Shown: piece by piece, positions 1-45,026 of the stretch
Layout: every line of letters begins with the position of its first letter
Position numbering within the stretch: the stretch's first letter is position 1
Assembly (NCBI GenBank): GCA_024653775.1
Contig: JANLHZ010000221.1
Span: 1 to 45,026, forward strand
DNA length: 45,026 bases
Reading direction: 5' to 3'
Origin: Planctomycetota bacterium
GTDB taxonomy: Bacteria; Planctomycetota; UBA8742; JACQVU01; JANLHZ01
The notes under the pieces: model-generated
The model's database searches: none
The model's input: the letters and a program-made list of their open reading frames with translations, nothing else
What the model was told of the DNA's origin: nothing
Made by a program: the position numbers and the translations under genes

Positions 1-10
1 GGAAGCCCAC

Positions 11-26
11 AAACCCGTCAGGGTTT
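11..26. repeat. Small hairpin, 6-bp stem with GTCA loop
   Basis: AAACCC (11-16), loop GTCA, GGGTTT (21-26) form a perfect hairpin just before pyruvate kinase. The design of six paired bases around a GTNA loop recurs at 1552-1567 and 29615-29630 with unrelated stem sequences. It could be a repeat or the end of an upstream transcript. Confidence 0.4.
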
Positions 27-54
27 CAATATAAGGCAGATTTCGGGGGAAGCA

Positions 55-1518
55 TTGTTAAAATATACCAAGATTGTCGCGACTCTCGGTCCCGCCACCG
101 ACGGTCCGGAGCTTGAAAAGATAATCGCGGCGGGGGTGGACGTCGTCAGGCTGAACGCGTCACACGGTCAATGGGACGAGCACAAGAAACGAATCGACGA
201 GGTCCGGAAGGTCAACGCTGGAAGAAACGTTCCGGTGTCGATCCTCGTGGACCTCCCGGGGCCGAAGTACCGAACGGTGCTTACCGGAGACAGTCTGAAC
301 CTTGTTCCGGGGGAGACGATCTCGTTTTGCGAAAGCCTCGAATCCCTGAGTATTCCCGGGTTCGCATGCACCGAACCGAGGCTCCCGAAAGCGCTGCACA
401 AAGGCGATCGTGTGCTTCTCTCGGACGGGACGTTCGAACTCCAGGTTACGGAAGAGCACAAGTTCGGCGTTTTCTGCAAAGTGATAATGGGCGGAACGCT
501 GACGAAGAAAAAAGGAATAAACGTTCCGGGCGCGCGGCTCGATCTGCCTACGATAACCGAACTCGACATCAAGTTCGCGACTCTCGCGGTGGAGGAAGGC
601 GTAGACGCGATCGCGCTCAGTTTCGTTCAGAGCGGAGACGACATCCTCACGATGAAGGAGAACCTGCCGCCGGGGAAGATTCCTCCAATCTTCGCGAAAA
701 TCGAGCGGCCCGAGGCGATCGAAAACTTCGAGGGAATTCTCGAACAGACGGACGGCATCCTGATCGCGCGGGGCGACCTTGGAGTGGAGGTCGACATTGA
801 GACGGTGCCCGTGCTTCAGAAGCGGATGATCGCGCGCTGCATCGAAAAAGGCAAGCCGGTGATCACCGCGACGCAGATGCTCGAGAGCATGACCACGAAC
901 CTCCGTCCGACCCGCGCGGAAGTCAGCGACGTCGCAAACGCGGTCCTCGACGGAACCGACGCGGTGATGCTCAGCGGCGAGACCAGCGTCGGCATCGATC
1001 CGTCGAACGTCGTCGACCTGATGGCGAAGATCATCCGGACTACAAGTCATGAGATTCCTTGGCGCAAAACCAACGTCGAAAGACGCGCCGACAAGCCCGG
1101 CGATTACATCGACGCCATCGCCCACGCGGTCGCGGACATCTGCGAAGACGTCGACGCGTCGCTTCTTATCGTCAACACCGAAACCGGACGGACGATAAAC
1201 GCGGTTTCGCGATACCGTCTGAAGATGCCCGTTCTCGCGGTGACGTCCAACAGGCGCACCTTCGGACTGCTTCACTTCGTCTACGGCGTGATCCCGTGCT
1301 TCGCGGAGGAAATCGCGACCCTCGGGCAGCTCGAAGCTTTCGTTTACAGGTTCGCGACCAAGGTCGGAATCGCGAAGTCGCCGAAACCGTGCGTTTACAT
1401 CGCGGGCGAGCCGCTGCACTTAGAGCAGAACACCGACCTCATCCGGATCAGGCCGTTCCCGCGGTCGAGCAAGACCGGGCAGGTCGTGAAGCCACCGGAA
1501 ATTCAGAAACAAGGCTGA
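55..1518 (+). CDS. pyk: Pyruvate kinase
   Basis: Converts phosphoenolpyruvate and ADP to pyruvate and ATP in the last step of glycolysis, in the cytosol. The 487-residue protein opens with TKIVATLGPAT and VVRLNASHG, the start of the A-domain barrel. It carries the active-site signature around FAKIERPEAIENF (about residues 224-236) and the ITATQMLESM...RPTRAEVSDVANAVLDGTDAVMLSGET block (about 277-320). Length is normal for the family. The start is a TTG at 55, chosen because the family N-terminus begins there and GGGGGA lies about 5 nt upstream. A GTNA-loop hairpin lies 34 nt after the stop (1552-1567). No other glycolytic gene is adjacent. Identification is firm; the isozyme or allosteric type cannot be read from the sequence. 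Confidence 0.96.
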   Translation: MLKYTKIVATLGPATDGPELEKIIAAGVDVVRLNASHGQWDEHKKRIDEVRKVNAGRNVPVSILVDLPGPKYRTVLTGDSLNLVPGETISFCESLESLSIPGFACTEPRLPKALHKGDRVLLSDGTFELQVTEEHKFGVFCKVIMGGTLTKKKGINVPGARLDLPTITELDIKFATLAVEEGVDAIALSFVQSGDDILTMKENLPPGKIPPIFAKIERPEAIENFEGILEQTDGILIARGDLGVEVDIETVPVLQKRMIARCIEKGKPVITATQMLESMTTNLRPTRAEVSDVANAVLDGTDAVMLSGETSVGIDPSNVVDLMAKIIRTTSHEIPWRKTNVERRADKPGDYIDAIAHAVADICEDVDASLLIVNTETGRTINAVSRYRLKMPVLAVTSNRRTFGLLHFVYGVIPCFAEEIATLGQLEAFVYRFATKVGIAKSPKPCVYIAGEPLHLEQNTDLIRIRPFPRSSKTGQVVKPPEIQKQG

Positions 1519-1551
1519 TCTGTGTAATTTCAGATTTTTGATTTCAGCCAC

Positions 1552-1567
1552 GCGCCCGTTAGGGCGC
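1552..1567. repeat. Small hairpin, GTTA loop, after pyk
   Basis: GCGCCC (1552-1557), GTTA, GGGCGC (1562-1567), followed by AAAGGTTATCGGG. The copy at 29615-29630 has stem GTGCGC/GCGCAC with the same GTTA loop and the similar 3' flank AAAGATAATCGGC, so the stem changed while pairing was kept. It may also end pyk transcription, but no T-run follows. It is flanked by ATTTCAGATT-type short repeats, which also occur at 7661-7684. Confidence 0.5.
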
Positions 1568-1755
1568 AAAGGTTATCGGGATTTCAGATTGAACATTCTA
1601 CTTCTGACTTCTGCATTCAATTCGTAATTCGTAAGTGCTCCGCATTCTTCTCTATACTACTGACACGCAACTTCTTTGTTTCCCGCGAAGATTTTTGAAA
1701 GGCGCTTACAAACATATCGCCCCTACGGGGCTTTACTCATTCATCCGCACTGTTT

Positions 1756-1920
1756 GCTACAAACATTTCACCCCTGACGGGGTTCATTTTATCGATGCTG
1801 CGATTGTGAAAAAATCTGATGAATCGTGGCACGGGCATCCTGCCCGTGGAACATCGGCGGCCGCCGATGCCACATTAAAAATCTGTGTTCATCGGTGTTA
1901 ATCTGTGGACAAAAAAAATG
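1756..1920. repeat. Dispersed intergenic repeat, copy 1 (filled site)
   Basis: From GCTACAAACATT through the ACCCC-TGA-CGGGGT hairpin to CTGTGGACAAAAAAAATG this stretch matches 44849-44945 almost base for base. The difference is a 58-bp palindromic segment plus a 9-bp duplication (1819-1885), present only here. It fills most of the 456-base gap between pyk and the next gene; no convincing gene lies in that gap. Confidence 0.85.
1819..1876. mobile_element. 58-bp palindromic element with 9-bp target duplication
   Basis: The segment lies between two copies of AAAAATCTG (1810-1818 and 1877-1885). The related repeat at 44849-44945 has one AAAAATCTG (44902-44910) and lacks the segment, so this is a filled/empty-site pair. 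Inside, CACGGGCA-TCC-TGCCCGTG (1830-1848) and CATCGGCGG/CCGCCGATG (1852-1869) are hairpins, enclosed by GTGGCA (1826-1831) and TGCCAC (1868-1873). It encodes nothing and would have to move in trans. The alternative is precise deletion from the 44.9-kb copy between the 9-bp repeats. Confidence 0.72.
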
Positions 1921-1974
1921 AATCCGCGCAATCCGCGGATAGTTTTTGGTTCAGGCTTCGCTTGGCTGTGCGGA

Positions 1975-2577
1975 TCAGAATCCTTCGGTGATGTCGCCGA
2001 CGCGCTTGAAACGGATGCTTTCGAGATGCGCAATGTAGGGCCGGCCTCGAAGTGCGATCACGCGCCTCCCCGCCTCGATAGGATACGGCGCAGGAAGGAT
2101 CATTTCCTCTCGGAGCGATTCGCGGCCGTATCCACCTGTAACAGCGTTCATCAGTCCGGGCTGCATATAGTCCTCGGCTTTGAAGTCCGGAAAATGACTC
2201 CGGAAATAGCTGTTCAGGTGCTCGCCATCGATGAATAGATCAATCGGCCGCGGTTCCTTCGTCGCGTAGCCGATCCAGATTTCGTACAGGCCGTCCCTGC
2301 CGAACGTCGCGGCGTACACCGCCTCGGAGGGAATCTCGTCGCCCGGAACCAGAAGGCCTTCGCCGAAGAGGTCGCTTCCGCGGTTGAGATTTCCGGAGAG
2401 GTATTCCTCCGCGCGGAGCGTGAAGTCGTCGGTGCCTTGCTCTAGAAGCGAAATCCCGAGGATCATCGCGGGCACCATCGCGAACGCGAGCACGCACACG
2501 AAAGTCAGTACCGCTGAGCGCAGTTGAAAGCCGCGGTGAATATTCGCTCGGCCAATCGTGTCCGGATTTTCAGGCAT
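1975..2577 (-). CDS. Hypothetical membrane-anchored protein
   Basis: The 200-residue protein has one hydrophobic segment at about residues 22-45 (AVLTFVCVLAFAMVPAMILG) followed by a mainly polar domain, which suggests an inner-membrane anchor with the bulk outside the cytosol. I do not recognise a family. The soluble part has charged stretches and an EIWIGYATKEP motif with no known catalytic signature. It begins 8 nt after the stop of the FliK-like gene on the same strand, so the two are probably co-transcribed, and a flagellum- or envelope-related role is a guess from position. The coding status is supported by the tight spacing. Confidence 0.7.
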   Translation of the reverse strand: MPENPDTIGRANIHRGFQLRSAVLTFVCVLAFAMVPAMILGISLLEQGTDDFTLRAEEYLSGNLNRGSDLFGEGLLVPGDEIPSEAVYAATFGRDGLYEIWIGYATKEPRPIDLFIDGEHLNSYFRSHFPDFKAEDYMQPGLMNAVTGGYGRESLREEMILPAPYPIEAGRRVIALRGRPYIAHLESIRFKRVGDITEGF

Positions 2578-2585
2578 AGGTCGAG

Positions 2586-4556
2586 TCAGATTCTAAGGTC
2601 CAGCCGCATCACGTTTCCGTCGTCCTTCGCGAAAGTGGCGATGGTGCTTTCCTCGCGGACTTCCGGCTCCGAGCTGCGGGATTTAAGGAACACGTTCGTC
2701 TGATAGCCGATGGAGTTCAGCGATTGTTTCAGCGTTCCGATGCTTTCCTCGAAGAGTCCGCGGGTTACATCTCCATCGAGAGTGAAAACGAGGTCGAGGT
2801 TAGACTGAAGAGCGGTGAGTTTCGCCTCGACCCTTCCGACGTTTGCGGTGTCGAGTCCGATGGCGATGGTAACGGGTTTCGAGGGATCGCGCTTCTTACC
2901 GCCGCCCTGTCGGTACGCGACCTTCAGAGTTCCGCGCCGGGCGAAGTTCTTGTTCTGAAGCGGGATTTCGTAATAGATGACGCGCTGCTCGCCCTCGACG
3001 CTGTGGTGCATCGAGAACATTCTGAACACCTGCGCCCGCGCGGAAATATCCCTCGCCTCCTTGATGGCGTCGCGCAGTTCCGCGAATTTCGGATGCCTCG
3101 CGATAACGTCGCGTTCAAGCTCCACGAGCTGTTCCTTTACGATCCGGAGCCTTGCGATGCTGAGGTTCCGGACGACGTTCCGCGCAAGCTCGCGAACCTG
3201 GTCCTCCGTCCGCTCCTTTCCTGCGAGCGCAATCCGTAGCTGCCTCATGGCTTCGTTTGCCGAAAGCGACCTCCTGTCCGGCGGCGACTGCTCCTTCTCT
3301 TCGAGTCTTGGCCGCGACGCGTCTTCGAACTCCTGCGCCATCGCGCGGAGCAGCCGGAGGGTGTGGTCCGTTTCGAAAAGCCTTTTCGTCGCGGCTTCGA
3401 TTATCGCGCCGAGGTTTCTGAAAATCGCGGAGTCGAACGGATTCGCGACGGTCCTTCGGAGGTCCATCGCCTCGAACTTCTCCGACTTCGTCAGTGTGGA
3501 CGCGTCGAATTCCTTCGCGAGAGCCAGCAGTTCCGGCGGAAGCTGAATCTGGTTTTCCGCGCCCTTTGCCGCGGTCTGAACCGGAGCGTCACCTTCGCTG
3601 AAAAACGCCGCGAACTTGGAAATTAGTTGCTGCGCGCGGTCCCCGATGCCTTCGTCGGTCGTGCTCAGTTCCGTGAACTGCGCGACGAGCCGAGGGGACG
3701 GGATGATGCTCTCCTTTTCGAAAATTACCGCGCCTTCGATCATCTTTTTCAGTAGGCCGACGAGTTCTTCCGTCGAAGCGCTGTGCGTCACGATCGAATC
3801 CGGTCTGCCTGCGGCGTAAGCGTAAGACGCGGACGCAATTGAATTGTCTGCGGAAATCGAAATCGATTGCGTATCGATGGGAGTCTGCGCGTCTAGCGCT
3901 GTTTTCGCTGAAGAATCTATCGCTATGGGCGCGACGTCAGAGGTCGCCATGGAACCAGGTCCGCGGGACGAGGCAGAAACTTCCTGCGAGGTCTGGTCGC
4001 CTTCCGATATCTCAAGGACCGATGACAGTACGCGGACGATCGATTCGACCTCATTCTTGGTGACTGGAAGATTGTAGCGGATCAGAGCCTTGACGATCTC
4101 GAAATTTTCGAGACTTGGCGGTAGTCCGAGGCTGCGAAGGAACGCTGCCTGCTCGCCAGTCGGAGTCAACTTCGTCGATTCGGGCGAAATAACCTTGATT
4201 CCGGACGCAAGTTCCGGAGCGGCCTCTGTTCCGGGCGCGGGCACCTCAGTCTGCTGGATTAGCTTGAACTCGACCTTGCCGTCCTCGCCTACACTAAGGA
4301 GCTTCAGCAGCGCTTCGAACCCGACGCTCAGCGGCTCCGCACTCTGCGCTGCGAACTCGATGTTCTCGCCGACGATCTGGAAAAGGTAGTTAGACGTGGT
4401 GGCGGAAATCAGAGCCTTAACGGTGACGGGAACGTTCGCGCCTTCTTCCAGACCTGAGAGGAAATTCAGCAGGTCGACGGACACTCCCCCCGCAGCCTGC
4501 GAACTGTACGAAGAGCCGCTCGTTAAAATATCCGATGAAAGCGGAATATTCTCCAT
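2586..4556 (-). CDS. FliK-like flagellar hook-length control protein
   Basis: Hook-length control proteins measure the hook and switch the flagellar export gate to filament substrates. The 656-residue protein fits this layout: an N-terminal part rich in Ser, Ala, Glu and Thr with low complexity, and a conserved C-terminal part. In the C-terminal part, a segment at about residues 530-630 (YYEIPLQNKNFARRGTLKVAYRQ, then a region on amplitude and loading of a beta structure) resembles the Flg_hook domain. The region around LRSLGLPPSLENFEIVKAL (about 140-160) matches similar stretches in FliK-like proteins of other phyla. A coiled, Arg/Glu-rich stretch lies at about 400-500. Its only flagellar company here is FlgM at 42.1 kb. 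Family assignment is reasonable but rests on weakly conserved sequence. Confidence 0.68.
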   Translation of the reverse strand: MENIPLSSDILTSGSSYSSQAAGGVSVDLLNFLSGLEEGANVPVTVKALISATTSNYLFQIVGENIEFAAQSAEPLSVGFEALLKLLSVGEDGKVEFKLIQQTEVPAPGTEAAPELASGIKVISPESTKLTPTGEQAAFLRSLGLPPSLENFEIVKALIRYNLPVTKNEVESIVRVLSSVLEISEGDQTSQEVSASSRGPGSMATSDVAPIAIDSSAKTALDAQTPIDTQSISISADNSIASASYAYAAGRPDSIVTHSASTEELVGLLKKMIEGAVIFEKESIIPSPRLVAQFTELSTTDEGIGDRAQQLISKFAAFFSEGDAPVQTAAKGAENQIQLPPELLALAKEFDASTLTKSEKFEAMDLRRTVANPFDSAIFRNLGAIIEAATKRLFETDHTLRLLRAMAQEFEDASRPRLEEKEQSPPDRRSLSANEAMRQLRIALAGKERTEDQVRELARNVVRNLSIARLRIVKEQLVELERDVIARHPKFAELRDAIKEARDISARAQVFRMFSMHHSVEGEQRVIYYEIPLQNKNFARRGTLKVAYRQGGGKKRDPSKPVTIAIGLDTANVGRVEAKLTALQSNLDLVFTLDGDVTRGLFEESIGTLKQSLNSIGYQTNVFLKSRSSEPEVREESTIATFAKDDGNVMRLDLRI

Positions 4557-5082
4557 GAAGGTAACTTTATCACCTTACAAGGTTTTTCAAAACGCCTTTC
4601 CACTGGTAATGAGGCTGAAATTAATAAGTTGTACATCTCGCATCACATCTTCACGCCATCTTCGCTCCGCTCTTGTTCGCCTTATAGCATTCATGCAACG
4701 GCTCTGCGTATCTATCGCCGCAACTCCGGCTTTGCTTTCTCGTGCGAAAGAATCTGACGCAAACTCAGATGTCTCCGGCCCTGTATTTTTTTGTTGCGCA
4801 ACTCTTTACGATCCGCAAAGATCGCGGGTGAAAGATCGCACGTGGTTGTGCTTTGAAGAGGTATCCGGCAAGCACGATTTAGTTCATAAAATAATATGAA
4901 TACTAACTTATTCATACAATTAACAATGAATTGTATTTACATAGCGCTTATAAAAAGACGAACTATATGTTTTTTTATTCTAATATCGCTATCTTCAAGT
5001 CAATATGACTATTTTACTTTGCTCACGACATGAATTCAAGCACAATCCAGCCTTGGAAATCTGAATTCGTGTTCACATCTCG
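4557..5082. other. Gene-free region upstream of the FliK-like gene
   Basis: About 525 bases with no gene I can support. The half nearest the FliK-like gene has average composition. From about 4890 to 5040 it becomes strongly AT-rich and contains ATACAATT (4914-4921) and AATTGTAT (4929-4936), an 8-bp inverted repeat with a 7-nt spacer that could be a regulator site. The promoter of the FliK-like gene should lie in this stretch, but no clear sigma-28 or sigma-54 site was found. Confidence 0.4.
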
Positions 5083-5589
5083 TTAGGCGATCTCGCCGTT
5101 TTTGATGCACTCGACAAGCTGGTCGAGGCAGGTTCCCCAGCCATCGGTGAAACCCATGTCCGAGTGTGCCTTGCAGGTTTCGGGGTCTGGATGAATCGCT
5201 ATCACGGTGTACCTCGTCCCCTTGCTGACGGCTTCGAGCGAGATGACCGCGGTGAAGAGCAGCTCGTGAGTGTTCACAGCCTTCGGGGCCGGGCGGAATC
5301 CGGGGAGCAGCGCCGACGTCCAGACGAGCCGCTTATTCGGGAGGACTTCGAGGTAGCAGCCGGAGCCTGGAAACTCTTGCCCCTCGGGCGAGCGCATCAC
5401 TGTGTTGAACTTGCCGCCTGGACGAAGGTCTACTTCGCAGTGCGCGACACTCCACGGCTTCGGGACGAACCACTTTACGAGGTGCTCGACTTCTGTCCAG
5501 GCTTTCCAAACAAGTTCCACTGGAACGTCGACCGTCCTGTCTAAAACGAGGTCGAGCTGCGGGTTCACTTCGAATCCTTCGATTTTCAT
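5083..5589 (-). CDS. AHSA1/SRPBCC-family protein
   Basis: Members of this START/Bet v 1-fold family have a hydrophobic pocket; their cellular role is usually unknown. The 168 residues show the family features: LVLDRTVDVPVELVWKAWTE near the N-terminus, the W-F-P-K-P-W-S run at about 40-46, DLRPGGKF, and a C-terminal GWGTCLDQLVECI helix. The start has AAAGGA upstream. It overlaps the stop of the ArsR-type gene by four bases (ATGA), so the two are translationally coupled. ArsR-type regulator plus AHSA1 protein is a common bacterial pair, often concerned with small hydrophobic ligands rather than metals. No catalytic function is claimed. Confidence 0.93.
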   Translation of the reverse strand: MKIEGFEVNPQLDLVLDRTVDVPVELVWKAWTEVEHLVKWFVPKPWSVAHCEVDLRPGGKFNTVMRSPEGQEFPGSGCYLEVLPNKRLVWTSALLPGFRPAPKAVNTHELLFTAVISLEAVSKGTRYTVIAIHPDPETCKAHSDMGFTDGWGTCLDQLVECIKNGEIA

Positions 5590-5909
5590 TTTCTGTCCTT
5601 TCCTTTATGCAGGTCTAAAAGATAACTGTCGAGCGCGTCTAACCGCGCGTTCCACTTTTCCCTCACTGCTTTTAACCAATCCTCGATCTCGCCGATGCCG
5701 GAGCTGTCGAGGCTGTAAAGCCGTTTTTGCGCATCCTTCTTCATCTGCACGACTTTCGCTTCCTTCAAAACCTTCAGGTGCTGCGACACCGCGGGCGGGC
5801 TGATGGAGAAGTTCGCGCAGATCGCGCTGGCGGACATTTCGCCGCGTTTCGCGAGAAGTTCCACGATCGCTCTGCGGTTGTTGTCGGCAAGTGCTGCGAA
5901 TGTGTTCAT
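5586..5909 (-). CDS. ArsR-family transcriptional regulator
   Basis: Small winged-helix repressor. MNTFAALADNNRRAIVELLAKRGEMSASAI is the typical family N-terminus, followed by the recognition helix ISPPAVSQHLKVLKEA and the wing VQMKKDAQKRLYSLD. The CxC metal motif of arsenic sensors is absent; there is a single Cys near ICANF, so it is unlikely to sense arsenite. I prefer the ATG at 5909 because relatives begin there; an in-frame ATG at 5921 adds four residues. Neither has a clear ribosome site. A 14-bp-arm palindrome (5928-5959) lies right upstream and is the likely operator, which would make the gene self-repressing. It overlaps the AHSA1 gene downstream and is divergent from the arsenic operon. 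Confidence 0.92.
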   Translation of the reverse strand: MNTFAALADNNRRAIVELLAKRGEMSASAICANFSISPPAVSQHLKVLKEAKVVQMKKDAQKRLYSLDSSGIGEIEDWLKAVREKWNARLDALDSYLLDLHKGKDRK

Positions 5910-5927
5910 AGACGCAATCATATAAGC

Positions 5928-5959
5928 ATATACTTAATTAAGCAATTAATTAAGTATAT
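5928..5959. promoter_or_regulatory. Probable operator of the minus-strand ArsR-type regulator
   Basis: ATATACTTAATTAA (5928-5941), spacer GCAA, TTAATTAAGTATAT (5946-5959): a perfect 14-bp inverted repeat, AT-only apart from one C/G pair per arm. It sits 7-19 bases upstream of the two candidate starts of the ArsR-type gene, where a dimeric winged-helix repressor would block transcription. Confidence 0.7.
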
Positions 5960-6004
5960 TTTATTTTTCTGAATTTGGAATTTCAGATGGACAATTGCGG
6001 TTAG

Positions 6005-6028
6005 ATATTTAGATGCTTAGCTAAATAT
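6005..6028. promoter_or_regulatory. Probable operator of the arsenic operon
   Basis: ATATTTAG (6005-6012) and CTAAATAT (6021-6028) form a perfect inverted repeat with an 8-nt spacer, ending 4 nt before the ATG of the ArsR-ArsC gene. It occupies the place where a ribosome site would be; none is visible. Its sequence differs from the operator at 5928-5959, so each regulator probably has its own site. Confidence 0.62.
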
Positions 6029-6032
6029 AAAA

Positions 6033-6839
6033 ATGATAAGCGCAGACACGACAATCAATATATTCAAAGCGCTCGCGGACAAGAACCGTCTCCGGAGTCT
6101 GCTCGCAATTTCGCGCAAGGGCGAGCTTTGCGCCTGTCAACTGATCGAGTTGTTGAAGATATCCGGCGCGACGGTCTCGAACCACATGTCGATCCTCGTC
6201 CGGGCTGGCGCGGTGCTCGGGCGGAAAGACGGCCGCTGGATGTACTACCGTTTGAATCCGGAGTTCGCGGGGTCGAGGCTAATCGAGTGGACGCAGGCTG
6301 TTACCGCGGAAGACGAGGAGTTCAAACTTGACGCGTGTTGCATAGACGAAATTTGCTGCGCGCCGCTCGAATCGATCACGAAAAAACAGCGTGAACGCTG
6401 CTGTCCGGCGAAACTCAAAGTGCTGTTCCTCTGCACGGGGAATTCCTGCAGGAGTCAGATGGCGGAGGGGTTCGCGCGAGCGCTCAAATCCGGCGAGATC
6501 GAGGCGTATTCCGCCGGCGTCGCAACTCACGGCATGAATCCGTTCGCGATGAAGGTGATGGCGGAGGCAGGCGTAGATATAAGCGACCAGCGATCGAAGA
6601 ACGTCAGCGAGCTTTCCGGAGTAGAATTCGATTACGTCGTCACAGTCTGCGATAACGCCGCGCAGAGTTGCCCCGCGTTTCCGGGGAATGCGAAGGTCGT
6701 TCACAAAGCGTTCGACGATCCGCCGAAGCTCGCGAAGGACGCGAAAACCGAAGAGGAGGCGCTTGAACATTACCGTCGGGTGCGGGACGAAATCCGGGCT
6801 TACGTGGAGTCGCTTCCGGGAGTTCTAACAAAGGAGTAA
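6033..6839 (+). CDS. ArsR repressor fused to ArsC arsenate reductase
   Basis: One 268-residue chain combines an arsenite sensor with arsenate reductase. Residues 1-90 are an ArsR winged helix with the classical As(III) site ELCACQL (Cys33, Cys35) and the recognition helix around ISGATVSNHMSIL. Residues 128-268 are a low-molecular-weight phosphatase-fold arsenate reductase. Its P-loop is C134-TGNSC-R140, and a second Cys pair (C206, C213 in VCDNAAQSC) fits the thioredoxin-coupled three-Cys mechanism. The linker holds three Cys-Cys pairs (102/103, 108/109, 123/124). The start at 6033 directly follows a palindrome and has no ribosome site, so translation may be leaderless. It is followed after 4 nt by arsM. 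ArsR-ArsC fusions are known; the vicinal Cys linker is less usual. Confidence 0.95.
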   Translation: MISADTTINIFKALADKNRLRSLLAISRKGELCACQLIELLKISGATVSNHMSILVRAGAVLGRKDGRWMYYRLNPEFAGSRLIEWTQAVTAEDEEFKLDACCIDEICCAPLESITKKQRERCCPAKLKVLFLCTGNSCRSQMAEGFARALKSGEIEAYSAGVATHGMNPFAMKVMAEAGVDISDQRSKNVSELSGVEFDYVVTVCDNAAQSCPAFPGNAKVVHKAFDDPPKLAKDAKTEEEALEHYRRVRDEIRAYVESLPGVLTKE

Positions 6840-6843
6840 CGCT

Positions 6844-7662
6844 ATGATAACGAAAAACGATGCCGTCAGAAAAACCGTGCGCGAGGGCTACGGCGAAATC
6901 GCGAAATCCGGAAGTTCATGCTGCGGACCTTCATCCACCTGCGGCAGTTCCGCGGACGAATTCGCGGAGTCCATCGGGTATGAAAAGGAGGAACTCGCGA
7001 GCATTCCCGCTGGCGCGAACCTCGGACTCAGTTGCGGGAATCCGACTGCGCTTGCGTCGCTCCGCGAAGGGGATGTCGTCCTCGACCTCGGCTCCGGCGC
7101 GGGCTTCGACGTTTTCATCGCCGCGGGGAAGGTTGGCGCGTCCGGCAGAGTCATCGGCGTCGACATGACGCCGGAGATGCTCGAACGCGCGCGCAGGAAC
7201 GCCGCGGGTTTTGACAACGTCGAGTTCCGCCTTGGGGAGATAGAGCACCTGCCCGTGGCGGATCAGGGCGTCGACGTCGTGATCTCGAACTGCGTGATCA
7301 ATCTGTCGCCGGACAAGGCGCAGGTGTGGCGGGAGATCGCGCGGGTTCTGAAACCCGGAGGACGCGCGTGCATCTCCGACATGGCGCTCGTTAATGAACT
7401 TCCGGACTTCGTGAAGGAGTCCGCGGAATCCCTTGTAGGATGCGTTTCAGGCGCGATCACCATCGATGAAACGCGAAAGATGGTCGAAGCCGCCGGGCTC
7501 GTGGACGCGACTTTCGAAGCAAAAGGCGCGGTGGTGGACGCGATGATGGAAAACGTCTCCGACCCTCTTTACAAAGAGGGCGTGAAAATGATCCCCGATG
7601 GAATGAAAGCGAGCGACTTCGTGACGAGTCTAAGCGTCACGGCGCAGAAGCCGCAGGTGTAA
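6844..7662 (+). CDS. arsM: Arsenite S-adenosylmethionine methyltransferase
   Basis: Methylates As(III) to mono-, di- and trimethyl forms using S-adenosylmethionine. The 272-residue protein has the SAM-binding motif [11 protein letters not shown] (about 79-89) and GVDMTPEML. It has three Cys at the positions of the ArsM triad: C64 in GLSCGNP, C150 in SNCVINL and C200 in VGCVSG. An additional Cys cluster, [11 protein letters not shown] (26-33), may help capture arsenite. AAGGAG at 6831-6836 precedes the ATG. It lies between the ArsR-ArsC gene and acr3, so the operon can reduce arsenate, methylate arsenite and pump it out. Confidence 0.95.
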
Positions 7663-7759
7663 TTTCAGATTTCAGATTGAACGTCGATATCGACCGCGGA
7701 GATTCAAAATCGAAAATCAAAAATTAAAAATCAACAGTCCTTTCGAGCGCTGGCTCACG

Positions 7760-8911
7760 TTGTGGGTGTTCCTTGCGATCTGCTCGGGAATCGTGCTCGG
7801 AAGCTTCGCGCCGGGATTCGCGCAGACCCTCGACGGCTGGTCCATCGATGTCGCGGGTGCGCCTGTGGTGTCGATCCCGATCGCGGTGTGCCTGTTTTTT
7901 ATGATGTACCCGATAATGGTGAAGATCGACTTCACAAGCGCGCTGCGGGCGGGTCGAAACGCGAAGCCCGTGCTGCTGACGCTCTTCATCAATTGGGTTG
8001 TCAAGCCGTTTACGATGTACGGCTTTGCGATGCTGTTCCTAGGCGTACTGTTCCGCGCGTTCATCGGCGAGGACGCCGTCGACATTGTGAAAATGCCCTT
8101 CGGGCTCGATCTCCCCGTTGGCTCGGAGCATGGCGCGGGAGTAGTCGTGCTGCAGGAAGGTGTGAAGATGCTGTCGGTGCCGCTGTGGAGGAGCTATCTC
8201 GCGGGGTGCATCCTTCTCGGGATCGCGCCTTGCACCGCGATGGTGATCGTGTGGAACTACCTCGCGCGGGGCAATGACGGACTCACACTCGTTATGGTCG
8301 CGATCAACTCCCTCACGATGCTGCTGCTCTACGGCGTGCTCGGCGGGTTCCTGCTCGGCGTCGGCAGGCTTCCCGTTCCATGGGAAGCGCTCGCGCTCTC
8401 TATCGGCGTCTACGTCGCGCTTCCGCTGGTGGCGGGGTACTTCTCGCGGAAATGGATCCTCCGCGCGAAGGGCGAGATGTGGTTCAAAGAGAAGTTTTTG
8501 CACGTGCTGACTCCCGTGACGATCGTGGCGCTGCTTTCGACGCTGGTGCTGCTTTTCAGCTTCAAGGGAGAGACGATCCTCGCGAATCCGCTGACGATCC
8601 TCTGGATCGCGGTGCCTCTGTTCATCCAGACTGTGACGATCTTCGCGCTTGGATACCTTCTCGCGAAACTGCTCCGGCTGACGTACGAAGACGCGGCTCC
8701 CGCGGCGATGATAGGCGCGTCGAATCACTTCGAGGTCGCGATCGCAACCGCGGTGATGCTCTTCGGGCTATCGTCCGGCGCCGCGCTCGCGACGGTGGTC
8801 GGCGTGCTTATCGAAGTTCCCGTGATGCTGATGCTCGTCGGAATCTGCACCCGCACGCGGGGCTGGTTCGCGGAGACTCAAGCTGAAGTCGCGGGTGACG
8901 TCGCGCTGTAA
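7760..8911 (+). CDS. acr3: ACR3-type arsenite efflux permease
   Basis: Inner-membrane exporter of arsenite with about ten membrane segments, from the BART superfamily. The functional Cys is in [19 protein letters not shown] (about residue 157) and the conserved Glu is in [11 protein letters not shown] near the end. Between the third and fourth segments there is a longer loop than usual (GEDAVDIVK...SVPLWRSY). The start is a problem. The TTG at 7760 falls inside the first membrane segment, while the frame continues upstream as SPFERWLTL, which matches the usual family N-terminus, and no ATG, GTG or TTG exists there. An ATC or ATT start, or a damaged start, must be considered. AT-rich repeat sequence (7661-7732) separates it from arsM. 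Its 3' end overlaps the convergent methyltransferase gene by 34 bases. Confidence 0.92.
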
Positions 8912-9549
8912 ATCGAGAGTGAGCCGAGCATGGTCTTTAGGCGGTGCGGTTCCGTAACCGACAAGAAGCCAGCATCCTCCATAAGCGAAGGAAACCTGCC
9001 CGTAACGCTGTCCGCGGTCGACTCGAAACCATCGAGAAGACGCTCGACGAGGAACGCAAGGCGCATAAATATGTTGTGCGGCCTGCCCCAGTCGAGAATG
9101 TGGATTTCGCCGCCTGGTTTCAGAAGTCTACGGGACGAATCGAGAGTTCTGAGCTTGTTTTCCGTCGTGAGATGGTGGAATAGAAGGCTTGAAACCACTC
9201 GGTCGAACGACCCCGGCTCGAAAGGTGGATCGTAGGACATCGCCTCCGTGAGACTCGCTTGCACGCCGGCGTCGGCGATCTTTTTTCTCGCGATTTCCAG
9301 CGCCTTCGGATCACCATCGAGACCGAAAACCTCCGCATCGGGAACCCTCTGCTTGATCATTATCGCAAGCGTCCCCGTCCCGCAACCGAGGTCGAGGACG
9401 CGGCTTCCCGGACTGATGCCCGCGGTTTCGATAAGTAGATTCTTATGGTGCGCTTCTCTGGTGGTCAGCTTGACGAGGGGATCGTAAATCCCAGTCAGGA
9501 AGCCGAACCGTAGAGCCGGAATGTATCGTGGGGTATTTTTAGTGGTCAT
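8878..9549 (-). CDS. Class I SAM-dependent methyltransferase
   Basis: The 223-residue protein contains motif [14 protein letters not shown] (about 51-63), the acidic loop [11 protein letters not shown], and motif IV/V sequence [13 protein letters not shown], typical of UbiE/Methyltransf_11-like enzymes. The substrate cannot be told from the sequence. Conserved Cys residues of ArsM are absent, so it is not a second arsenite methylase. GGAG precedes the ATG. The gene's start overlaps the end of the DUF2231 gene by 11 bases, making it the last gene of a minus-strand group with the DUF2231, metal-binding lipoprotein and Cys-rich genes. It runs into acr3 tail to tail. Confidence 0.9.
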
Positions 9550-10009
9550 GATTGTGCTCCGTGGTTTCGTTTGAATCGGATTCTCCGTGTTCGTGACCTC
9601 CGCCGTGGGTAAGCTCGCCGCCGAAGAAGCCCGTGACTCCGACGGATAGCGCCACCGCGAGCAGCGCGAATGCTGAAATGTACCTGAGCGCGCGGCTTTG
9701 TCTTGCGCGGAACGCGAAGTACCCCCTGATCGCGCCCGCGAAGAGAGCGAGGCTTATAGTGACGTATGCTCCGAGTTCGTGATTTTCGAGCGTCGCCAGC
9801 GCGTCTTCGCCCGCGCCTTGATCTAAATGAGCGTGCGCGATGAATGCCGCGGTCAAAGCTCCTATCGCGCCTATTCCGAGGCACCAGCTTGCCGCCTCGA
9901 AAAGCGCTTCTCTTTTCAATGCGATGCCAACTGCGTCGAGCAAAAAGCCTACGATGAAAAGCGCAACCGGGAAATGCACAACGACTGGATGCAGTTCTTC
10001 AAGCGTCAT
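9539..10009 (-). CDS. DUF2231-like membrane protein with His-rich tail
   Basis: The 156-residue protein has four predicted membrane segments (about residues 11-28, 40-61, 81-98 and 107-127). The opening LHPVVVHFPVALFIVGFLLDAVG is characteristic of DUF2231 membrane proteins, which are often found with copper or heavy-metal genes. The C-terminus, after ELTHGGG, is a tail of Gly, Glu and six His (HEHGESDS...EHNHDH) that could bind divalent metal. The start has GGAGATTCAAT upstream. It is co-directional with a metal-binding lipoprotein and a Cys-rich protein. Function is unproven; metal handling is inferred from the tail and neighbours. Confidence 0.85.
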   Translation of the reverse strand: MTLEELHPVVVHFPVALFIVGFLLDAVGIALKREALFEAASWCLGIGAIGALTAAFIAHAHLDQGAGEDALATLENHELGAYVTISLALFAGAIRGYFAFRARQSRALRYISAFALLAVALSVGVTGFFGGELTHGGGHEHGESDSNETTEHNHDH

Positions 10010-10107
10010 ATTGAATCTCCATTGTAAAAATCAAGTTGGGTAAAACAGGATCGCGGGGCGAACGATCTCGCCCCGTGTTCCTTTACGAAAGATAGAACCG
10101 CGGTCGA

Positions 10108-10398
10108 TCACTCGACGGGTTCGAGAGTCATGTCGCAGAGCGGGCACTTCCCCGGTTCGTCGTAAACCGTGGGGTGCTCCTCTCGCATAGGACAGATATA
10201 CTTCGCATCCGTCTCCGAAGACGACGCTTCCGCGGGCTCCTCGTGAGCGTCCCCGTTGTCGTCGTGCTCGTGGTTCCCTTCGTGCTCACTTGAATCTTCA
10301 TGATTCTCGTGCTCGCTCTTTTCCGAACACCCGCCGAGATGGAGAGCGACGGTAAATCCGAGCAACAAGGCGAATATGGTTTTTGCAATAATTTTCAT
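10108..10398 (-). CDS. His-rich lipoprotein with heavy-metal-binding domain
   Basis: The 96-residue protein has a lipoprotein signal (hydrophobic stretch ending LGGC, Cys at about 24), so it is probably anchored in a membrane and faces the periplasm. A middle region rich in His, Glu and Asp has six His. The C-terminal YICPMREEHPTVYDEPGKCP followed by LCDMTLEP matches the small heavy-metal-binding domain (CPM...PGKCPxCxM) seen on copper and zinc exporters and CusB-like proteins. AGGAACGG precedes the ATG. It probably binds or buffers metal near the DUF2231 protein; there is no exporter gene next to it. Confidence 0.88.
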   Translation of the reverse strand: MKIIAKTIFALLLGFTVALHLGGCSEKSEHENHEDSSEHEGNHEHDDNGDAHEEPAEASSSETDAKYICPMREEHPTVYDEPGKCPLCDMTLEPVE

Positions 10399-10496
10399 TT
10401 TCCGTTCCTTTCAAAAAACCTGATCACAAAAAATCGATGCTTCCCCGGCGCGCATCGCGAAGGGAAAACAGAAAACCGGAACTCTCGATCGTAGTC

Positions 10497-10931
10497 CTAG
10501 ATCAAAAGCTCGACGGTGGTTTTGAAAGGCCAGATTTTCTTTGGAACCCTATCCGCGCGCAGATCGAATAATCCGCCACGAAAGGGACTTGCCGCGATCG
10601 CATGAACCTCAGCCCGCGGGATGAGATCAAGAGTCGCGAAAGGCGAAGTCTTCAATTCAGGCCGCGATTCGTTTTTTCTCGCGTTATCCGTTATCAGATG
10701 AGTCTGACAATCGCAGGCATTCCCGTAAGCGCGGTCTTTATTTTGGGGCGCCGCTGGTTTTTCCTGGCAGCAGGAACGCTCGTTCTCCGAGCTTGTCGTC
10801 GGTTGCCCGGATTCACAAGGAAATGAGAGCGCGCAGCAGCAAAGCGCTTCGGGAACGAGCAGTACCAGACAGAGAATCGCGCCAAGTAACTGCCGCTTGA
10901 AATACGCTCCGCTGTTTCCAGATGAAATCAT
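10497..10931 (-). CDS. Cys-rich exported protein, unknown function
   Basis: The 144-residue protein has an N-terminal hydrophobic segment (LLGAILCLVLLVPEALCC, about 14-32) that reads as a signal peptide. Cys clusters follow: CCCALSFPC, SCCQEK and CDCQTH. The rest is unremarkable and I recognise no family. Eight Cys after the signal in a short exported protein, beside a metal-binding lipoprotein, suggest metal binding or a disulphide-rich fold. It is the first gene of the minus-strand metal group and is divergent from the ECF sigma gene. The ribosome site is weak (GAGAATCG). Confidence 0.7.
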   Translation of the reverse strand: MISSGNSGAYFKRQLLGAILCLVLLVPEALCCCALSFPCESGQPTTSSENERSCCQEKPAAPQNKDRAYGNACDCQTHLITDNARKNESRPELKTSPFATLDLIPRAEVHAIAASPFRGGLFDLRADRVPKKIWPFKTTVELLI

Positions 10932-11075
10932 TCGATTCTCGAAAGTAACCGAAGCCGAGGATTCGTCAACTTGAAGTAAATACCGATCCGGCTATCGAGT
11001 CAAGTTTCGGCGCATCTATATAAAAAACGTCCCGATTAGCGGATTTATTCAGAATTACGGGAAGAAATCGCAGGC

Positions 11076-11097
11076 TCGCGCATCTAACTTGTGTATT
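11076..11097 (+). promoter_or_regulatory. Putative ECF promoter in front of the sigma gene
   Basis: TCGCGCATCTAACT (11076-11089) followed by GTGTATT (11091-11097) resembles TCGCGCATCCAATT...GTCTATT at 12144-12167, in front of the His-rich gene. Two copies within one sigma operon fit a site used by that sigma factor. The spacing differs by two bases, and the exact -35 box is uncertain. Confidence 0.4.
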
Positions 11098-11676
11098 GCG
11101 CAGGAGCTAACTCTGGCGGATTCCACAGATTCAAGAAGCGACGAGGAGCTGGTCCGGTCGGCGCTCGCCGGGGAGGACGAAGCCTTTGGCCTGCTTGTAA
11201 CGAAGTACTCGCCGGGAATATTTCGAATGATTTGTCTCAGGGTACCCGATTCAGACGCCTGCGAAGATCTCGTGCAGGAGACGTTTATCCGCGCGTGGAA
11301 GGCGCTTCCGGGATTCCGGTTCGGCGCGAAGTTCTTTACATGGCTGTACCGAATCGGGATGAACGCCACGAAGGAACACCAGCGAAAGCACGCGCGCAGA
11401 AGAGAGCTGGACGCGGAACTCAGGCTGATCGAAGTTCGCGAATCGCCAGGCGCGGACGAAGCTCTCGGGAAGGAGGAAGAGCGCGAGCAGATCCGTCGCG
11501 CGCTCGAAAGTCTGCCCGAGGAGTATCGCTGTGCGCTTTTGCTGCGCGAATGGGAGGAAATGAGTTACGCGGAGATTTCAAAGGTTCTCGGCGTGCCGGC
11601 GGGAACGGTGGCGTCGCGGATCGCGCGGGCGCGGGAAATGCTCGCGGAAAGGATGACGGCAAATGAAAAACTGTGA
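11089..11676 (+). CDS. ECF-type RNA polymerase sigma factor
   Basis: An extracytoplasmic-function sigma factor: it has sigma-2 and sigma-4 only. Region 2 lies at about residues 30-100 (EDEAFGLLVTKYSPGIFRM, then CEDLVQETFIRAWKALPGF, the core-binding and -10 recognition helices). Region 4 lies at about 135-190 (LPEEYRCALLLREWEEMSYAEISKVLGVPAGTVASRI). The stop overlaps the start of the anti-sigma gene by 14 bases. The start is unclear. TTG 11089 gives the longest form but lies inside a promoter-like motif; GGAG at 11103-11106 would serve a CTG at 11113. With the downstream His-rich and CnrX-like genes, it probably directs a metal- or envelope-stress response. Confidence 0.95.
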   Translation: MCIAQELTLADSTDSRSDEELVRSALAGEDEAFGLLVTKYSPGIFRMICLRVPDSDACEDLVQETFIRAWKALPGFRFGAKFFTWLYRIGMNATKEHQRKHARRRELDAELRLIEVRESPGADEALGKEEEREQIRRALESLPEEYRCALLLREWEEMSYAEISKVLGVPAGTVASRIARAREMLAERMTANEKL

Positions 11677-12109
11677 AGAAATCAGATCGAAGCTGAACCT
11701 GTTTTTAGATAAGGAAGCCGGAGACGAGGAATCCTCGATACGAGAGCATATCGAGTCCTGCGAAAGCTGCCAAGGCGCGCTAGGCGATCTCGTGCGCGTT
11801 TCCGAGATGATTCGCGAACAAAAGCCAAAGGCGCCGGAGACGCTGGCGAAAGGCATTCGCAAACGATTGCGGGATGCCAGCCGCGGGCGCGGCGCAACCT
11901 CGCTTCGAAGACTCGCAGCAGCGGCGGTGTTCATAGCGCTGGCGCTGTGGGGATTAGTCCTGAGCGACGACCAGGCGCCATCGCCTCGGCTTTCCGACAT
12001 AGGTGGCGCGGGCAATCTCGCGGAATTCGAGCAGCGCGTCCTCTACAGCGAGCCGACGACGCGGGACGAATGGATGAAGGTCGTGCTGAGCGGCGAGGCT
12101 CCGGAATAA
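11663..12109 (+). CDS. Zinc-finger anti-sigma factor
   Basis: Holds the preceding sigma factor at the membrane until a signal arrives. The 148-residue protein has the ZAS motif H-x3-C-x2-C (REHIESCESC, about 28-37) with an additional Cys at residue 4. One membrane segment follows (AAAAVFIALALWGLVL, about 76-92), then a short exported tail of about 55 residues. The start lies inside the sigma gene, which implies coupled translation. The tail shows no recognisable sensor domain, so sensing may fall to the downstream exported His-rich or CnrX-like proteins. That last point is inference. Confidence 0.9.
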   Translation: MKNCEEIRSKLNLFLDKEAGDEESSIREHIESCESCQGALGDLVRVSEMIREQKPKAPETLAKGIRKRLRDASRGRGATSLRRLAAAAVFIALALWGLVLSDDQAPSPRLSDIGGAGNLAEFEQRVLYSEPTTRDEWMKVVLSGEAPE

Positions 12110-12135
12110 AGTCCGAAAAAAAATCCTGGAAGAAA

Positions 12136-12167
12136 GTCTCCTTTCGCGCATCCAATTACCGTCTATT
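12136..12167 (+). promoter_or_regulatory. Putative ECF promoter for the His-rich gene
   Basis: GTCTCCTTTC, then GCGCATCCAATT, then GTCTATT (12161-12167). The CGTCTA-like -10 box and the CGCATC core are shared with 11076-11097. It would start a transcript about 20 bases before the His-rich gene, separating it from the sigma/anti-sigma pair. Confidence 0.42.
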
Positions 12168-12194
12168 CCATCCATAATTGAAAAGGAGAACGAA

Positions 12195-12512
12195 ATGAAG
12201 AAACTGATCGCAACTTTGTCCGTATGCTTCGCGCTGGTTATTGCAGGCCACGCTTTCGCGCAGGACTTCGATGAGCCGGAGTCGCAGGAAGCCGCGCAGG
12301 ACGACATGGCGACGAGTCACGCGGACCACTTTCGCCATGTGCTCGAACACATTCATAATCACATTAGAAACTTCTTCCACGGGAACGAGGGGAGCGAATC
12401 CGAAATGACTCACGAGGAGCACCGGACCCACGCTCGGGACCATATCCATAGTCGTCTGCGCGGCCTTCTTCACGGAGAGGACCGGAACGCGGACGAAAAC
12501 GAAAGCAATTAA
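12195..12512 (+). CDS. Small His-rich exported protein
   Basis: The 105-residue protein has a clear signal peptide (KKLIATLSVCFALVIAGHAFAQ, cleavage about residue 23). The mature part is very acidic and carries 13 His in about 82 residues. They fall in two clusters, HADHFRHVLEHIHNH and THEEHRTHARDHIHS, each with helical spacing that would place His on one face. No known family is recognised. It most likely binds divalent metal in the periplasm. AAGGAG precedes the ATG, and the stop overlaps the next start by one base (TAATG). It follows an ECF-like promoter, so expression is probably under the adjacent sigma factor. Confidence 0.85.
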   Translation: MKKLIATLSVCFALVIAGHAFAQDFDEPESQEAAQDDMATSHADHFRHVLEHIHNHIRNFFHGNEGSESEMTHEEHRTHARDHIHSRLRGLLHGEDRNADENESN

Positions 12513-12931
12513 TGAATCAAAGAACCATCTGGTTATTCATCCTCTTTGTGGCGATATTCGCAGGCGGCTTCGCCGTCGGGATTCTGTACCATCGCCATTT
12601 CGCGTTCCCGCATTTTGACGCTCACGGAGACCCCGACCCGGCGGCGCACTTCGCCTTATACTTCCGCGACAGACTTGAGTTGACCGACGCACAGACCGCG
12701 AAGATCGAGAGCGTTTTGGACCGGGTCCACGACGAAATGATGGTTAGCGCAAACGAGTTCCACAAGAGCTTCGAAGCCGTCAGGGCTGGTGCCTTCGCGG
12801 AAATCCGGGAAACGCTGACCGAAGAGCAAATCCCGGAGTTCGAAAAACTTGTGGAAGAAATGGAGAACGCCCACGCCGACATGCTCGAAAGACATCTCGA
12901 AGCGCTGCGGAGTTTACATCCGGGCGATTGA
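12512..12931 (+). CDS. CnrX/CpxP-like periplasmic metal-stress protein
   Basis: The 139-residue protein is anchored by one N-terminal membrane segment (IWLFILFVAIFAGGFAVGIL, about 5-25), followed by a His-containing stretch (HRHFAFPHFDAHGD) and a long helical domain. FRDRLELTDAQTAKIESVL...EMMVSANEFHKSFEAVRAGAFAEIRETLTEEQIPEFEKL is the pattern of the Spy/CpxP/CnrX 'metal_resist' family, which sense or bind metal in the periplasm and can regulate ECF sigma factors. It is translationally coupled to the His-rich gene and followed by a membrane protein. A role as metal sensor for the sigma/anti-sigma pair is inferred from the CnrYXH precedent. Confidence 0.87.
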   Translation: MNQRTIWLFILFVAIFAGGFAVGILYHRHFAFPHFDAHGDPDPAAHFALYFRDRLELTDAQTAKIESVLDRVHDEMMVSANEFHKSFEAVRAGAFAEIRETLTEEQIPEFEKLVEEMENAHADMLERHLEALRSLHPGD

Positions 12932-12951
12932 AAACGAAGATAGAATTAAAA

Positions 12952-13584
12952 ATGTCGCCACGCGTTCGAAAACTTGCGCTAACCATCCACATCGCGTTTT
13001 CCGTGGGCTGGCTTGGGGCGGTTGTCGCTTATTTGTCGATAGCGGTAAAAGGCTTTTTCGAGGCAGACCCAGGATATGTGGGGTCCGCGTACGATTCGAT
13101 GGAAACCGTCGGCTGGTACGCGATCGTTCCGCTTTGCCTTGCCTCGCTCGCGACGGGACTGATACAGGCTCTCGGCACGGAATGGGGGCTTTTCCGTCAT
13201 TACTGGGTATCGGCGAAGTTTTTCATCACTGCGGTCGCTACCCTGATCCTGATCGTCCACATGGGAGACGTAAGTAGCTTTGCGGAACTTGAAAGAAGCG
13301 AGGTATTAGAAGGCGAAGGTCCCGATTCCAGGAGAGCCAGCTTTTTGATCCACGCCGTAGGCGGCCTTGTCGCGATAGTCATTGCTCTTGTACTCTCGAT
13401 ATACAAACCTTTCGAAAGAACGAAATATGGAGCGAAAAGCATGTCGGAACCATCTGTTCAGTCGACGGACGATAAGATCGAATCGAAATCGAACTGGAAG
13501 CTCGCCCTGCTGATATTGTTTGGGGTTTTGGTCGCATTGTTCATTGCCGCGCACCTTCTCTCGGGAGGAATGCGCCATCACTGA
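12952..13584 (+). CDS. DUF2269-like integral membrane protein
   Basis: The protein of about 210 residues has four or five membrane segments (about residues 8-30, 48-73, 83-102, 128-150 and, after a hydrophilic loop, near 185-205), plus a C-terminal GGMRHH. The layout of conserved His in the first segment (ALTIHIAFSVGWLGAVVAYLS) resembles small heme- or quinone-linked membrane proteins of the DUF2269 type. I chose ATG 12952; a TTG at 12928 that overlaps the previous stop would add eight residues and would be coupled. It belongs to the ECF-controlled run. Specific function unknown. Confidence 0.82.
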   Translation: MSPRVRKLALTIHIAFSVGWLGAVVAYLSIAVKGFFEADPGYVGSAYDSMETVGWYAIVPLCLASLATGLIQALGTEWGLFRHYWVSAKFFITAVATLILIVHMGDVSSFAELERSEVLEGEGPDSRRASFLIHAVGGLVAIVIALVLSIYKPFERTKYGAKSMSEPSVQSTDDKIESKSNWKLALLILFGVLVALFIAAHLLSGGMRHH

Positions 13585-13688
13585 CGGGCGGAAACAAAAA
13601 AACTGACTTCCCGTGGACGGCGGTATAAATCCCGCGCAGGATTGATGTGGTAAAATTCTGTTGGCACAGGAAACCACGGAGGTGAAAC

Positions 13689-14159
13689 ATGAAACTGAAT
13701 ATCGGAATCGCGGAGAACGACCGCAAAGAGATTGCTAATGAGCTTTCGAAGCTCCTCGCAGACACGTATCTGCTCTACGTCAAGACCCACGGCTACCACT
13801 GGAACGTCACGGGGCCAATGTTCCAGACACTGCATCTGATGTTCGAGACGCAGTACAACGAACTCGCGCTCGCGGTGGATCTCATCGCGGAGCGCATCCG
13901 GGCGCTCGGGATTCCAGCCCCGGCGTCGTACAAACAGTTCGCGGAACTCGCGAGCGTGAAGGAAGCAGACGGCGTCCCGACAGCGAAAAAGATGATCGCG
14001 GACCTCGTGGAAGCGCAGGAGACCGTCATCCGCACGGCGCGCAGCGCTTTCGCGGCGCCTGAGAAGGCGAACGACCAGGCAACGCTCGATCTGCTAACGC
14101 AGCGCATTCAACTCCACGAAAAGACCGCGTGGATGCTCCGCAGTCTGCTCGAAGAATAA
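13689..14159 (+). CDS. dps: Dps-family DNA-protecting ferritin
   Basis: Dps proteins form 12-subunit shells that oxidise Fe(II) with peroxide, store the iron and protect DNA. The 156-residue protein carries the ferroxidase signature [20 protein letters not shown] (about 34-53), then [20 protein letters not shown], with the His/Asp/Glu ligands in place. Length is normal. GGAGG precedes the ATG by 6 nt. It follows the metal-stress genes after about 100 bases in which TGTGGTAAAAT could be an extended -10 box, so it probably has its own promoter. A 13-bp stem directly follows the stop. Confidence 0.95.
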
Positions 14160-14163
14160 GAAA

Positions 14164-14194
14164 CTGTCTCAAGCGCCGGGAGCGCTTGAGACAG
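14164..14194 (+). terminator. 13-bp perfect stem after dps
   Basis: CTGTCTCAAGCGC (14164-14176), loop CGGGA, GCGCTTGAGACAG (14182-14194). Position fits a terminator, but no T-run follows, and TAAGAAACTGTC at its left edge recurs at the ends of the palindromic element at 36936-37050. It may therefore be an element of that family acting as a terminator. Confidence 0.5.
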
Positions 14195-14259
14195 CGTTTA
14201 TGACGTGCTCGCGCGGACGGGGACGTGCCGGTCACTTCCAGGTTTGTAGTGTGCCCGTG
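14192..14259. repeat. 68-bp direct repeat, copy 1
   Basis: From CAGCGTTTATGACGTG to GTAGTGTGCCCGTG this stretch is identical to 14407-14474, 215 bases downstream. It contains the GCGGACGGGGACG core also found in the palindromic elements near 33.2, 36.4 and 37.0 kb. Confidence 0.9.
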
Positions 14260-14296
14260 AGGGCATATAAAAACGCCTGACGGCGTCACTACGAAC
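14242..14296. mobile_element. 55-bp palindromic element, two hairpins in an outer stem
   Basis: Outer stem GTTTGTAGTG (14242-14251) with CACTACGAAC (14287-14296). Inner hairpins are GCCC-GTGA-GGGC (14253-14264) and ACGCC-TGAC-GGCGT (14273-14286). Related sequences lie at 28265-28343 and 44989-45026, with hairpin 1 as GCTT/GAGC and GCTC/GAGC. No reading frame is present. The shape resembles non-autonomous REP/MITE-like elements. Confidence 0.6.
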
Positions 14297-14327
14297 TTCA
14301 ACGCTTGACGGCGTCACTACGAACTCG
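14272..14327. repeat. Tandem pair of 28-bp units
   Basis: AACGCCTGACGGCGTCAC... (14272-14299) and AACGCTTGACGGCGTCAC... (14300-14327) differ at only a few positions; a third, single unit lies at 28316-28343. The first unit is the right half of the element at 14242-14296. Confidence 0.75.
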
Positions 14328-14406
14328 AAGTGCCCGGCACATGAAGATTACTCGTGAGTGGCGGTGAAGGCAGACGAGGACAGCTCATCATACTACGCAT
14401 CCCCGC

Positions 14407-14474
14407 CAGCGTTTATGACGTGCTCGCGCGGACGGGGACGTGCCGGTCACTTCCAGGTTTGTAGTGTGCCCGTG
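14407..14474. repeat. 68-bp direct repeat, copy 2
   Basis: Identical to 14192-14259. After the shared part the sequence diverges (GTGG against GAGG), so hairpin 1 of the palindromic element is cut short here. It lies about 50 bases from the end of the giant surface-protein gene; the gap 14160-14522 holds only these repeats. Confidence 0.9.
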
Positions 14475-14522
14475 GTGGAGCCGCGATGAATCTTTTTCGA
14501 CTTGCAGGTTACGAACCGCGGA

Positions 14523-17500
14523 TCACTGCACCGCGCCGACGCTTGCCGCGGGGAAGCACCTCGTTGACGATCCGGTTACTACGCCGTCGAGGTCTTCGAG
14601 GCGGATTCGTCCGACGCCGCCGTCGCCTCCGATGTTTCCGTTGTTCGCGTCGAGGCCGTTTTTGCCGCCGTCCGCGGATAGCGCGTTCGTCGAGGCGGAA
14701 TCGATGACGATGTTTGCGGCCTGCATCCAGATTCCTCCGCCTGAGCCTCCTCCTCCTCCACCGCCGTCTAAGGTTCCGCTGGCGTTGCCTCCGTTGCCTC
14801 CGTCGCAGTCGATGGCGCCGGCAAATCCGATCACGATCGATCCGATGGAGGTGATGCGGATGCCTCCTCCGCCTGCTCCGCCACCGCCGCCGGTGGTGGC
14901 TAATTCGCCACCGCCACCGCCTCCGCCCGAACCCGCGCGAATTCCAGAGCCGAAAGTGGCGCTTCCGTTGGCGTTTCCGCCGTTCCCGCCACCGCCGCCT
15001 TCGCCGTCGGTTCCGTCGGACCCGAAGCCTCCGCCTCCGCCTCCGTCATCTTTCTGGTTCGCACCGTTGCCGCTACCGTTTCCGGAGCCGCCGCTGCCGT
15101 TGGAGTTGGATCCTCCATTGCCTCCGTTTCCGCCTCCCGCGACTCCGACACCCGCGGCCGGAGTGCCGCCGCTTTCACCGGCGAGGTCGAGGTATCCGTT
15201 TATGGTGACGGAAAGCGTGGCTCTGATGGTAAGTTCGCTGTTCCCGGTTGCGGTGAGGGTGTCGCCTTCCCGGAGTACGAACGAAGTGAAGTTCAGAGTG
15301 GAGACAGCGCTCGTGTCTACTGTGACGACGTACGGATCGCTTCCAGTCTTCGTAACGCCCGCGATCGCTCCGGAGACGTAGGTCGTCGAGTCGAATGCGC
15401 CGTTAGCGCCGGTGCCGCCGGAAATTGAAGTGTAGAAGAATCCACCCGTGAGTGTGAACGACTGCGCGCCGGGGTTCGTGACGACGACGTCGCGATACCC
15501 GAGAGTTCCGTTCGGGACTACAACGGACAATTCCACCGCTGAGACGTACGTCTCGTTCGCGTTGTTCCCTCCGATGGTTACGGCGGAGTTCGGGTGGAAG
15601 CCGTACCCGCGGATCGTGACGGTCTTGCCGCCTCCGGTGGAGTCGTAACTGTCGGTGATCGAAGTGATCGTGGGCGCGGGCGCGCTCGCGTCGTCGCGCA
15701 GGGTGATAGTCGATCCCGTCACGACGCCTAGCTGGGTCACTCTCGAACCGTCGGCGAAGGTCGCGCGGACCCCGACCGGGTTCGACGCGCCTATACCGAC
15801 GAGGGCAGACGCGGGCTGCTGTCCGAGCCATCCGCTTCCGCTGCCTGCGACCTTGTAGATCACGGTTCCGTCGGAGAAATCGCCGTTGTTGTCGAGATCG
15901 ACTTCGAGGAGCGCTCCGAGTGCGTGGACGTCGTTCGCGATGAAGGAGTCGGTTGCGTCTCCGTTGAAGTCGGTGATGAGATTGACCTTCACGAATCCGC
16001 CGCCGAAGCCTGGATTCTCGTAGAGAACGTCTGCGCTGCCCGCGCCGCACGCGACGTAGATATCGAGATCGCCGTCACCGTCGAAGTCAGCGAACGCTGA
16101 GCCTCCCGTGTGGGTCCGGAGTTGATTCATCCCGAGGTTCGAGTGCACCTCGGTGAAACTTTCATTCCCTTCGTTCAGATAGAGCAGCGCTTCCGCGTTG
16201 GCGTCGGTGCCGACGAAGAGATCGAGATCCCCGTCGTTATCGTAGTCGCCCCACGCCACGCCGCTGCACGCCGCGCCGGACTCGACTCCCGCTGCTGCGA
16301 GAACGAAGGTTCCGCCGACGTTCTTGTAAAGTCTGTTCGCGCCGGAACCCGTGCTGACGAAAATATCCATCCAGCCGTCGTTATTGAAATCCCCGACCGC
16401 CGCGGACCTCGAATCGACGGACCCGCTGATTCCGCTGAGACTCGCGACCTCGGTGAAACTCCCGGCGCCGTCGTTCTGGTAAAGAAGGTCTGCGGTGGTC
16501 GTCGCGACGAAGAGATCGACGTAACCGTCGCGGTTGAAATCGATCCACGCCGCGTCGCGGCTCGAAAGCGATGCGGTCATTCCCCTCGCAGCCGCGAAGT
16601 CGGTGAAGTTTCCCGCGCCGTCGTTTATGAAGAGATAGTCGACTCCGTCGCCCGCGAGATAGAAATCGAGGTCCCAGTCGCCGTCGAAGTCCGCCCACGC
16701 GGCTGCGTAACTGTCCTGCGCCTCTACGATGCCTTTCACGGTTGCGACGTTCACGAAGTTCGCGCTGCCGTCGTTTTCGTAAAGGAAATCCTGACCGTGG
16801 TTGCAGACGTAGATGTCGGTGTCGCCGTCGAGGTCGAAGTCGACGAAGACCGCGCCGTAGCCGTCTGCGCTGCCCGTGACGCCTCTGGACGCCGCGACCT
16901 CGGTGAACGTGGAGTTACCGTTATTTTGGTACAGCAGGTCCGCGGCGGACGTCGTGACCATCAGATCGATATCTCCGTCGAGGTCGTAATCAGCCCAGCT
17001 CGCGCCGCGGGTATCGAGGAGACTTCCGAGGCCCGCACCCGCGCTCTGATCGACGAAAACGAGGCCGTCGATGGTGAAGTCCGCGTTCGATTCGTCTGAC
17101 CCGGACTGACCCGCAAGATCAGTCGCGGTGACTCTGATCGTCACTGTGGACGACGTCAGGTTCGCTACCGGGTCCCACAGGTACGACCCGGAGTCCGAAA
17201 TTCCGCTTGCGAGCGCATTGACGTCCGCCGCGAAGCCGTCGGTCGAATACTCGATAGTTACGACGTCCGGCGCGGCTTCGGTCGTCGTCCAGCGAATCTG
17301 GTGAGCGCCGTCGGCGAGGAAGGTTTCGCCGCCGTTCGGGGAGGTCACGGTGACGATCGGTCCTGTGGAGTCGATAGTCAGCGTCGCGTCCGAAAGATCG
17401 CTTCCGCTTAGTCCCGCGCCGTCGGTCGCGGTCACGCGGATCCTTAACGTGCTGCTGTCGATGGACGGAATCGTAACGGCGTGCGAGCCGTCGTCCGCGG

Positions 17501-20500
17501 TCGACGCGGCGAGAGTGAAGAAAGTGAACCCGTCGGTGGTGTACGCGATGCTGACGACGTTTCTGTTCGCGTCGGAGACGTCCCAGGTAATCGTCTCGAC
17601 GTTTCCGCCGCCGAAGTACTCGCCGCCGTTTGGTGAGGTGACAGTCACCGCGGGCGCGGTGGAGTCAACCGCGGACCACGATCCGCCGTGATCGACCCCC
17701 GTGCGACCAACGAGGTCCGTCGCGGTTATCCGAATGCGGAAACTGCTTGTGTCGAGCGCGGGAACCGTCACGCTGTGGCTTCCGTCGTCCGCGGTTCCGG
17801 ACGCGAGTGAAACGTACACGAGACCGTCGGTTGTGTAATCGATGTCGACCGTGCTTTTGTTCGTCTCCGCGGACGCCCACGTGACGAGGAGGGCGGAACC
17901 GCCTGCTAGGATTTCGCCGCCGTTCGGGGAGATCACCGTGGCGATCGGATTCGTCGAATCGATCGTCGCGCCCGCGTTCGAAACGTCCGCGCCTGACCGG
18001 CTGGCGAGGTCGGCCGCGGCGACGCGAATCTCGAAGGTTGCGGAATCTATCGACGGCATAACGACCACCTCGCTACCGTCGTCCGGAGTGCTCGAAAGAA
18101 GGCTCGTGAACGCGGAGCCGTTCAGGGTGTATTCGATGCTCACGGTGCCTTTGTTCGTCTCTACGCAGTTCCAGGTGACGAGATATCCGGAGCCGCCTGA
18201 GATGAATTCGCCGCCGTTCGGGGATGTCACGGTTACGACTGGCGCGGTGGAATCTATCGAGCACGGGCCGTCCGAGAGGTCCGACGCGGAGAGTGCGGCT
18301 TTGTCCGTCGCGGTGATTCTGATCCTGAACGTCGCGAGATCGAGGCTCGGGAGCGTGAACGTGTGAGAGCCGTCGTCCGGAGTAGACGCAACCGTGGTGA
18401 AAGCGACTACGTCGGTGGTGTATTCGATCAGGACGGTGCCCTTGTTCGCGTCTACGCTTGCCCACGTGACTATGAGGGAGCTTCCGCCGCTCAGGTATTC
18501 ACCGCCGTTCGGGTAGAGCAGGTCGATGGTCGGCGCGATTGAATCGATAGTCGCAGGCAAACTCTGGATCACGTTCGACGATTTTCCCGCGAGGTCGAAG
18601 GCGGTGACGCGAATCCTGAAAGTCCCGGAGTTCAGGGACGGAACCGTGACGATCTGCGATCCGTCGTCCGGGGTTCCACTATCAAGGGAAGTGTAAACGA
18701 TCCCGTCGGTAGTGTAGTCGATGTTGACGGTTCCCTTGTTGTTTTCCGTGCTGTTCCAGACGACGTTGATCGCAGTCCCTCCAGCGATGAACTCTCCTCC
18801 AGCGGGAAAGTCCAGCGCCAGCACCGGCGCGGCGGAATCTATGGTCAGCGTCCCGTCCGACTGATCGCTTTCCGTGCGTCCGACCTTATCGGTCGCAGTG
18901 ACGCGAATCCGGAATGACGAAGATTCGATGAACGGAATCGTGACGGATTCGCTTCCGTCGTCAGAAGCGCCCGAGATCAGATTCGTGAAGACCGTGCCGT
19001 TCGTCGCAAAGTCGATGGAGACGGTGTTCTTATTCGTCTCGACGGAATTCCAGGTAACGCTGTAGATCGTCCCGCCTGCGATGTACTCCCCGCCGTTTGG
19101 GGAGGTCAAAGTCACGACGGGCGCGGTGGAATCGATCGTACAGCCGGAATCGCTCAGGTCGCTCGACGATCTGCCCGCCTTGTCGATCGCGGTGACTCTG
19201 ATTTTGAAGTTCGCGACATTCAGCGAAGGAATGGTCACGTTCTCGGTTCCGTCGTCGGGAGTCGAGGCTATCAGGTCGATGAAAGTGGCGTCGTCCGTCG
19301 TATACGCGATCTGGACGACGTCCTTGTTCGTCTCCGTGCTCGTCCACGCGACCTGAAACGTCGAACCGCCGCTGATGAATTCCCCTCCGGCGGGGGACGT
19401 GACGACGACGGAGGGATCCGCGGAGTCTACCGTCGAGGGAGAGTTGCCGATATCGCTGCTCGAAAGCCCCGCGAGGTCGATCGCGGTGACTCTAATCCTG
19501 AACGTAGACGAGTTGAGCGTCGGAACAGTCACGCTCTCAGCTCCATCGTCCGCGACGGAGCTTGCGAGGGACGCGTATGTCACTCCGTCGGTCGTGTACT
19601 CGATGTTCACCCGGTCCTTGTTCGTCTCGGTGCTCGTCCAGGCGACGCTCAGCGCGGTTCCGCCGCTGATGAATTCGCCGCCGTTCGGGGAGGTTACAAG
19701 TACCACCGGCGGGATCGAATCGACTGAGAGCGGAGAGTCCGACATATCCGAACTCGTGCGCCCGACCTTGTCGGAGACTGTCACCCGCAGGCGCGCCGCG
19801 GAAGTATTGAGCGCGGGAATCGTCACGAATTCGCTTCCGTCGTCCGGAACCGACGAGGCGAGACTTACGAACACCACGCCGTCGGTGGTGTAGTCGATCG
19901 ATGCAACGCTCTTGTTGGTCTCAGAGTTCGACCACGTAACTTCGAACGTAGCGCCGCCTTGAATGTATTCGCCGCCGCTGGGCGAGGTCAAAACGACCGC
20001 GGGGTTCGCGGAGTCGATTGTCAGATTCGCGTTGGAAACGCCCGCCCCCGTCCTTCCGGCTTTGTCGGTGACGGTGACGCGAATCCTGAACGTCGATACG
20101 TTGAGCGCGGGCATAGTGACGATCTCTGAGCCATCGTCCGCCGCGAACGCGATGACGCTGACGTAGTTCGTTCCGTCGACGGTGTAATCGATGCTCGCGA
20201 TGTCCTTGTTCGAGTCCGTGCTGGTCCACGCGATCGTATACGCCGCGCCGCCGCTCAGGAATTCGCCGCCATTCGGGGAGGTGACTATCACCGACGGATC
20301 GACGGAATCGAGCGTCGACGGCGAGTCGCTGATGTCTGCTGCGGAGTAGCCCGCGCTGTCGGTCGCGGTGACGCGAATTCGAAACGTGCTCACGTTCAGC
20401 GCGGGCAGAGTCACGGTTTCGCTTCCGTCGTCCGAAATCCCGCTGGCGAGATTCGTGTACGCGAGTCCGTCCGTGGTGTAGTCGATATTGACGACGTCTT

Positions 20501-23500
20501 TGTTATTGTCCGTGGTCGACCAGGTGACGATGAACGGATCGCCGCCGCGGAGGAACTCGCCACCAGCGGGCGAAGTCACGGTTATCGTCGGCGCCAATGA
20601 GTCGATCGTCAGCGCAGCGTCGGAAGTATCGCTTCCCGCGCGCCCGGCTTTGTCGGTGACGGTGACGCGAATCCGGAACGTGGAAACGTTTAGTGACGGA
20701 ATCGTCACGATCTCGGAGCCGTCGTCTTCGGTGGACGAAAGCAGGGTAGTAAACGTCACGCCGTTGGTTGTGTATTCGATTTTCGCGGCGTCCGGATTCG
20801 CATCGACGCTGGTCCAGGTGACGATAAAAGGATCGCCGCCCCGAAGGAACTCGCCGCCATTTGGAGAAGTCACGCTGACCGCGGGCGACGTCGAATCGAT
20901 GGCGAAATCCGCGTCCGAGAGGTCGCTCGCGCTTCTCCCGGCTTTGTCCGTCACAGTAACGCGAATCCTGACGGTTCCTGAATTCAGCGCAGGAAGCGTA
21001 ACCGATTCGCTTCCGTCGTCGTCGGTCGGCGCGAGCAGCGCCAGATACGTCGCGCCATCGGAAGAGTATTCGATGCTTGCGACGTCCCTGTTCGTCTCCG
21101 TCACGGTCCACAGGATCGTCGCGGTCGAACCGCCGCTCAGGAATTCGCCGCCTGCGGGATACGTCACGACGACCGCTGGATTCGCAGCGTCGATGGTAAG
21201 CGGACCGCCAGAGAGGTCCGAGCCGCTGAATCCCGCGTCGTCCGTAGCCGTGACGCGAATCCGGAAAGTGCTCGTGCCGAGCGACGGAACCGTGACGACC
21301 GTGGCACCGTCGTCCGGAGTTCCGGCAGATAGAAGGACGTAGCTGATTCCGTCGGTGGTGTAGTGGATATCTACAAGCCCTTTGTTGCTTTCGACGCTGG
21401 TCCACGTAACGTTCAGCGCGCCCGCGCCGCTTATAAATTCGCCTCCCGCGGGAGACGTCACCGTCACTACTGGCGGAGAGGAATCGACGACGATCCCGCT
21501 GTTCGACCCGCCAATCCCGCTGCGCATGGCTTTGTCAGTAGCGGTAACTCTGATCTTGAACGACGGGCTGTTGATCGAAGGAACGATCACCGTTTCTTCG
21601 CCGTCGTCGTCGATCGACGAGGCAAGACTTACGAACGCGACGCCGTTCGTGGTGTAATCGATCGATACCGCGTTCGCGTTCGCGTCAGCGGTGGACCACG
21701 TCACCGTCAGAGGATCGCCGCCTCGGAGGATTTCGCCTCCGCTTGGCGAAACAAGCGTGACGACCGGCGCGGTCGAGTCTACCGTGAACGCGCCCGCGGA
21801 AATATCGCTGTGCGTCTTCCCGACCTTGTCGGTCGCAGTCACCCTGATCGCCATCGACGAAGTGTTCAGCGCGGGAATCGTTACCGTCTCGCTTCCGTCG
21901 TCCGCAGTAGACGCGACAAGCGCAACGAAAGTGCTTCCGTCGACGGTGTATTCGATCGACGCGACGTCCCTGTTCGCCTCGGAGGTGGTCCATGTGACCT
22001 GAAAGGACGCGCCGCCACTGATGATCTCGCCGCCCGAAGGCGATGTGACGCTGACGACGGGCGGGGTCGAATCGACCGTCATCGTCTGATCCATAACGTC
22101 GACGCCGGAGTTTCCCGCGAGGTCCGTGGCGGTAACGCGAAGACGAAACGCGCTCGTGTTCAGCGCGGGAACCGTAATCGTATGCGCGCCGTCGTCGGGA
22201 GTTCCGGTTTGTAGCGCGATGTAGTTGACGCCGTTCGTGGTGTATTCGATGTCCACCGCGTTTTTGTTCGCTTCTGCGCTGTTCCAGGAAATCGCAAGAG
22301 TCTGCCCGCCCGCGATGAATCCTCCGCCCGAAGGCGACGTCAGCGTCACTACCGGCGCCGAATTGTCGATGCTGAAGGTTCCGGTTCCGCTCGCGGCGCC
22401 CGTCGCGGCGTCCGACGGAATCACGCGCACTTCGAGATCGCTCGCCTCCACGTTCGGCTGGTCGGACCCGCTCTTCCACACAAGAGAATACCCCGCCGCG
22501 GGAGCGAGTCCGATGGTCTGCCCGGAGACCGTCGCGGCTTTCCAGGCCCCGCCTGCCGAGCCGCCGCGGTATTGCACCTGAAGGTTGATGAAATGGCCGT
22601 CAACGTCGAAGAGATCGAACGCGACCAGAACGTCTCCGGACTGAAGACCCGCGATGCTCTCTACGCTAGCCGACGGGCTTGAGTTGAGCGCGCCCGCGGT
22701 GTTGTCGACGCTGAAGTTCGAGGTCTCCGCGTACTCGCCGCTCTGACTATCGGACGGACGAATGCGAAGTCTGACGTTGCCGGACGCTATCGGCCCGATC
22801 TGCGCCGAGTTCCAGACAAACGTGTGCGTAACGCCTGACGGACTCGACGCGAGATTCGCTACGCCGTCGCCTCCCGCGCCCATCGCGGCGAGGGAGTAGT
22901 TGACGCCTGCGTCGGTGGAATACTCCGCGAGAACCTGACAATCGTGGCTTTCCGCGTCGAAGAGTCTGTACGTCAGCGAGACGGTAAGCTGCTGCACGCC
23001 CGCGGGATCGTCGATCTCGATTTCCGGCGCGAGCGAATTGTCGATCGCGAACGCGTTCGTGGTTTTACTCTCGCCTATGCCGCCCGCGTCCGACGGCGTG
23101 AGTCTCAGGACAGCCGCGGTCACCTTGGAAGGAGCGTCCGCGAACGAGTCCCACACGAAGACGTGCGAGAATCCGCTCGAAGCGGTGCCGAGTCCGGACG
23201 CGCCTTCGCTCGCTGGATGAGTCGACTCCGTCGCGGCTCCGAACGTAACTCCGCCATCGATGGAAAACTCCACGAAGATCGAAGCCGGGTCCGCGTTCGA
23301 ATCCGAAAGCTCGTAGTAGAGGAAAACGTCTGCGCGCTGATCGTCCGCGATAGTTTCGAGAACCACGCCGGGAGCGCCATTGTTGTCTACGGTGAAATTC
23401 ATCGTGGAGTCTTCCGTGCCGACTCCCGAATTATCGGATGGAATGATTCGGACGCGGGCGTTTTCATTCCGGACGCCTCCGATGTCCGCCATAGAATTCC

Positions 23501-26135
23501 ACAGGAACGTATGCAGAATTCCCGCGGGACTGCTCGCGAGGTTCGCGATTCCGTCGCCTCCCGCAAACGCGGTCGCGGGGAAGAATGATGCGCCTCCGTC
23601 CATAGAGAACAGAACCTCGATGCTGACGCTGTGACTCTCGGAATCAGAGAGCAGATAGCCGATGCCGACGTTTCCGCTCGCTATGTCCGCGGGCTGCGTG
23701 ATCGACACCCCCGGCGCGGAGTTGTTGTTCACCGCGAATGAAACCGTCGTCGACGCAAGCCCCGCGCCGTTGACGTCCGACGGCGTGAATCTCATCTGCA
23801 CCGTCGGCCTCGATGAGTTACCGATGTCCGCGTTCGTGTCCCAGCGGAAAATGTAGGTTTCGCCGGGGAATATCGACGCGCTCGCGAGATTCTGGGTGCC
23901 GTCGCTTCCTTCGATCGACTCGGTCGCGTGCGTGAAAAAGTTCCCGCCGTCGATGGAGTATTCGACAAGCACATTCGCGGGATGGTTCTCGGAGTCGAAG
24001 AGCCTGAAAGTCACGGGCACGTCGCCGGTGAAGATTCCCTTCTGCGGAACGAGCGTCACCACCGGAGGTTTCCCGACCGCCGCGTAGTCGGTGTTGTCCA
24101 CCGCGAAAGGCGCGGTGATCGCGCTCTGACCGACAAGCGTGTCCTTCGGCGTGATTTTGAGCATCACGCTCGCCACCGGCTCGAGTCCGACGTCGAACGA
24201 ACTCCAGACGACCTCGTGCGATGTGCCCATAGGCGAAGCCTGCAAGCCGAGGATGCCGTCGCCGCCGGAACCGAAGCTCGCGAGAGTCCAGGTCACGCCA
24301 GAATCGGTGCTGTACTCGACCTGGAGAATGCTGACTGTGTCGCTTTCCATATCGATGAGGTTGTACGCGAGCGTTACGAATCCGCTCTGCGTGCCCGAAA
24401 TCTGCGCCGAAATGATCGCGATCGGCGCGGTCGAGTTGTCAACGGAGAACCCGCCCGTAATCACCGGATTTCCGGCAAGCTGCGATTTTTCACCCGCCTC
24501 GATCTCGACCGGCGTGAACCGCAGAAACACCTGCGAAACCCGGTTCGCGCCGAGGTCGCTTAAGCTGTCCCACACGAAAATTCCGAACTCGCCGGGGCCG
24601 ACGTTCGACGTTTCGAGATTCGAAACTCCGCTGCTGAGCGAATCTTCGGACTCCGTCGCGATGGCCCACTCCTCGTCCGCGATTCGATATTCGACGAGAA
24701 GATTCACGTAATCGCCCGCGGAATCGAAAAGCGCGTACGGAATCGTCTTGTCGTGGCGGACTGTCGACTCTCCGAGACTCGCGAGCAGCGCGATCCGCGG
24801 CGCTTCGTTGTTGTCGATCGTTATCGAGGTCGAAATTCGCGGCTCGCCCGTGTTTCTTGCGTCGCCCGGTGTCACTCGCAGCCTGACGCCGGCGAGATTC
24901 GCCTCGCCTACGTCCGCGACCGAGTTCCAGAGAAACGTGTGCGACGCTCCTTCCGGGGAAGTTTCGAGATTCATCGTGCCGCCACCGGCTTCGATTCGCC
25001 TTGTCGCGGGGCGGAAAATTTCGCCGTCGGTCGTGTACTCGACCAGGACCGACGCGGGATGGCTCATCGAGTCGCGCAGTGTGTAGCCAAGCAGCACGTC
25101 GCCCGAAGCCTGCATCGGAACCGCGTCCAGCGTTACGCTCGGCGGCGTGTTGTTCGTAACCGATATCGGCAGCGACGTCGCCGAAGTCCCTTGTTTCGAA
25201 TCGAACGGCGTGATCCGGAAAACCACGCCGTCGTACGTCGATTCGCCTAGGTCGGATATAGCGCTCCAGACGAACGTGTGCGCCACGCCAGCGGGACTCG
25301 TCGCAAGATCGAAGGTTCCTTCTGACAAAGCGCTTCCGGACTCCGTCATTGGATTTTCGGCTGAATTGCTGAAAATCTTGCCGCCGTCGAGAGAATACTG
25401 GACGACGATGTTCACCGGCTCCGAACTCGAATCCGAGACAACGAACCCGATGCTGACGTCGCCTGAAACCGTTGTCGACGGGAACGCGGAAATTGCCGCC
25501 GACGGGACGTCGTTGTTGTCTACAATAATCGGACCGTACTCGGCGCTGCCCTGCGAAACGTCGTCCGCGAAACGGATTCTCAGCAGGACCGAGATTCCCT
25601 GCGCGCCGGGAAGATCGACTCCGGACTGCCACGTGAAGCGATGCAAAGTTCCTCCGGATGAGCTTGTAAGATCGTTCGCGCCCTCCGATAGCGGTAATCC
25701 GGGAAGCTCCGTCATTCCGTCGAATGTCGTTCCGGTGGTTGAATATTCGAATGCGAGATTTCGCGTCGCGGAATCCGGATCGCTCAGAGTGTATGCGATG
25801 TGTATGTCGCCGCTGTGGCTCGAAGCTCCCGGCGTCGCTCCGCTGATCACTGTGATAAAACGAACCTGCGGAGCCTGATTCTGATTTCCCGTCTGCGACT
25901 CCGGCGAAGTCGCTTCCGGATCATCGATACCAGGCGCCCCCGGTGAACCGGAACCGACCTCCGGATTGTTCGTTTTATCGTCGCCTTCGAGAGTCGACGT
26001 CGCGATCGCCTGCGCGGGAGAGGTCCGCTTTTTTTTCCCGGACAAGGCTTCGATTCCAAGGTACGTCGCGATGAAACATCCGGAGCACTCAACCGATATT
26101 GCCAGCAAAATTATGATAGTTATATATTTTTTCAT
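14523..26135 (-). CDS. Giant multi-repeat surface protein (about 3,870 aa)
   Basis: Probably an exported cell-surface protein for adhesion or matrix formation. The start is ATG 26135, with GGAGAAAGG upstream; a GTG at 26174 is less likely. It begins MKKYITIIILLAISVECSGC, a signal with a weak lipobox. Then come ten Ig-like repeats of about 118 residues (25.89-22.35 kb; SDSESHP...VEYSxDGG...SSPxGxxHTFVWNS...FxVDNN), and eighteen repeats of about 97 residues like Kre9/KNH units (22.35-17.08 kb; TSPNGGEFxSGG...TxETNK...DYTTDG...PDDGS...FRIRVTATD). Seven FG-GAP/VCBS repeats with DxDxDGDxD calcium-type loops follow (about 17.07-15.98 kb), then an UnbV/ASPIC-like domain, a TIG/IPT domain (15.67-15.42 kb), and a glycine-rich tail ending CFPAASVGAVQ. 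No sortase, PEP-CTERM or type IX signal is visible. It lies 57 bases after the pseudo-caspase gene, same strand. Confidence 0.93.
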   Translation of the reverse strand: MKKYITIIILLAISVECSGCFIATYLGIEALSGKKKRTSPAQAIATSTLEGDDKTNNPEVGSGSPGAPGIDDPEATSPESQTGNQNQAPQVRFITVISGATPGASSHSGDIHIAYTLSDPDSATRNLAFEYSTTGTTFDGMTELPGLPLSEGANDLTSSSGGTLHRFTWQSGVDLPGAQGISVLLRIRFADDVSQGSAEYGPIIVDNNDVPSAAISAFPSTTVSGDVSIGFVVSDSSSEPVNIVVQYSLDGGKIFSNSAENPMTESGSALSEGTFDLATSPAGVAHTFVWSAISDLGESTYDGVVFRITPFDSKQGTSATSLPISVTNNTPPSVTLDAVPMQASGDVLLGYTLRDSMSHPASVLVEYTTDGEIFRPATRRIEAGGGTMNLETSPEGASHTFLWNSVADVGEANLAGVRLRVTPGDARNTGEPRISTSITIDNNEAPRIALLASLGESTVRHDKTIPYALFDSAGDYVNLLVEYRIADEEWAIATESEDSLSSGVSNLETSNVGPGEFGIFVWDSLSDLGANRVSQVFLRFTPVEIEAGEKSQLAGNPVITGGFSVDNSTAPIAIISAQISGTQSGFVTLAYNLIDMESDTVSILQVEYSTDSGVTWTLASFGSGGDGILGLQASPMGTSHEVVWSSFDVGLEPVASVMLKITPKDTLVGQSAITAPFAVDNTDYAAVGKPPVVTLVPQKGIFTGDVPVTFRLFDSENHPANVLVEYSIDGGNFFTHATESIEGSDGTQNLASASIFPGETYIFRWDTNADIGNSSRPTVQMRFTPSDVNGAGLASTTVSFAVNNNSAPGVSITQPADIASGNVGIGYLLSDSESHSVSIEVLFSMDGGASFFPATAFAGGDGIANLASSPAGILHTFLWNSMADIGGVRNENARVRIIPSDNSGVGTEDSTMNFTVDNNGAPGVVLETIADDQRADVFLYYELSDSNADPASIFVEFSIDGGVTFGAATESTHPASEGASGLGTASSGFSHVFVWDSFADAPSKVTAAVLRLTPSDAGGIGESKTTNAFAIDNSLAPEIEIDDPAGVQQLTVSLTYRLFDAESHDCQVLAEYSTDAGVNYSLAAMGAGGDGVANLASSPSGVTHTFVWNSAQIGPIASGNVRLRIRPSDSQSGEYAETSNFSVDNTAGALNSSPSASVESIAGLQSGDVLVAFDLFDVDGHFINLQVQYRGGSAGGAWKAATVSGQTIGLAPAAGYSLVWKSGSDQPNVEASDLEVRVIPSDAATGAASGTGTFSIDNSAPVVTLTSPSGGGFIAGGQTLAISWNSAEANKNAVDIEYTTNGVNYIALQTGTPDDGAHTITVPALNTSAFRLRVTATDLAGNSGVDVMDQTMTVDSTPPVVSVTSPSGGEIISGGASFQVTWTTSEANRDVASIEYTVDGSTFVALVASTADDGSETVTIPALNTSSMAIRVTATDKVGKTHSDISAGAFTVDSTAPVVTLVSPSGGEILRGGDPLTVTWSTADANANAVSIDYTTNGVAFVSLASSIDDDGEETVIVPSINSPSFKIRVTATDKAMRSGIGGSNSGIVVDSSPPVVTVTSPAGGEFISGAGALNVTWTSVESNKGLVDIHYTTDGISYVLLSAGTPDDGATVVTVPSLGTSTFRIRVTATDDAGFSGSDLSGGPLTIDAANPAVVVTYPAGGEFLSGGSTATILWTVTETNRDVASIEYSSDGATYLALLAPTDDDGSESVTLPALNSGTVRIRVTVTDKAGRSASDLSDADFAIDSTSPAVSVTSPNGGEFLRGGDPFIVTWTSVDANPDAAKIEYTTNGVTFTTLLSSTEDDGSEIVTIPSLNVSTFRIRVTVTDKAGRAGSDTSDAALTIDSLAPTITVTSPAGGEFLRGGDPFIVTWSTTDNNKDVVNIDYTTDGLAYTNLASGISDDGSETVTLPALNVSTFRIRVTATDSAGYSAADISDSPSTLDSVDPSVIVTSPNGGEFLSGGAAYTIAWTSTDSNKDIASIDYTVDGTNYVSVIAFAADDGSEIVTMPALNVSTFRIRVTVTDKAGRTGAGVSNANLTIDSANPAVVLTSPSGGEYIQGGATFEVTWSNSETNKSVASIDYTTDGVVFVSLASSVPDDGSEFVTIPALNTSAARLRVTVSDKVGRTSSDMSDSPLSVDSIPPVVLVTSPNGGEFISGGTALSVAWTSTETNKDRVNIEYTTDGVTYASLASSVADDGAESVTVPTLNSSTFRIRVTAIDLAGLSSSDIGNSPSTVDSADPSVVVTSPAGGEFISGGSTFQVAWTSTETNKDVVQIAYTTDDATFIDLIASTPDDGTENVTIPSLNVANFKIRVTAIDKAGRSSSDLSDSGCTIDSTAPVVTLTSPNGGEYIAGGTIYSVTWNSVETNKNTVSIDFATNGTVFTNLISGASDDGSESVTIPFIESSSFRIRVTATDKVGRTESDQSDGTLTIDSAAPVLALDFPAGGEFIAGGTAINVVWNSTENNKGTVNIDYTTDGIVYTSLDSGTPDDGSQIVTVPSLNSGTFRIRVTAFDLAGKSSNVIQSLPATIDSIAPTIDLLYPNGGEYLSGGSSLIVTWASVDANKGTVLIEYTTDVVAFTTVASTPDDGSHTFTLPSLDLATFRIRITATDKAALSASDLSDGPCSIDSTAPVVTVTSPNGGEFISGGSGYLVTWNCVETNKGTVSIEYTLNGSAFTSLLSSTPDDGSEVVVMPSIDSATFEIRVAAADLASRSGADVSNAGATIDSTNPIATVISPNGGEILAGGSALLVTWASAETNKSTVDIDYTTDGLVYVSLASGTADDGSHSVTVPALDTSSFRIRITATDLVGRTGVDHGGSWSAVDSTAPAVTVTSPNGGEYFGGGNVETITWDVSDANRNVVSIAYTTDGFTFFTLAASTADDGSHAVTIPSIDSSTLRIRVTATDGAGLSGSDLSDATLTIDSTGPIVTVTSPNGGETFLADGAHQIRWTTTEAAPDVVTIEYSTDGFAADVNALASGISDSGSYLWDPVANLTSSTVTIRVTATDLAGQSGSDESNADFTIDGLVFVDQSAGAGLGSLLDTRGASWADYDLDGDIDLMVTTSAADLLYQNNGNSTFTEVAASRGVTGSADGYGAVFVDFDLDGDTDIYVCNHGQDFLYENDGSANFVNVATVKGIVEAQDSYAAAWADFDGDWDLDFYLAGDGVDYLFINDGAGNFTDFAAARGMTASLSSRDAAWIDFNRDGYVDLFVATTTADLLYQNDGAGSFTEVASLSGISGSVDSRSAAVGDFNNDGWMDIFVSTGSGANRLYKNVGGTFVLAAAGVESGAACSGVAWGDYDNDGDLDLFVGTDANAEALLYLNEGNESFTEVHSNLGMNQLRTHTGGSAFADFDGDGDLDIYVACGAGSADVLYENPGFGGGFVKVNLITDFNGDATDSFIANDVHALGALLEVDLDNNGDFSDGTVIYKVAGSGSGWLGQQPASALVGIGASNPVGVRATFADGSRVTQLGVVTGSTITLRDDASAPAPTITSITDSYDSTGGGKTVTIRGYGFHPNSAVTIGGNNANETYVSAVELSVVVPNGTLGYRDVVVTNPGAQSFTLTGGFFYTSISGGTGANGAFDSTTYVSGAIAGVTKTGSDPYVVTVDTSAVSTLNFTSFVLREGDTLTATGNSELTIRATLSVTINGYLDLAGESGGTPAAGVGVAGGGNGGNGGSNSNGSGGSGNGSGNGANQKDDGGGGGGFGSDGTDGEGGGGGNGGNANGSATFGSGIRAGSGGGGGGGELATTGGGGGAGGGGIRITSIGSIVIGFAGAIDCDGGNGGNASGTLDGGGGGGGSGGGIWMQAANIVIDSASTNALSADGGKNGLDANNGNIGGDGGVGRIRLEDLDGVVTGSSTRCFPAASVGAVQ
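17080..22360 (-). repeat. Eighteen tandem coding repeats of about 291 bp
   Basis: Block B of the giant gene: eighteen units of about 97 codons, each starting PxVxVTSPxGGE and ending in a TATDxAGxSxSDxSD-like stretch followed by xDSxxP. Units are close enough in DNA (the codons for TSTETNKD and FRIRVT recur with few changes) that unequal recombination could change their number. Confidence 0.88.
22360..25890 (-). repeat. Ten tandem coding repeats of about 353 bp
   Basis: Block A of the giant gene: ten units of about 118 codons with the core SLDGGxxFxxA, LASSPxGxxHTFVWNS, LRxxPSDxxG and xVDNN. They are more divergent than block B and form a distinct Ig-like type. Confidence 0.85.
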
Positions 26136-26192
26136 CGTTTCTGCCTTTCTCCAGCCTGAAAGACGATCCTTCACAAAAGTGAATATTCGTCG

Positions 26193-27779
26193 CTAATTCC
26201 CGGCTGCCGTCAGCATTTCCGGTTTTTGAATTCTATTTCGTACTAGTTGAAACTTCTGTACACGCTCCGAGACTTCTGAGAAGACTTCTTCGGAAGCGAT
26301 TGATTCTATATTTTCCACCGGCTGAGCCGTTAGAAAACGCGTGAATACGCCAAGTTCGGAATTTTCGTCGCAGTCGGCCTTCTGATTTCTGCCCGCCGCG
26401 AACATTGCGCGGAATTCAGTAGCATTGAATCCGACGAACTCTGGAAAAGCCGTCTGCGATTTCGAATCGTCGAATTCAAAAAAATCGATATCGAAAACAA
26501 CTATCAATCTACGAATTGATAGTTCCCTGAACGCGCCAAATAAATACTCTAGACTGATTACTTCATCTTTCTCGGAATTCGCACTATCGACGACCCTTAT
26601 AAGAAAATGCTTCCAATCAAGTTCATAATTGCTTTCGGGTTTGAAGATGAAGCCGTCAGTCGATATGTACACGATGAGTTCGTCGTTATTCCTTATCCTT
26701 TCGGCCACGTCTTTGACGCTCTTCCTTACGTTTCTCCCGGTTGCTTCGCCTCCGGTCAGAAGTACGGACGTGTACGGAGGCCGGCTTTCATCGATCCGAG
26801 CGTTTCTATGGGAATCGACGAATCGACTGAACTCTTCCGCGCTACGGCTGGAAAATTCACTAGTATCGTTTTCATGGTCGGACGCAACGAATGCGGGACC
26901 GATGCATATTGAAAACAGTTGAGATTCATTATTATAGTTCTCTAGAATTACATTTCTGTCGTTCCATATTTTTGAAGTCGCTTCAATTACGGCGCATCTG
27001 AAAACACGGGGAGCTAGAAACGACTCGATTCGTTGCCAGTTTTTCATTTCCATTTCCCCTCGAATAAGAAGCAGATTCGACGCGTTGAATCCTCGCTCGA
27101 TGTCCGAAAATCTGGCCACATCCATCGCGGTGAGTACCGCGCTCCAGAACTGACTTCCGGTTCTTACGCACTCGAGCGCTACTTCGAATTCGATAGTAAG
27201 ACTATAGTTTTCCTTCGGTATGAATAGTCCGCCCGCAAGGGAAACTCCCCAGAGAAGTCCGCTCCAGATAGTCTGCGGAACGTCGACTCCTTCGTACCTG
27301 AGACTATAGCCGTTTACGCGGAGTCTTAGCACTACGTCCCGGTTTTCGCGCCAACTCGCCTCCATCGGATTCGAACCTTCAGCCGAAGTTTTCAGGTCAG
27401 CTCCGGCGAATAATTCGGACTTCTGAAGCTCGCTCATAATCTGAGTTTCGAACTGCGATCTGGCGAGCGGCCAGTCGATTCCGTCCGCGTCCATGTAGTT
27501 TATTTCGCCAGACAGGTTCGAATTTTCTTCCCCATCGATCTTCTCGAACGATCCGGATTTACTATTCTGAGGCGATAAACCTAAATTCACGTCCGGGTTG
27601 TTATCATAGGCGAACACCACGTTTACGGGAGATTCGAACAGTGGTTCATCCCAGGTTTTTATGGTCTGAAACTCGTCATCATCCTGGATGCCCGGCAGGT
27701 TCGTGGCGCAGGCCGAGGAAAGCATCGCAGAAGCGAGGACAGTCAGTTTGGCACCAATGCTTGTTGCTTCGTTCTTCAT
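26193..27779 (-). CDS. Lipoprotein with inactive caspase-like (C14) domain
   Basis: The 528-residue protein has a lipoprotein-type signal (VLASAMLSSAC, Cys24). Residues 45-260 have alternating strands and FETQIMSELQKSELFAGADL, like many envelope lipoproteins. Residues 287-510 follow the caspase/C14 plan: strand LFSICIGPAF; SAEEFSRFV; VLLTGGEATGRNVRKSV; NDELIVYISTDGF; SLEYLFGAFREL; LIVVFDIDFFE; MFAAGRNQKADCDENSELGVFTRFL. The catalytic His of SGHG is Asp375 (STDG) and the catalytic Cys of DxC is Asp432 (DID), so a peptidase activity is unlikely. It may bind or scaffold. GGAG lies about 8 bases upstream. The giant surface-protein gene follows after 57 bases, so they probably form one operon. The fold call is pattern reading, not a search result. 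Confidence 0.72.
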   Translation of the reverse strand: MKNEATSIGAKLTVLASAMLSSACATNLPGIQDDDEFQTIKTWDEPLFESPVNVVFAYDNNPDVNLGLSPQNSKSGSFEKIDGEENSNLSGEINYMDADGIDWPLARSQFETQIMSELQKSELFAGADLKTSAEGSNPMEASWRENRDVVLRLRVNGYSLRYEGVDVPQTIWSGLLWGVSLAGGLFIPKENYSLTIEFEVALECVRTGSQFWSAVLTAMDVARFSDIERGFNASNLLLIRGEMEMKNWQRIESFLAPRVFRCAVIEATSKIWNDRNVILENYNNESQLFSICIGPAFVASDHENDTSEFSSRSAEEFSRFVDSHRNARIDESRPPYTSVLLTGGEATGRNVRKSVKDVAERIRNNDELIVYISTDGFIFKPESNYELDWKHFLIRVVDSANSEKDEVISLEYLFGAFRELSIRRLIVVFDIDFFEFDDSKSQTAFPEFVGFNATEFRAMFAAGRNQKADCDENSELGVFTRFLTAQPVENIESIASEEVFSEVSERVQKFQLVRNRIQKPEMLTAAGN

Positions 27780-28002
27780 CTCAGGTTCTCCGTTCTTTCT
27801 GTTCTCGCTGCGACCTTTTCCTTACCTTACAACTATCTATACCTTTGCAATTCTATCCCTGAACGGAGCGATAAAGTAAAAACAGACCTATTGTGAATTC
27901 ACACCACCCATCGAATTTGCACACTGAAAGTTTTGGGGGTAGAATACCGCCTCTGCACGTCACCGCGTGTGAAATATGTGCGGTTTTATATAAAGAAAAA
28001 GG

Positions 28003-28072
28003 TATCGGTTCGGCGAACCATTTTGTTTGGAACGTTTCAGGCGTTTCCTTTGCGTGGCACAGTCATCTTGAA
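28003..28072. repeat. 70-bp repeat, copy 1 (inverted relative to 41850-41919)
   Basis: The reverse complement of this stretch matches 41850-41919 at most positions (core TTTGGAACGTTTCAGGCG and TTTCCTTTGCGTGGCAC). Weaker similarity continues on both sides, and each copy has a GATTCAAATTTGAAT palindrome on the same relative side, so the full repeat is probably 200 bases or more. Confidence 0.8.
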
Positions 28073-28147
28073 AGTGAAATCGCGAACGAGACGTTTGTAT
28101 CGCCTGATTAAGCGAACTGACACAGCAAAAATGTCCTTTTGACATTT

Positions 28148-28204
28148 AATATTGCCACATACGATTCAAATTTGAATTAAATTTGAATCATACGCGGCAA
28201 TATT
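28148..28204. repeat. 57-bp AT-rich palindrome, copy 1
   Basis: AATATTGCC (28148-28156) pairs with GGCAATATT (28196-28204), and the inner GATTCAAATTT/AAATTTGAATC (28163-28189) pairs too. Shorter copies lie at 33584-33620 and 41734-41760. It has no T-run and lies between divergent promoter and 3' regions. It is either a mobile palindrome or a regulator site. Confidence 0.75.
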
Positions 28205-28229
28205 AACTTGCATTACGAAATATTATGAC

Positions 28230-28343
28230 TGTTCACGGGATAGATCGCAGTCTATAGCGGGAATCTGTTCGTGGTAGCTTGTAAGAGCATATTTTCGCGG
28301 TGTGGTGGATCAAAGAAACGCCTTACGGCGTCACTACGAACGC
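28230..28343. repeat. Composite repeat, copy A
   Basis: 28230-28304 matches 44951-45026 (TGTTCACGGG..GATCGCAGTCTATAGCGGG...GAGCATATTTTCGCGGTGTG) with few differences. It continues into an ACGCCTTACGGCGT hairpin and CACTACGAAC, the right half of the element at 14242-14296. This, the AT-rich palindrome and the 70-bp repeat fill the gap 27780-28395; no gene is supported there. Confidence 0.8.
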
Positions 28344-28395
28344 AAACTACCCCTGTGAACAGTTGTCGGAATTCTATCCGGGCGTTTTCGTTGAC

Positions 28396-29565
28396 TCAGA
28401 ACGTGTATGCGATTTCGAGCAGATACTGCACGTCTGTCCGCTCGATGCCCGGCGGCGGGTTCTTGTCATTTTGCCAGATTGTGGTAAAACCGATGCTCCA
28501 GTTCGCGTCGAAGCCGTAGAGCAGGGATGCCTCCAGGTACGTGAGGAGGTCCTTGCCGTTTTCGAGGCTCTTGACGAGTTCTCCGGTGAAGTTGAAAGTC
28601 AGATTCGAGAGGATGTTGAGCCTTAAATGCGACGCAGACGCCACCGCGGTGTACGTATCGTCCGGAGACCTTCTGCGGTCTTCGTCTGTAACGTTTAAAC
28701 CGAGTTCGAAGTCCAGCGAGGCAGTTTCGTTTTCGACGATCAGACATCCAAGGCCGAGAGTGATCTGACTGCGGAGATCGAGGTCGGCAAACTTGTCGGA
28801 AAGGAATTTCGTCTGGGCAAACACATAAGTCACGTCGCGATAGAAGAAATAGTCGTATTTCAGGCCGCCGGCGAATTTGCGCACGTCCTCGTCCCAGAGG
28901 TTCGTTGCGTCGTCCTTGGTCCTTCCCCAGAGCGCGAGCGCATCCGCGGACAGACGATCGTCAAGCCCCCTGCGGGAAAGGTCGAGCTTCGACTCGAGGC
29001 GCTGGGAATACCTGTTTCCGGCTATTGCGGAAAAGCCGAGGTTGAAATTTCCGACCCATAGCGGCTTGAAGTTGATCGCCTTGATGTCGCCTATACCCAG
29101 GTCGCTGGACTTCGCGTCAGCGCCGACGATTCGGAACTTGAACGGCTCGACGGTTTCGATGCTTCCGACGATGAGACTCCCGCTTTCGAGCCGGACTTCC
29201 TGATCCTTACCGGATTCGAGGGTTTCGATCTTGTCGAACGGAAACTCGAGTTCTCCCGCGAACGACGTCCCGAATCTCAGCTTGCCGAAGGTCATCGAGT
29301 TCAGGGTTCCGCGCAGCACGGTGCCGTCGGCAAACGTGACGCGGTCGAGTTCCGGTTCCGATACTTCTTCCTCGGCGGCGGAATCCTCGTCCTCCGAGGA
29401 TTCGTCCTCAGTCTCGTCGTTTTCCTCGGATGCGACTTCGTCAGCGGATTCGACGTTATCTTCCGCGGACGAACTTTCTCCAGATGATTCGGACTCGAGC
29501 GCCAGCGCGGCGCCGGGAACGGAAATTGCCATAAGGAGCGCAAATGAAACAGCAGCAAGTCTCAT
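28396..29565 (-). CDS. Outer-membrane beta-barrel protein, DUF481 family
   Basis: The 389-residue protein has a signal peptide (LAAVSFALLMAISVPGAALA, cleavage about 22) and then a strongly acidic, Ser/Glu/Asp-rich linker (about 23-72). A small strand-rich domain follows (RVTFADGTVLRGTLNSMTFGKLRFGTSFAGE, about 75-165), and then a beta-barrel to the C-terminus with alternating hydrophobic strands ending in YTF, the usual terminal aromatic of outer-membrane barrels. WVGNFNLGFSAIAGNRYSQRLE matches the start of DUF481 barrels. GAGG precedes the ATG. It stands alone on the minus strand, divergent from the RND transporter. Role unknown; the acidic linker may bind cations. Confidence 0.88.
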   Translation of the reverse strand: MRLAAVSFALLMAISVPGAALALESESSGESSSAEDNVESADEVASEENDETEDESSEDEDSAAEEEVSEPELDRVTFADGTVLRGTLNSMTFGKLRFGTSFAGELEFPFDKIETLESGKDQEVRLESGSLIVGSIETVEPFKFRIVGADAKSSDLGIGDIKAINFKPLWVGNFNLGFSAIAGNRYSQRLESKLDLSRRGLDDRLSADALALWGRTKDDATNLWDEDVRKFAGGLKYDYFFYRDVTYVFAQTKFLSDKFADLDLRSQITLGLGCLIVENETASLDFELGLNVTDEDRRRSPDDTYTAVASASHLRLNILSNLTFNFTGELVKSLENGKDLLTYLEASLLYGFDANWSIGFTTIWQNDKNPPPGIERTDVQYLLEIAYTF

Positions 29566-29614
29566 AAAAACCTCACGAAAACAATGATCTAATCTTTGGG
29601 AAAGTCGCCGCCCC

Positions 29615-29630
29615 GTGCGCGTTAGCGCAC
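29615..29630. repeat. Small hairpin, GTTA loop
   Basis: GTGCGC, GTTA, GCGCAC, followed by AAAGATAATCGGC. Compare 1552-1567: same loop and 3' flank, different stem. It lies in the intergenic region between the DUF481 and RND genes. Confidence 0.5.
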
Positions 29631-29687
29631 AAAGATAATCGGCCTACTGTGCTAAAAGTGGATTAGATATATAGTACGCGCGAACCC

Positions 29688-29736
29688 GGAATATTATTCC
29701 ATCGTCCTACGCGAATTTGGAATATATGAATGTTCC
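29688..29736. promoter_or_regulatory. Possible operator pair upstream of the RND gene
   Basis: GGAATA-T-TATTCC (29688-29700) is a perfect palindrome, and GGAAT...GTTCC (29719-29736) is a second spaced pair of the same half-sites. They lie 55-103 bases before the RND start. No regulator gene is adjacent. Confidence 0.35.
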
Positions 29737-29790
29737 TTTTGCGGGTCGAATCGAGTAGATTCGGGTTCAGTCAATCGCAGAGATTTACGG

Positions 29791-32700
29791 ATGAGGGAAC
29801 GAAAACTCGAAAGCAGGATCGTCAGCGCCGCGGTGAAGCGTCCGGTGACGATAACGATGATCTTATTCGCGGTCATCGTGACTGGATTTCTTGCGCTTAC
29901 GAGGATGCCAGTGCAGCTTATGCCCGGCGGGATGACGTTTCCGGTGCTTTCGATTAGCGTGCCGTATTTCGATCCGACCGCGAATCCGAAGGAGGTCGAG
30001 GACGAGGTTACATCCCCCATCGAGGACGCGCTCGGCTCGATCTCCGGCATATCCCAGATTCGGAGCACGTCGAATTCCCGCGGCGCCAACGTGTTCATCG
30101 TCTTCGACGGAGCGGTCAACATGGACACCGTGTACGCGGAAGTGTACGACAGGATGGAGCGCCTCCGTCCGGAGTTTCCGGAAGGCGTCGACAGATTCAC
30201 GATCCGTAAATTCGACCCGAACGATCGCGAGGTCTACGAGCTTGGCGTGACGTTCGGCGAAGACGTGGACTCGCCGTTCTACGAGATCGAGAACAACATA
30301 GCGAAGCGGCTCGAGCAGGTGGATCACATCGCGGTGATCAACATTTCCGGAGCGTTCCAGAAGCAGGTGCGGATTCAGTTCGACCGCGCTAAACTGGAGT
30401 CCCACCGGATCAGCCTCAGCACCGCGTTCCAGAAACTCAGTCGCGACAACTTCGCGGACAGCGTCGGCACAGTCACCGAAGGCGGCCTCGATTATTACGT
30501 CCGCGTCGACGGCAGGATCGATTCCATCGAGGAACTGAACGACATCGACCTCGGCGGCGGGATTCGCGTCAAGGACGTCGCCGGCTATATGGTGAAGAAC
30601 GACAAGGGCGAGGAAATTTTTGTTCAGGGCGCGAGACTCGTATACGCCGTCGGGGAATGGCAGGACCGGATGAACGGAGAAATGCTCGTCCAGCTCGAGA
30701 TATTCAAGGAGACGGACACGAACTCCGTCCAGATCTGCAGGGAGATCGAGGAGGTTATCGAGGAACTGAAGAACGACCCTCAGCTTGCGGGATTCAGTTT
30801 CTATCCGTTCCACAACGACGGCGAGGCCATATCGAAATCGCTGAACTCGCTTGTTTCGACCTGCGTCATAGGCGCGATGTTCGCGGTCGTTATTCTGTTT
30901 CTCTTCCTTCGAAAAGTGCTTCTGACTCTCTTCGTCACGCTGAGCATCCCCGCGAGTCTTACGATGGCGCTCGTGATAATGTACTTCTACGGCGCGTCGA
31001 TCAACCTCCTTTCGCTTATGGGGTTTACGATCGCGGTCGGGATGCTGATCGACAATTCCATCGTCGTGGTCGAAAGCATATTCACGCGCATCGAACGGGG
31101 CGCCGGGAAGATTCGGGACGCTGTGATAGCCGGGGCGAGCGAAGTCGCGCTGGCGATTCTCATGGGGACTTCGACGACGATGGTCGTGTTCCTCCCGATG
31201 TACTTCTTCACGGACGAAGGCGTCACGTCCAGGATAATGTCCGACTACCTGAAAGAGATCGGCGTCCCGATTTGCCTCGCGCTGCTTGCGAGTCTTTTCA
31301 TAGCGCTGATCCTGATTCCGCTCGCGTCGCTCCTCCTTCTTCGCAGAAAGCGGAGCGAGACGACGTCCGAGGCGGATGCGGCGGTCGATCCGGAAGCCGC
31401 GAACCTCGGGAAGCACAAGTACATTTCGTTCGCGCGTAATCTGTACGTGAGGGCGCTCACGTGGTCGCTTTCGCACAGGATCGCGGTGATGCTGCTGCTG
31501 TTCGTCATCACCCTCGTGGCGTACTCCGCCGCAAGCTCGCTGGGCGTCACCGACCGCAGGCGCGGCTCGGAGCGAAGGTTCCGGATATACGCCGATTGTC
31601 CGGACACCTGGGACTGGATCGAGATGGAGAAGTTCGCGACCAGGGTCGAAAAGAACTTCACGACGGACGAAATGCTAGAAAGGCTGGATCTGAAGTACGT
31701 CAGGTCGAGCTTCCAGCCCGGAAATCTCAACATGACCTTCTACATGACTGACGAGGCGGACAAGACGCGCGAGCCTGCAGAGGTTACGGCTGAAGTCCTG
31801 AAACTTTGTCCGGAAACCGCTGGAGTGAAGTTCGAGACCGGAGGCTGGAGACGTGGCGGAAGGGTCGGCGGCGGTGGAGGCAGCGACGACGAGGAAGCCG
31901 TCACGATCCAGATTTACGGGAGGGACAGCGATCTCGTCACGGATATTTCAGAGGAGTTCAAAAGACGGGTGGAGGAGCTTCCGTTCGTTTCGAGCGTCGA
32001 CGCGGCGGAGGAGAACGCGCAGGAAATCCAGCTTGGACTCAGCCGAAGTCAGGCGCAGGCGGTGGGTATCGATCCGGGGAACGTCGCGCAGATTCTGAAC
32101 TTCGGGCTTTCCGGGCGCAGACTGCCCGAGTTCTATTACCGCGGGGAAGAGCTTCCGATGATAATGGAGTACGGAGAAGAGTACGTTGGCGGCATAGGCG
32201 GACTCTTCAGCATGCAGGTACAGACCGCGGCGGGGCTTACGAGCCTCGGGAACTTTGCGGACTACGAAGTCGTGGACACCCACCGCGCGATCAACCACAA
32301 CAACAGGCGCGTGAGCATGGGCGTTACGATCTACATCACCGAAAAGGATCTGCGCAAGGTCAAGGAAGGTCTCGAAGGCGTCGTCAGCACGTTCAATCTA
32401 CCCGCGGGATACGAGTTTTCCTTCGGCGATCGGTTCGACATCTTTGGCCGCGATCCGTTCTCGAGCACCGCGATGGTTATGGCGATTTTGCTCGTTTTCG
32501 TGCTTATGGGGGTTCTGTTCGAAAGCTTCATACTCCCGCTCGCGATAATGTTCAGCATACCGACGTCGTTTATAGGCGCGTACCTTATAACCTGGGCGAT
32601 CGGGATACAGATCGACTCGGTGTTCTACCTCGGACTCGTGATTCTGGTGGGCATCGTCGTCAACAACGCGATCGTGCTGATGGACAAGATCACGAGGCTT

Positions 32701-33000
32701 CGCAAGGAAGGATATTCAAGGCAGCACGCTATAATCGAAAGCGGCACGCTGCGGTTCAGGCCGATCATAATGACCGCGGCGACGACGATATTCGGGCTGA
32801 TGCCCATGGCGCTCGGAAGCGGCGGAGCGAGCGGTCCGCGGGGGATCAGCTACAATGGCTTAGGCGCCTGCGTGATGGGCGGAATGATGAGCGCTACGGT
32901 TCTGACGCTGATTCTCGTTCCGGTGATGTACACGATCATCGACGACGCACGCACGAGTTTCATGGGAACGGTGTCGCGAGCGTTCAGAAAAACGAAGTGA
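29791..33000 (+). CDS. RND-superfamily efflux transporter (AcrB/HAE1-like)
   Basis: Inner-membrane proton-driven pump subunit of 1,069 residues. It has the two-fold RND layout: TM1 at about 20-40 (VTITMILFAVIVTGFLAL), porter domain, TM2-6, large linker, TM7, second porter domain, TM8-12. In TM4, GMLIDNSIVVVES (Asp421, Asn422) carries one of the two Asp of AcrB; the D-N form is common in other branches. TM10-11 has GLVILVGIVVNNAIVLMDKI. A glycine-rich stretch (WRRGGRVGGGGGSDDEE, about 687-703) lies in the second porter half. No membrane-fusion or outer-membrane channel gene is next to it, so it must use partners encoded elsewhere. Substrate unknown. Confidence 0.94.
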   Translation: MRERKLESRIVSAAVKRPVTITMILFAVIVTGFLALTRMPVQLMPGGMTFPVLSISVPYFDPTANPKEVEDEVTSPIEDALGSISGISQIRSTSNSRGANVFIVFDGAVNMDTVYAEVYDRMERLRPEFPEGVDRFTIRKFDPNDREVYELGVTFGEDVDSPFYEIENNIAKRLEQVDHIAVINISGAFQKQVRIQFDRAKLESHRISLSTAFQKLSRDNFADSVGTVTEGGLDYYVRVDGRIDSIEELNDIDLGGGIRVKDVAGYMVKNDKGEEIFVQGARLVYAVGEWQDRMNGEMLVQLEIFKETDTNSVQICREIEEVIEELKNDPQLAGFSFYPFHNDGEAISKSLNSLVSTCVIGAMFAVVILFLFLRKVLLTLFVTLSIPASLTMALVIMYFYGASINLLSLMGFTIAVGMLIDNSIVVVESIFTRIERGAGKIRDAVIAGASEVALAILMGTSTTMVVFLPMYFFTDEGVTSRIMSDYLKEIGVPICLALLASLFIALILIPLASLLLLRRKRSETTSEADAAVDPEAANLGKHKYISFARNLYVRALTWSLSHRIAVMLLLFVITLVAYSAASSLGVTDRRRGSERRFRIYADCPDTWDWIEMEKFATRVEKNFTTDEMLERLDLKYVRSSFQPGNLNMTFYMTDEADKTREPAEVTAEVLKLCPETAGVKFETGGWRRGGRVGGGGGSDDEEAVTIQIYGRDSDLVTDISEEFKRRVEELPFVSSVDAAEENAQEIQLGLSRSQAQAVGIDPGNVAQILNFGLSGRRLPEFYYRGEELPMIMEYGEEYVGGIGGLFSMQVQTAAGLTSLGNFADYEVVDTHRAINHNNRRVSMGVTIYITEKDLRKVKEGLEGVVSTFNLPAGYEFSFGDRFDIFGRDPFSSTAMVMAILLVFVLMGVLFESFILPLAIMFSIPTSFIGAYLITWAIGIQIDSVFYLGLVILVGIVVNNAIVLMDKITRLRKEGYSRQHAIIESGTLRFRPIIMTAATTIFGLMPMALGSGGASGPRGISYNGLGACVMGGMMSATVLTLILVPVMYTIIDDARTSFMGTVSRAFRKTK

Positions 33001-33157
33001 AATCCCCAGCCCCGCTTTCGGCCCGAAAAAAAGGGCGCGAATACAATTTCATGTAAACAAATTGTTTGAACCTGTATTTGGCTGAGCTTCGCCTTTCCAG
33101 TCTTCTCCACATTTCTCGATCATCTTTGCGTCTTCGCGTCTTTGCGTGGGAACGGCT

Positions 33158-33202
33158 GGGACCGCGGACGTCCTCGTCCGCACAAGGCGCATGCAGTGCG
33201 CC
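33158..33202. mobile_element. Palindromic element, GGGACC family, copy 1
   Basis: GGGACC (33158-33163), then hairpin GCGGACG-TCCT-CGTCCGC (33164-33181), then hairpin GGCGCA-TGCAG-TGCGCC (33186-33202). The first hairpin is nearly constant in the copies at 36410-36427 (reverse orientation) and 36965-36982; the second is different in each. Confidence 0.65.
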
Positions 33203-33268
33203 CCTACGCATAATTCATCTGTAGCCTCCACCATGTCTTAACGCCAAACACGCAAGCGGAAGTTTATT

Positions 33269-33324
33269 GGACAGGATTCACAGGATGAGAACAAGATTTA
33301 GATTCCAATCCTGTTAATCCTGTC
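33269..33324. repeat. Inverted ACAGGATT repeat
   Basis: GGACAGGATTCACAGGATG (33269-33287) and ATCCTGTTAATCCTGTC (33308-33324) are nearly complementary. Sequences of this ACAGGATTNACAGGAT type are scattered through many bacterial genomes. The gap 33001-33670 holds this, the GGGACC element and an AT-rich palindrome, and otherwise no supported gene. Confidence 0.55.
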
Positions 33325-33583
33325 TATTTCCACTTGAGGCTGTGCGATAGAAAAGAACTCATGTCTCACGCAGATTTGAAGATACGGAGATCGCCGACCG
33401 TTTCGGAACATCGCAGCGCTCGTGCGCGGCACTCCAAAGCGGCAGCCTCCGCCACCTCGAAGTTATTAAAGGAATTGTGGACTTAAAACAGATATTCCCC
33501 GGATTCGGGCTATCTTCGGTATCCCATAAGCTTCGAAGAAGCTTCAAAGCTCTTAGAATACATTTATAAATAAAAAATTGCTT

Positions 33584-33620
33584 GCTACGATTCAAATTTG
33601 AAATTAATTTGAATCATAGC
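33584..33620. repeat. AT-rich palindrome, copy 2, upstream of the HTH gene
   Basis: GCTACGATTCAAATT (33584-33598) pairs with AATTTGAATCATAGC (33606-33620) with one mismatch. It lies 50 bases before the HTH gene and shares its core with 28163-28189 and 41734-41760, so it could be this regulator's operator. Confidence 0.6.
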
Positions 33621-33670
33621 TTCTTTTGTTGTTGACTTTTAGTCATAGAATCGCCAAAATATTTATCGAC

Positions 33671-34078
33671 ATGAAACCTGAGAACAATCCACAATCTAAA
33701 AATGGTAATGGGCACAGAGAACCGACGCCTAACGAAATCATAAATACGATTTCCGATGGACTGAAAAAACTGGGCCATCCGAGCACACCGAGTTTCATCG
33801 CGAGGCTGCTTAGCGTTACACAAGCGACCATCTGGAACTGGAAGCACAACTTACACGTACCGAACATGCGTCATTCTACTAGAATCGGTTTACTTGTTCG
33901 CCTCATCTCTAAGGCCGTCGCTGGCGACGTCGATGCATTCTACGCGCTTCAAAAAATGTCGCGCAAAGACGCGCCGGACATTCTTGCGCTCGGCTACCGC
34001 GGATTCATGGCGGTCACCGGCCTCGGCTGGTCGATCCCGATCGTCGAGGAGCGCAGCGTCACTCAGGACAAAGAATAG
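33671..34078 (+). CDS. Small helix-turn-helix DNA-binding protein
   Basis: The protein of about 135 residues, from ATG 33671, has a polar N-terminus, then IINTISDGLKKLGHPSTPSFIARLLSVTQATIWNWKHNLHVPNMRHSTRI (about 20-70). This reads as a helix-turn-helix (FIARLLSVTQATIWNWKH as the core), with a helical tail and a C-terminal region of Gly/aromatic residues. I do not recognise the exact family; XRE-like or transposon/phage-type regulators have similar cores. An in-frame TTG at 33626 is upstream but lies in AT-rich promoter sequence (TTGACT, 17 nt, CAAAAT). The AT-rich palindrome at 33584-33620 directly precedes it. The gene is convergent with metG and its stop is 19 bases from the metG end. Confidence 0.78.
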   Translation: MKPENNPQSKNGNGHREPTPNEIINTISDGLKKLGHPSTPSFIARLLSVTQATIWNWKHNLHVPNMRHSTRIGLLVRLISKAVAGDVDAFYALQKMSRKDAPDILALGYRGFMAVTGLGWSIPIVEERSVTQDKE

Positions 34079-34096
34079 TCGCGCTATGCGACTTGC

Positions 34097-36352
34097 TCAC
34101 GTCACATAATACCCTGGAGAAACGTCCTCCGCGGGGTGGATCAGCACGGGAACGTGCCCTTCCTTGTCCACGCAAAGCATCATTCCCTGGCTTTCACTTC
34201 CCGCCATCTTGCGCGGCGCGAGGTTCGCGAGGATCAGCACCTTCTTGCCAACGAGATCCTCGGGCCTGAAGAACGCCTTCACTCCCGCAAGCACCTTGCG
34301 CTCCTCCGCGCCGATATCGACGATCATCTCGACGAGTTTGTTCGACTTCGGCAGTTCGTTCACCGCCTTTATGAGTCCAACGCGGATATCGAGCTTCGCG
34401 AAATCGTCGTACTGGATCGTCGGCTTGATCGAAGCGAATTCCGGCGCCTTCTGTTCCGCGGACTCCCCCGCCTCCGCTGGCTGCGTATTTTCAGTTTCAC
34501 TCATTTTCTGCACCTTTTCTTTCCGAGCTTTAAGCGCGTCGATTTCGCGCTGGATAGTTTCCCCGTCGAGTTTTGCGAATATAGCCTTCCCCTCGCCGAC
34601 CTTCGTTCCCGCGGGGACGATGAAACCGCTTGCAGTTTTTGCGTGGCGAATTTTCTCAGTGATTGTCTCGAAGCTGTTGATTCTATTTTCTGGATTAACA
34701 CGTTCAGCGAATTCGCGTTCGATTCCGATTTCCTTCGCAAGTGCTTTCGCAGATTCCGGGATGAACGGATAGAGCAAGTGTGCAAGTGTTCCTATAATCT
34801 GACTTGCTACAAAAAGGCATGTACCACAAGCCTTGATGTCGTTCTTGCGCAGTTTCCACGGTGTCTTATCGTCAATGTATTTATTTGCATATCGACCGAT
34901 ATCGAGGATAGCCAAAGCCGCCGCCCTGATCTGGAAGTTCTTAAAACAACTTTTTACGATGTCGTTAACCATGTTATCGACGGTTGCGAGTGGATCTTGT
35001 AAGTCAAAGCCAATAGCCGCCGGCTCCGGCACCACGCCGTCGAAGTACTGCTTGATGAACTTCACTGTCCTTGACGCGAGGTTGCCGAAGACGTCGGCAA
35101 GTTCGGTGTTCGTGGTCTGCTGGAAGAATTCGAAGGTCCACTCGGAGTCAGCGGTCTCCGGGAGGGAGCGCGCGATGCACCACCGCGCGGCGTCGGAGGT
35201 GAACTTCGAGAAGAAGTCGTCAAGGTCGATGAACCAGCCGCCGCTGGTGGAGAACTTGCCGCCCTGAAGTTGATAGAATTCGTTCGCCGGGACGTTGTCA
35301 ACGATCTTGAAATTCAATTCCTTCTCAGGGCGTTCGATACCAGGCCGCTCGAAACGCGCGCCCTTCGCGATGCGCTCGTTTATCGCCTTGCAGGTCGCGG
35401 GGAAGGTGATCGCGTGGAAAGGAATGTTGTCCTTCCCGATGAAGTGGATTAGCTGCACATCTTCGGATTTCTCAGGCTGCCACCAGCTCCGCCACGCCTT
35501 TTCCGCCTCGATACCCTTGCCGAACTTGTTGTCCGCCCACTCGATGGTCGAGGAAATGTACCCGATGGGCGCCTCGAACCACACGTACAGCACTTTGCCC
35601 TTCGCTTCAGGATCGTCGATCGCGAGCGGAATTCCCCACTCGAGATCGCGGGAAATCGAAGTCTCGCGCAGCCCCTTTTCGATCTGATCGCCGAGAACCT
35701 TGTTGACGACGTTCGTCTTCCAGTAACCCTTGCGCTTCTCGAAGAAGTCGTTTTTCAGCCAATCCTGCGCCTTCCCGAGGTCGAGGAACCAGTTCTGTGT
35801 CTCCTTCAGTTCAACCGCGTTTCCCGTGAGCGCGCTACGGACATTCGTCAGCTCGCCGCTCTGGATCCAGTGGCCGCATTTTCCGCACTCGTCGCCGCGG
35901 GCGTCGGCGTGCCCGCATTTCGGGCATGTGCCGTGGACGAACCTGTCAGGAAGGAATCTTTTCGCGTCAGGATCGTAATACTGCGAGTCGAGTTTCTTGT
36001 TCACCCACCCGAGTTCTACGAGCTGCGCAAAGAACCACTGCGACAGCTCGTAGTGTACAGGATGAGTCGTCCGGCTGAAGTTATCGAACTCGATGCCGAG
36101 ATGGTCGAAGGTCTTTTTGATGTGCGTGTGCCAGCGATCGACCTGCTCCCTGGGCGTGACTCCCGCAAGTTCCGCGCTCAGCGTCACCGCGACTCCGTGC
36201 TCGTCGGTGCCGCAGATGTAGAGCGTCTCGTCGCCGTTTAACCGTCGGAAGCGAACGTAGATGTCCGCGGGAAGATACGCCCCAGCGATGTGCCCGAAGT
36301 GTATCGGACCGTTCGCGTACGGCAGCGCGCTAGTTACAAGGTATCTGGTCAC
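34097..36352 (-). CDS. metG: Methionyl-tRNA synthetase
   Basis: Charges tRNA-Met with methionine. The 751-residue protein has the HIGH-type motif in PYANGPIHFGHIAGAYLPADI (HFGH, about 18-21), a Zn knuckle CPKCGHADARGDECGKC (about 142-158), and the KMSKS equivalent KFSTS at about 350. The anticodon-binding helical region follows. The last 110 residues form a Trbp111-type tRNA-binding domain (YDDFAKLDIRVGLI...ANLAPRKMAGSESQGMMLCV), joined by a Ser/Glu/Ala-rich linker. The start is GTG 36352, with AGGGAG upstream. Length and domain order are typical of the two-domain MetG form. Confidence 0.97.
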   Translation of the reverse strand: MTRYLVTSALPYANGPIHFGHIAGAYLPADIYVRFRRLNGDETLYICGTDEHGVAVTLSAELAGVTPREQVDRWHTHIKKTFDHLGIEFDNFSRTTHPVHYELSQWFFAQLVELGWVNKKLDSQYYDPDAKRFLPDRFVHGTCPKCGHADARGDECGKCGHWIQSGELTNVRSALTGNAVELKETQNWFLDLGKAQDWLKNDFFEKRKGYWKTNVVNKVLGDQIEKGLRETSISRDLEWGIPLAIDDPEAKGKVLYVWFEAPIGYISSTIEWADNKFGKGIEAEKAWRSWWQPEKSEDVQLIHFIGKDNIPFHAITFPATCKAINERIAKGARFERPGIERPEKELNFKIVDNVPANEFYQLQGGKFSTSGGWFIDLDDFFSKFTSDAARWCIARSLPETADSEWTFEFFQQTTNTELADVFGNLASRTVKFIKQYFDGVVPEPAAIGFDLQDPLATVDNMVNDIVKSCFKNFQIRAAALAILDIGRYANKYIDDKTPWKLRKNDIKACGTCLFVASQIIGTLAHLLYPFIPESAKALAKEIGIEREFAERVNPENRINSFETITEKIRHAKTASGFIVPAGTKVGEGKAIFAKLDGETIQREIDALKARKEKVQKMSETENTQPAEAGESAEQKAPEFASIKPTIQYDDFAKLDIRVGLIKAVNELPKSNKLVEMIVDIGAEERKVLAGVKAFFRPEDLVGKKVLILANLAPRKMAGSESQGMMLCVDKEGHVPVLIHPAEDVSPGYYVT

Positions 36353-36380
36353 GAAATTGATTCTCCCTGGAAACCAAATG

Positions 36381-36433
36381 AGCGTTCAGGCGAGACTCCT
36401 GAACGCTTTGCGGACGGGGACGTCCGCGGTCCC
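36381..36433. mobile_element. Palindromic element, GGGACC family, copy 2 (reverse)
   Basis: AGCGTTCAGG (36381-36390) pairs with CCTGAACGCT (36398-36407); then GCGGACG-GGGA-CGTCCGC (36410-36427) and GGTCCC (36428-36433). It is the reverse order of 33158-33202, with a different first hairpin. Located 29 bases from the metG start. Confidence 0.65.
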
Positions 36434-36582
36434 GGTTTTCTTCGGGCATTCTGTCTTACAAGAAAGGTCTTTGCAAGGTTCACCGGCGCAATTGCGAAGC
36501 CGGGTGAATGACATTCATTCGTTGAACGACGCCCTTCGCTGGTGTAAGATCAAGATGTCTATAGTCAATGACGGAGATAACC

Positions 36583-36939
36583 ATGAAATCGCTGAAATTC
36601 GCATTGTTGATCGCGCTGTTTTTCGGTCTTTCGACCTCTGGCTGTAAAAAAGAGCCGGTCGACGAGAACGCAACCGACGATCCGGACGTGGTCGAAGTAA
36701 ACGGCGGTGGCGGCGCTGAAGGCGCGCAAGGGTCGCAGTCCACGGACGCTCCCGCTGCGGAAGTCAAGGTGTGGCGCGAAGGCAAGTGCGTCGCGTGCAA
36801 CGGCTCGATGGACGGCAAGGCCGAACTCAAAGCTACTCATAACGGCGTCGAGTATCATTTCTGCAACGCGGACGAAATCCCGACGTTCCAGGCGGACCCC
36901 GAGGCGATGATTTCAAGAGCCGAAGCCGCGGGGCATTAA
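36583..36939 (+). CDS. Lipoprotein with Cys-x2-Cys metal-site motif
   Basis: The 118-residue protein, from ATG 36583 (GGAG upstream), has a lipoprotein signal (FALLIALFFGLSTSGC, Cys about 21). A Gly/Asp/Glu-rich linker follows, and then a C-terminal domain KCVACNGSMDGKAELKATHN, followed by GVEYHFCNADEIPTF. The CxxC...YHFCN pattern resembles the TRASH/YHS type of small metal-binding module. A longer start at 36568 is possible but has no ribosome site. It lies between two palindromic elements and has no obvious operon partner. Likely envelope-located metal binding; the metal is unknown. Confidence 0.8.
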   Translation: MKSLKFALLIALFFGLSTSGCKKEPVDENATDDPDVVEVNGGGGAEGAQGSQSTDAPAAEVKVWREGKCVACNGSMDGKAELKATHNGVEYHFCNADEIPTFQADPEAMISRAEAAGH

Positions 36940-37050
36940 GAAACTATCGTAGGCGCCTGGGACCGCGGACGTCCTCGTCCGCAAAAGCCGTCAAACGTCT
37001 CGTTTGACGGCTCTGAATTATTGACGTCGCTTGCTTGAGACAGTTTCTAA
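36936..37050. mobile_element. Palindromic element, GGGACC family, copy 3 with outer stem
   Basis: TTAAGAAACT (36936-36945) and AGTTTCTAA (37041-37049) are inverted ends. Inside are GGGACC (36959-36964), GCGGACG-TCCT-CGTCCGC (36965-36982) and AGCCGTCAAACG-TCT-CGTTTGACGGCT (36986-37012, 12-bp perfect stem). TAAGAAACTGTC also starts the stem after dps (14157-14168). Confidence 0.68.
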
Positions 37051-37068
37051 ACCGCTTCGAGAAGCCCG

Positions 37069-38229
37069 ATGAACCTCCTTTTCGTAACCCAGAACCTTCC
37101 GCGGAGATTCGCAAGCTGCGGCGTTCAGCGGCAGTGGCATCTTGTCGAAGGACTCCTGAGCGATTTCGACGTCACCGTGGCTACATACGCGCACTCGGAG
37201 GCCGATTACGACGACGCGAAGAAACTCGAATCGCTCGGCGCCCATGTCGAACTAGTCGGCTTCGACAAGAAGCGTGACGGGAGCGACAGATTCTCTAATC
37301 GTCTTCCTGGGCGCTGCGCGGAACTCGCCTCGCAGACCGACTTCGAGGTTCTGCTGATCGCGAAGTTCTGGATGGGAATCTGCATCGATCCCGTGCTGGG
37401 CGCATCGAACCGCCGGCCGCTCGTGATCCTCGACGAGGTCGACGTAGAGTGGGTCCGCGAAATACGCCGGGCGGAGCTGATGGAAGACCCCGGCAGGAGG
37501 GACACGCTGCTTCTGGAGGTCCGGAAAATGAAGGACGCGGAACTTCGCTTCGCCCGCGCGGCGGACCTCGTACTTTGCGTAACTCCCGCGGACGAAAGCG
37601 TCCTGCGAACTGAAATCCCGGAAATGAAATCGCTGATCGTGCCCGTGGGACAGTATCCGGAGTACTACGAACCAAACGCTTTGGTTTCGAAGGAGCCGGG
37701 CAGCATCGTGTTCGTCGGGCACTACGCGCACAATCCGAACGTCGACGGAATCCTGTGGTTCGCGCGGGACGTTCTGCCGAAAATCCGCACGCGGATCCCC
37801 GCGGCGAAACTCTACGCCCTCGGCGGCGGCCCGCCCCCGGAAGTAGCGACGCTCGCAAACGATCCGCAGATCGTCGTTCCAGGCTGGGTCGACGACATCC
37901 GCGATTATCTTTTCCGCGCGGAAGTTTCGATCGCTCCGCTGCGGTTCGGGTCTGGAATCAAGGGCAAAATCACCGAGGCGTTCTTCTGCCGGCTTCCCGT
38001 CGTGACGACATCCATCGGCGCGGAGGGCATGGGACTCGCGCACGAATCGAACGCACTGATCGCGGACGACGCGGAGACTTTCGCTGGAGCGGTGGTCGAA
38101 CTGCTATGCGATGCTCCGAAACGCGCGCGCCTCGCGAACGCCGGCTACGAATTCGCCGTGGAACGCTTCGACGTCCGCGGCATCGCGCGGAGTCTTTCGA
38201 CGAAGCTGAAAAAGTGGACAGGTCGCTAA
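37069..38229 (+). CDS. GT4-type glycosyltransferase
   Basis: The 386-residue retaining glycosyltransferase has a GT-B fold. The N-terminal half (about 1-200) opens MNLLFVTQNLPRRFASCGVQRQWHLVEGL, where a Gly-x-x-x loop sits near the acceptor. The C-terminal half has VFVGHYAHNPNVDGILWF, LYALGGGPPPEV, VPGWVDDIRDYLFRAEVSIAPLRFGSGIKGKITEAF and PVVTTSIGAEGMG. The GSGIKGKITEAF/EG stretch is the nucleotide-sugar site of family 4. It may build a cell-envelope polysaccharide. GAGAAG precedes the ATG. It is isolated from other sugar genes. Donor and acceptor cannot be read. Confidence 0.92.
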   Translation: MNLLFVTQNLPRRFASCGVQRQWHLVEGLLSDFDVTVATYAHSEADYDDAKKLESLGAHVELVGFDKKRDGSDRFSNRLPGRCAELASQTDFEVLLIAKFWMGICIDPVLGASNRRPLVILDEVDVEWVREIRRAELMEDPGRRDTLLLEVRKMKDAELRFARAADLVLCVTPADESVLRTEIPEMKSLIVPVGQYPEYYEPNALVSKEPGSIVFVGHYAHNPNVDGILWFARDVLPKIRTRIPAAKLYALGGGPPPEVATLANDPQIVVPGWVDDIRDYLFRAEVSIAPLRFGSGIKGKITEAFFCRLPVVTTSIGAEGMGLAHESNALIADDAETFAGAVVELLCDAPKRARLANAGYEFAVERFDVRGIARSLSTKLKKWTGR

Positions 38230-38236
38230 CGACTCC

Positions 38237-38527
38237 TCAAATTCGATCGACCCAGTACTCCGGGTCGCGGCTAAGGTGCATAATCGCGTGGATCAATATT
38301 CCGTTGGATTCAATCGTGTAGACTACTCCGTACGGAAACCTGCCAACGAGACAAGGCCTGGCGGATTCATACACTTGAGGCCACGCACGCGGGAACTCCA
38401 GAATCGACTCGATCGCATCTTCGACTGCAAAGAAAAAGTCAATTCCGAGCCACGAATCCTGGTTTTCGTAATAGGCTATTGCATCGTCAAACTCTGCCTT
38501 GGCTTCCGGATGAAACGAAAACGTCAT
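38237..38527 (-). CDS. ParE/RelE-family toxin
   Basis: The 96-residue toxin of a type II pair has the small ParE/RelE fold: FSFHPEAKAEFDDAIAYYENQD at the start, FFFAVEDAIESILEFPRAWPQV in the middle, and the end FPYGVVYTIESNGILIHAIMHLSRDPEYW. The final His-x2-Arg-x-Pro pattern is typical of ParE-like proteins. The start overlaps the antitoxin stop by four bases (ATGA). The cell target (gyrase for ParE, ribosome for RelE) cannot be decided from sequence. Convergent with the glycosyltransferase, 7 bases between stops. Confidence 0.9.
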   Translation of the reverse strand: MTFSFHPEAKAEFDDAIAYYENQDSWLGIDFFFAVEDAIESILEFPRAWPQVYESARPCLVGRFPYGVVYTIESNGILIHAIMHLSRDPEYWVDRI

Positions 38528-38751
38528 TCCTCGAATCGCTTTCTGATCTCCGAGAGCACCTCTTCGCCCGGCAACGGCTTTACCTTACCCGTGCGAATTT
38601 CGTCTCGCCTTCGCTTGATGACTTCGATCCACTTTTTCTCGGATTCCGGGTCGATTTTCTTCAGAGTTCTCATCAGCGAATCGATAACGATGATACGTTC
38701 TTCGACTGGAAGAGATGAGGCTTCGTCAATGATTTCCTGCAGCCCGTGCAT
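38524..38751 (-). CDS. Addiction-module antitoxin (PF09720-like)
   Basis: The antitoxin of about 75 residues begins MHGLQEIIDEASSLPVEERI at ATG 38751, which has GAGG upstream; a longer version from 38811 lacks a ribosome site. IVIDSLMRTL, then EKKWIEVIKRRRDEIRTGKVKPLPGEEVL is the pattern of the unstable antitoxin family that pairs with ParE-like toxins, including the GxVxxxxGEEV loop. Binds and neutralises the toxin translated right behind it. No palindromic operator was noticed upstream. Confidence 0.88.
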   Translation of the reverse strand: MHGLQEIIDEASSLPVEERIIVIDSLMRTLKKIDPESEKKWIEVIKRRRDEIRTGKVKPLPGEEVLSEIRKRFEE

Positions 38752-38839
38752 AAGTATTCCTCGATAGTTGGATCGACACTTCAATCTTATACCATTGATT
38801 TTTCCGTGCAAGGAAGTTCAACTCACAGCGCTGAATAAT

Positions 38840-38865
38840 TAGTACAAATAATTCGTAGACGGCAC
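38840..38865. repeat. Thiolase-flanking repeat, downstream copy
   Basis: TAGTACAAATAATTCGTAGACGGCAC matches 40184-40209 (TAGTACAAAAAATTCGTACACGTCAC) at 22 of 26 positions. It lies 21 bases beyond the thiolase stop, in the direct orientation of the right arm of the inverted repeat upstream of the gene. Confidence 0.65.
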
Positions 38866-38885
38866 GAATATAATGTAATGTTCGG

Positions 38886-40088
38886 CTAGATCGCCTGGAC
38901 GAGCAGCGCAATCCCCTGCCCGCCGCCGATGCAGGCGCTGGCGACGCCGAACTCTTTGCCGCGTTTACGGAGTTCGTTCACGAGCGTGATCGTGATTCGC
39001 GTTCCCGAGCATCCGAGCGGGTGACCAAGACCGATCGCGCCGCCGTTGACGTTGACCTTTTCGCGGTCGAGTCCGAGTTCCTTCTCCACCGCGAGATACT
39101 GCGCAGCGAAGGCTTCGTTGATCTCGAACAGATCGACGTCCGCGAGCTTCATCCCAGCGCGATCTAGCGCCTGTCTGATCGCGGGCGCGGGTCCGATGCC
39201 CATATACGCCGGATCGACTCCGACGATTCCCCAGCTCACGATTTTCGCCTTCGGCGTCAGTCCGAGCGATTTAGCCCAGGCTTCGTCCGCTATTATCGCA
39301 GCCGCTCCGCCGTCGACGATTCCCGACGCGTTGCCTCCCGTGACGGTGCCGTCCTTCCCAAAGGGACTCGGGATTTTCGAAAGAGCGTCCAGCGTCGTCT
39401 CCGGCTTGACGTGGTCGTCGAAGTCGAGGGATAGATTCTTCCTCTCGTCGTAGACCACGGGCACGATCTCGTCCGCGAGCAGCTTTTCCGCGGTCGCCTT
39501 TGCCGCGAGCTGATGGCTGCGTAGCGCGAACTCGTCCTGCGCCGTTCGCGAAATTTCGTACTTCGAAGCGAGGTTCTGCGCGGTCATCGCCATCGGCATT
39601 TTGCAGTGCGAGTCCGTGAGCCCTTCCCACAGCGAATCGACGAGCTGCGGCATCGGCCTTCCAAATTTGAGCCCGCTGCGAAGTCCAGGCACGATGTAAG
39701 GCGACGCGCTCATATTTTCGAAACCGCCCGCGAGCGCGACCTTCGAATAGCCGAGCAGGATCGATTCCGCCGAGCTGACGATCGCCTGCAAACCGGACCC
39801 GCAGAGCCGGTTCACGGTAAGCGCCGGAGTTTCTATCGGGACTTCCGCTTTCAGCGCCACGTGACGCGCTCCGTAGATCGCGCCGGCGCCGCTCTGGATC
39901 ACGTTTCCGAAGACGACGTTGTCGATCTTCGCTGGATCGAGCTTCGTTTTCGCGAAAACCGCCCGCGCTGCGATGGCGCCAAGCTCGACCGCGCTGATGT
40001 TTTCGAACTTCCCGAACTTCGGCGTGCCGCTGTACTCAGCCATCGGCGTTCGCATTCCGTCAATATAAACGAGGTTCGTGTACTTCAT
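38886..40088 (-). CDS. Acetyl-CoA acetyltransferase (thiolase)
   Basis: The 400-residue thiolase catalyses condensation of two acetyl-CoA or the reverse cleavage, in the cytosol. The active-site Cys lies in NRLCGSGLQAI (about 88), the His in GHPLGCSGTR (about 350), the second Cys in ASACIGGGQG near the C-terminus, and NEAFAAQ is present. Start ATG 40088 has TTGGAGGATC upstream and replaces a longer frame from 40100. A 31-bp-arm inverted repeat (40117-40210) lies between it and ilvE. The neighbours give no clear pathway: ketone body, isoprenoid or beta-oxidation use are all possible. Confidence 0.95.
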   Translation of the reverse strand: MKYTNLVYIDGMRTPMAEYSGTPKFGKFENISAVELGAIAARAVFAKTKLDPAKIDNVVFGNVIQSGAGAIYGARHVALKAEVPIETPALTVNRLCGSGLQAIVSSAESILLGYSKVALAGGFENMSASPYIVPGLRSGLKFGRPMPQLVDSLWEGLTDSHCKMPMAMTAQNLASKYEISRTAQDEFALRSHQLAAKATAEKLLADEIVPVVYDERKNLSLDFDDHVKPETTLDALSKIPSPFGKDGTVTGGNASGIVDGGAAAIIADEAWAKSLGLTPKAKIVSWGIVGVDPAYMGIGPAPAIRQALDRAGMKLADVDLFEINEAFAAQYLAVEKELGLDREKVNVNGGAIGLGHPLGCSGTRITITLVNELRKRGKEFGVASACIGGGQGIALLVQAI

Positions 40089-40116
40089 TTGATCCTCCAA
40101 GATTTTTGGTGATTTT

Positions 40117-40210
40117 GGTGACGTGTACGATTTTTTTGTAATATTTTTATCGAATGGCGCAGACGGGGTATATGCCTTGAAAATAGTACAAAAAATTCGT
40201 ACACGTCACC
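40117..40210. repeat. Long inverted repeat between ilvE and thiolase
   Basis: Left arm 40117-40147 (GGTGACGTGTACGATTTTTT...) and right arm 40180-40210 are complementary at 29 of 31 positions, with a 32-nt loop. The right-arm sequence appears again at 38840-38865. It could end ilvE transcription, act in thiolase control, or be an inserted repeat. Confidence 0.75.
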
Positions 40211-40215
40211 AGTGA

Positions 40216-41166
40216 TTAGTTCACCGGCGTCAGCCAGTGGTGAACGTCCGGTTTTTCGCCTTTCAGAATGCCGAATAGTTCCTCCTGAAGTCTTTTCGTT
40301 ATTGGACCGCGTTTACCGGGGCCGACCGGGATGCGGTCAACGCTCTTGATCGGCGTGATCTCCGCCGCGGTGCCGGTGAAGAACAGTTCGTCGCAGACGT
40401 AGAGCGCTTCGCGGGGAAGCGTCTGCTCGACGACCTCCATCCCGATGTCGCTCGCAAGCTGGATAACGCTCGCGCGGGTTATCCCGCTCAGTATGCTAGC
40501 GCTCAGCGGCGGTGTGAATATCGTCGGGTGTTTCGTTCCCCAGCGCTTTCCGACCATGAAAAGATTTTCTCCGGAGCCTTCTGCTATGTAGCCGTTGGTC
40601 TGGAGTGCGATCGCCTCGACGTAGCCGTTCGTGATCGCCTCCATCTTCATAAGCTGGCTGTTCAAATAGTTGCCGCCGGCTTTCGCGATGCCCGCGTGGG
40701 TGTTCGCGTGCATCCGGCTCCATGTCGCAACGCAGATGTCGACGCCTTCCTCGACCGCTTCCTTTCCGAGGTACGCGCCCCAGATCCAGGTGAGAATCGC
40801 GCAGCAAATACTCGCCGGGAACGGGTTGACGCCCATCGCGCCGACGTTCCGAAACACGATCGGCCTTATGTAGCAGGCCTCGAACTTGTTGACCTTGATG
40901 CAATTCATTATCGCATCTTTGAACTGATCCTTGGTGTACGGAATCTCCATGCGATAGATTTTCGCGGAATCGTACAGCCGGTCGACGTGGGCGTCGAGGT
41001 GGAAGACCTTGGTCGTGCCTCCGACGTTGTAGGCGCGAATCCCCTCGAAGACGCTCGATCCGTAGTGAAGTACGTGGCTCGACATGTGGACGTTCGCGTC
41101 ATCCCAGTCGATCAGTTCTCCGTCGACCCAGATTTTATCGCACAGTCTCTTTTGCGGTTTCAGCAT
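40216..41166 (-). CDS. ilvE: Branched-chain amino acid aminotransferase
   Basis: Transfers the amino group from glutamate to the keto acids of valine, leucine and isoleucine, using pyridoxal phosphate. The 316-residue protein has IWVDGELIDWDDANVHMSSHVLHYGSSVFEGIRAY at the start, the PLP-Lys region HAGIAKAGGNYLNSQLMKMEA, and the C-terminal ELFFTGTAAEITPIKSVDRIPVG. ATG 41166 has GAGG upstream. No ilvBNCD gene lies nearby. Substrate range could include related D- or aromatic amino acids, but the motifs fit IlvE. Confidence 0.95.
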   Translation of the reverse strand: MLKPQKRLCDKIWVDGELIDWDDANVHMSSHVLHYGSSVFEGIRAYNVGGTTKVFHLDAHVDRLYDSAKIYRMEIPYTKDQFKDAIMNCIKVNKFEACYIRPIVFRNVGAMGVNPFPASICCAILTWIWGAYLGKEAVEEGVDICVATWSRMHANTHAGIAKAGGNYLNSQLMKMEAITNGYVEAIALQTNGYIAEGSGENLFMVGKRWGTKHPTIFTPPLSASILSGITRASVIQLASDIGMEVVEQTLPREALYVCDELFFTGTAAEITPIKSVDRIPVGPGKRGPITKRLQEELFGILKGEKPDVHHWLTPVN

Positions 41167-41467
41167 CCGTTACTCCTCGGCTTCCGATTGTTAATGCAAA
41201 ATGACGGCTGGACATTTGAATTATAGACTCCGAGCCGCGGCCGGATAGCGGTCGATCTAAAATAATTCCAATATTCGTCCGGGTCAGGCGATCCAACCCG
41301 CCAGCGACAGCTTCTTTTTATAAATTGGTTTTTTCGAGCCGAGATTCGTCCAGGACAGAATCGAAATAACCGTGGAATTCGGTTTAAACCATTTCTGGAA
41401 TGTCAGAGACATCCGGATTCGATGATTTCGTTTCAGGGGCTATGTCTTATCTGGGCAATTCTGTAAG

Positions 41468-41496
41468 TCATTACAATTTACAATAAGTTGTAATGA
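41468..41496. promoter_or_regulatory. Perfect 9-bp inverted repeat, possible operator
   Basis: TCATTACAA (41468-41476), 11-nt spacer, TTGTAATGA (41488-41496), in an AT-rich stretch 300 bases upstream of ilvE. Regulator unknown. Confidence 0.35.
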
Positions 41497-41557
41497 TTAT
41501 GTGCTTTAAATAAATGATATACGCAATATTTCATGACATCTACAATCATTGAGTCTA

Positions 41558-41719
41558 ATGTGGCAACTATCTGAAGATGAGGTTCTCATTTTTCGGAGCC
41601 TTCAGGCGAGACATCCGAAGGGTCTTGCTCTGACGATGATGGAAGTATTCCCAGAAACCGAGGTAGTTTCCAATCGGCCGAGTGCCAAGTTTAGACTGTA
41701 TTATACATATAATAGTTAA
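41558..41719 (+). CDS. Possible 53-residue small gene
   Basis: An ATG frame of 53 codons (MWQLSEDEVLIFRSLQARHP... ending FRLYYTYNS) with stop TAA at 41717. No ribosome site beyond a weak GAG, and no recognised family; the composition is protein-like. It could be a genuine small gene, a fragment, or chance. Confidence 0.25.
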   Translation: MWQLSEDEVLIFRSLQARHPKGLALTMMEVFPETEVVSNRPSAKFRLYYTYNS

Positions 41720-41733
41720 ATATTGCTGATATA

Positions 41734-41760
41734 GATTCAAATTTGAATAAAATTTGAAAT
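41734..41760. repeat. AT-rich palindrome, copy 3
   Basis: GATTCAAATTTGAATAAAATTTGAAAT shares its core with 28163-28189 and 33589-33616, but the right arm is partly broken. It lies about 90 bases before the 70-bp repeat copy at 41850-41919. Confidence 0.65.
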
Positions 41761-41849
41761 GTAGGCCGCCATAATAACGAGCACAACGTCATCTTTGTGG
41801 TACAAGTTCAGTTAGCACGTAACTTGAACGTATCATCGGCGACTTCACG

Positions 41850-41919
41850 GTCAAGATGACCGTGCCACGCAAAGGAAACGCCTGAAACGTTCCAAACAAC
41901 GTGGTTCACCGAGCCGATA
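41850..41919. repeat. 70-bp repeat, copy 2 (inverted relative to 28003-28072)
   Basis: Reverse complement of 28003-28072 at most positions; shared core CGCAAAGGAAACGCCTGAAA and CGTTCCAAACAA. Together with the palindrome and small gene candidate it occupies much of the 900-base gap 41167-42074. Confidence 0.8.
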
Positions 41920-42074
41920 GCAAACAGTCAATAATTTTGTGTTTCGTATCATCCGCACGGATTTGAGACAACTTTCGACGCGTGACCGAAATTTCAAATT
42001 GAATTCTCGGACGAGCCATGCCGAATAATTAAAGTAGGAAGAGTGCTCATAGGGACAATGAGGACTGAAAACGA

Positions 42075-42368
42075 ATGCAGATACCAGGAATCAACTTAGC
42101 CGGAAAGATCGAAGCCGTACGTGCGCAGGAAGCCAGACAGAAGCGCGAGAAGACGCAGACCGCGTTGCGGACCGGAACGGACGAGGCTATCATTTCCGAG
42201 AAGGCGCAGCTTATCGACGCGGTAAGTAACGCGGTGGATCCGAAAAGGATCGAGCGTGTCGCGAACATCAAAAAGCAGATCGAAGACGGCACGTACGAGG
42301 ACGAAAAGAAGCTGAAACTCGCTCTGAACCGTATGATCGACAGCATTCTCGACGATGAGATTGCTTAG
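42075..42368 (+). CDS. flgM: FlgM-like anti-sigma-28 factor
   Basis: Binds sigma-28 (FliA) until the hook is complete, then leaves through the flagellar export channel. The 97-residue protein ends in the FlgM pattern: IERVANIKKQIEDGTYEDEKKLKLALNRMIDSILDDE, the sigma-binding helices. The N-terminal half is charged and flexible, as in secreted FlgM. Upstream, GCCGAATAA (42020-42028) resembles the sigma-28 -10 element, but no -35 element at the right distance was seen. It stands apart from other flagellar genes; the FliK-like gene is at 2.6-4.6 kb. Confidence 0.85.
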   Translation: MQIPGINLAGKIEAVRAQEARQKREKTQTALRTGTDEAIISEKAQLIDAVSNAVDPKRIERVANIKKQIEDGTYEDEKKLKLALNRMIDSILDDEIA

Positions 42369-42381
42369 CTCAACGCGGAAT

Positions 42382-42663
42382 CTACAGCACGCTCTGAAGT
42401 GACGAGTTCAGAAGGCGGTGCATCCCGCGCGATTCCGACGGCGGCGTTTCGAACATGACTTCGACTTCATCGTGAATGATCGGCTCCTCGCGATTTTCCC
42501 GTCGTCGCCTCGCCGCGGGCCGAGGCGCTTTTTCGCGGACGTGCTTATCCTGAACCATTCGCGCGCCGACGGACGCCGGGGTCTCTTCGACCATCCGCAC
42601 GCCGTAGTATGACGGCCGGAAGTCCAGCGGAATCAGATTCGGTTTTTCAATCGGCGCAACCAT
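42382..42663 (-). CDS. Hypothetical protein, unknown function
   Basis: The 93-residue protein is rich in Pro, Arg and Glu (MVAPIEKPNLIPLDFRPSYYG...), with a basic stretch RPAARRRRENREE in the middle and an acidic C-terminal half. It is probably mostly disordered, with no membrane segment. GGAGG with good spacing precedes the ATG, the main support for a real gene. It is convergent with flgM, the stops 13 bases apart. I recognise no family. Confidence 0.62.
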   Translation of the reverse strand: MVAPIEKPNLIPLDFRPSYYGVRMVEETPASVGARMVQDKHVREKAPRPAARRRRENREEPIIHDEVEVMFETPPSESRGMHRLLNSSLQSVL

Positions 42664-42877
42664 TGTAGCCTCCGATTTCAGTATACCACGGAATTGAGTA
42701 CAGAATGCGGAACGTAGAATGAAGAATTCAGAATGAACCAGCCTGCTGTCTTGTAAGCAAACGTCGAAACAATTCCGCCCCTCTCCCCACGGGAGGATGG
42801 ATTCTAAACGAAGCGTTTTTACAGCACACTAGCCCGTACTCTCGTTCAGCGTAAGGCTTCGAATTCGCGTCGGCCAT

Positions 42878-43852
42878 CTATCGAACTTGAACGCTTCCGA
42901 TACCCGCAATTCTGAGCCGGAAGGTTCTCGCGGCCCAGATAAGCACCAGAGCGATCGCCAGCGCGCGGATGATCCACACTATCGCATCTGGAGCGAGGAA
43001 AGTTTTCGAAATCTCCGCCGCGGCGAACCAGTAATACAGCGCGAGCGAAACCCCGCCCAGGATCGCGGTCCACGTCGTGGCGCGAACGCGAACGACCGTC
43101 GAGAGAATCGCCACGAAAACGAGACTCCATGCCGCCGCGACCGCGATTTCGAAATACACCCGCGGCGCATCGCCAAGCCCCACGTTTTCCACAGAGAAGT
43201 AGCCGATGACGAATCCCGGAAACGCAGCCGCGAAAACGCCGAACGAAGTCGCAAGGAAATGTTTTCTGCCGACGGTTTCGGGAATGATATTCGATTTCGC
43301 GACGTCGATGCAGCCTCGTTCCGTGCAGCGAACGCAGCTCGGGCAGCTTGCGTTCGAAGCGTTTGCGAACGCCTGCTGGCCGTAGAGTTTCTCCACGGGA
43401 AGCACCGGGCAGATCAGGTTGCAGAATCCGGACCTTCTCGAAAACAGCATCCCGCCCGCGAGCGCGAGCGCGCCAACGACAGCGATCGTAATCGCGAGCG
43501 CCGCTGCGTCGGTATTGAAAAGAAACCGCCTTGCGGGCACGAGCGCGAAAAGCAGGACCATCCCGAAAATCCATCCAACCCGCAGCGTCGCCGCGGAACT
43601 CGTCCGCACTCCCGCGCGATTGCCGGTTAGAAAGTTCAAGGTTGCAAGCGGACACGTCTGGCGCCAAAGGTCCGGGCAGATCATGAAAACCGCCGGCAGG
43701 ATCGGAATCGCAACGTTCCATAGGATTGCGAGAGTCGCTTCCGGCAGCCACAAAAGGCCCGCGAGCAGGGCGAACGTCAGTGCAAGCCCGGATTTCCGCG
43801 CGATCCCAAACAAAGCCTTCGAATTCGCGCCGCGAATAACTTTGGTCGTCAT
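42878..43852 (-). CDS. Membrane-bound iron-sulphur protein (NapH/NosR-like)
   Basis: The protein of about 324 residues has around eight membrane segments and Cys clusters: CPDLWRQTCP (about 60-69), CNLICPVLPVEK (about 155-166) and CPSCVRCTERGC (about 181-192). The patterns resemble membrane electron-transfer proteins that carry 4Fe-4S or related clusters (NapH, NosR, CcoG-like). ATG 43852 has GGTGGAAG upstream, so the GTG at 43864 is less likely. No nitrate or nitrous-oxide reductase lies nearby, so partner and direction of electron flow are unknown. It is divergent from the small gene at 44013. Confidence 0.82.
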   Translation of the reverse strand: MTTKVIRGANSKALFGIARKSGLALTFALLAGLLWLPEATLAILWNVAIPILPAVFMICPDLWRQTCPLATLNFLTGNRAGVRTSSAATLRVGWIFGMVLLFALVPARRFLFNTDAAALAITIAVVGALALAGGMLFSRRSGFCNLICPVLPVEKLYGQQAFANASNASCPSCVRCTERGCIDVAKSNIIPETVGRKHFLATSFGVFAAAFPGFVIGYFSVENVGLGDAPRVYFEIAVAAAWSLVFVAILSTVVRVRATTWTAILGGVSLALYYWFAAAEISKTFLAPDAIVWIIRALAIALVLIWAARTFRLRIAGIGSVQVR

Positions 43853-44012
43853 TTTTTCTTCCACCTGCTGAACCTGATCCGATAAATGGTATCACGAAGT
43901 TGCCAAACCCGCCTGGAATTCGGTCAAAAAAATACGATTCTCGCGAATACGATCGTTCCCAGTTAGTTTGTTTTTTACCGATTTCATACACCAAACTTTT
44001 CAGGAGATCGCC

Positions 44013-44318
44013 ATGCGCATGCTGATGAATGTCAGGATTCCCCACGAACCTTTCAACGCGCTAGTCCGTAGCGGAACGGTCGGCGAAGTGCTTCAGAGCA
44101 TCCTCGAGGAGACGACGCCGGAGGCCGTGTACTTCACCGAGCAGAACGGCACCCGCGGCGCGATTCTGATCGTAGACGTGGCGGAACCTTCCAGCGTGCC
44201 CGCGCTCGCGGAGCCGTGGTTTTTGAAGTTCAACGCGGACGTTTCGTTCCATATCGTGATGTCTCCTGAAGACCTCGGCAAGTCCAGGCTCGACGAGCTC
44301 GCAAAGAAGTGGAGCTGA
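44013..44318 (+). CDS. DUF3303-like small protein
   Basis: The protein of about 101 residues begins MRMLMNVRIPHEPFNALVRSGTVGEVLQSILEETTPEAVYFTEQNG, a ferredoxin-like alpha/beta fold of the DUF3303 type. The motif PALAEPWFLKFNADVSFHIVM at about 65-85 is typical of that group. Start ATG 44013 has AGGAG upstream; a longer frame begins at 43968. Function unknown. The stop meets the end of the DCC-type gene. Confidence 0.8.
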   Translation: MRMLMNVRIPHEPFNALVRSGTVGEVLQSILEETTPEAVYFTEQNGTRGAILIVDVAEPSSVPALAEPWFLKFNADVSFHIVMSPEDLGKSRLDELAKKWS

Positions 44319-44789
44319 TCACGGAAGAAACCGCGCCGTCTCGTCCTTCGAGGGAACCCGGCACGAAATCTTCTCCCCGAACCAGCGGTAACGGTTCCTG
44401 GCGATGAAGTCGTAGCCTTCGTCTAGAATCAGCCTCGGAACCATCATCAGAAAAAGAGCCGCCCACCGAAAGATCGGGAGGTTCGATAGAATCCTGATCG
44501 TCGCGTCGGATTTCCGGTGAACGCCGCGGGAATCGACAACGACGATGCTGTTCATCCAGTTGGCGTCGCTCGCCGGAGCGTCCCCGAAGCCCACGCCGAG
44601 AAGGTTCCGCGCGGTCTCTCCCTGCAGCGCGGCGAACCTGAAAACTCCTCCCGCGTCCCGCGCAATGATGAAATCGACCATGCCGTTACACAGCGCGCAA
44701 TTACCGTCGAAGAAGACTATCGGATGATCGACTGAAGTTTTGTACACAAAAAATGTCCGCTGCGAAAAACGAATTACGAATCCATTCAA
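44319..44789 (-). CDS. DCC1-like thiol-disulphide oxidoreductase family protein
   Basis: The 156-residue protein has the DCC family signature PIVFFDGNCALCNGMVDFII (CxxC at about 32-35) and the later IRILSNLPIFRWAALFLMMVPRLILDEGYDFIARNRYRWFG pattern. The family has a thioredoxin-like fold, with substrates unknown in most cases. The N-terminal 20 residues before HPIVFF are longer than usual. A GTG at 44747 (residue 15) is an alternative start. Neither has a clear ribosome site. It is convergent with the DUF3303-like gene, with no gap between the stops. Confidence 0.86.
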   Translation of the reverse strand: MNGFVIRFSQRTFFVYKTSVDHPIVFFDGNCALCNGMVDFIIARDAGGVFRFAALQGETARNLLGVGFGDAPASDANWMNSIVVVDSRGVHRKSDATIRILSNLPIFRWAALFLMMVPRLILDEGYDFIARNRYRWFGEKISCRVPSKDETARFLP

Positions 44790-44848
44790 ACTGAAATCGA
44801 ACTTCGGCGCAATCGAGTATGTTTTCTCCGCGGCTCAGCGCTGAAGAA

Positions 44849-44945
44849 GCTACAAACATTCCACCCCTGACAGGTTCATTTTATCGATGCTGCGATTGTG
44901 AAAAAATCTGTGTCAATCGGTGTTAAACTGTGGACAAAAAAAATG
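44849..44945. repeat. Dispersed intergenic repeat, copy 2 (empty site)
   Basis: Matches 1756-1920 without the 58-bp palindromic segment; a single AAAAATCTG (44902-44910) marks the insertion point. One hairpin half is changed (ACCCC-TGACAGGT). Confidence 0.85.
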
Positions 44946-44950
44946 GTAAG

Positions 44951-45026
44951 TGTTCACGGGGTAGATCGCAGTCTATAGCGGGATTCTGTTCGTAGTGTGC
45001 TCGTGAGAGCATATTTTCGCGGTGTG
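44951..45026. repeat. Composite repeat, copy B, cut by the window end
   Basis: Matches 28230-28304. It contains TTCGTAGTGTGCTCGTGAGAGC, so hairpin 1 is GCTC-GTGA-GAGC, a paired variant of GCCC-GTGA-GGGC at 14253-14264. The right half of the element should lie beyond the window. Confidence 0.8.

Follow-up and report, generated by a model that had tools for sequence, protein, structure and literature searches.

A probable REPIN at the fixed edge of a dispersed repeat, and RAYT genes in frame within host genes, in a Planctomycetota genome and its relatives

The window, that is, the whole 45,026-nucleotide stretch of Planctomycetota DNA analyzed here, is one contig (C152) of a 5.4-Mb genome assembled in 331 contigs. 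A pyruvate kinase gene (55–1518) and an open reading frame on the opposite strand (1975–2577) enclose a host repeat with a 58-bp insert at 1819–1876, which lies between one copy of AAAAATCTG at 1810–1818 and another at 1877–1885 (both plus strand). The left part of the host repeat (1756–1818, plus strand) is a module composed of GCTACAAACATTTCACCCCTGACGGGGTT and TTTATCGATGCTGCGATTGTGAAAAAATCTG, found in 14 copies in the genome. To the right of the insert begins repeat B (AAAAATCTGTGTNAATCGGTGTTAATCTGTGGACAAAAAAATG; 1877–1920, plus strand; 31 copies), whose first 9 bases are the right-hand AAAAATCTG. A second host repeat at 44849–44945 (plus strand) has a single AAAAATCTG at 44902–44910 and no insert. 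These coordinates confirmed the original prediction of a two-hairpin segment between paired AAAAATCTG copies, matched by an insert-free site at 44.9 kb; the host repeats around the two sites, described there as otherwise equal, are instead ~93–95% identical. One more AAAAATCTG, on the minus strand at 1531–1539, is unrelated.

Within the insert, the junction ATGAATC (1819–1825, plus strand), the same in every filled composite copy, is followed by the putative mobile unit, a 48-bp REPIN-type doublet of the form GTGG...CCAC (1826–1873, plus strand), and by the junction ATT (1874–1876, plus strand). The doublet comprises REP 1, a GTGG foot with the hairpin CACGGGCA-TCC-TGCCCGTG (1826–1848, plus strand); the spacer GAA (1849–1851); and the inverted REP 2, which on the minus strand reads as a GTGG foot with the hairpin CATCGGCG/CGCCGATG (1852–1873). 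Folded as single-stranded DNA, the insert is predicted to form two hairpins closed by GTGGC/GCCAC at −19.1 kcal/mol (z = −3.8), a value that 0 of 200 shuffled sequences equaled. The window contains a second GTGG REP, GTGGCACGGTCATCTTGACCGTG (41846–41868, minus strand), inside a different composite repeat at 41827–41919; this composite has an inverted copy at 28003–28095, where the REP has decayed. Another palindromic family of the window is the AT-rich repeat CGATTCAAATTTGAATTAAATTTGAATCATA, with three copies (28160–28204, 33574–33618, and 41708–41763), and in a 3883-amino acid open reading frame at 14523–26174, units of 294 bp are repeated in tandem and Ig-like/FG-GAP domains occur.

We searched the genome for the insert with its flank, as the original prediction had proposed, and obtained 43 matches to the whole or part of this sequence, which occurs over its full length in six other places. 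Five copies of the host repeat are filled at the same base in full context (the window, C204, C300, C52, and C63) and two in partial or truncated context (C56 and C323), and nine copies are empty. Because both the filled and the empty state recur at the same point in the genome, the resemblance is not due to chance, and the insertion is real. Genome-wide, 301 GTGGCA hairpin sites were found with up to 2 mismatches, and none with the reversed control. In a sample of ~781 kb there were 109 hairpins with a GTGGCA foot versus 1–4 for six other 6-mer feet; the contigs of this sample were picked partly for known REPs, and the whole-genome count of 301 is free of such choice. The sample holds 39 inverted doublets with their feet outward and spacers mostly of 3–4 nt, together with 31 single REPs. 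For orthologous empty sites, the relatives searched included no other genome of the same family, and two contig scans, one with the neighbor protein and one with the exact REPIN pattern, gave no match.

The insert is very probably a REPIN, and the palindromic elements of this genome very probably constitute a dispersed, non-autonomous, and mobile family. REPINs were described in Pseudomonas fluorescens SBW25 as REP doublets that form a hairpin and are moved by a RAYT (PMC3116915). The present elements share with them a dominant unit of two inverted REPs that are separated by a short spacer and have their feet on the outside, the high dispersed copy number (301 REPs in 5.4 Mb), and the linkage to RAYT genes in relatives. 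They differ in that the GTAG foot of SBW25 is here GTGG, a GTAG-like tetranucleotide preceding the hairpin as in other REPs; in that the two hairpins are unlike in sequence; and in that the doublets, mostly only 48–52 bp, often lie within mosaic composites. A closer likeness in the foot is offered by the GTAG-20 REP family of Opitutus terrae, another organism, in which the foot has mutated to GTGG and many copies are intragenic (PMC3733652); we draw this parallel on foot and location. The tetranucleotide foot of TnpA-REP REPtrons acts as a guide, and in one of these systems the cleavage site shifted to CC when GTAG was replaced by GTGG (PMC8266576); the foot resembles that of our element, for which a similar cleavage would be an analogy. 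The palindromes of this lineage thus very probably represent a further example of the known REPIN-RAYT kind.

At least 10 REPINs lie within long open frames (L012, L022, L024, L026, L030, L177, L236, L243, L257, and L261). A single Pfam domain match spans the REPIN in an AcrB-type transporter (L026) and a flavin oxidoreductase (L030), and the expected host domains occur in the same frame on both sides of it in a lipoyl acyltransferase (L012), an M61-PDZ peptidase (L177), and L257, a fused acyl-CoA mutase gene with two REPINs. When L257 was set against a fused mutase of solved structure, the linkers proved variable, so that exact insertion sizes could not be read from it. The peptides encoded by in-frame REPINs resemble GTGILPV...HGQDARAT. 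In-frame REPs are known in O. terrae and Rickettsia, and the palindromic elements of Rickettsia (RPE), to judge from their description, are similarly short in-frame palindromes in protein genes (PMC3733652).

Genes of the Y1_Tnp type are frequent in the class, and in seven regions from class relatives (L135, L136, L141, L149, L163, L168, and L174) a RAYT of one group has GTGGCAY REPs at its borders, in most cases at both and frequently in the form of complete doublets. The aligned proteins have invariant NHVH and Y...NP motifs; this alignment does not include the RAYT of L174, and the sequence read for that gene is preceded by a stop codon. Since the REPs bordering these genes match those of this genome in their GTGG foot, its REPINs could plausibly be mobile in trans, most likely by the action of a RAYT-type transposase. 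The genome itself has one strong member of the group, with both motifs kept (C288:15173–15697; E = 3e-53 with profile A1), and three further matches to the profile that are weaker and partial. The REPs flanking the C288 gene have a GGGACC foot rather than GTGG, so that the enzyme-substrate pair for the GTGG REPINs in this genome is a candidate pair, which counts against our explanation. A different Y1 gene of the genome (L063) has one GTGG REP downstream. The idea that the palindromes are mobile in trans is accordingly supported by the dispersed REPIN family and by the GTGG-bounded RAYTs of relatives, and the transposase genes found with matching ends are these Y1 genes of the relatives. An IS200-like TnpA gene on C300 (L061 in this genome, G000) is closely followed by GGGATGTTTGTAGC palindromes and preceded by a TACAAACATATCACCCC module; given this preceding module, the left module of the host repeat may be an end motif of the L061 transposase.

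The locus was originally read as the product of transposition with a 9-bp target duplication, which would require a cut-and-paste (DDE) transposase or another staggered-cutting enzyme to have inserted the element into AAAAATCTG. Where composite copies retain the two edges, the direct repeats are exact, and a single AAAAATCTG is present in at least nine insert-free copies, as such an event would predict. We looked for duplications at 46 other REPINs outside the composite, with flanks taken from a sample of genome stretches. No duplication of at least 4 bp adjoins any of the 46, and words common to their 20-bp flanks are no commoner than with shuffled pairings; some surplus of common words appears at the 30-bp range, as is expected since the flanks are themselves repeats. 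The constant 9-bp duplication at independent copies that would characterize an IS4/Tn5-like MITE is therefore absent from this set (0 of 46), and insertion without duplication is what a REPIN/RAYT system leads one to expect. Copies without flanking duplications, which the original prediction had named as grounds for its own refutation, are thus present in this genome. IS200/IS605-like enzymes are expected to insert without a target duplication. The reading frames of intragenic REPINs add little: 10 of 12 in-frame REPINs have a length of 1 mod 3, so that a gain of length + 9 would break the frame, but this weighs only weakly against a duplication since a gain of length + 0 would do the same. 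Most intragenic REPINs need a net gain of length + 2 to stay in frame, and 0 and 9 bp are equal mod 3.

The right-hand AAAAATCTG has another source. All through the genome, the 31 copies of B begin with AAAAATCTG as a constant 5′ edge, whether the left partner is the X module, a REPIN (with three different junctions), a GCAGGCG palindrome, a CGATCTTT module, or another sequence. Because this fixed edge follows unrelated partners, the right AAAAATCTG would be present even if no target had been duplicated, and at three loci (L007, L008, and L010) REPINs adjoin AAAAATCTG with no left copy. The left AAAAATCTG is special to the composite. Moreover, in the six copies with a AAAAATCTG on either side, found beside at least nine empty ones, the ATGAATC and ATT junctions are identical; these common junctions indicate descent from one arrangement, and the filled copies count as one event. 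The differing outer partner on C56 shows that the composite moves as a block. At L009, whose flanks are unrelated, ATGAATC is also present and CTGATGAATC precedes the REPIN, which suggests that a join at CTG could produce the composite without a duplication; from L009 and L007, ATGAATC may be part of the mobile unit. At two other loci (L050 and L058), an unrelated palindrome (of the GCAGGCGAGGACGCCTGC, or GCAGGCG, type) lies between two copies of AAAAAATCTG in B. A true 9–10-bp duplication at this site of B would also predict such a pattern, and a real duplication there accordingly has a modest probability. The single event behind the composite could have been either a 9-bp duplication or a recombination between repeats. 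As an account of the insert as a whole, the target duplication put forward by the original prediction is unlikely.

Taken together, we favor as the probable explanation that a REPIN was moved by a RAYT without a conserved duplication, became joined to the edge of B, and then spread as part of a composite. The insert would be a REPIN-type miniature element consisting of an inverted pair of GTGG-footed REP hairpins. A RAYT (TnpA-REP, a Y1/HUH transposase) would move it in trans as single-stranded DNA, leaving no conserved target duplication, and the element would have become joined to B at its 5′ edge (AAAAATCTG...). A single junction of this REPIN-B type, preceded by a second AAAAATCTG, would then have spread as a composite when the mosaic repeats between genes recombined with or converted one another. 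The sequences show the anatomy and copy number of the element, the class-wide linkage to RAYTs, the lack of a general target duplication, and the common junctions of the composite; catalysis by the RAYT, the single-strand pathway, and spreading by recombination are inferred from them. A search for what the composite would become on loss of the REPIN alone, AAAATCTGATGAATC(N)AAAAATCTG, found no such form, which counts against this explanation.

Alternatively, the 44.9-kb copy, along with others, could have lost the insert if slippage or deletion took place from one 9-bp repeat to the other, a process that the hairpins would assist. A strong hairpin enclosed by direct repeats is a classical substrate for deletion, and the insert is surrounded in just this way. 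In a tree of the host-repeat flanks, the filled and empty copies are mixed, the filled L004 grouping with the empty L032 at a support of 0.99. This mixing fits occasional loss, but conversion between repeats explains it equally. Insert-free copies of B are also the commoner ones and are found, too, behind left partners in which the insert was never present (the CGATCTTT class); a loss at 44.9 kb is hence not needed as an explanation, and we judge it improbable. Finally, the 44.9-kb copy is 81 bp from the contig end in an assembly of 331 contigs, but both states are also seen far from the ends of other contigs, next to unrelated sequences, which rules out an assembly artifact or chance resemblance as anything beyond the slightest probability.

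RAYTs themselves also occur in frame inside host genes. The RAYT-type Y1 gene on C288 (L064/L275, G000:C288:15173–15697) lies in frame in purH between the two catalytic domains and is flanked by GGGACCGCGGACGTCC palindromes; this purH is the only one in the genome (PF01808), and its 781-amino acid reading frame is open throughout. In three relatives, RAYTs are in frame in alaS just before the ELCGGTHV motif (L279, L280, and L288 in G004, G005, and G017, respectively; identified by Pfam in the first two and by sequence alone in G017), and that of L279 is bounded by inverted GTGG REPs. In ten genomes from several genera, a fabZ-like gene contains an in-frame RAYT, always at one and the same site (L282–L287, L289–L291, and L299), and all 10 also have an intact FabA/FabZ-type gene. 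G009, of the same genus as G004, has an uninterrupted fabZ-like orthologue (L294) with a small palindrome alone at the site. A limited literature search returned no description of in-frame RAYTs within genes, which is no proof of novelty.

In-frame life inside genes thus appears as an unusual habit of this class. We tentatively suggest that its RAYT-REPIN modules are adapted to such a life, with the transposase made inside an essential enzyme as one of its domains and protected from loss much like an intein, a possibility that we rate below even chances. For the interpretation of similar loci, the window indicates that even where a filled and an empty site match perfectly and a 9-bp repeat is present, no target duplication need have occurred if the target is itself one of many dispersed repeats whose edge is fixed. 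The in-frame RAYTs in purH, alaS, and the fabZ-like gene bear on the question of why RAYTs persist for so long. If the suggested adaptation is true, an internal domain of PurH in this genome, as of AlaRS or the FabZ-like protein in relatives, would serve the trans-mobile REPINs of the window genome.
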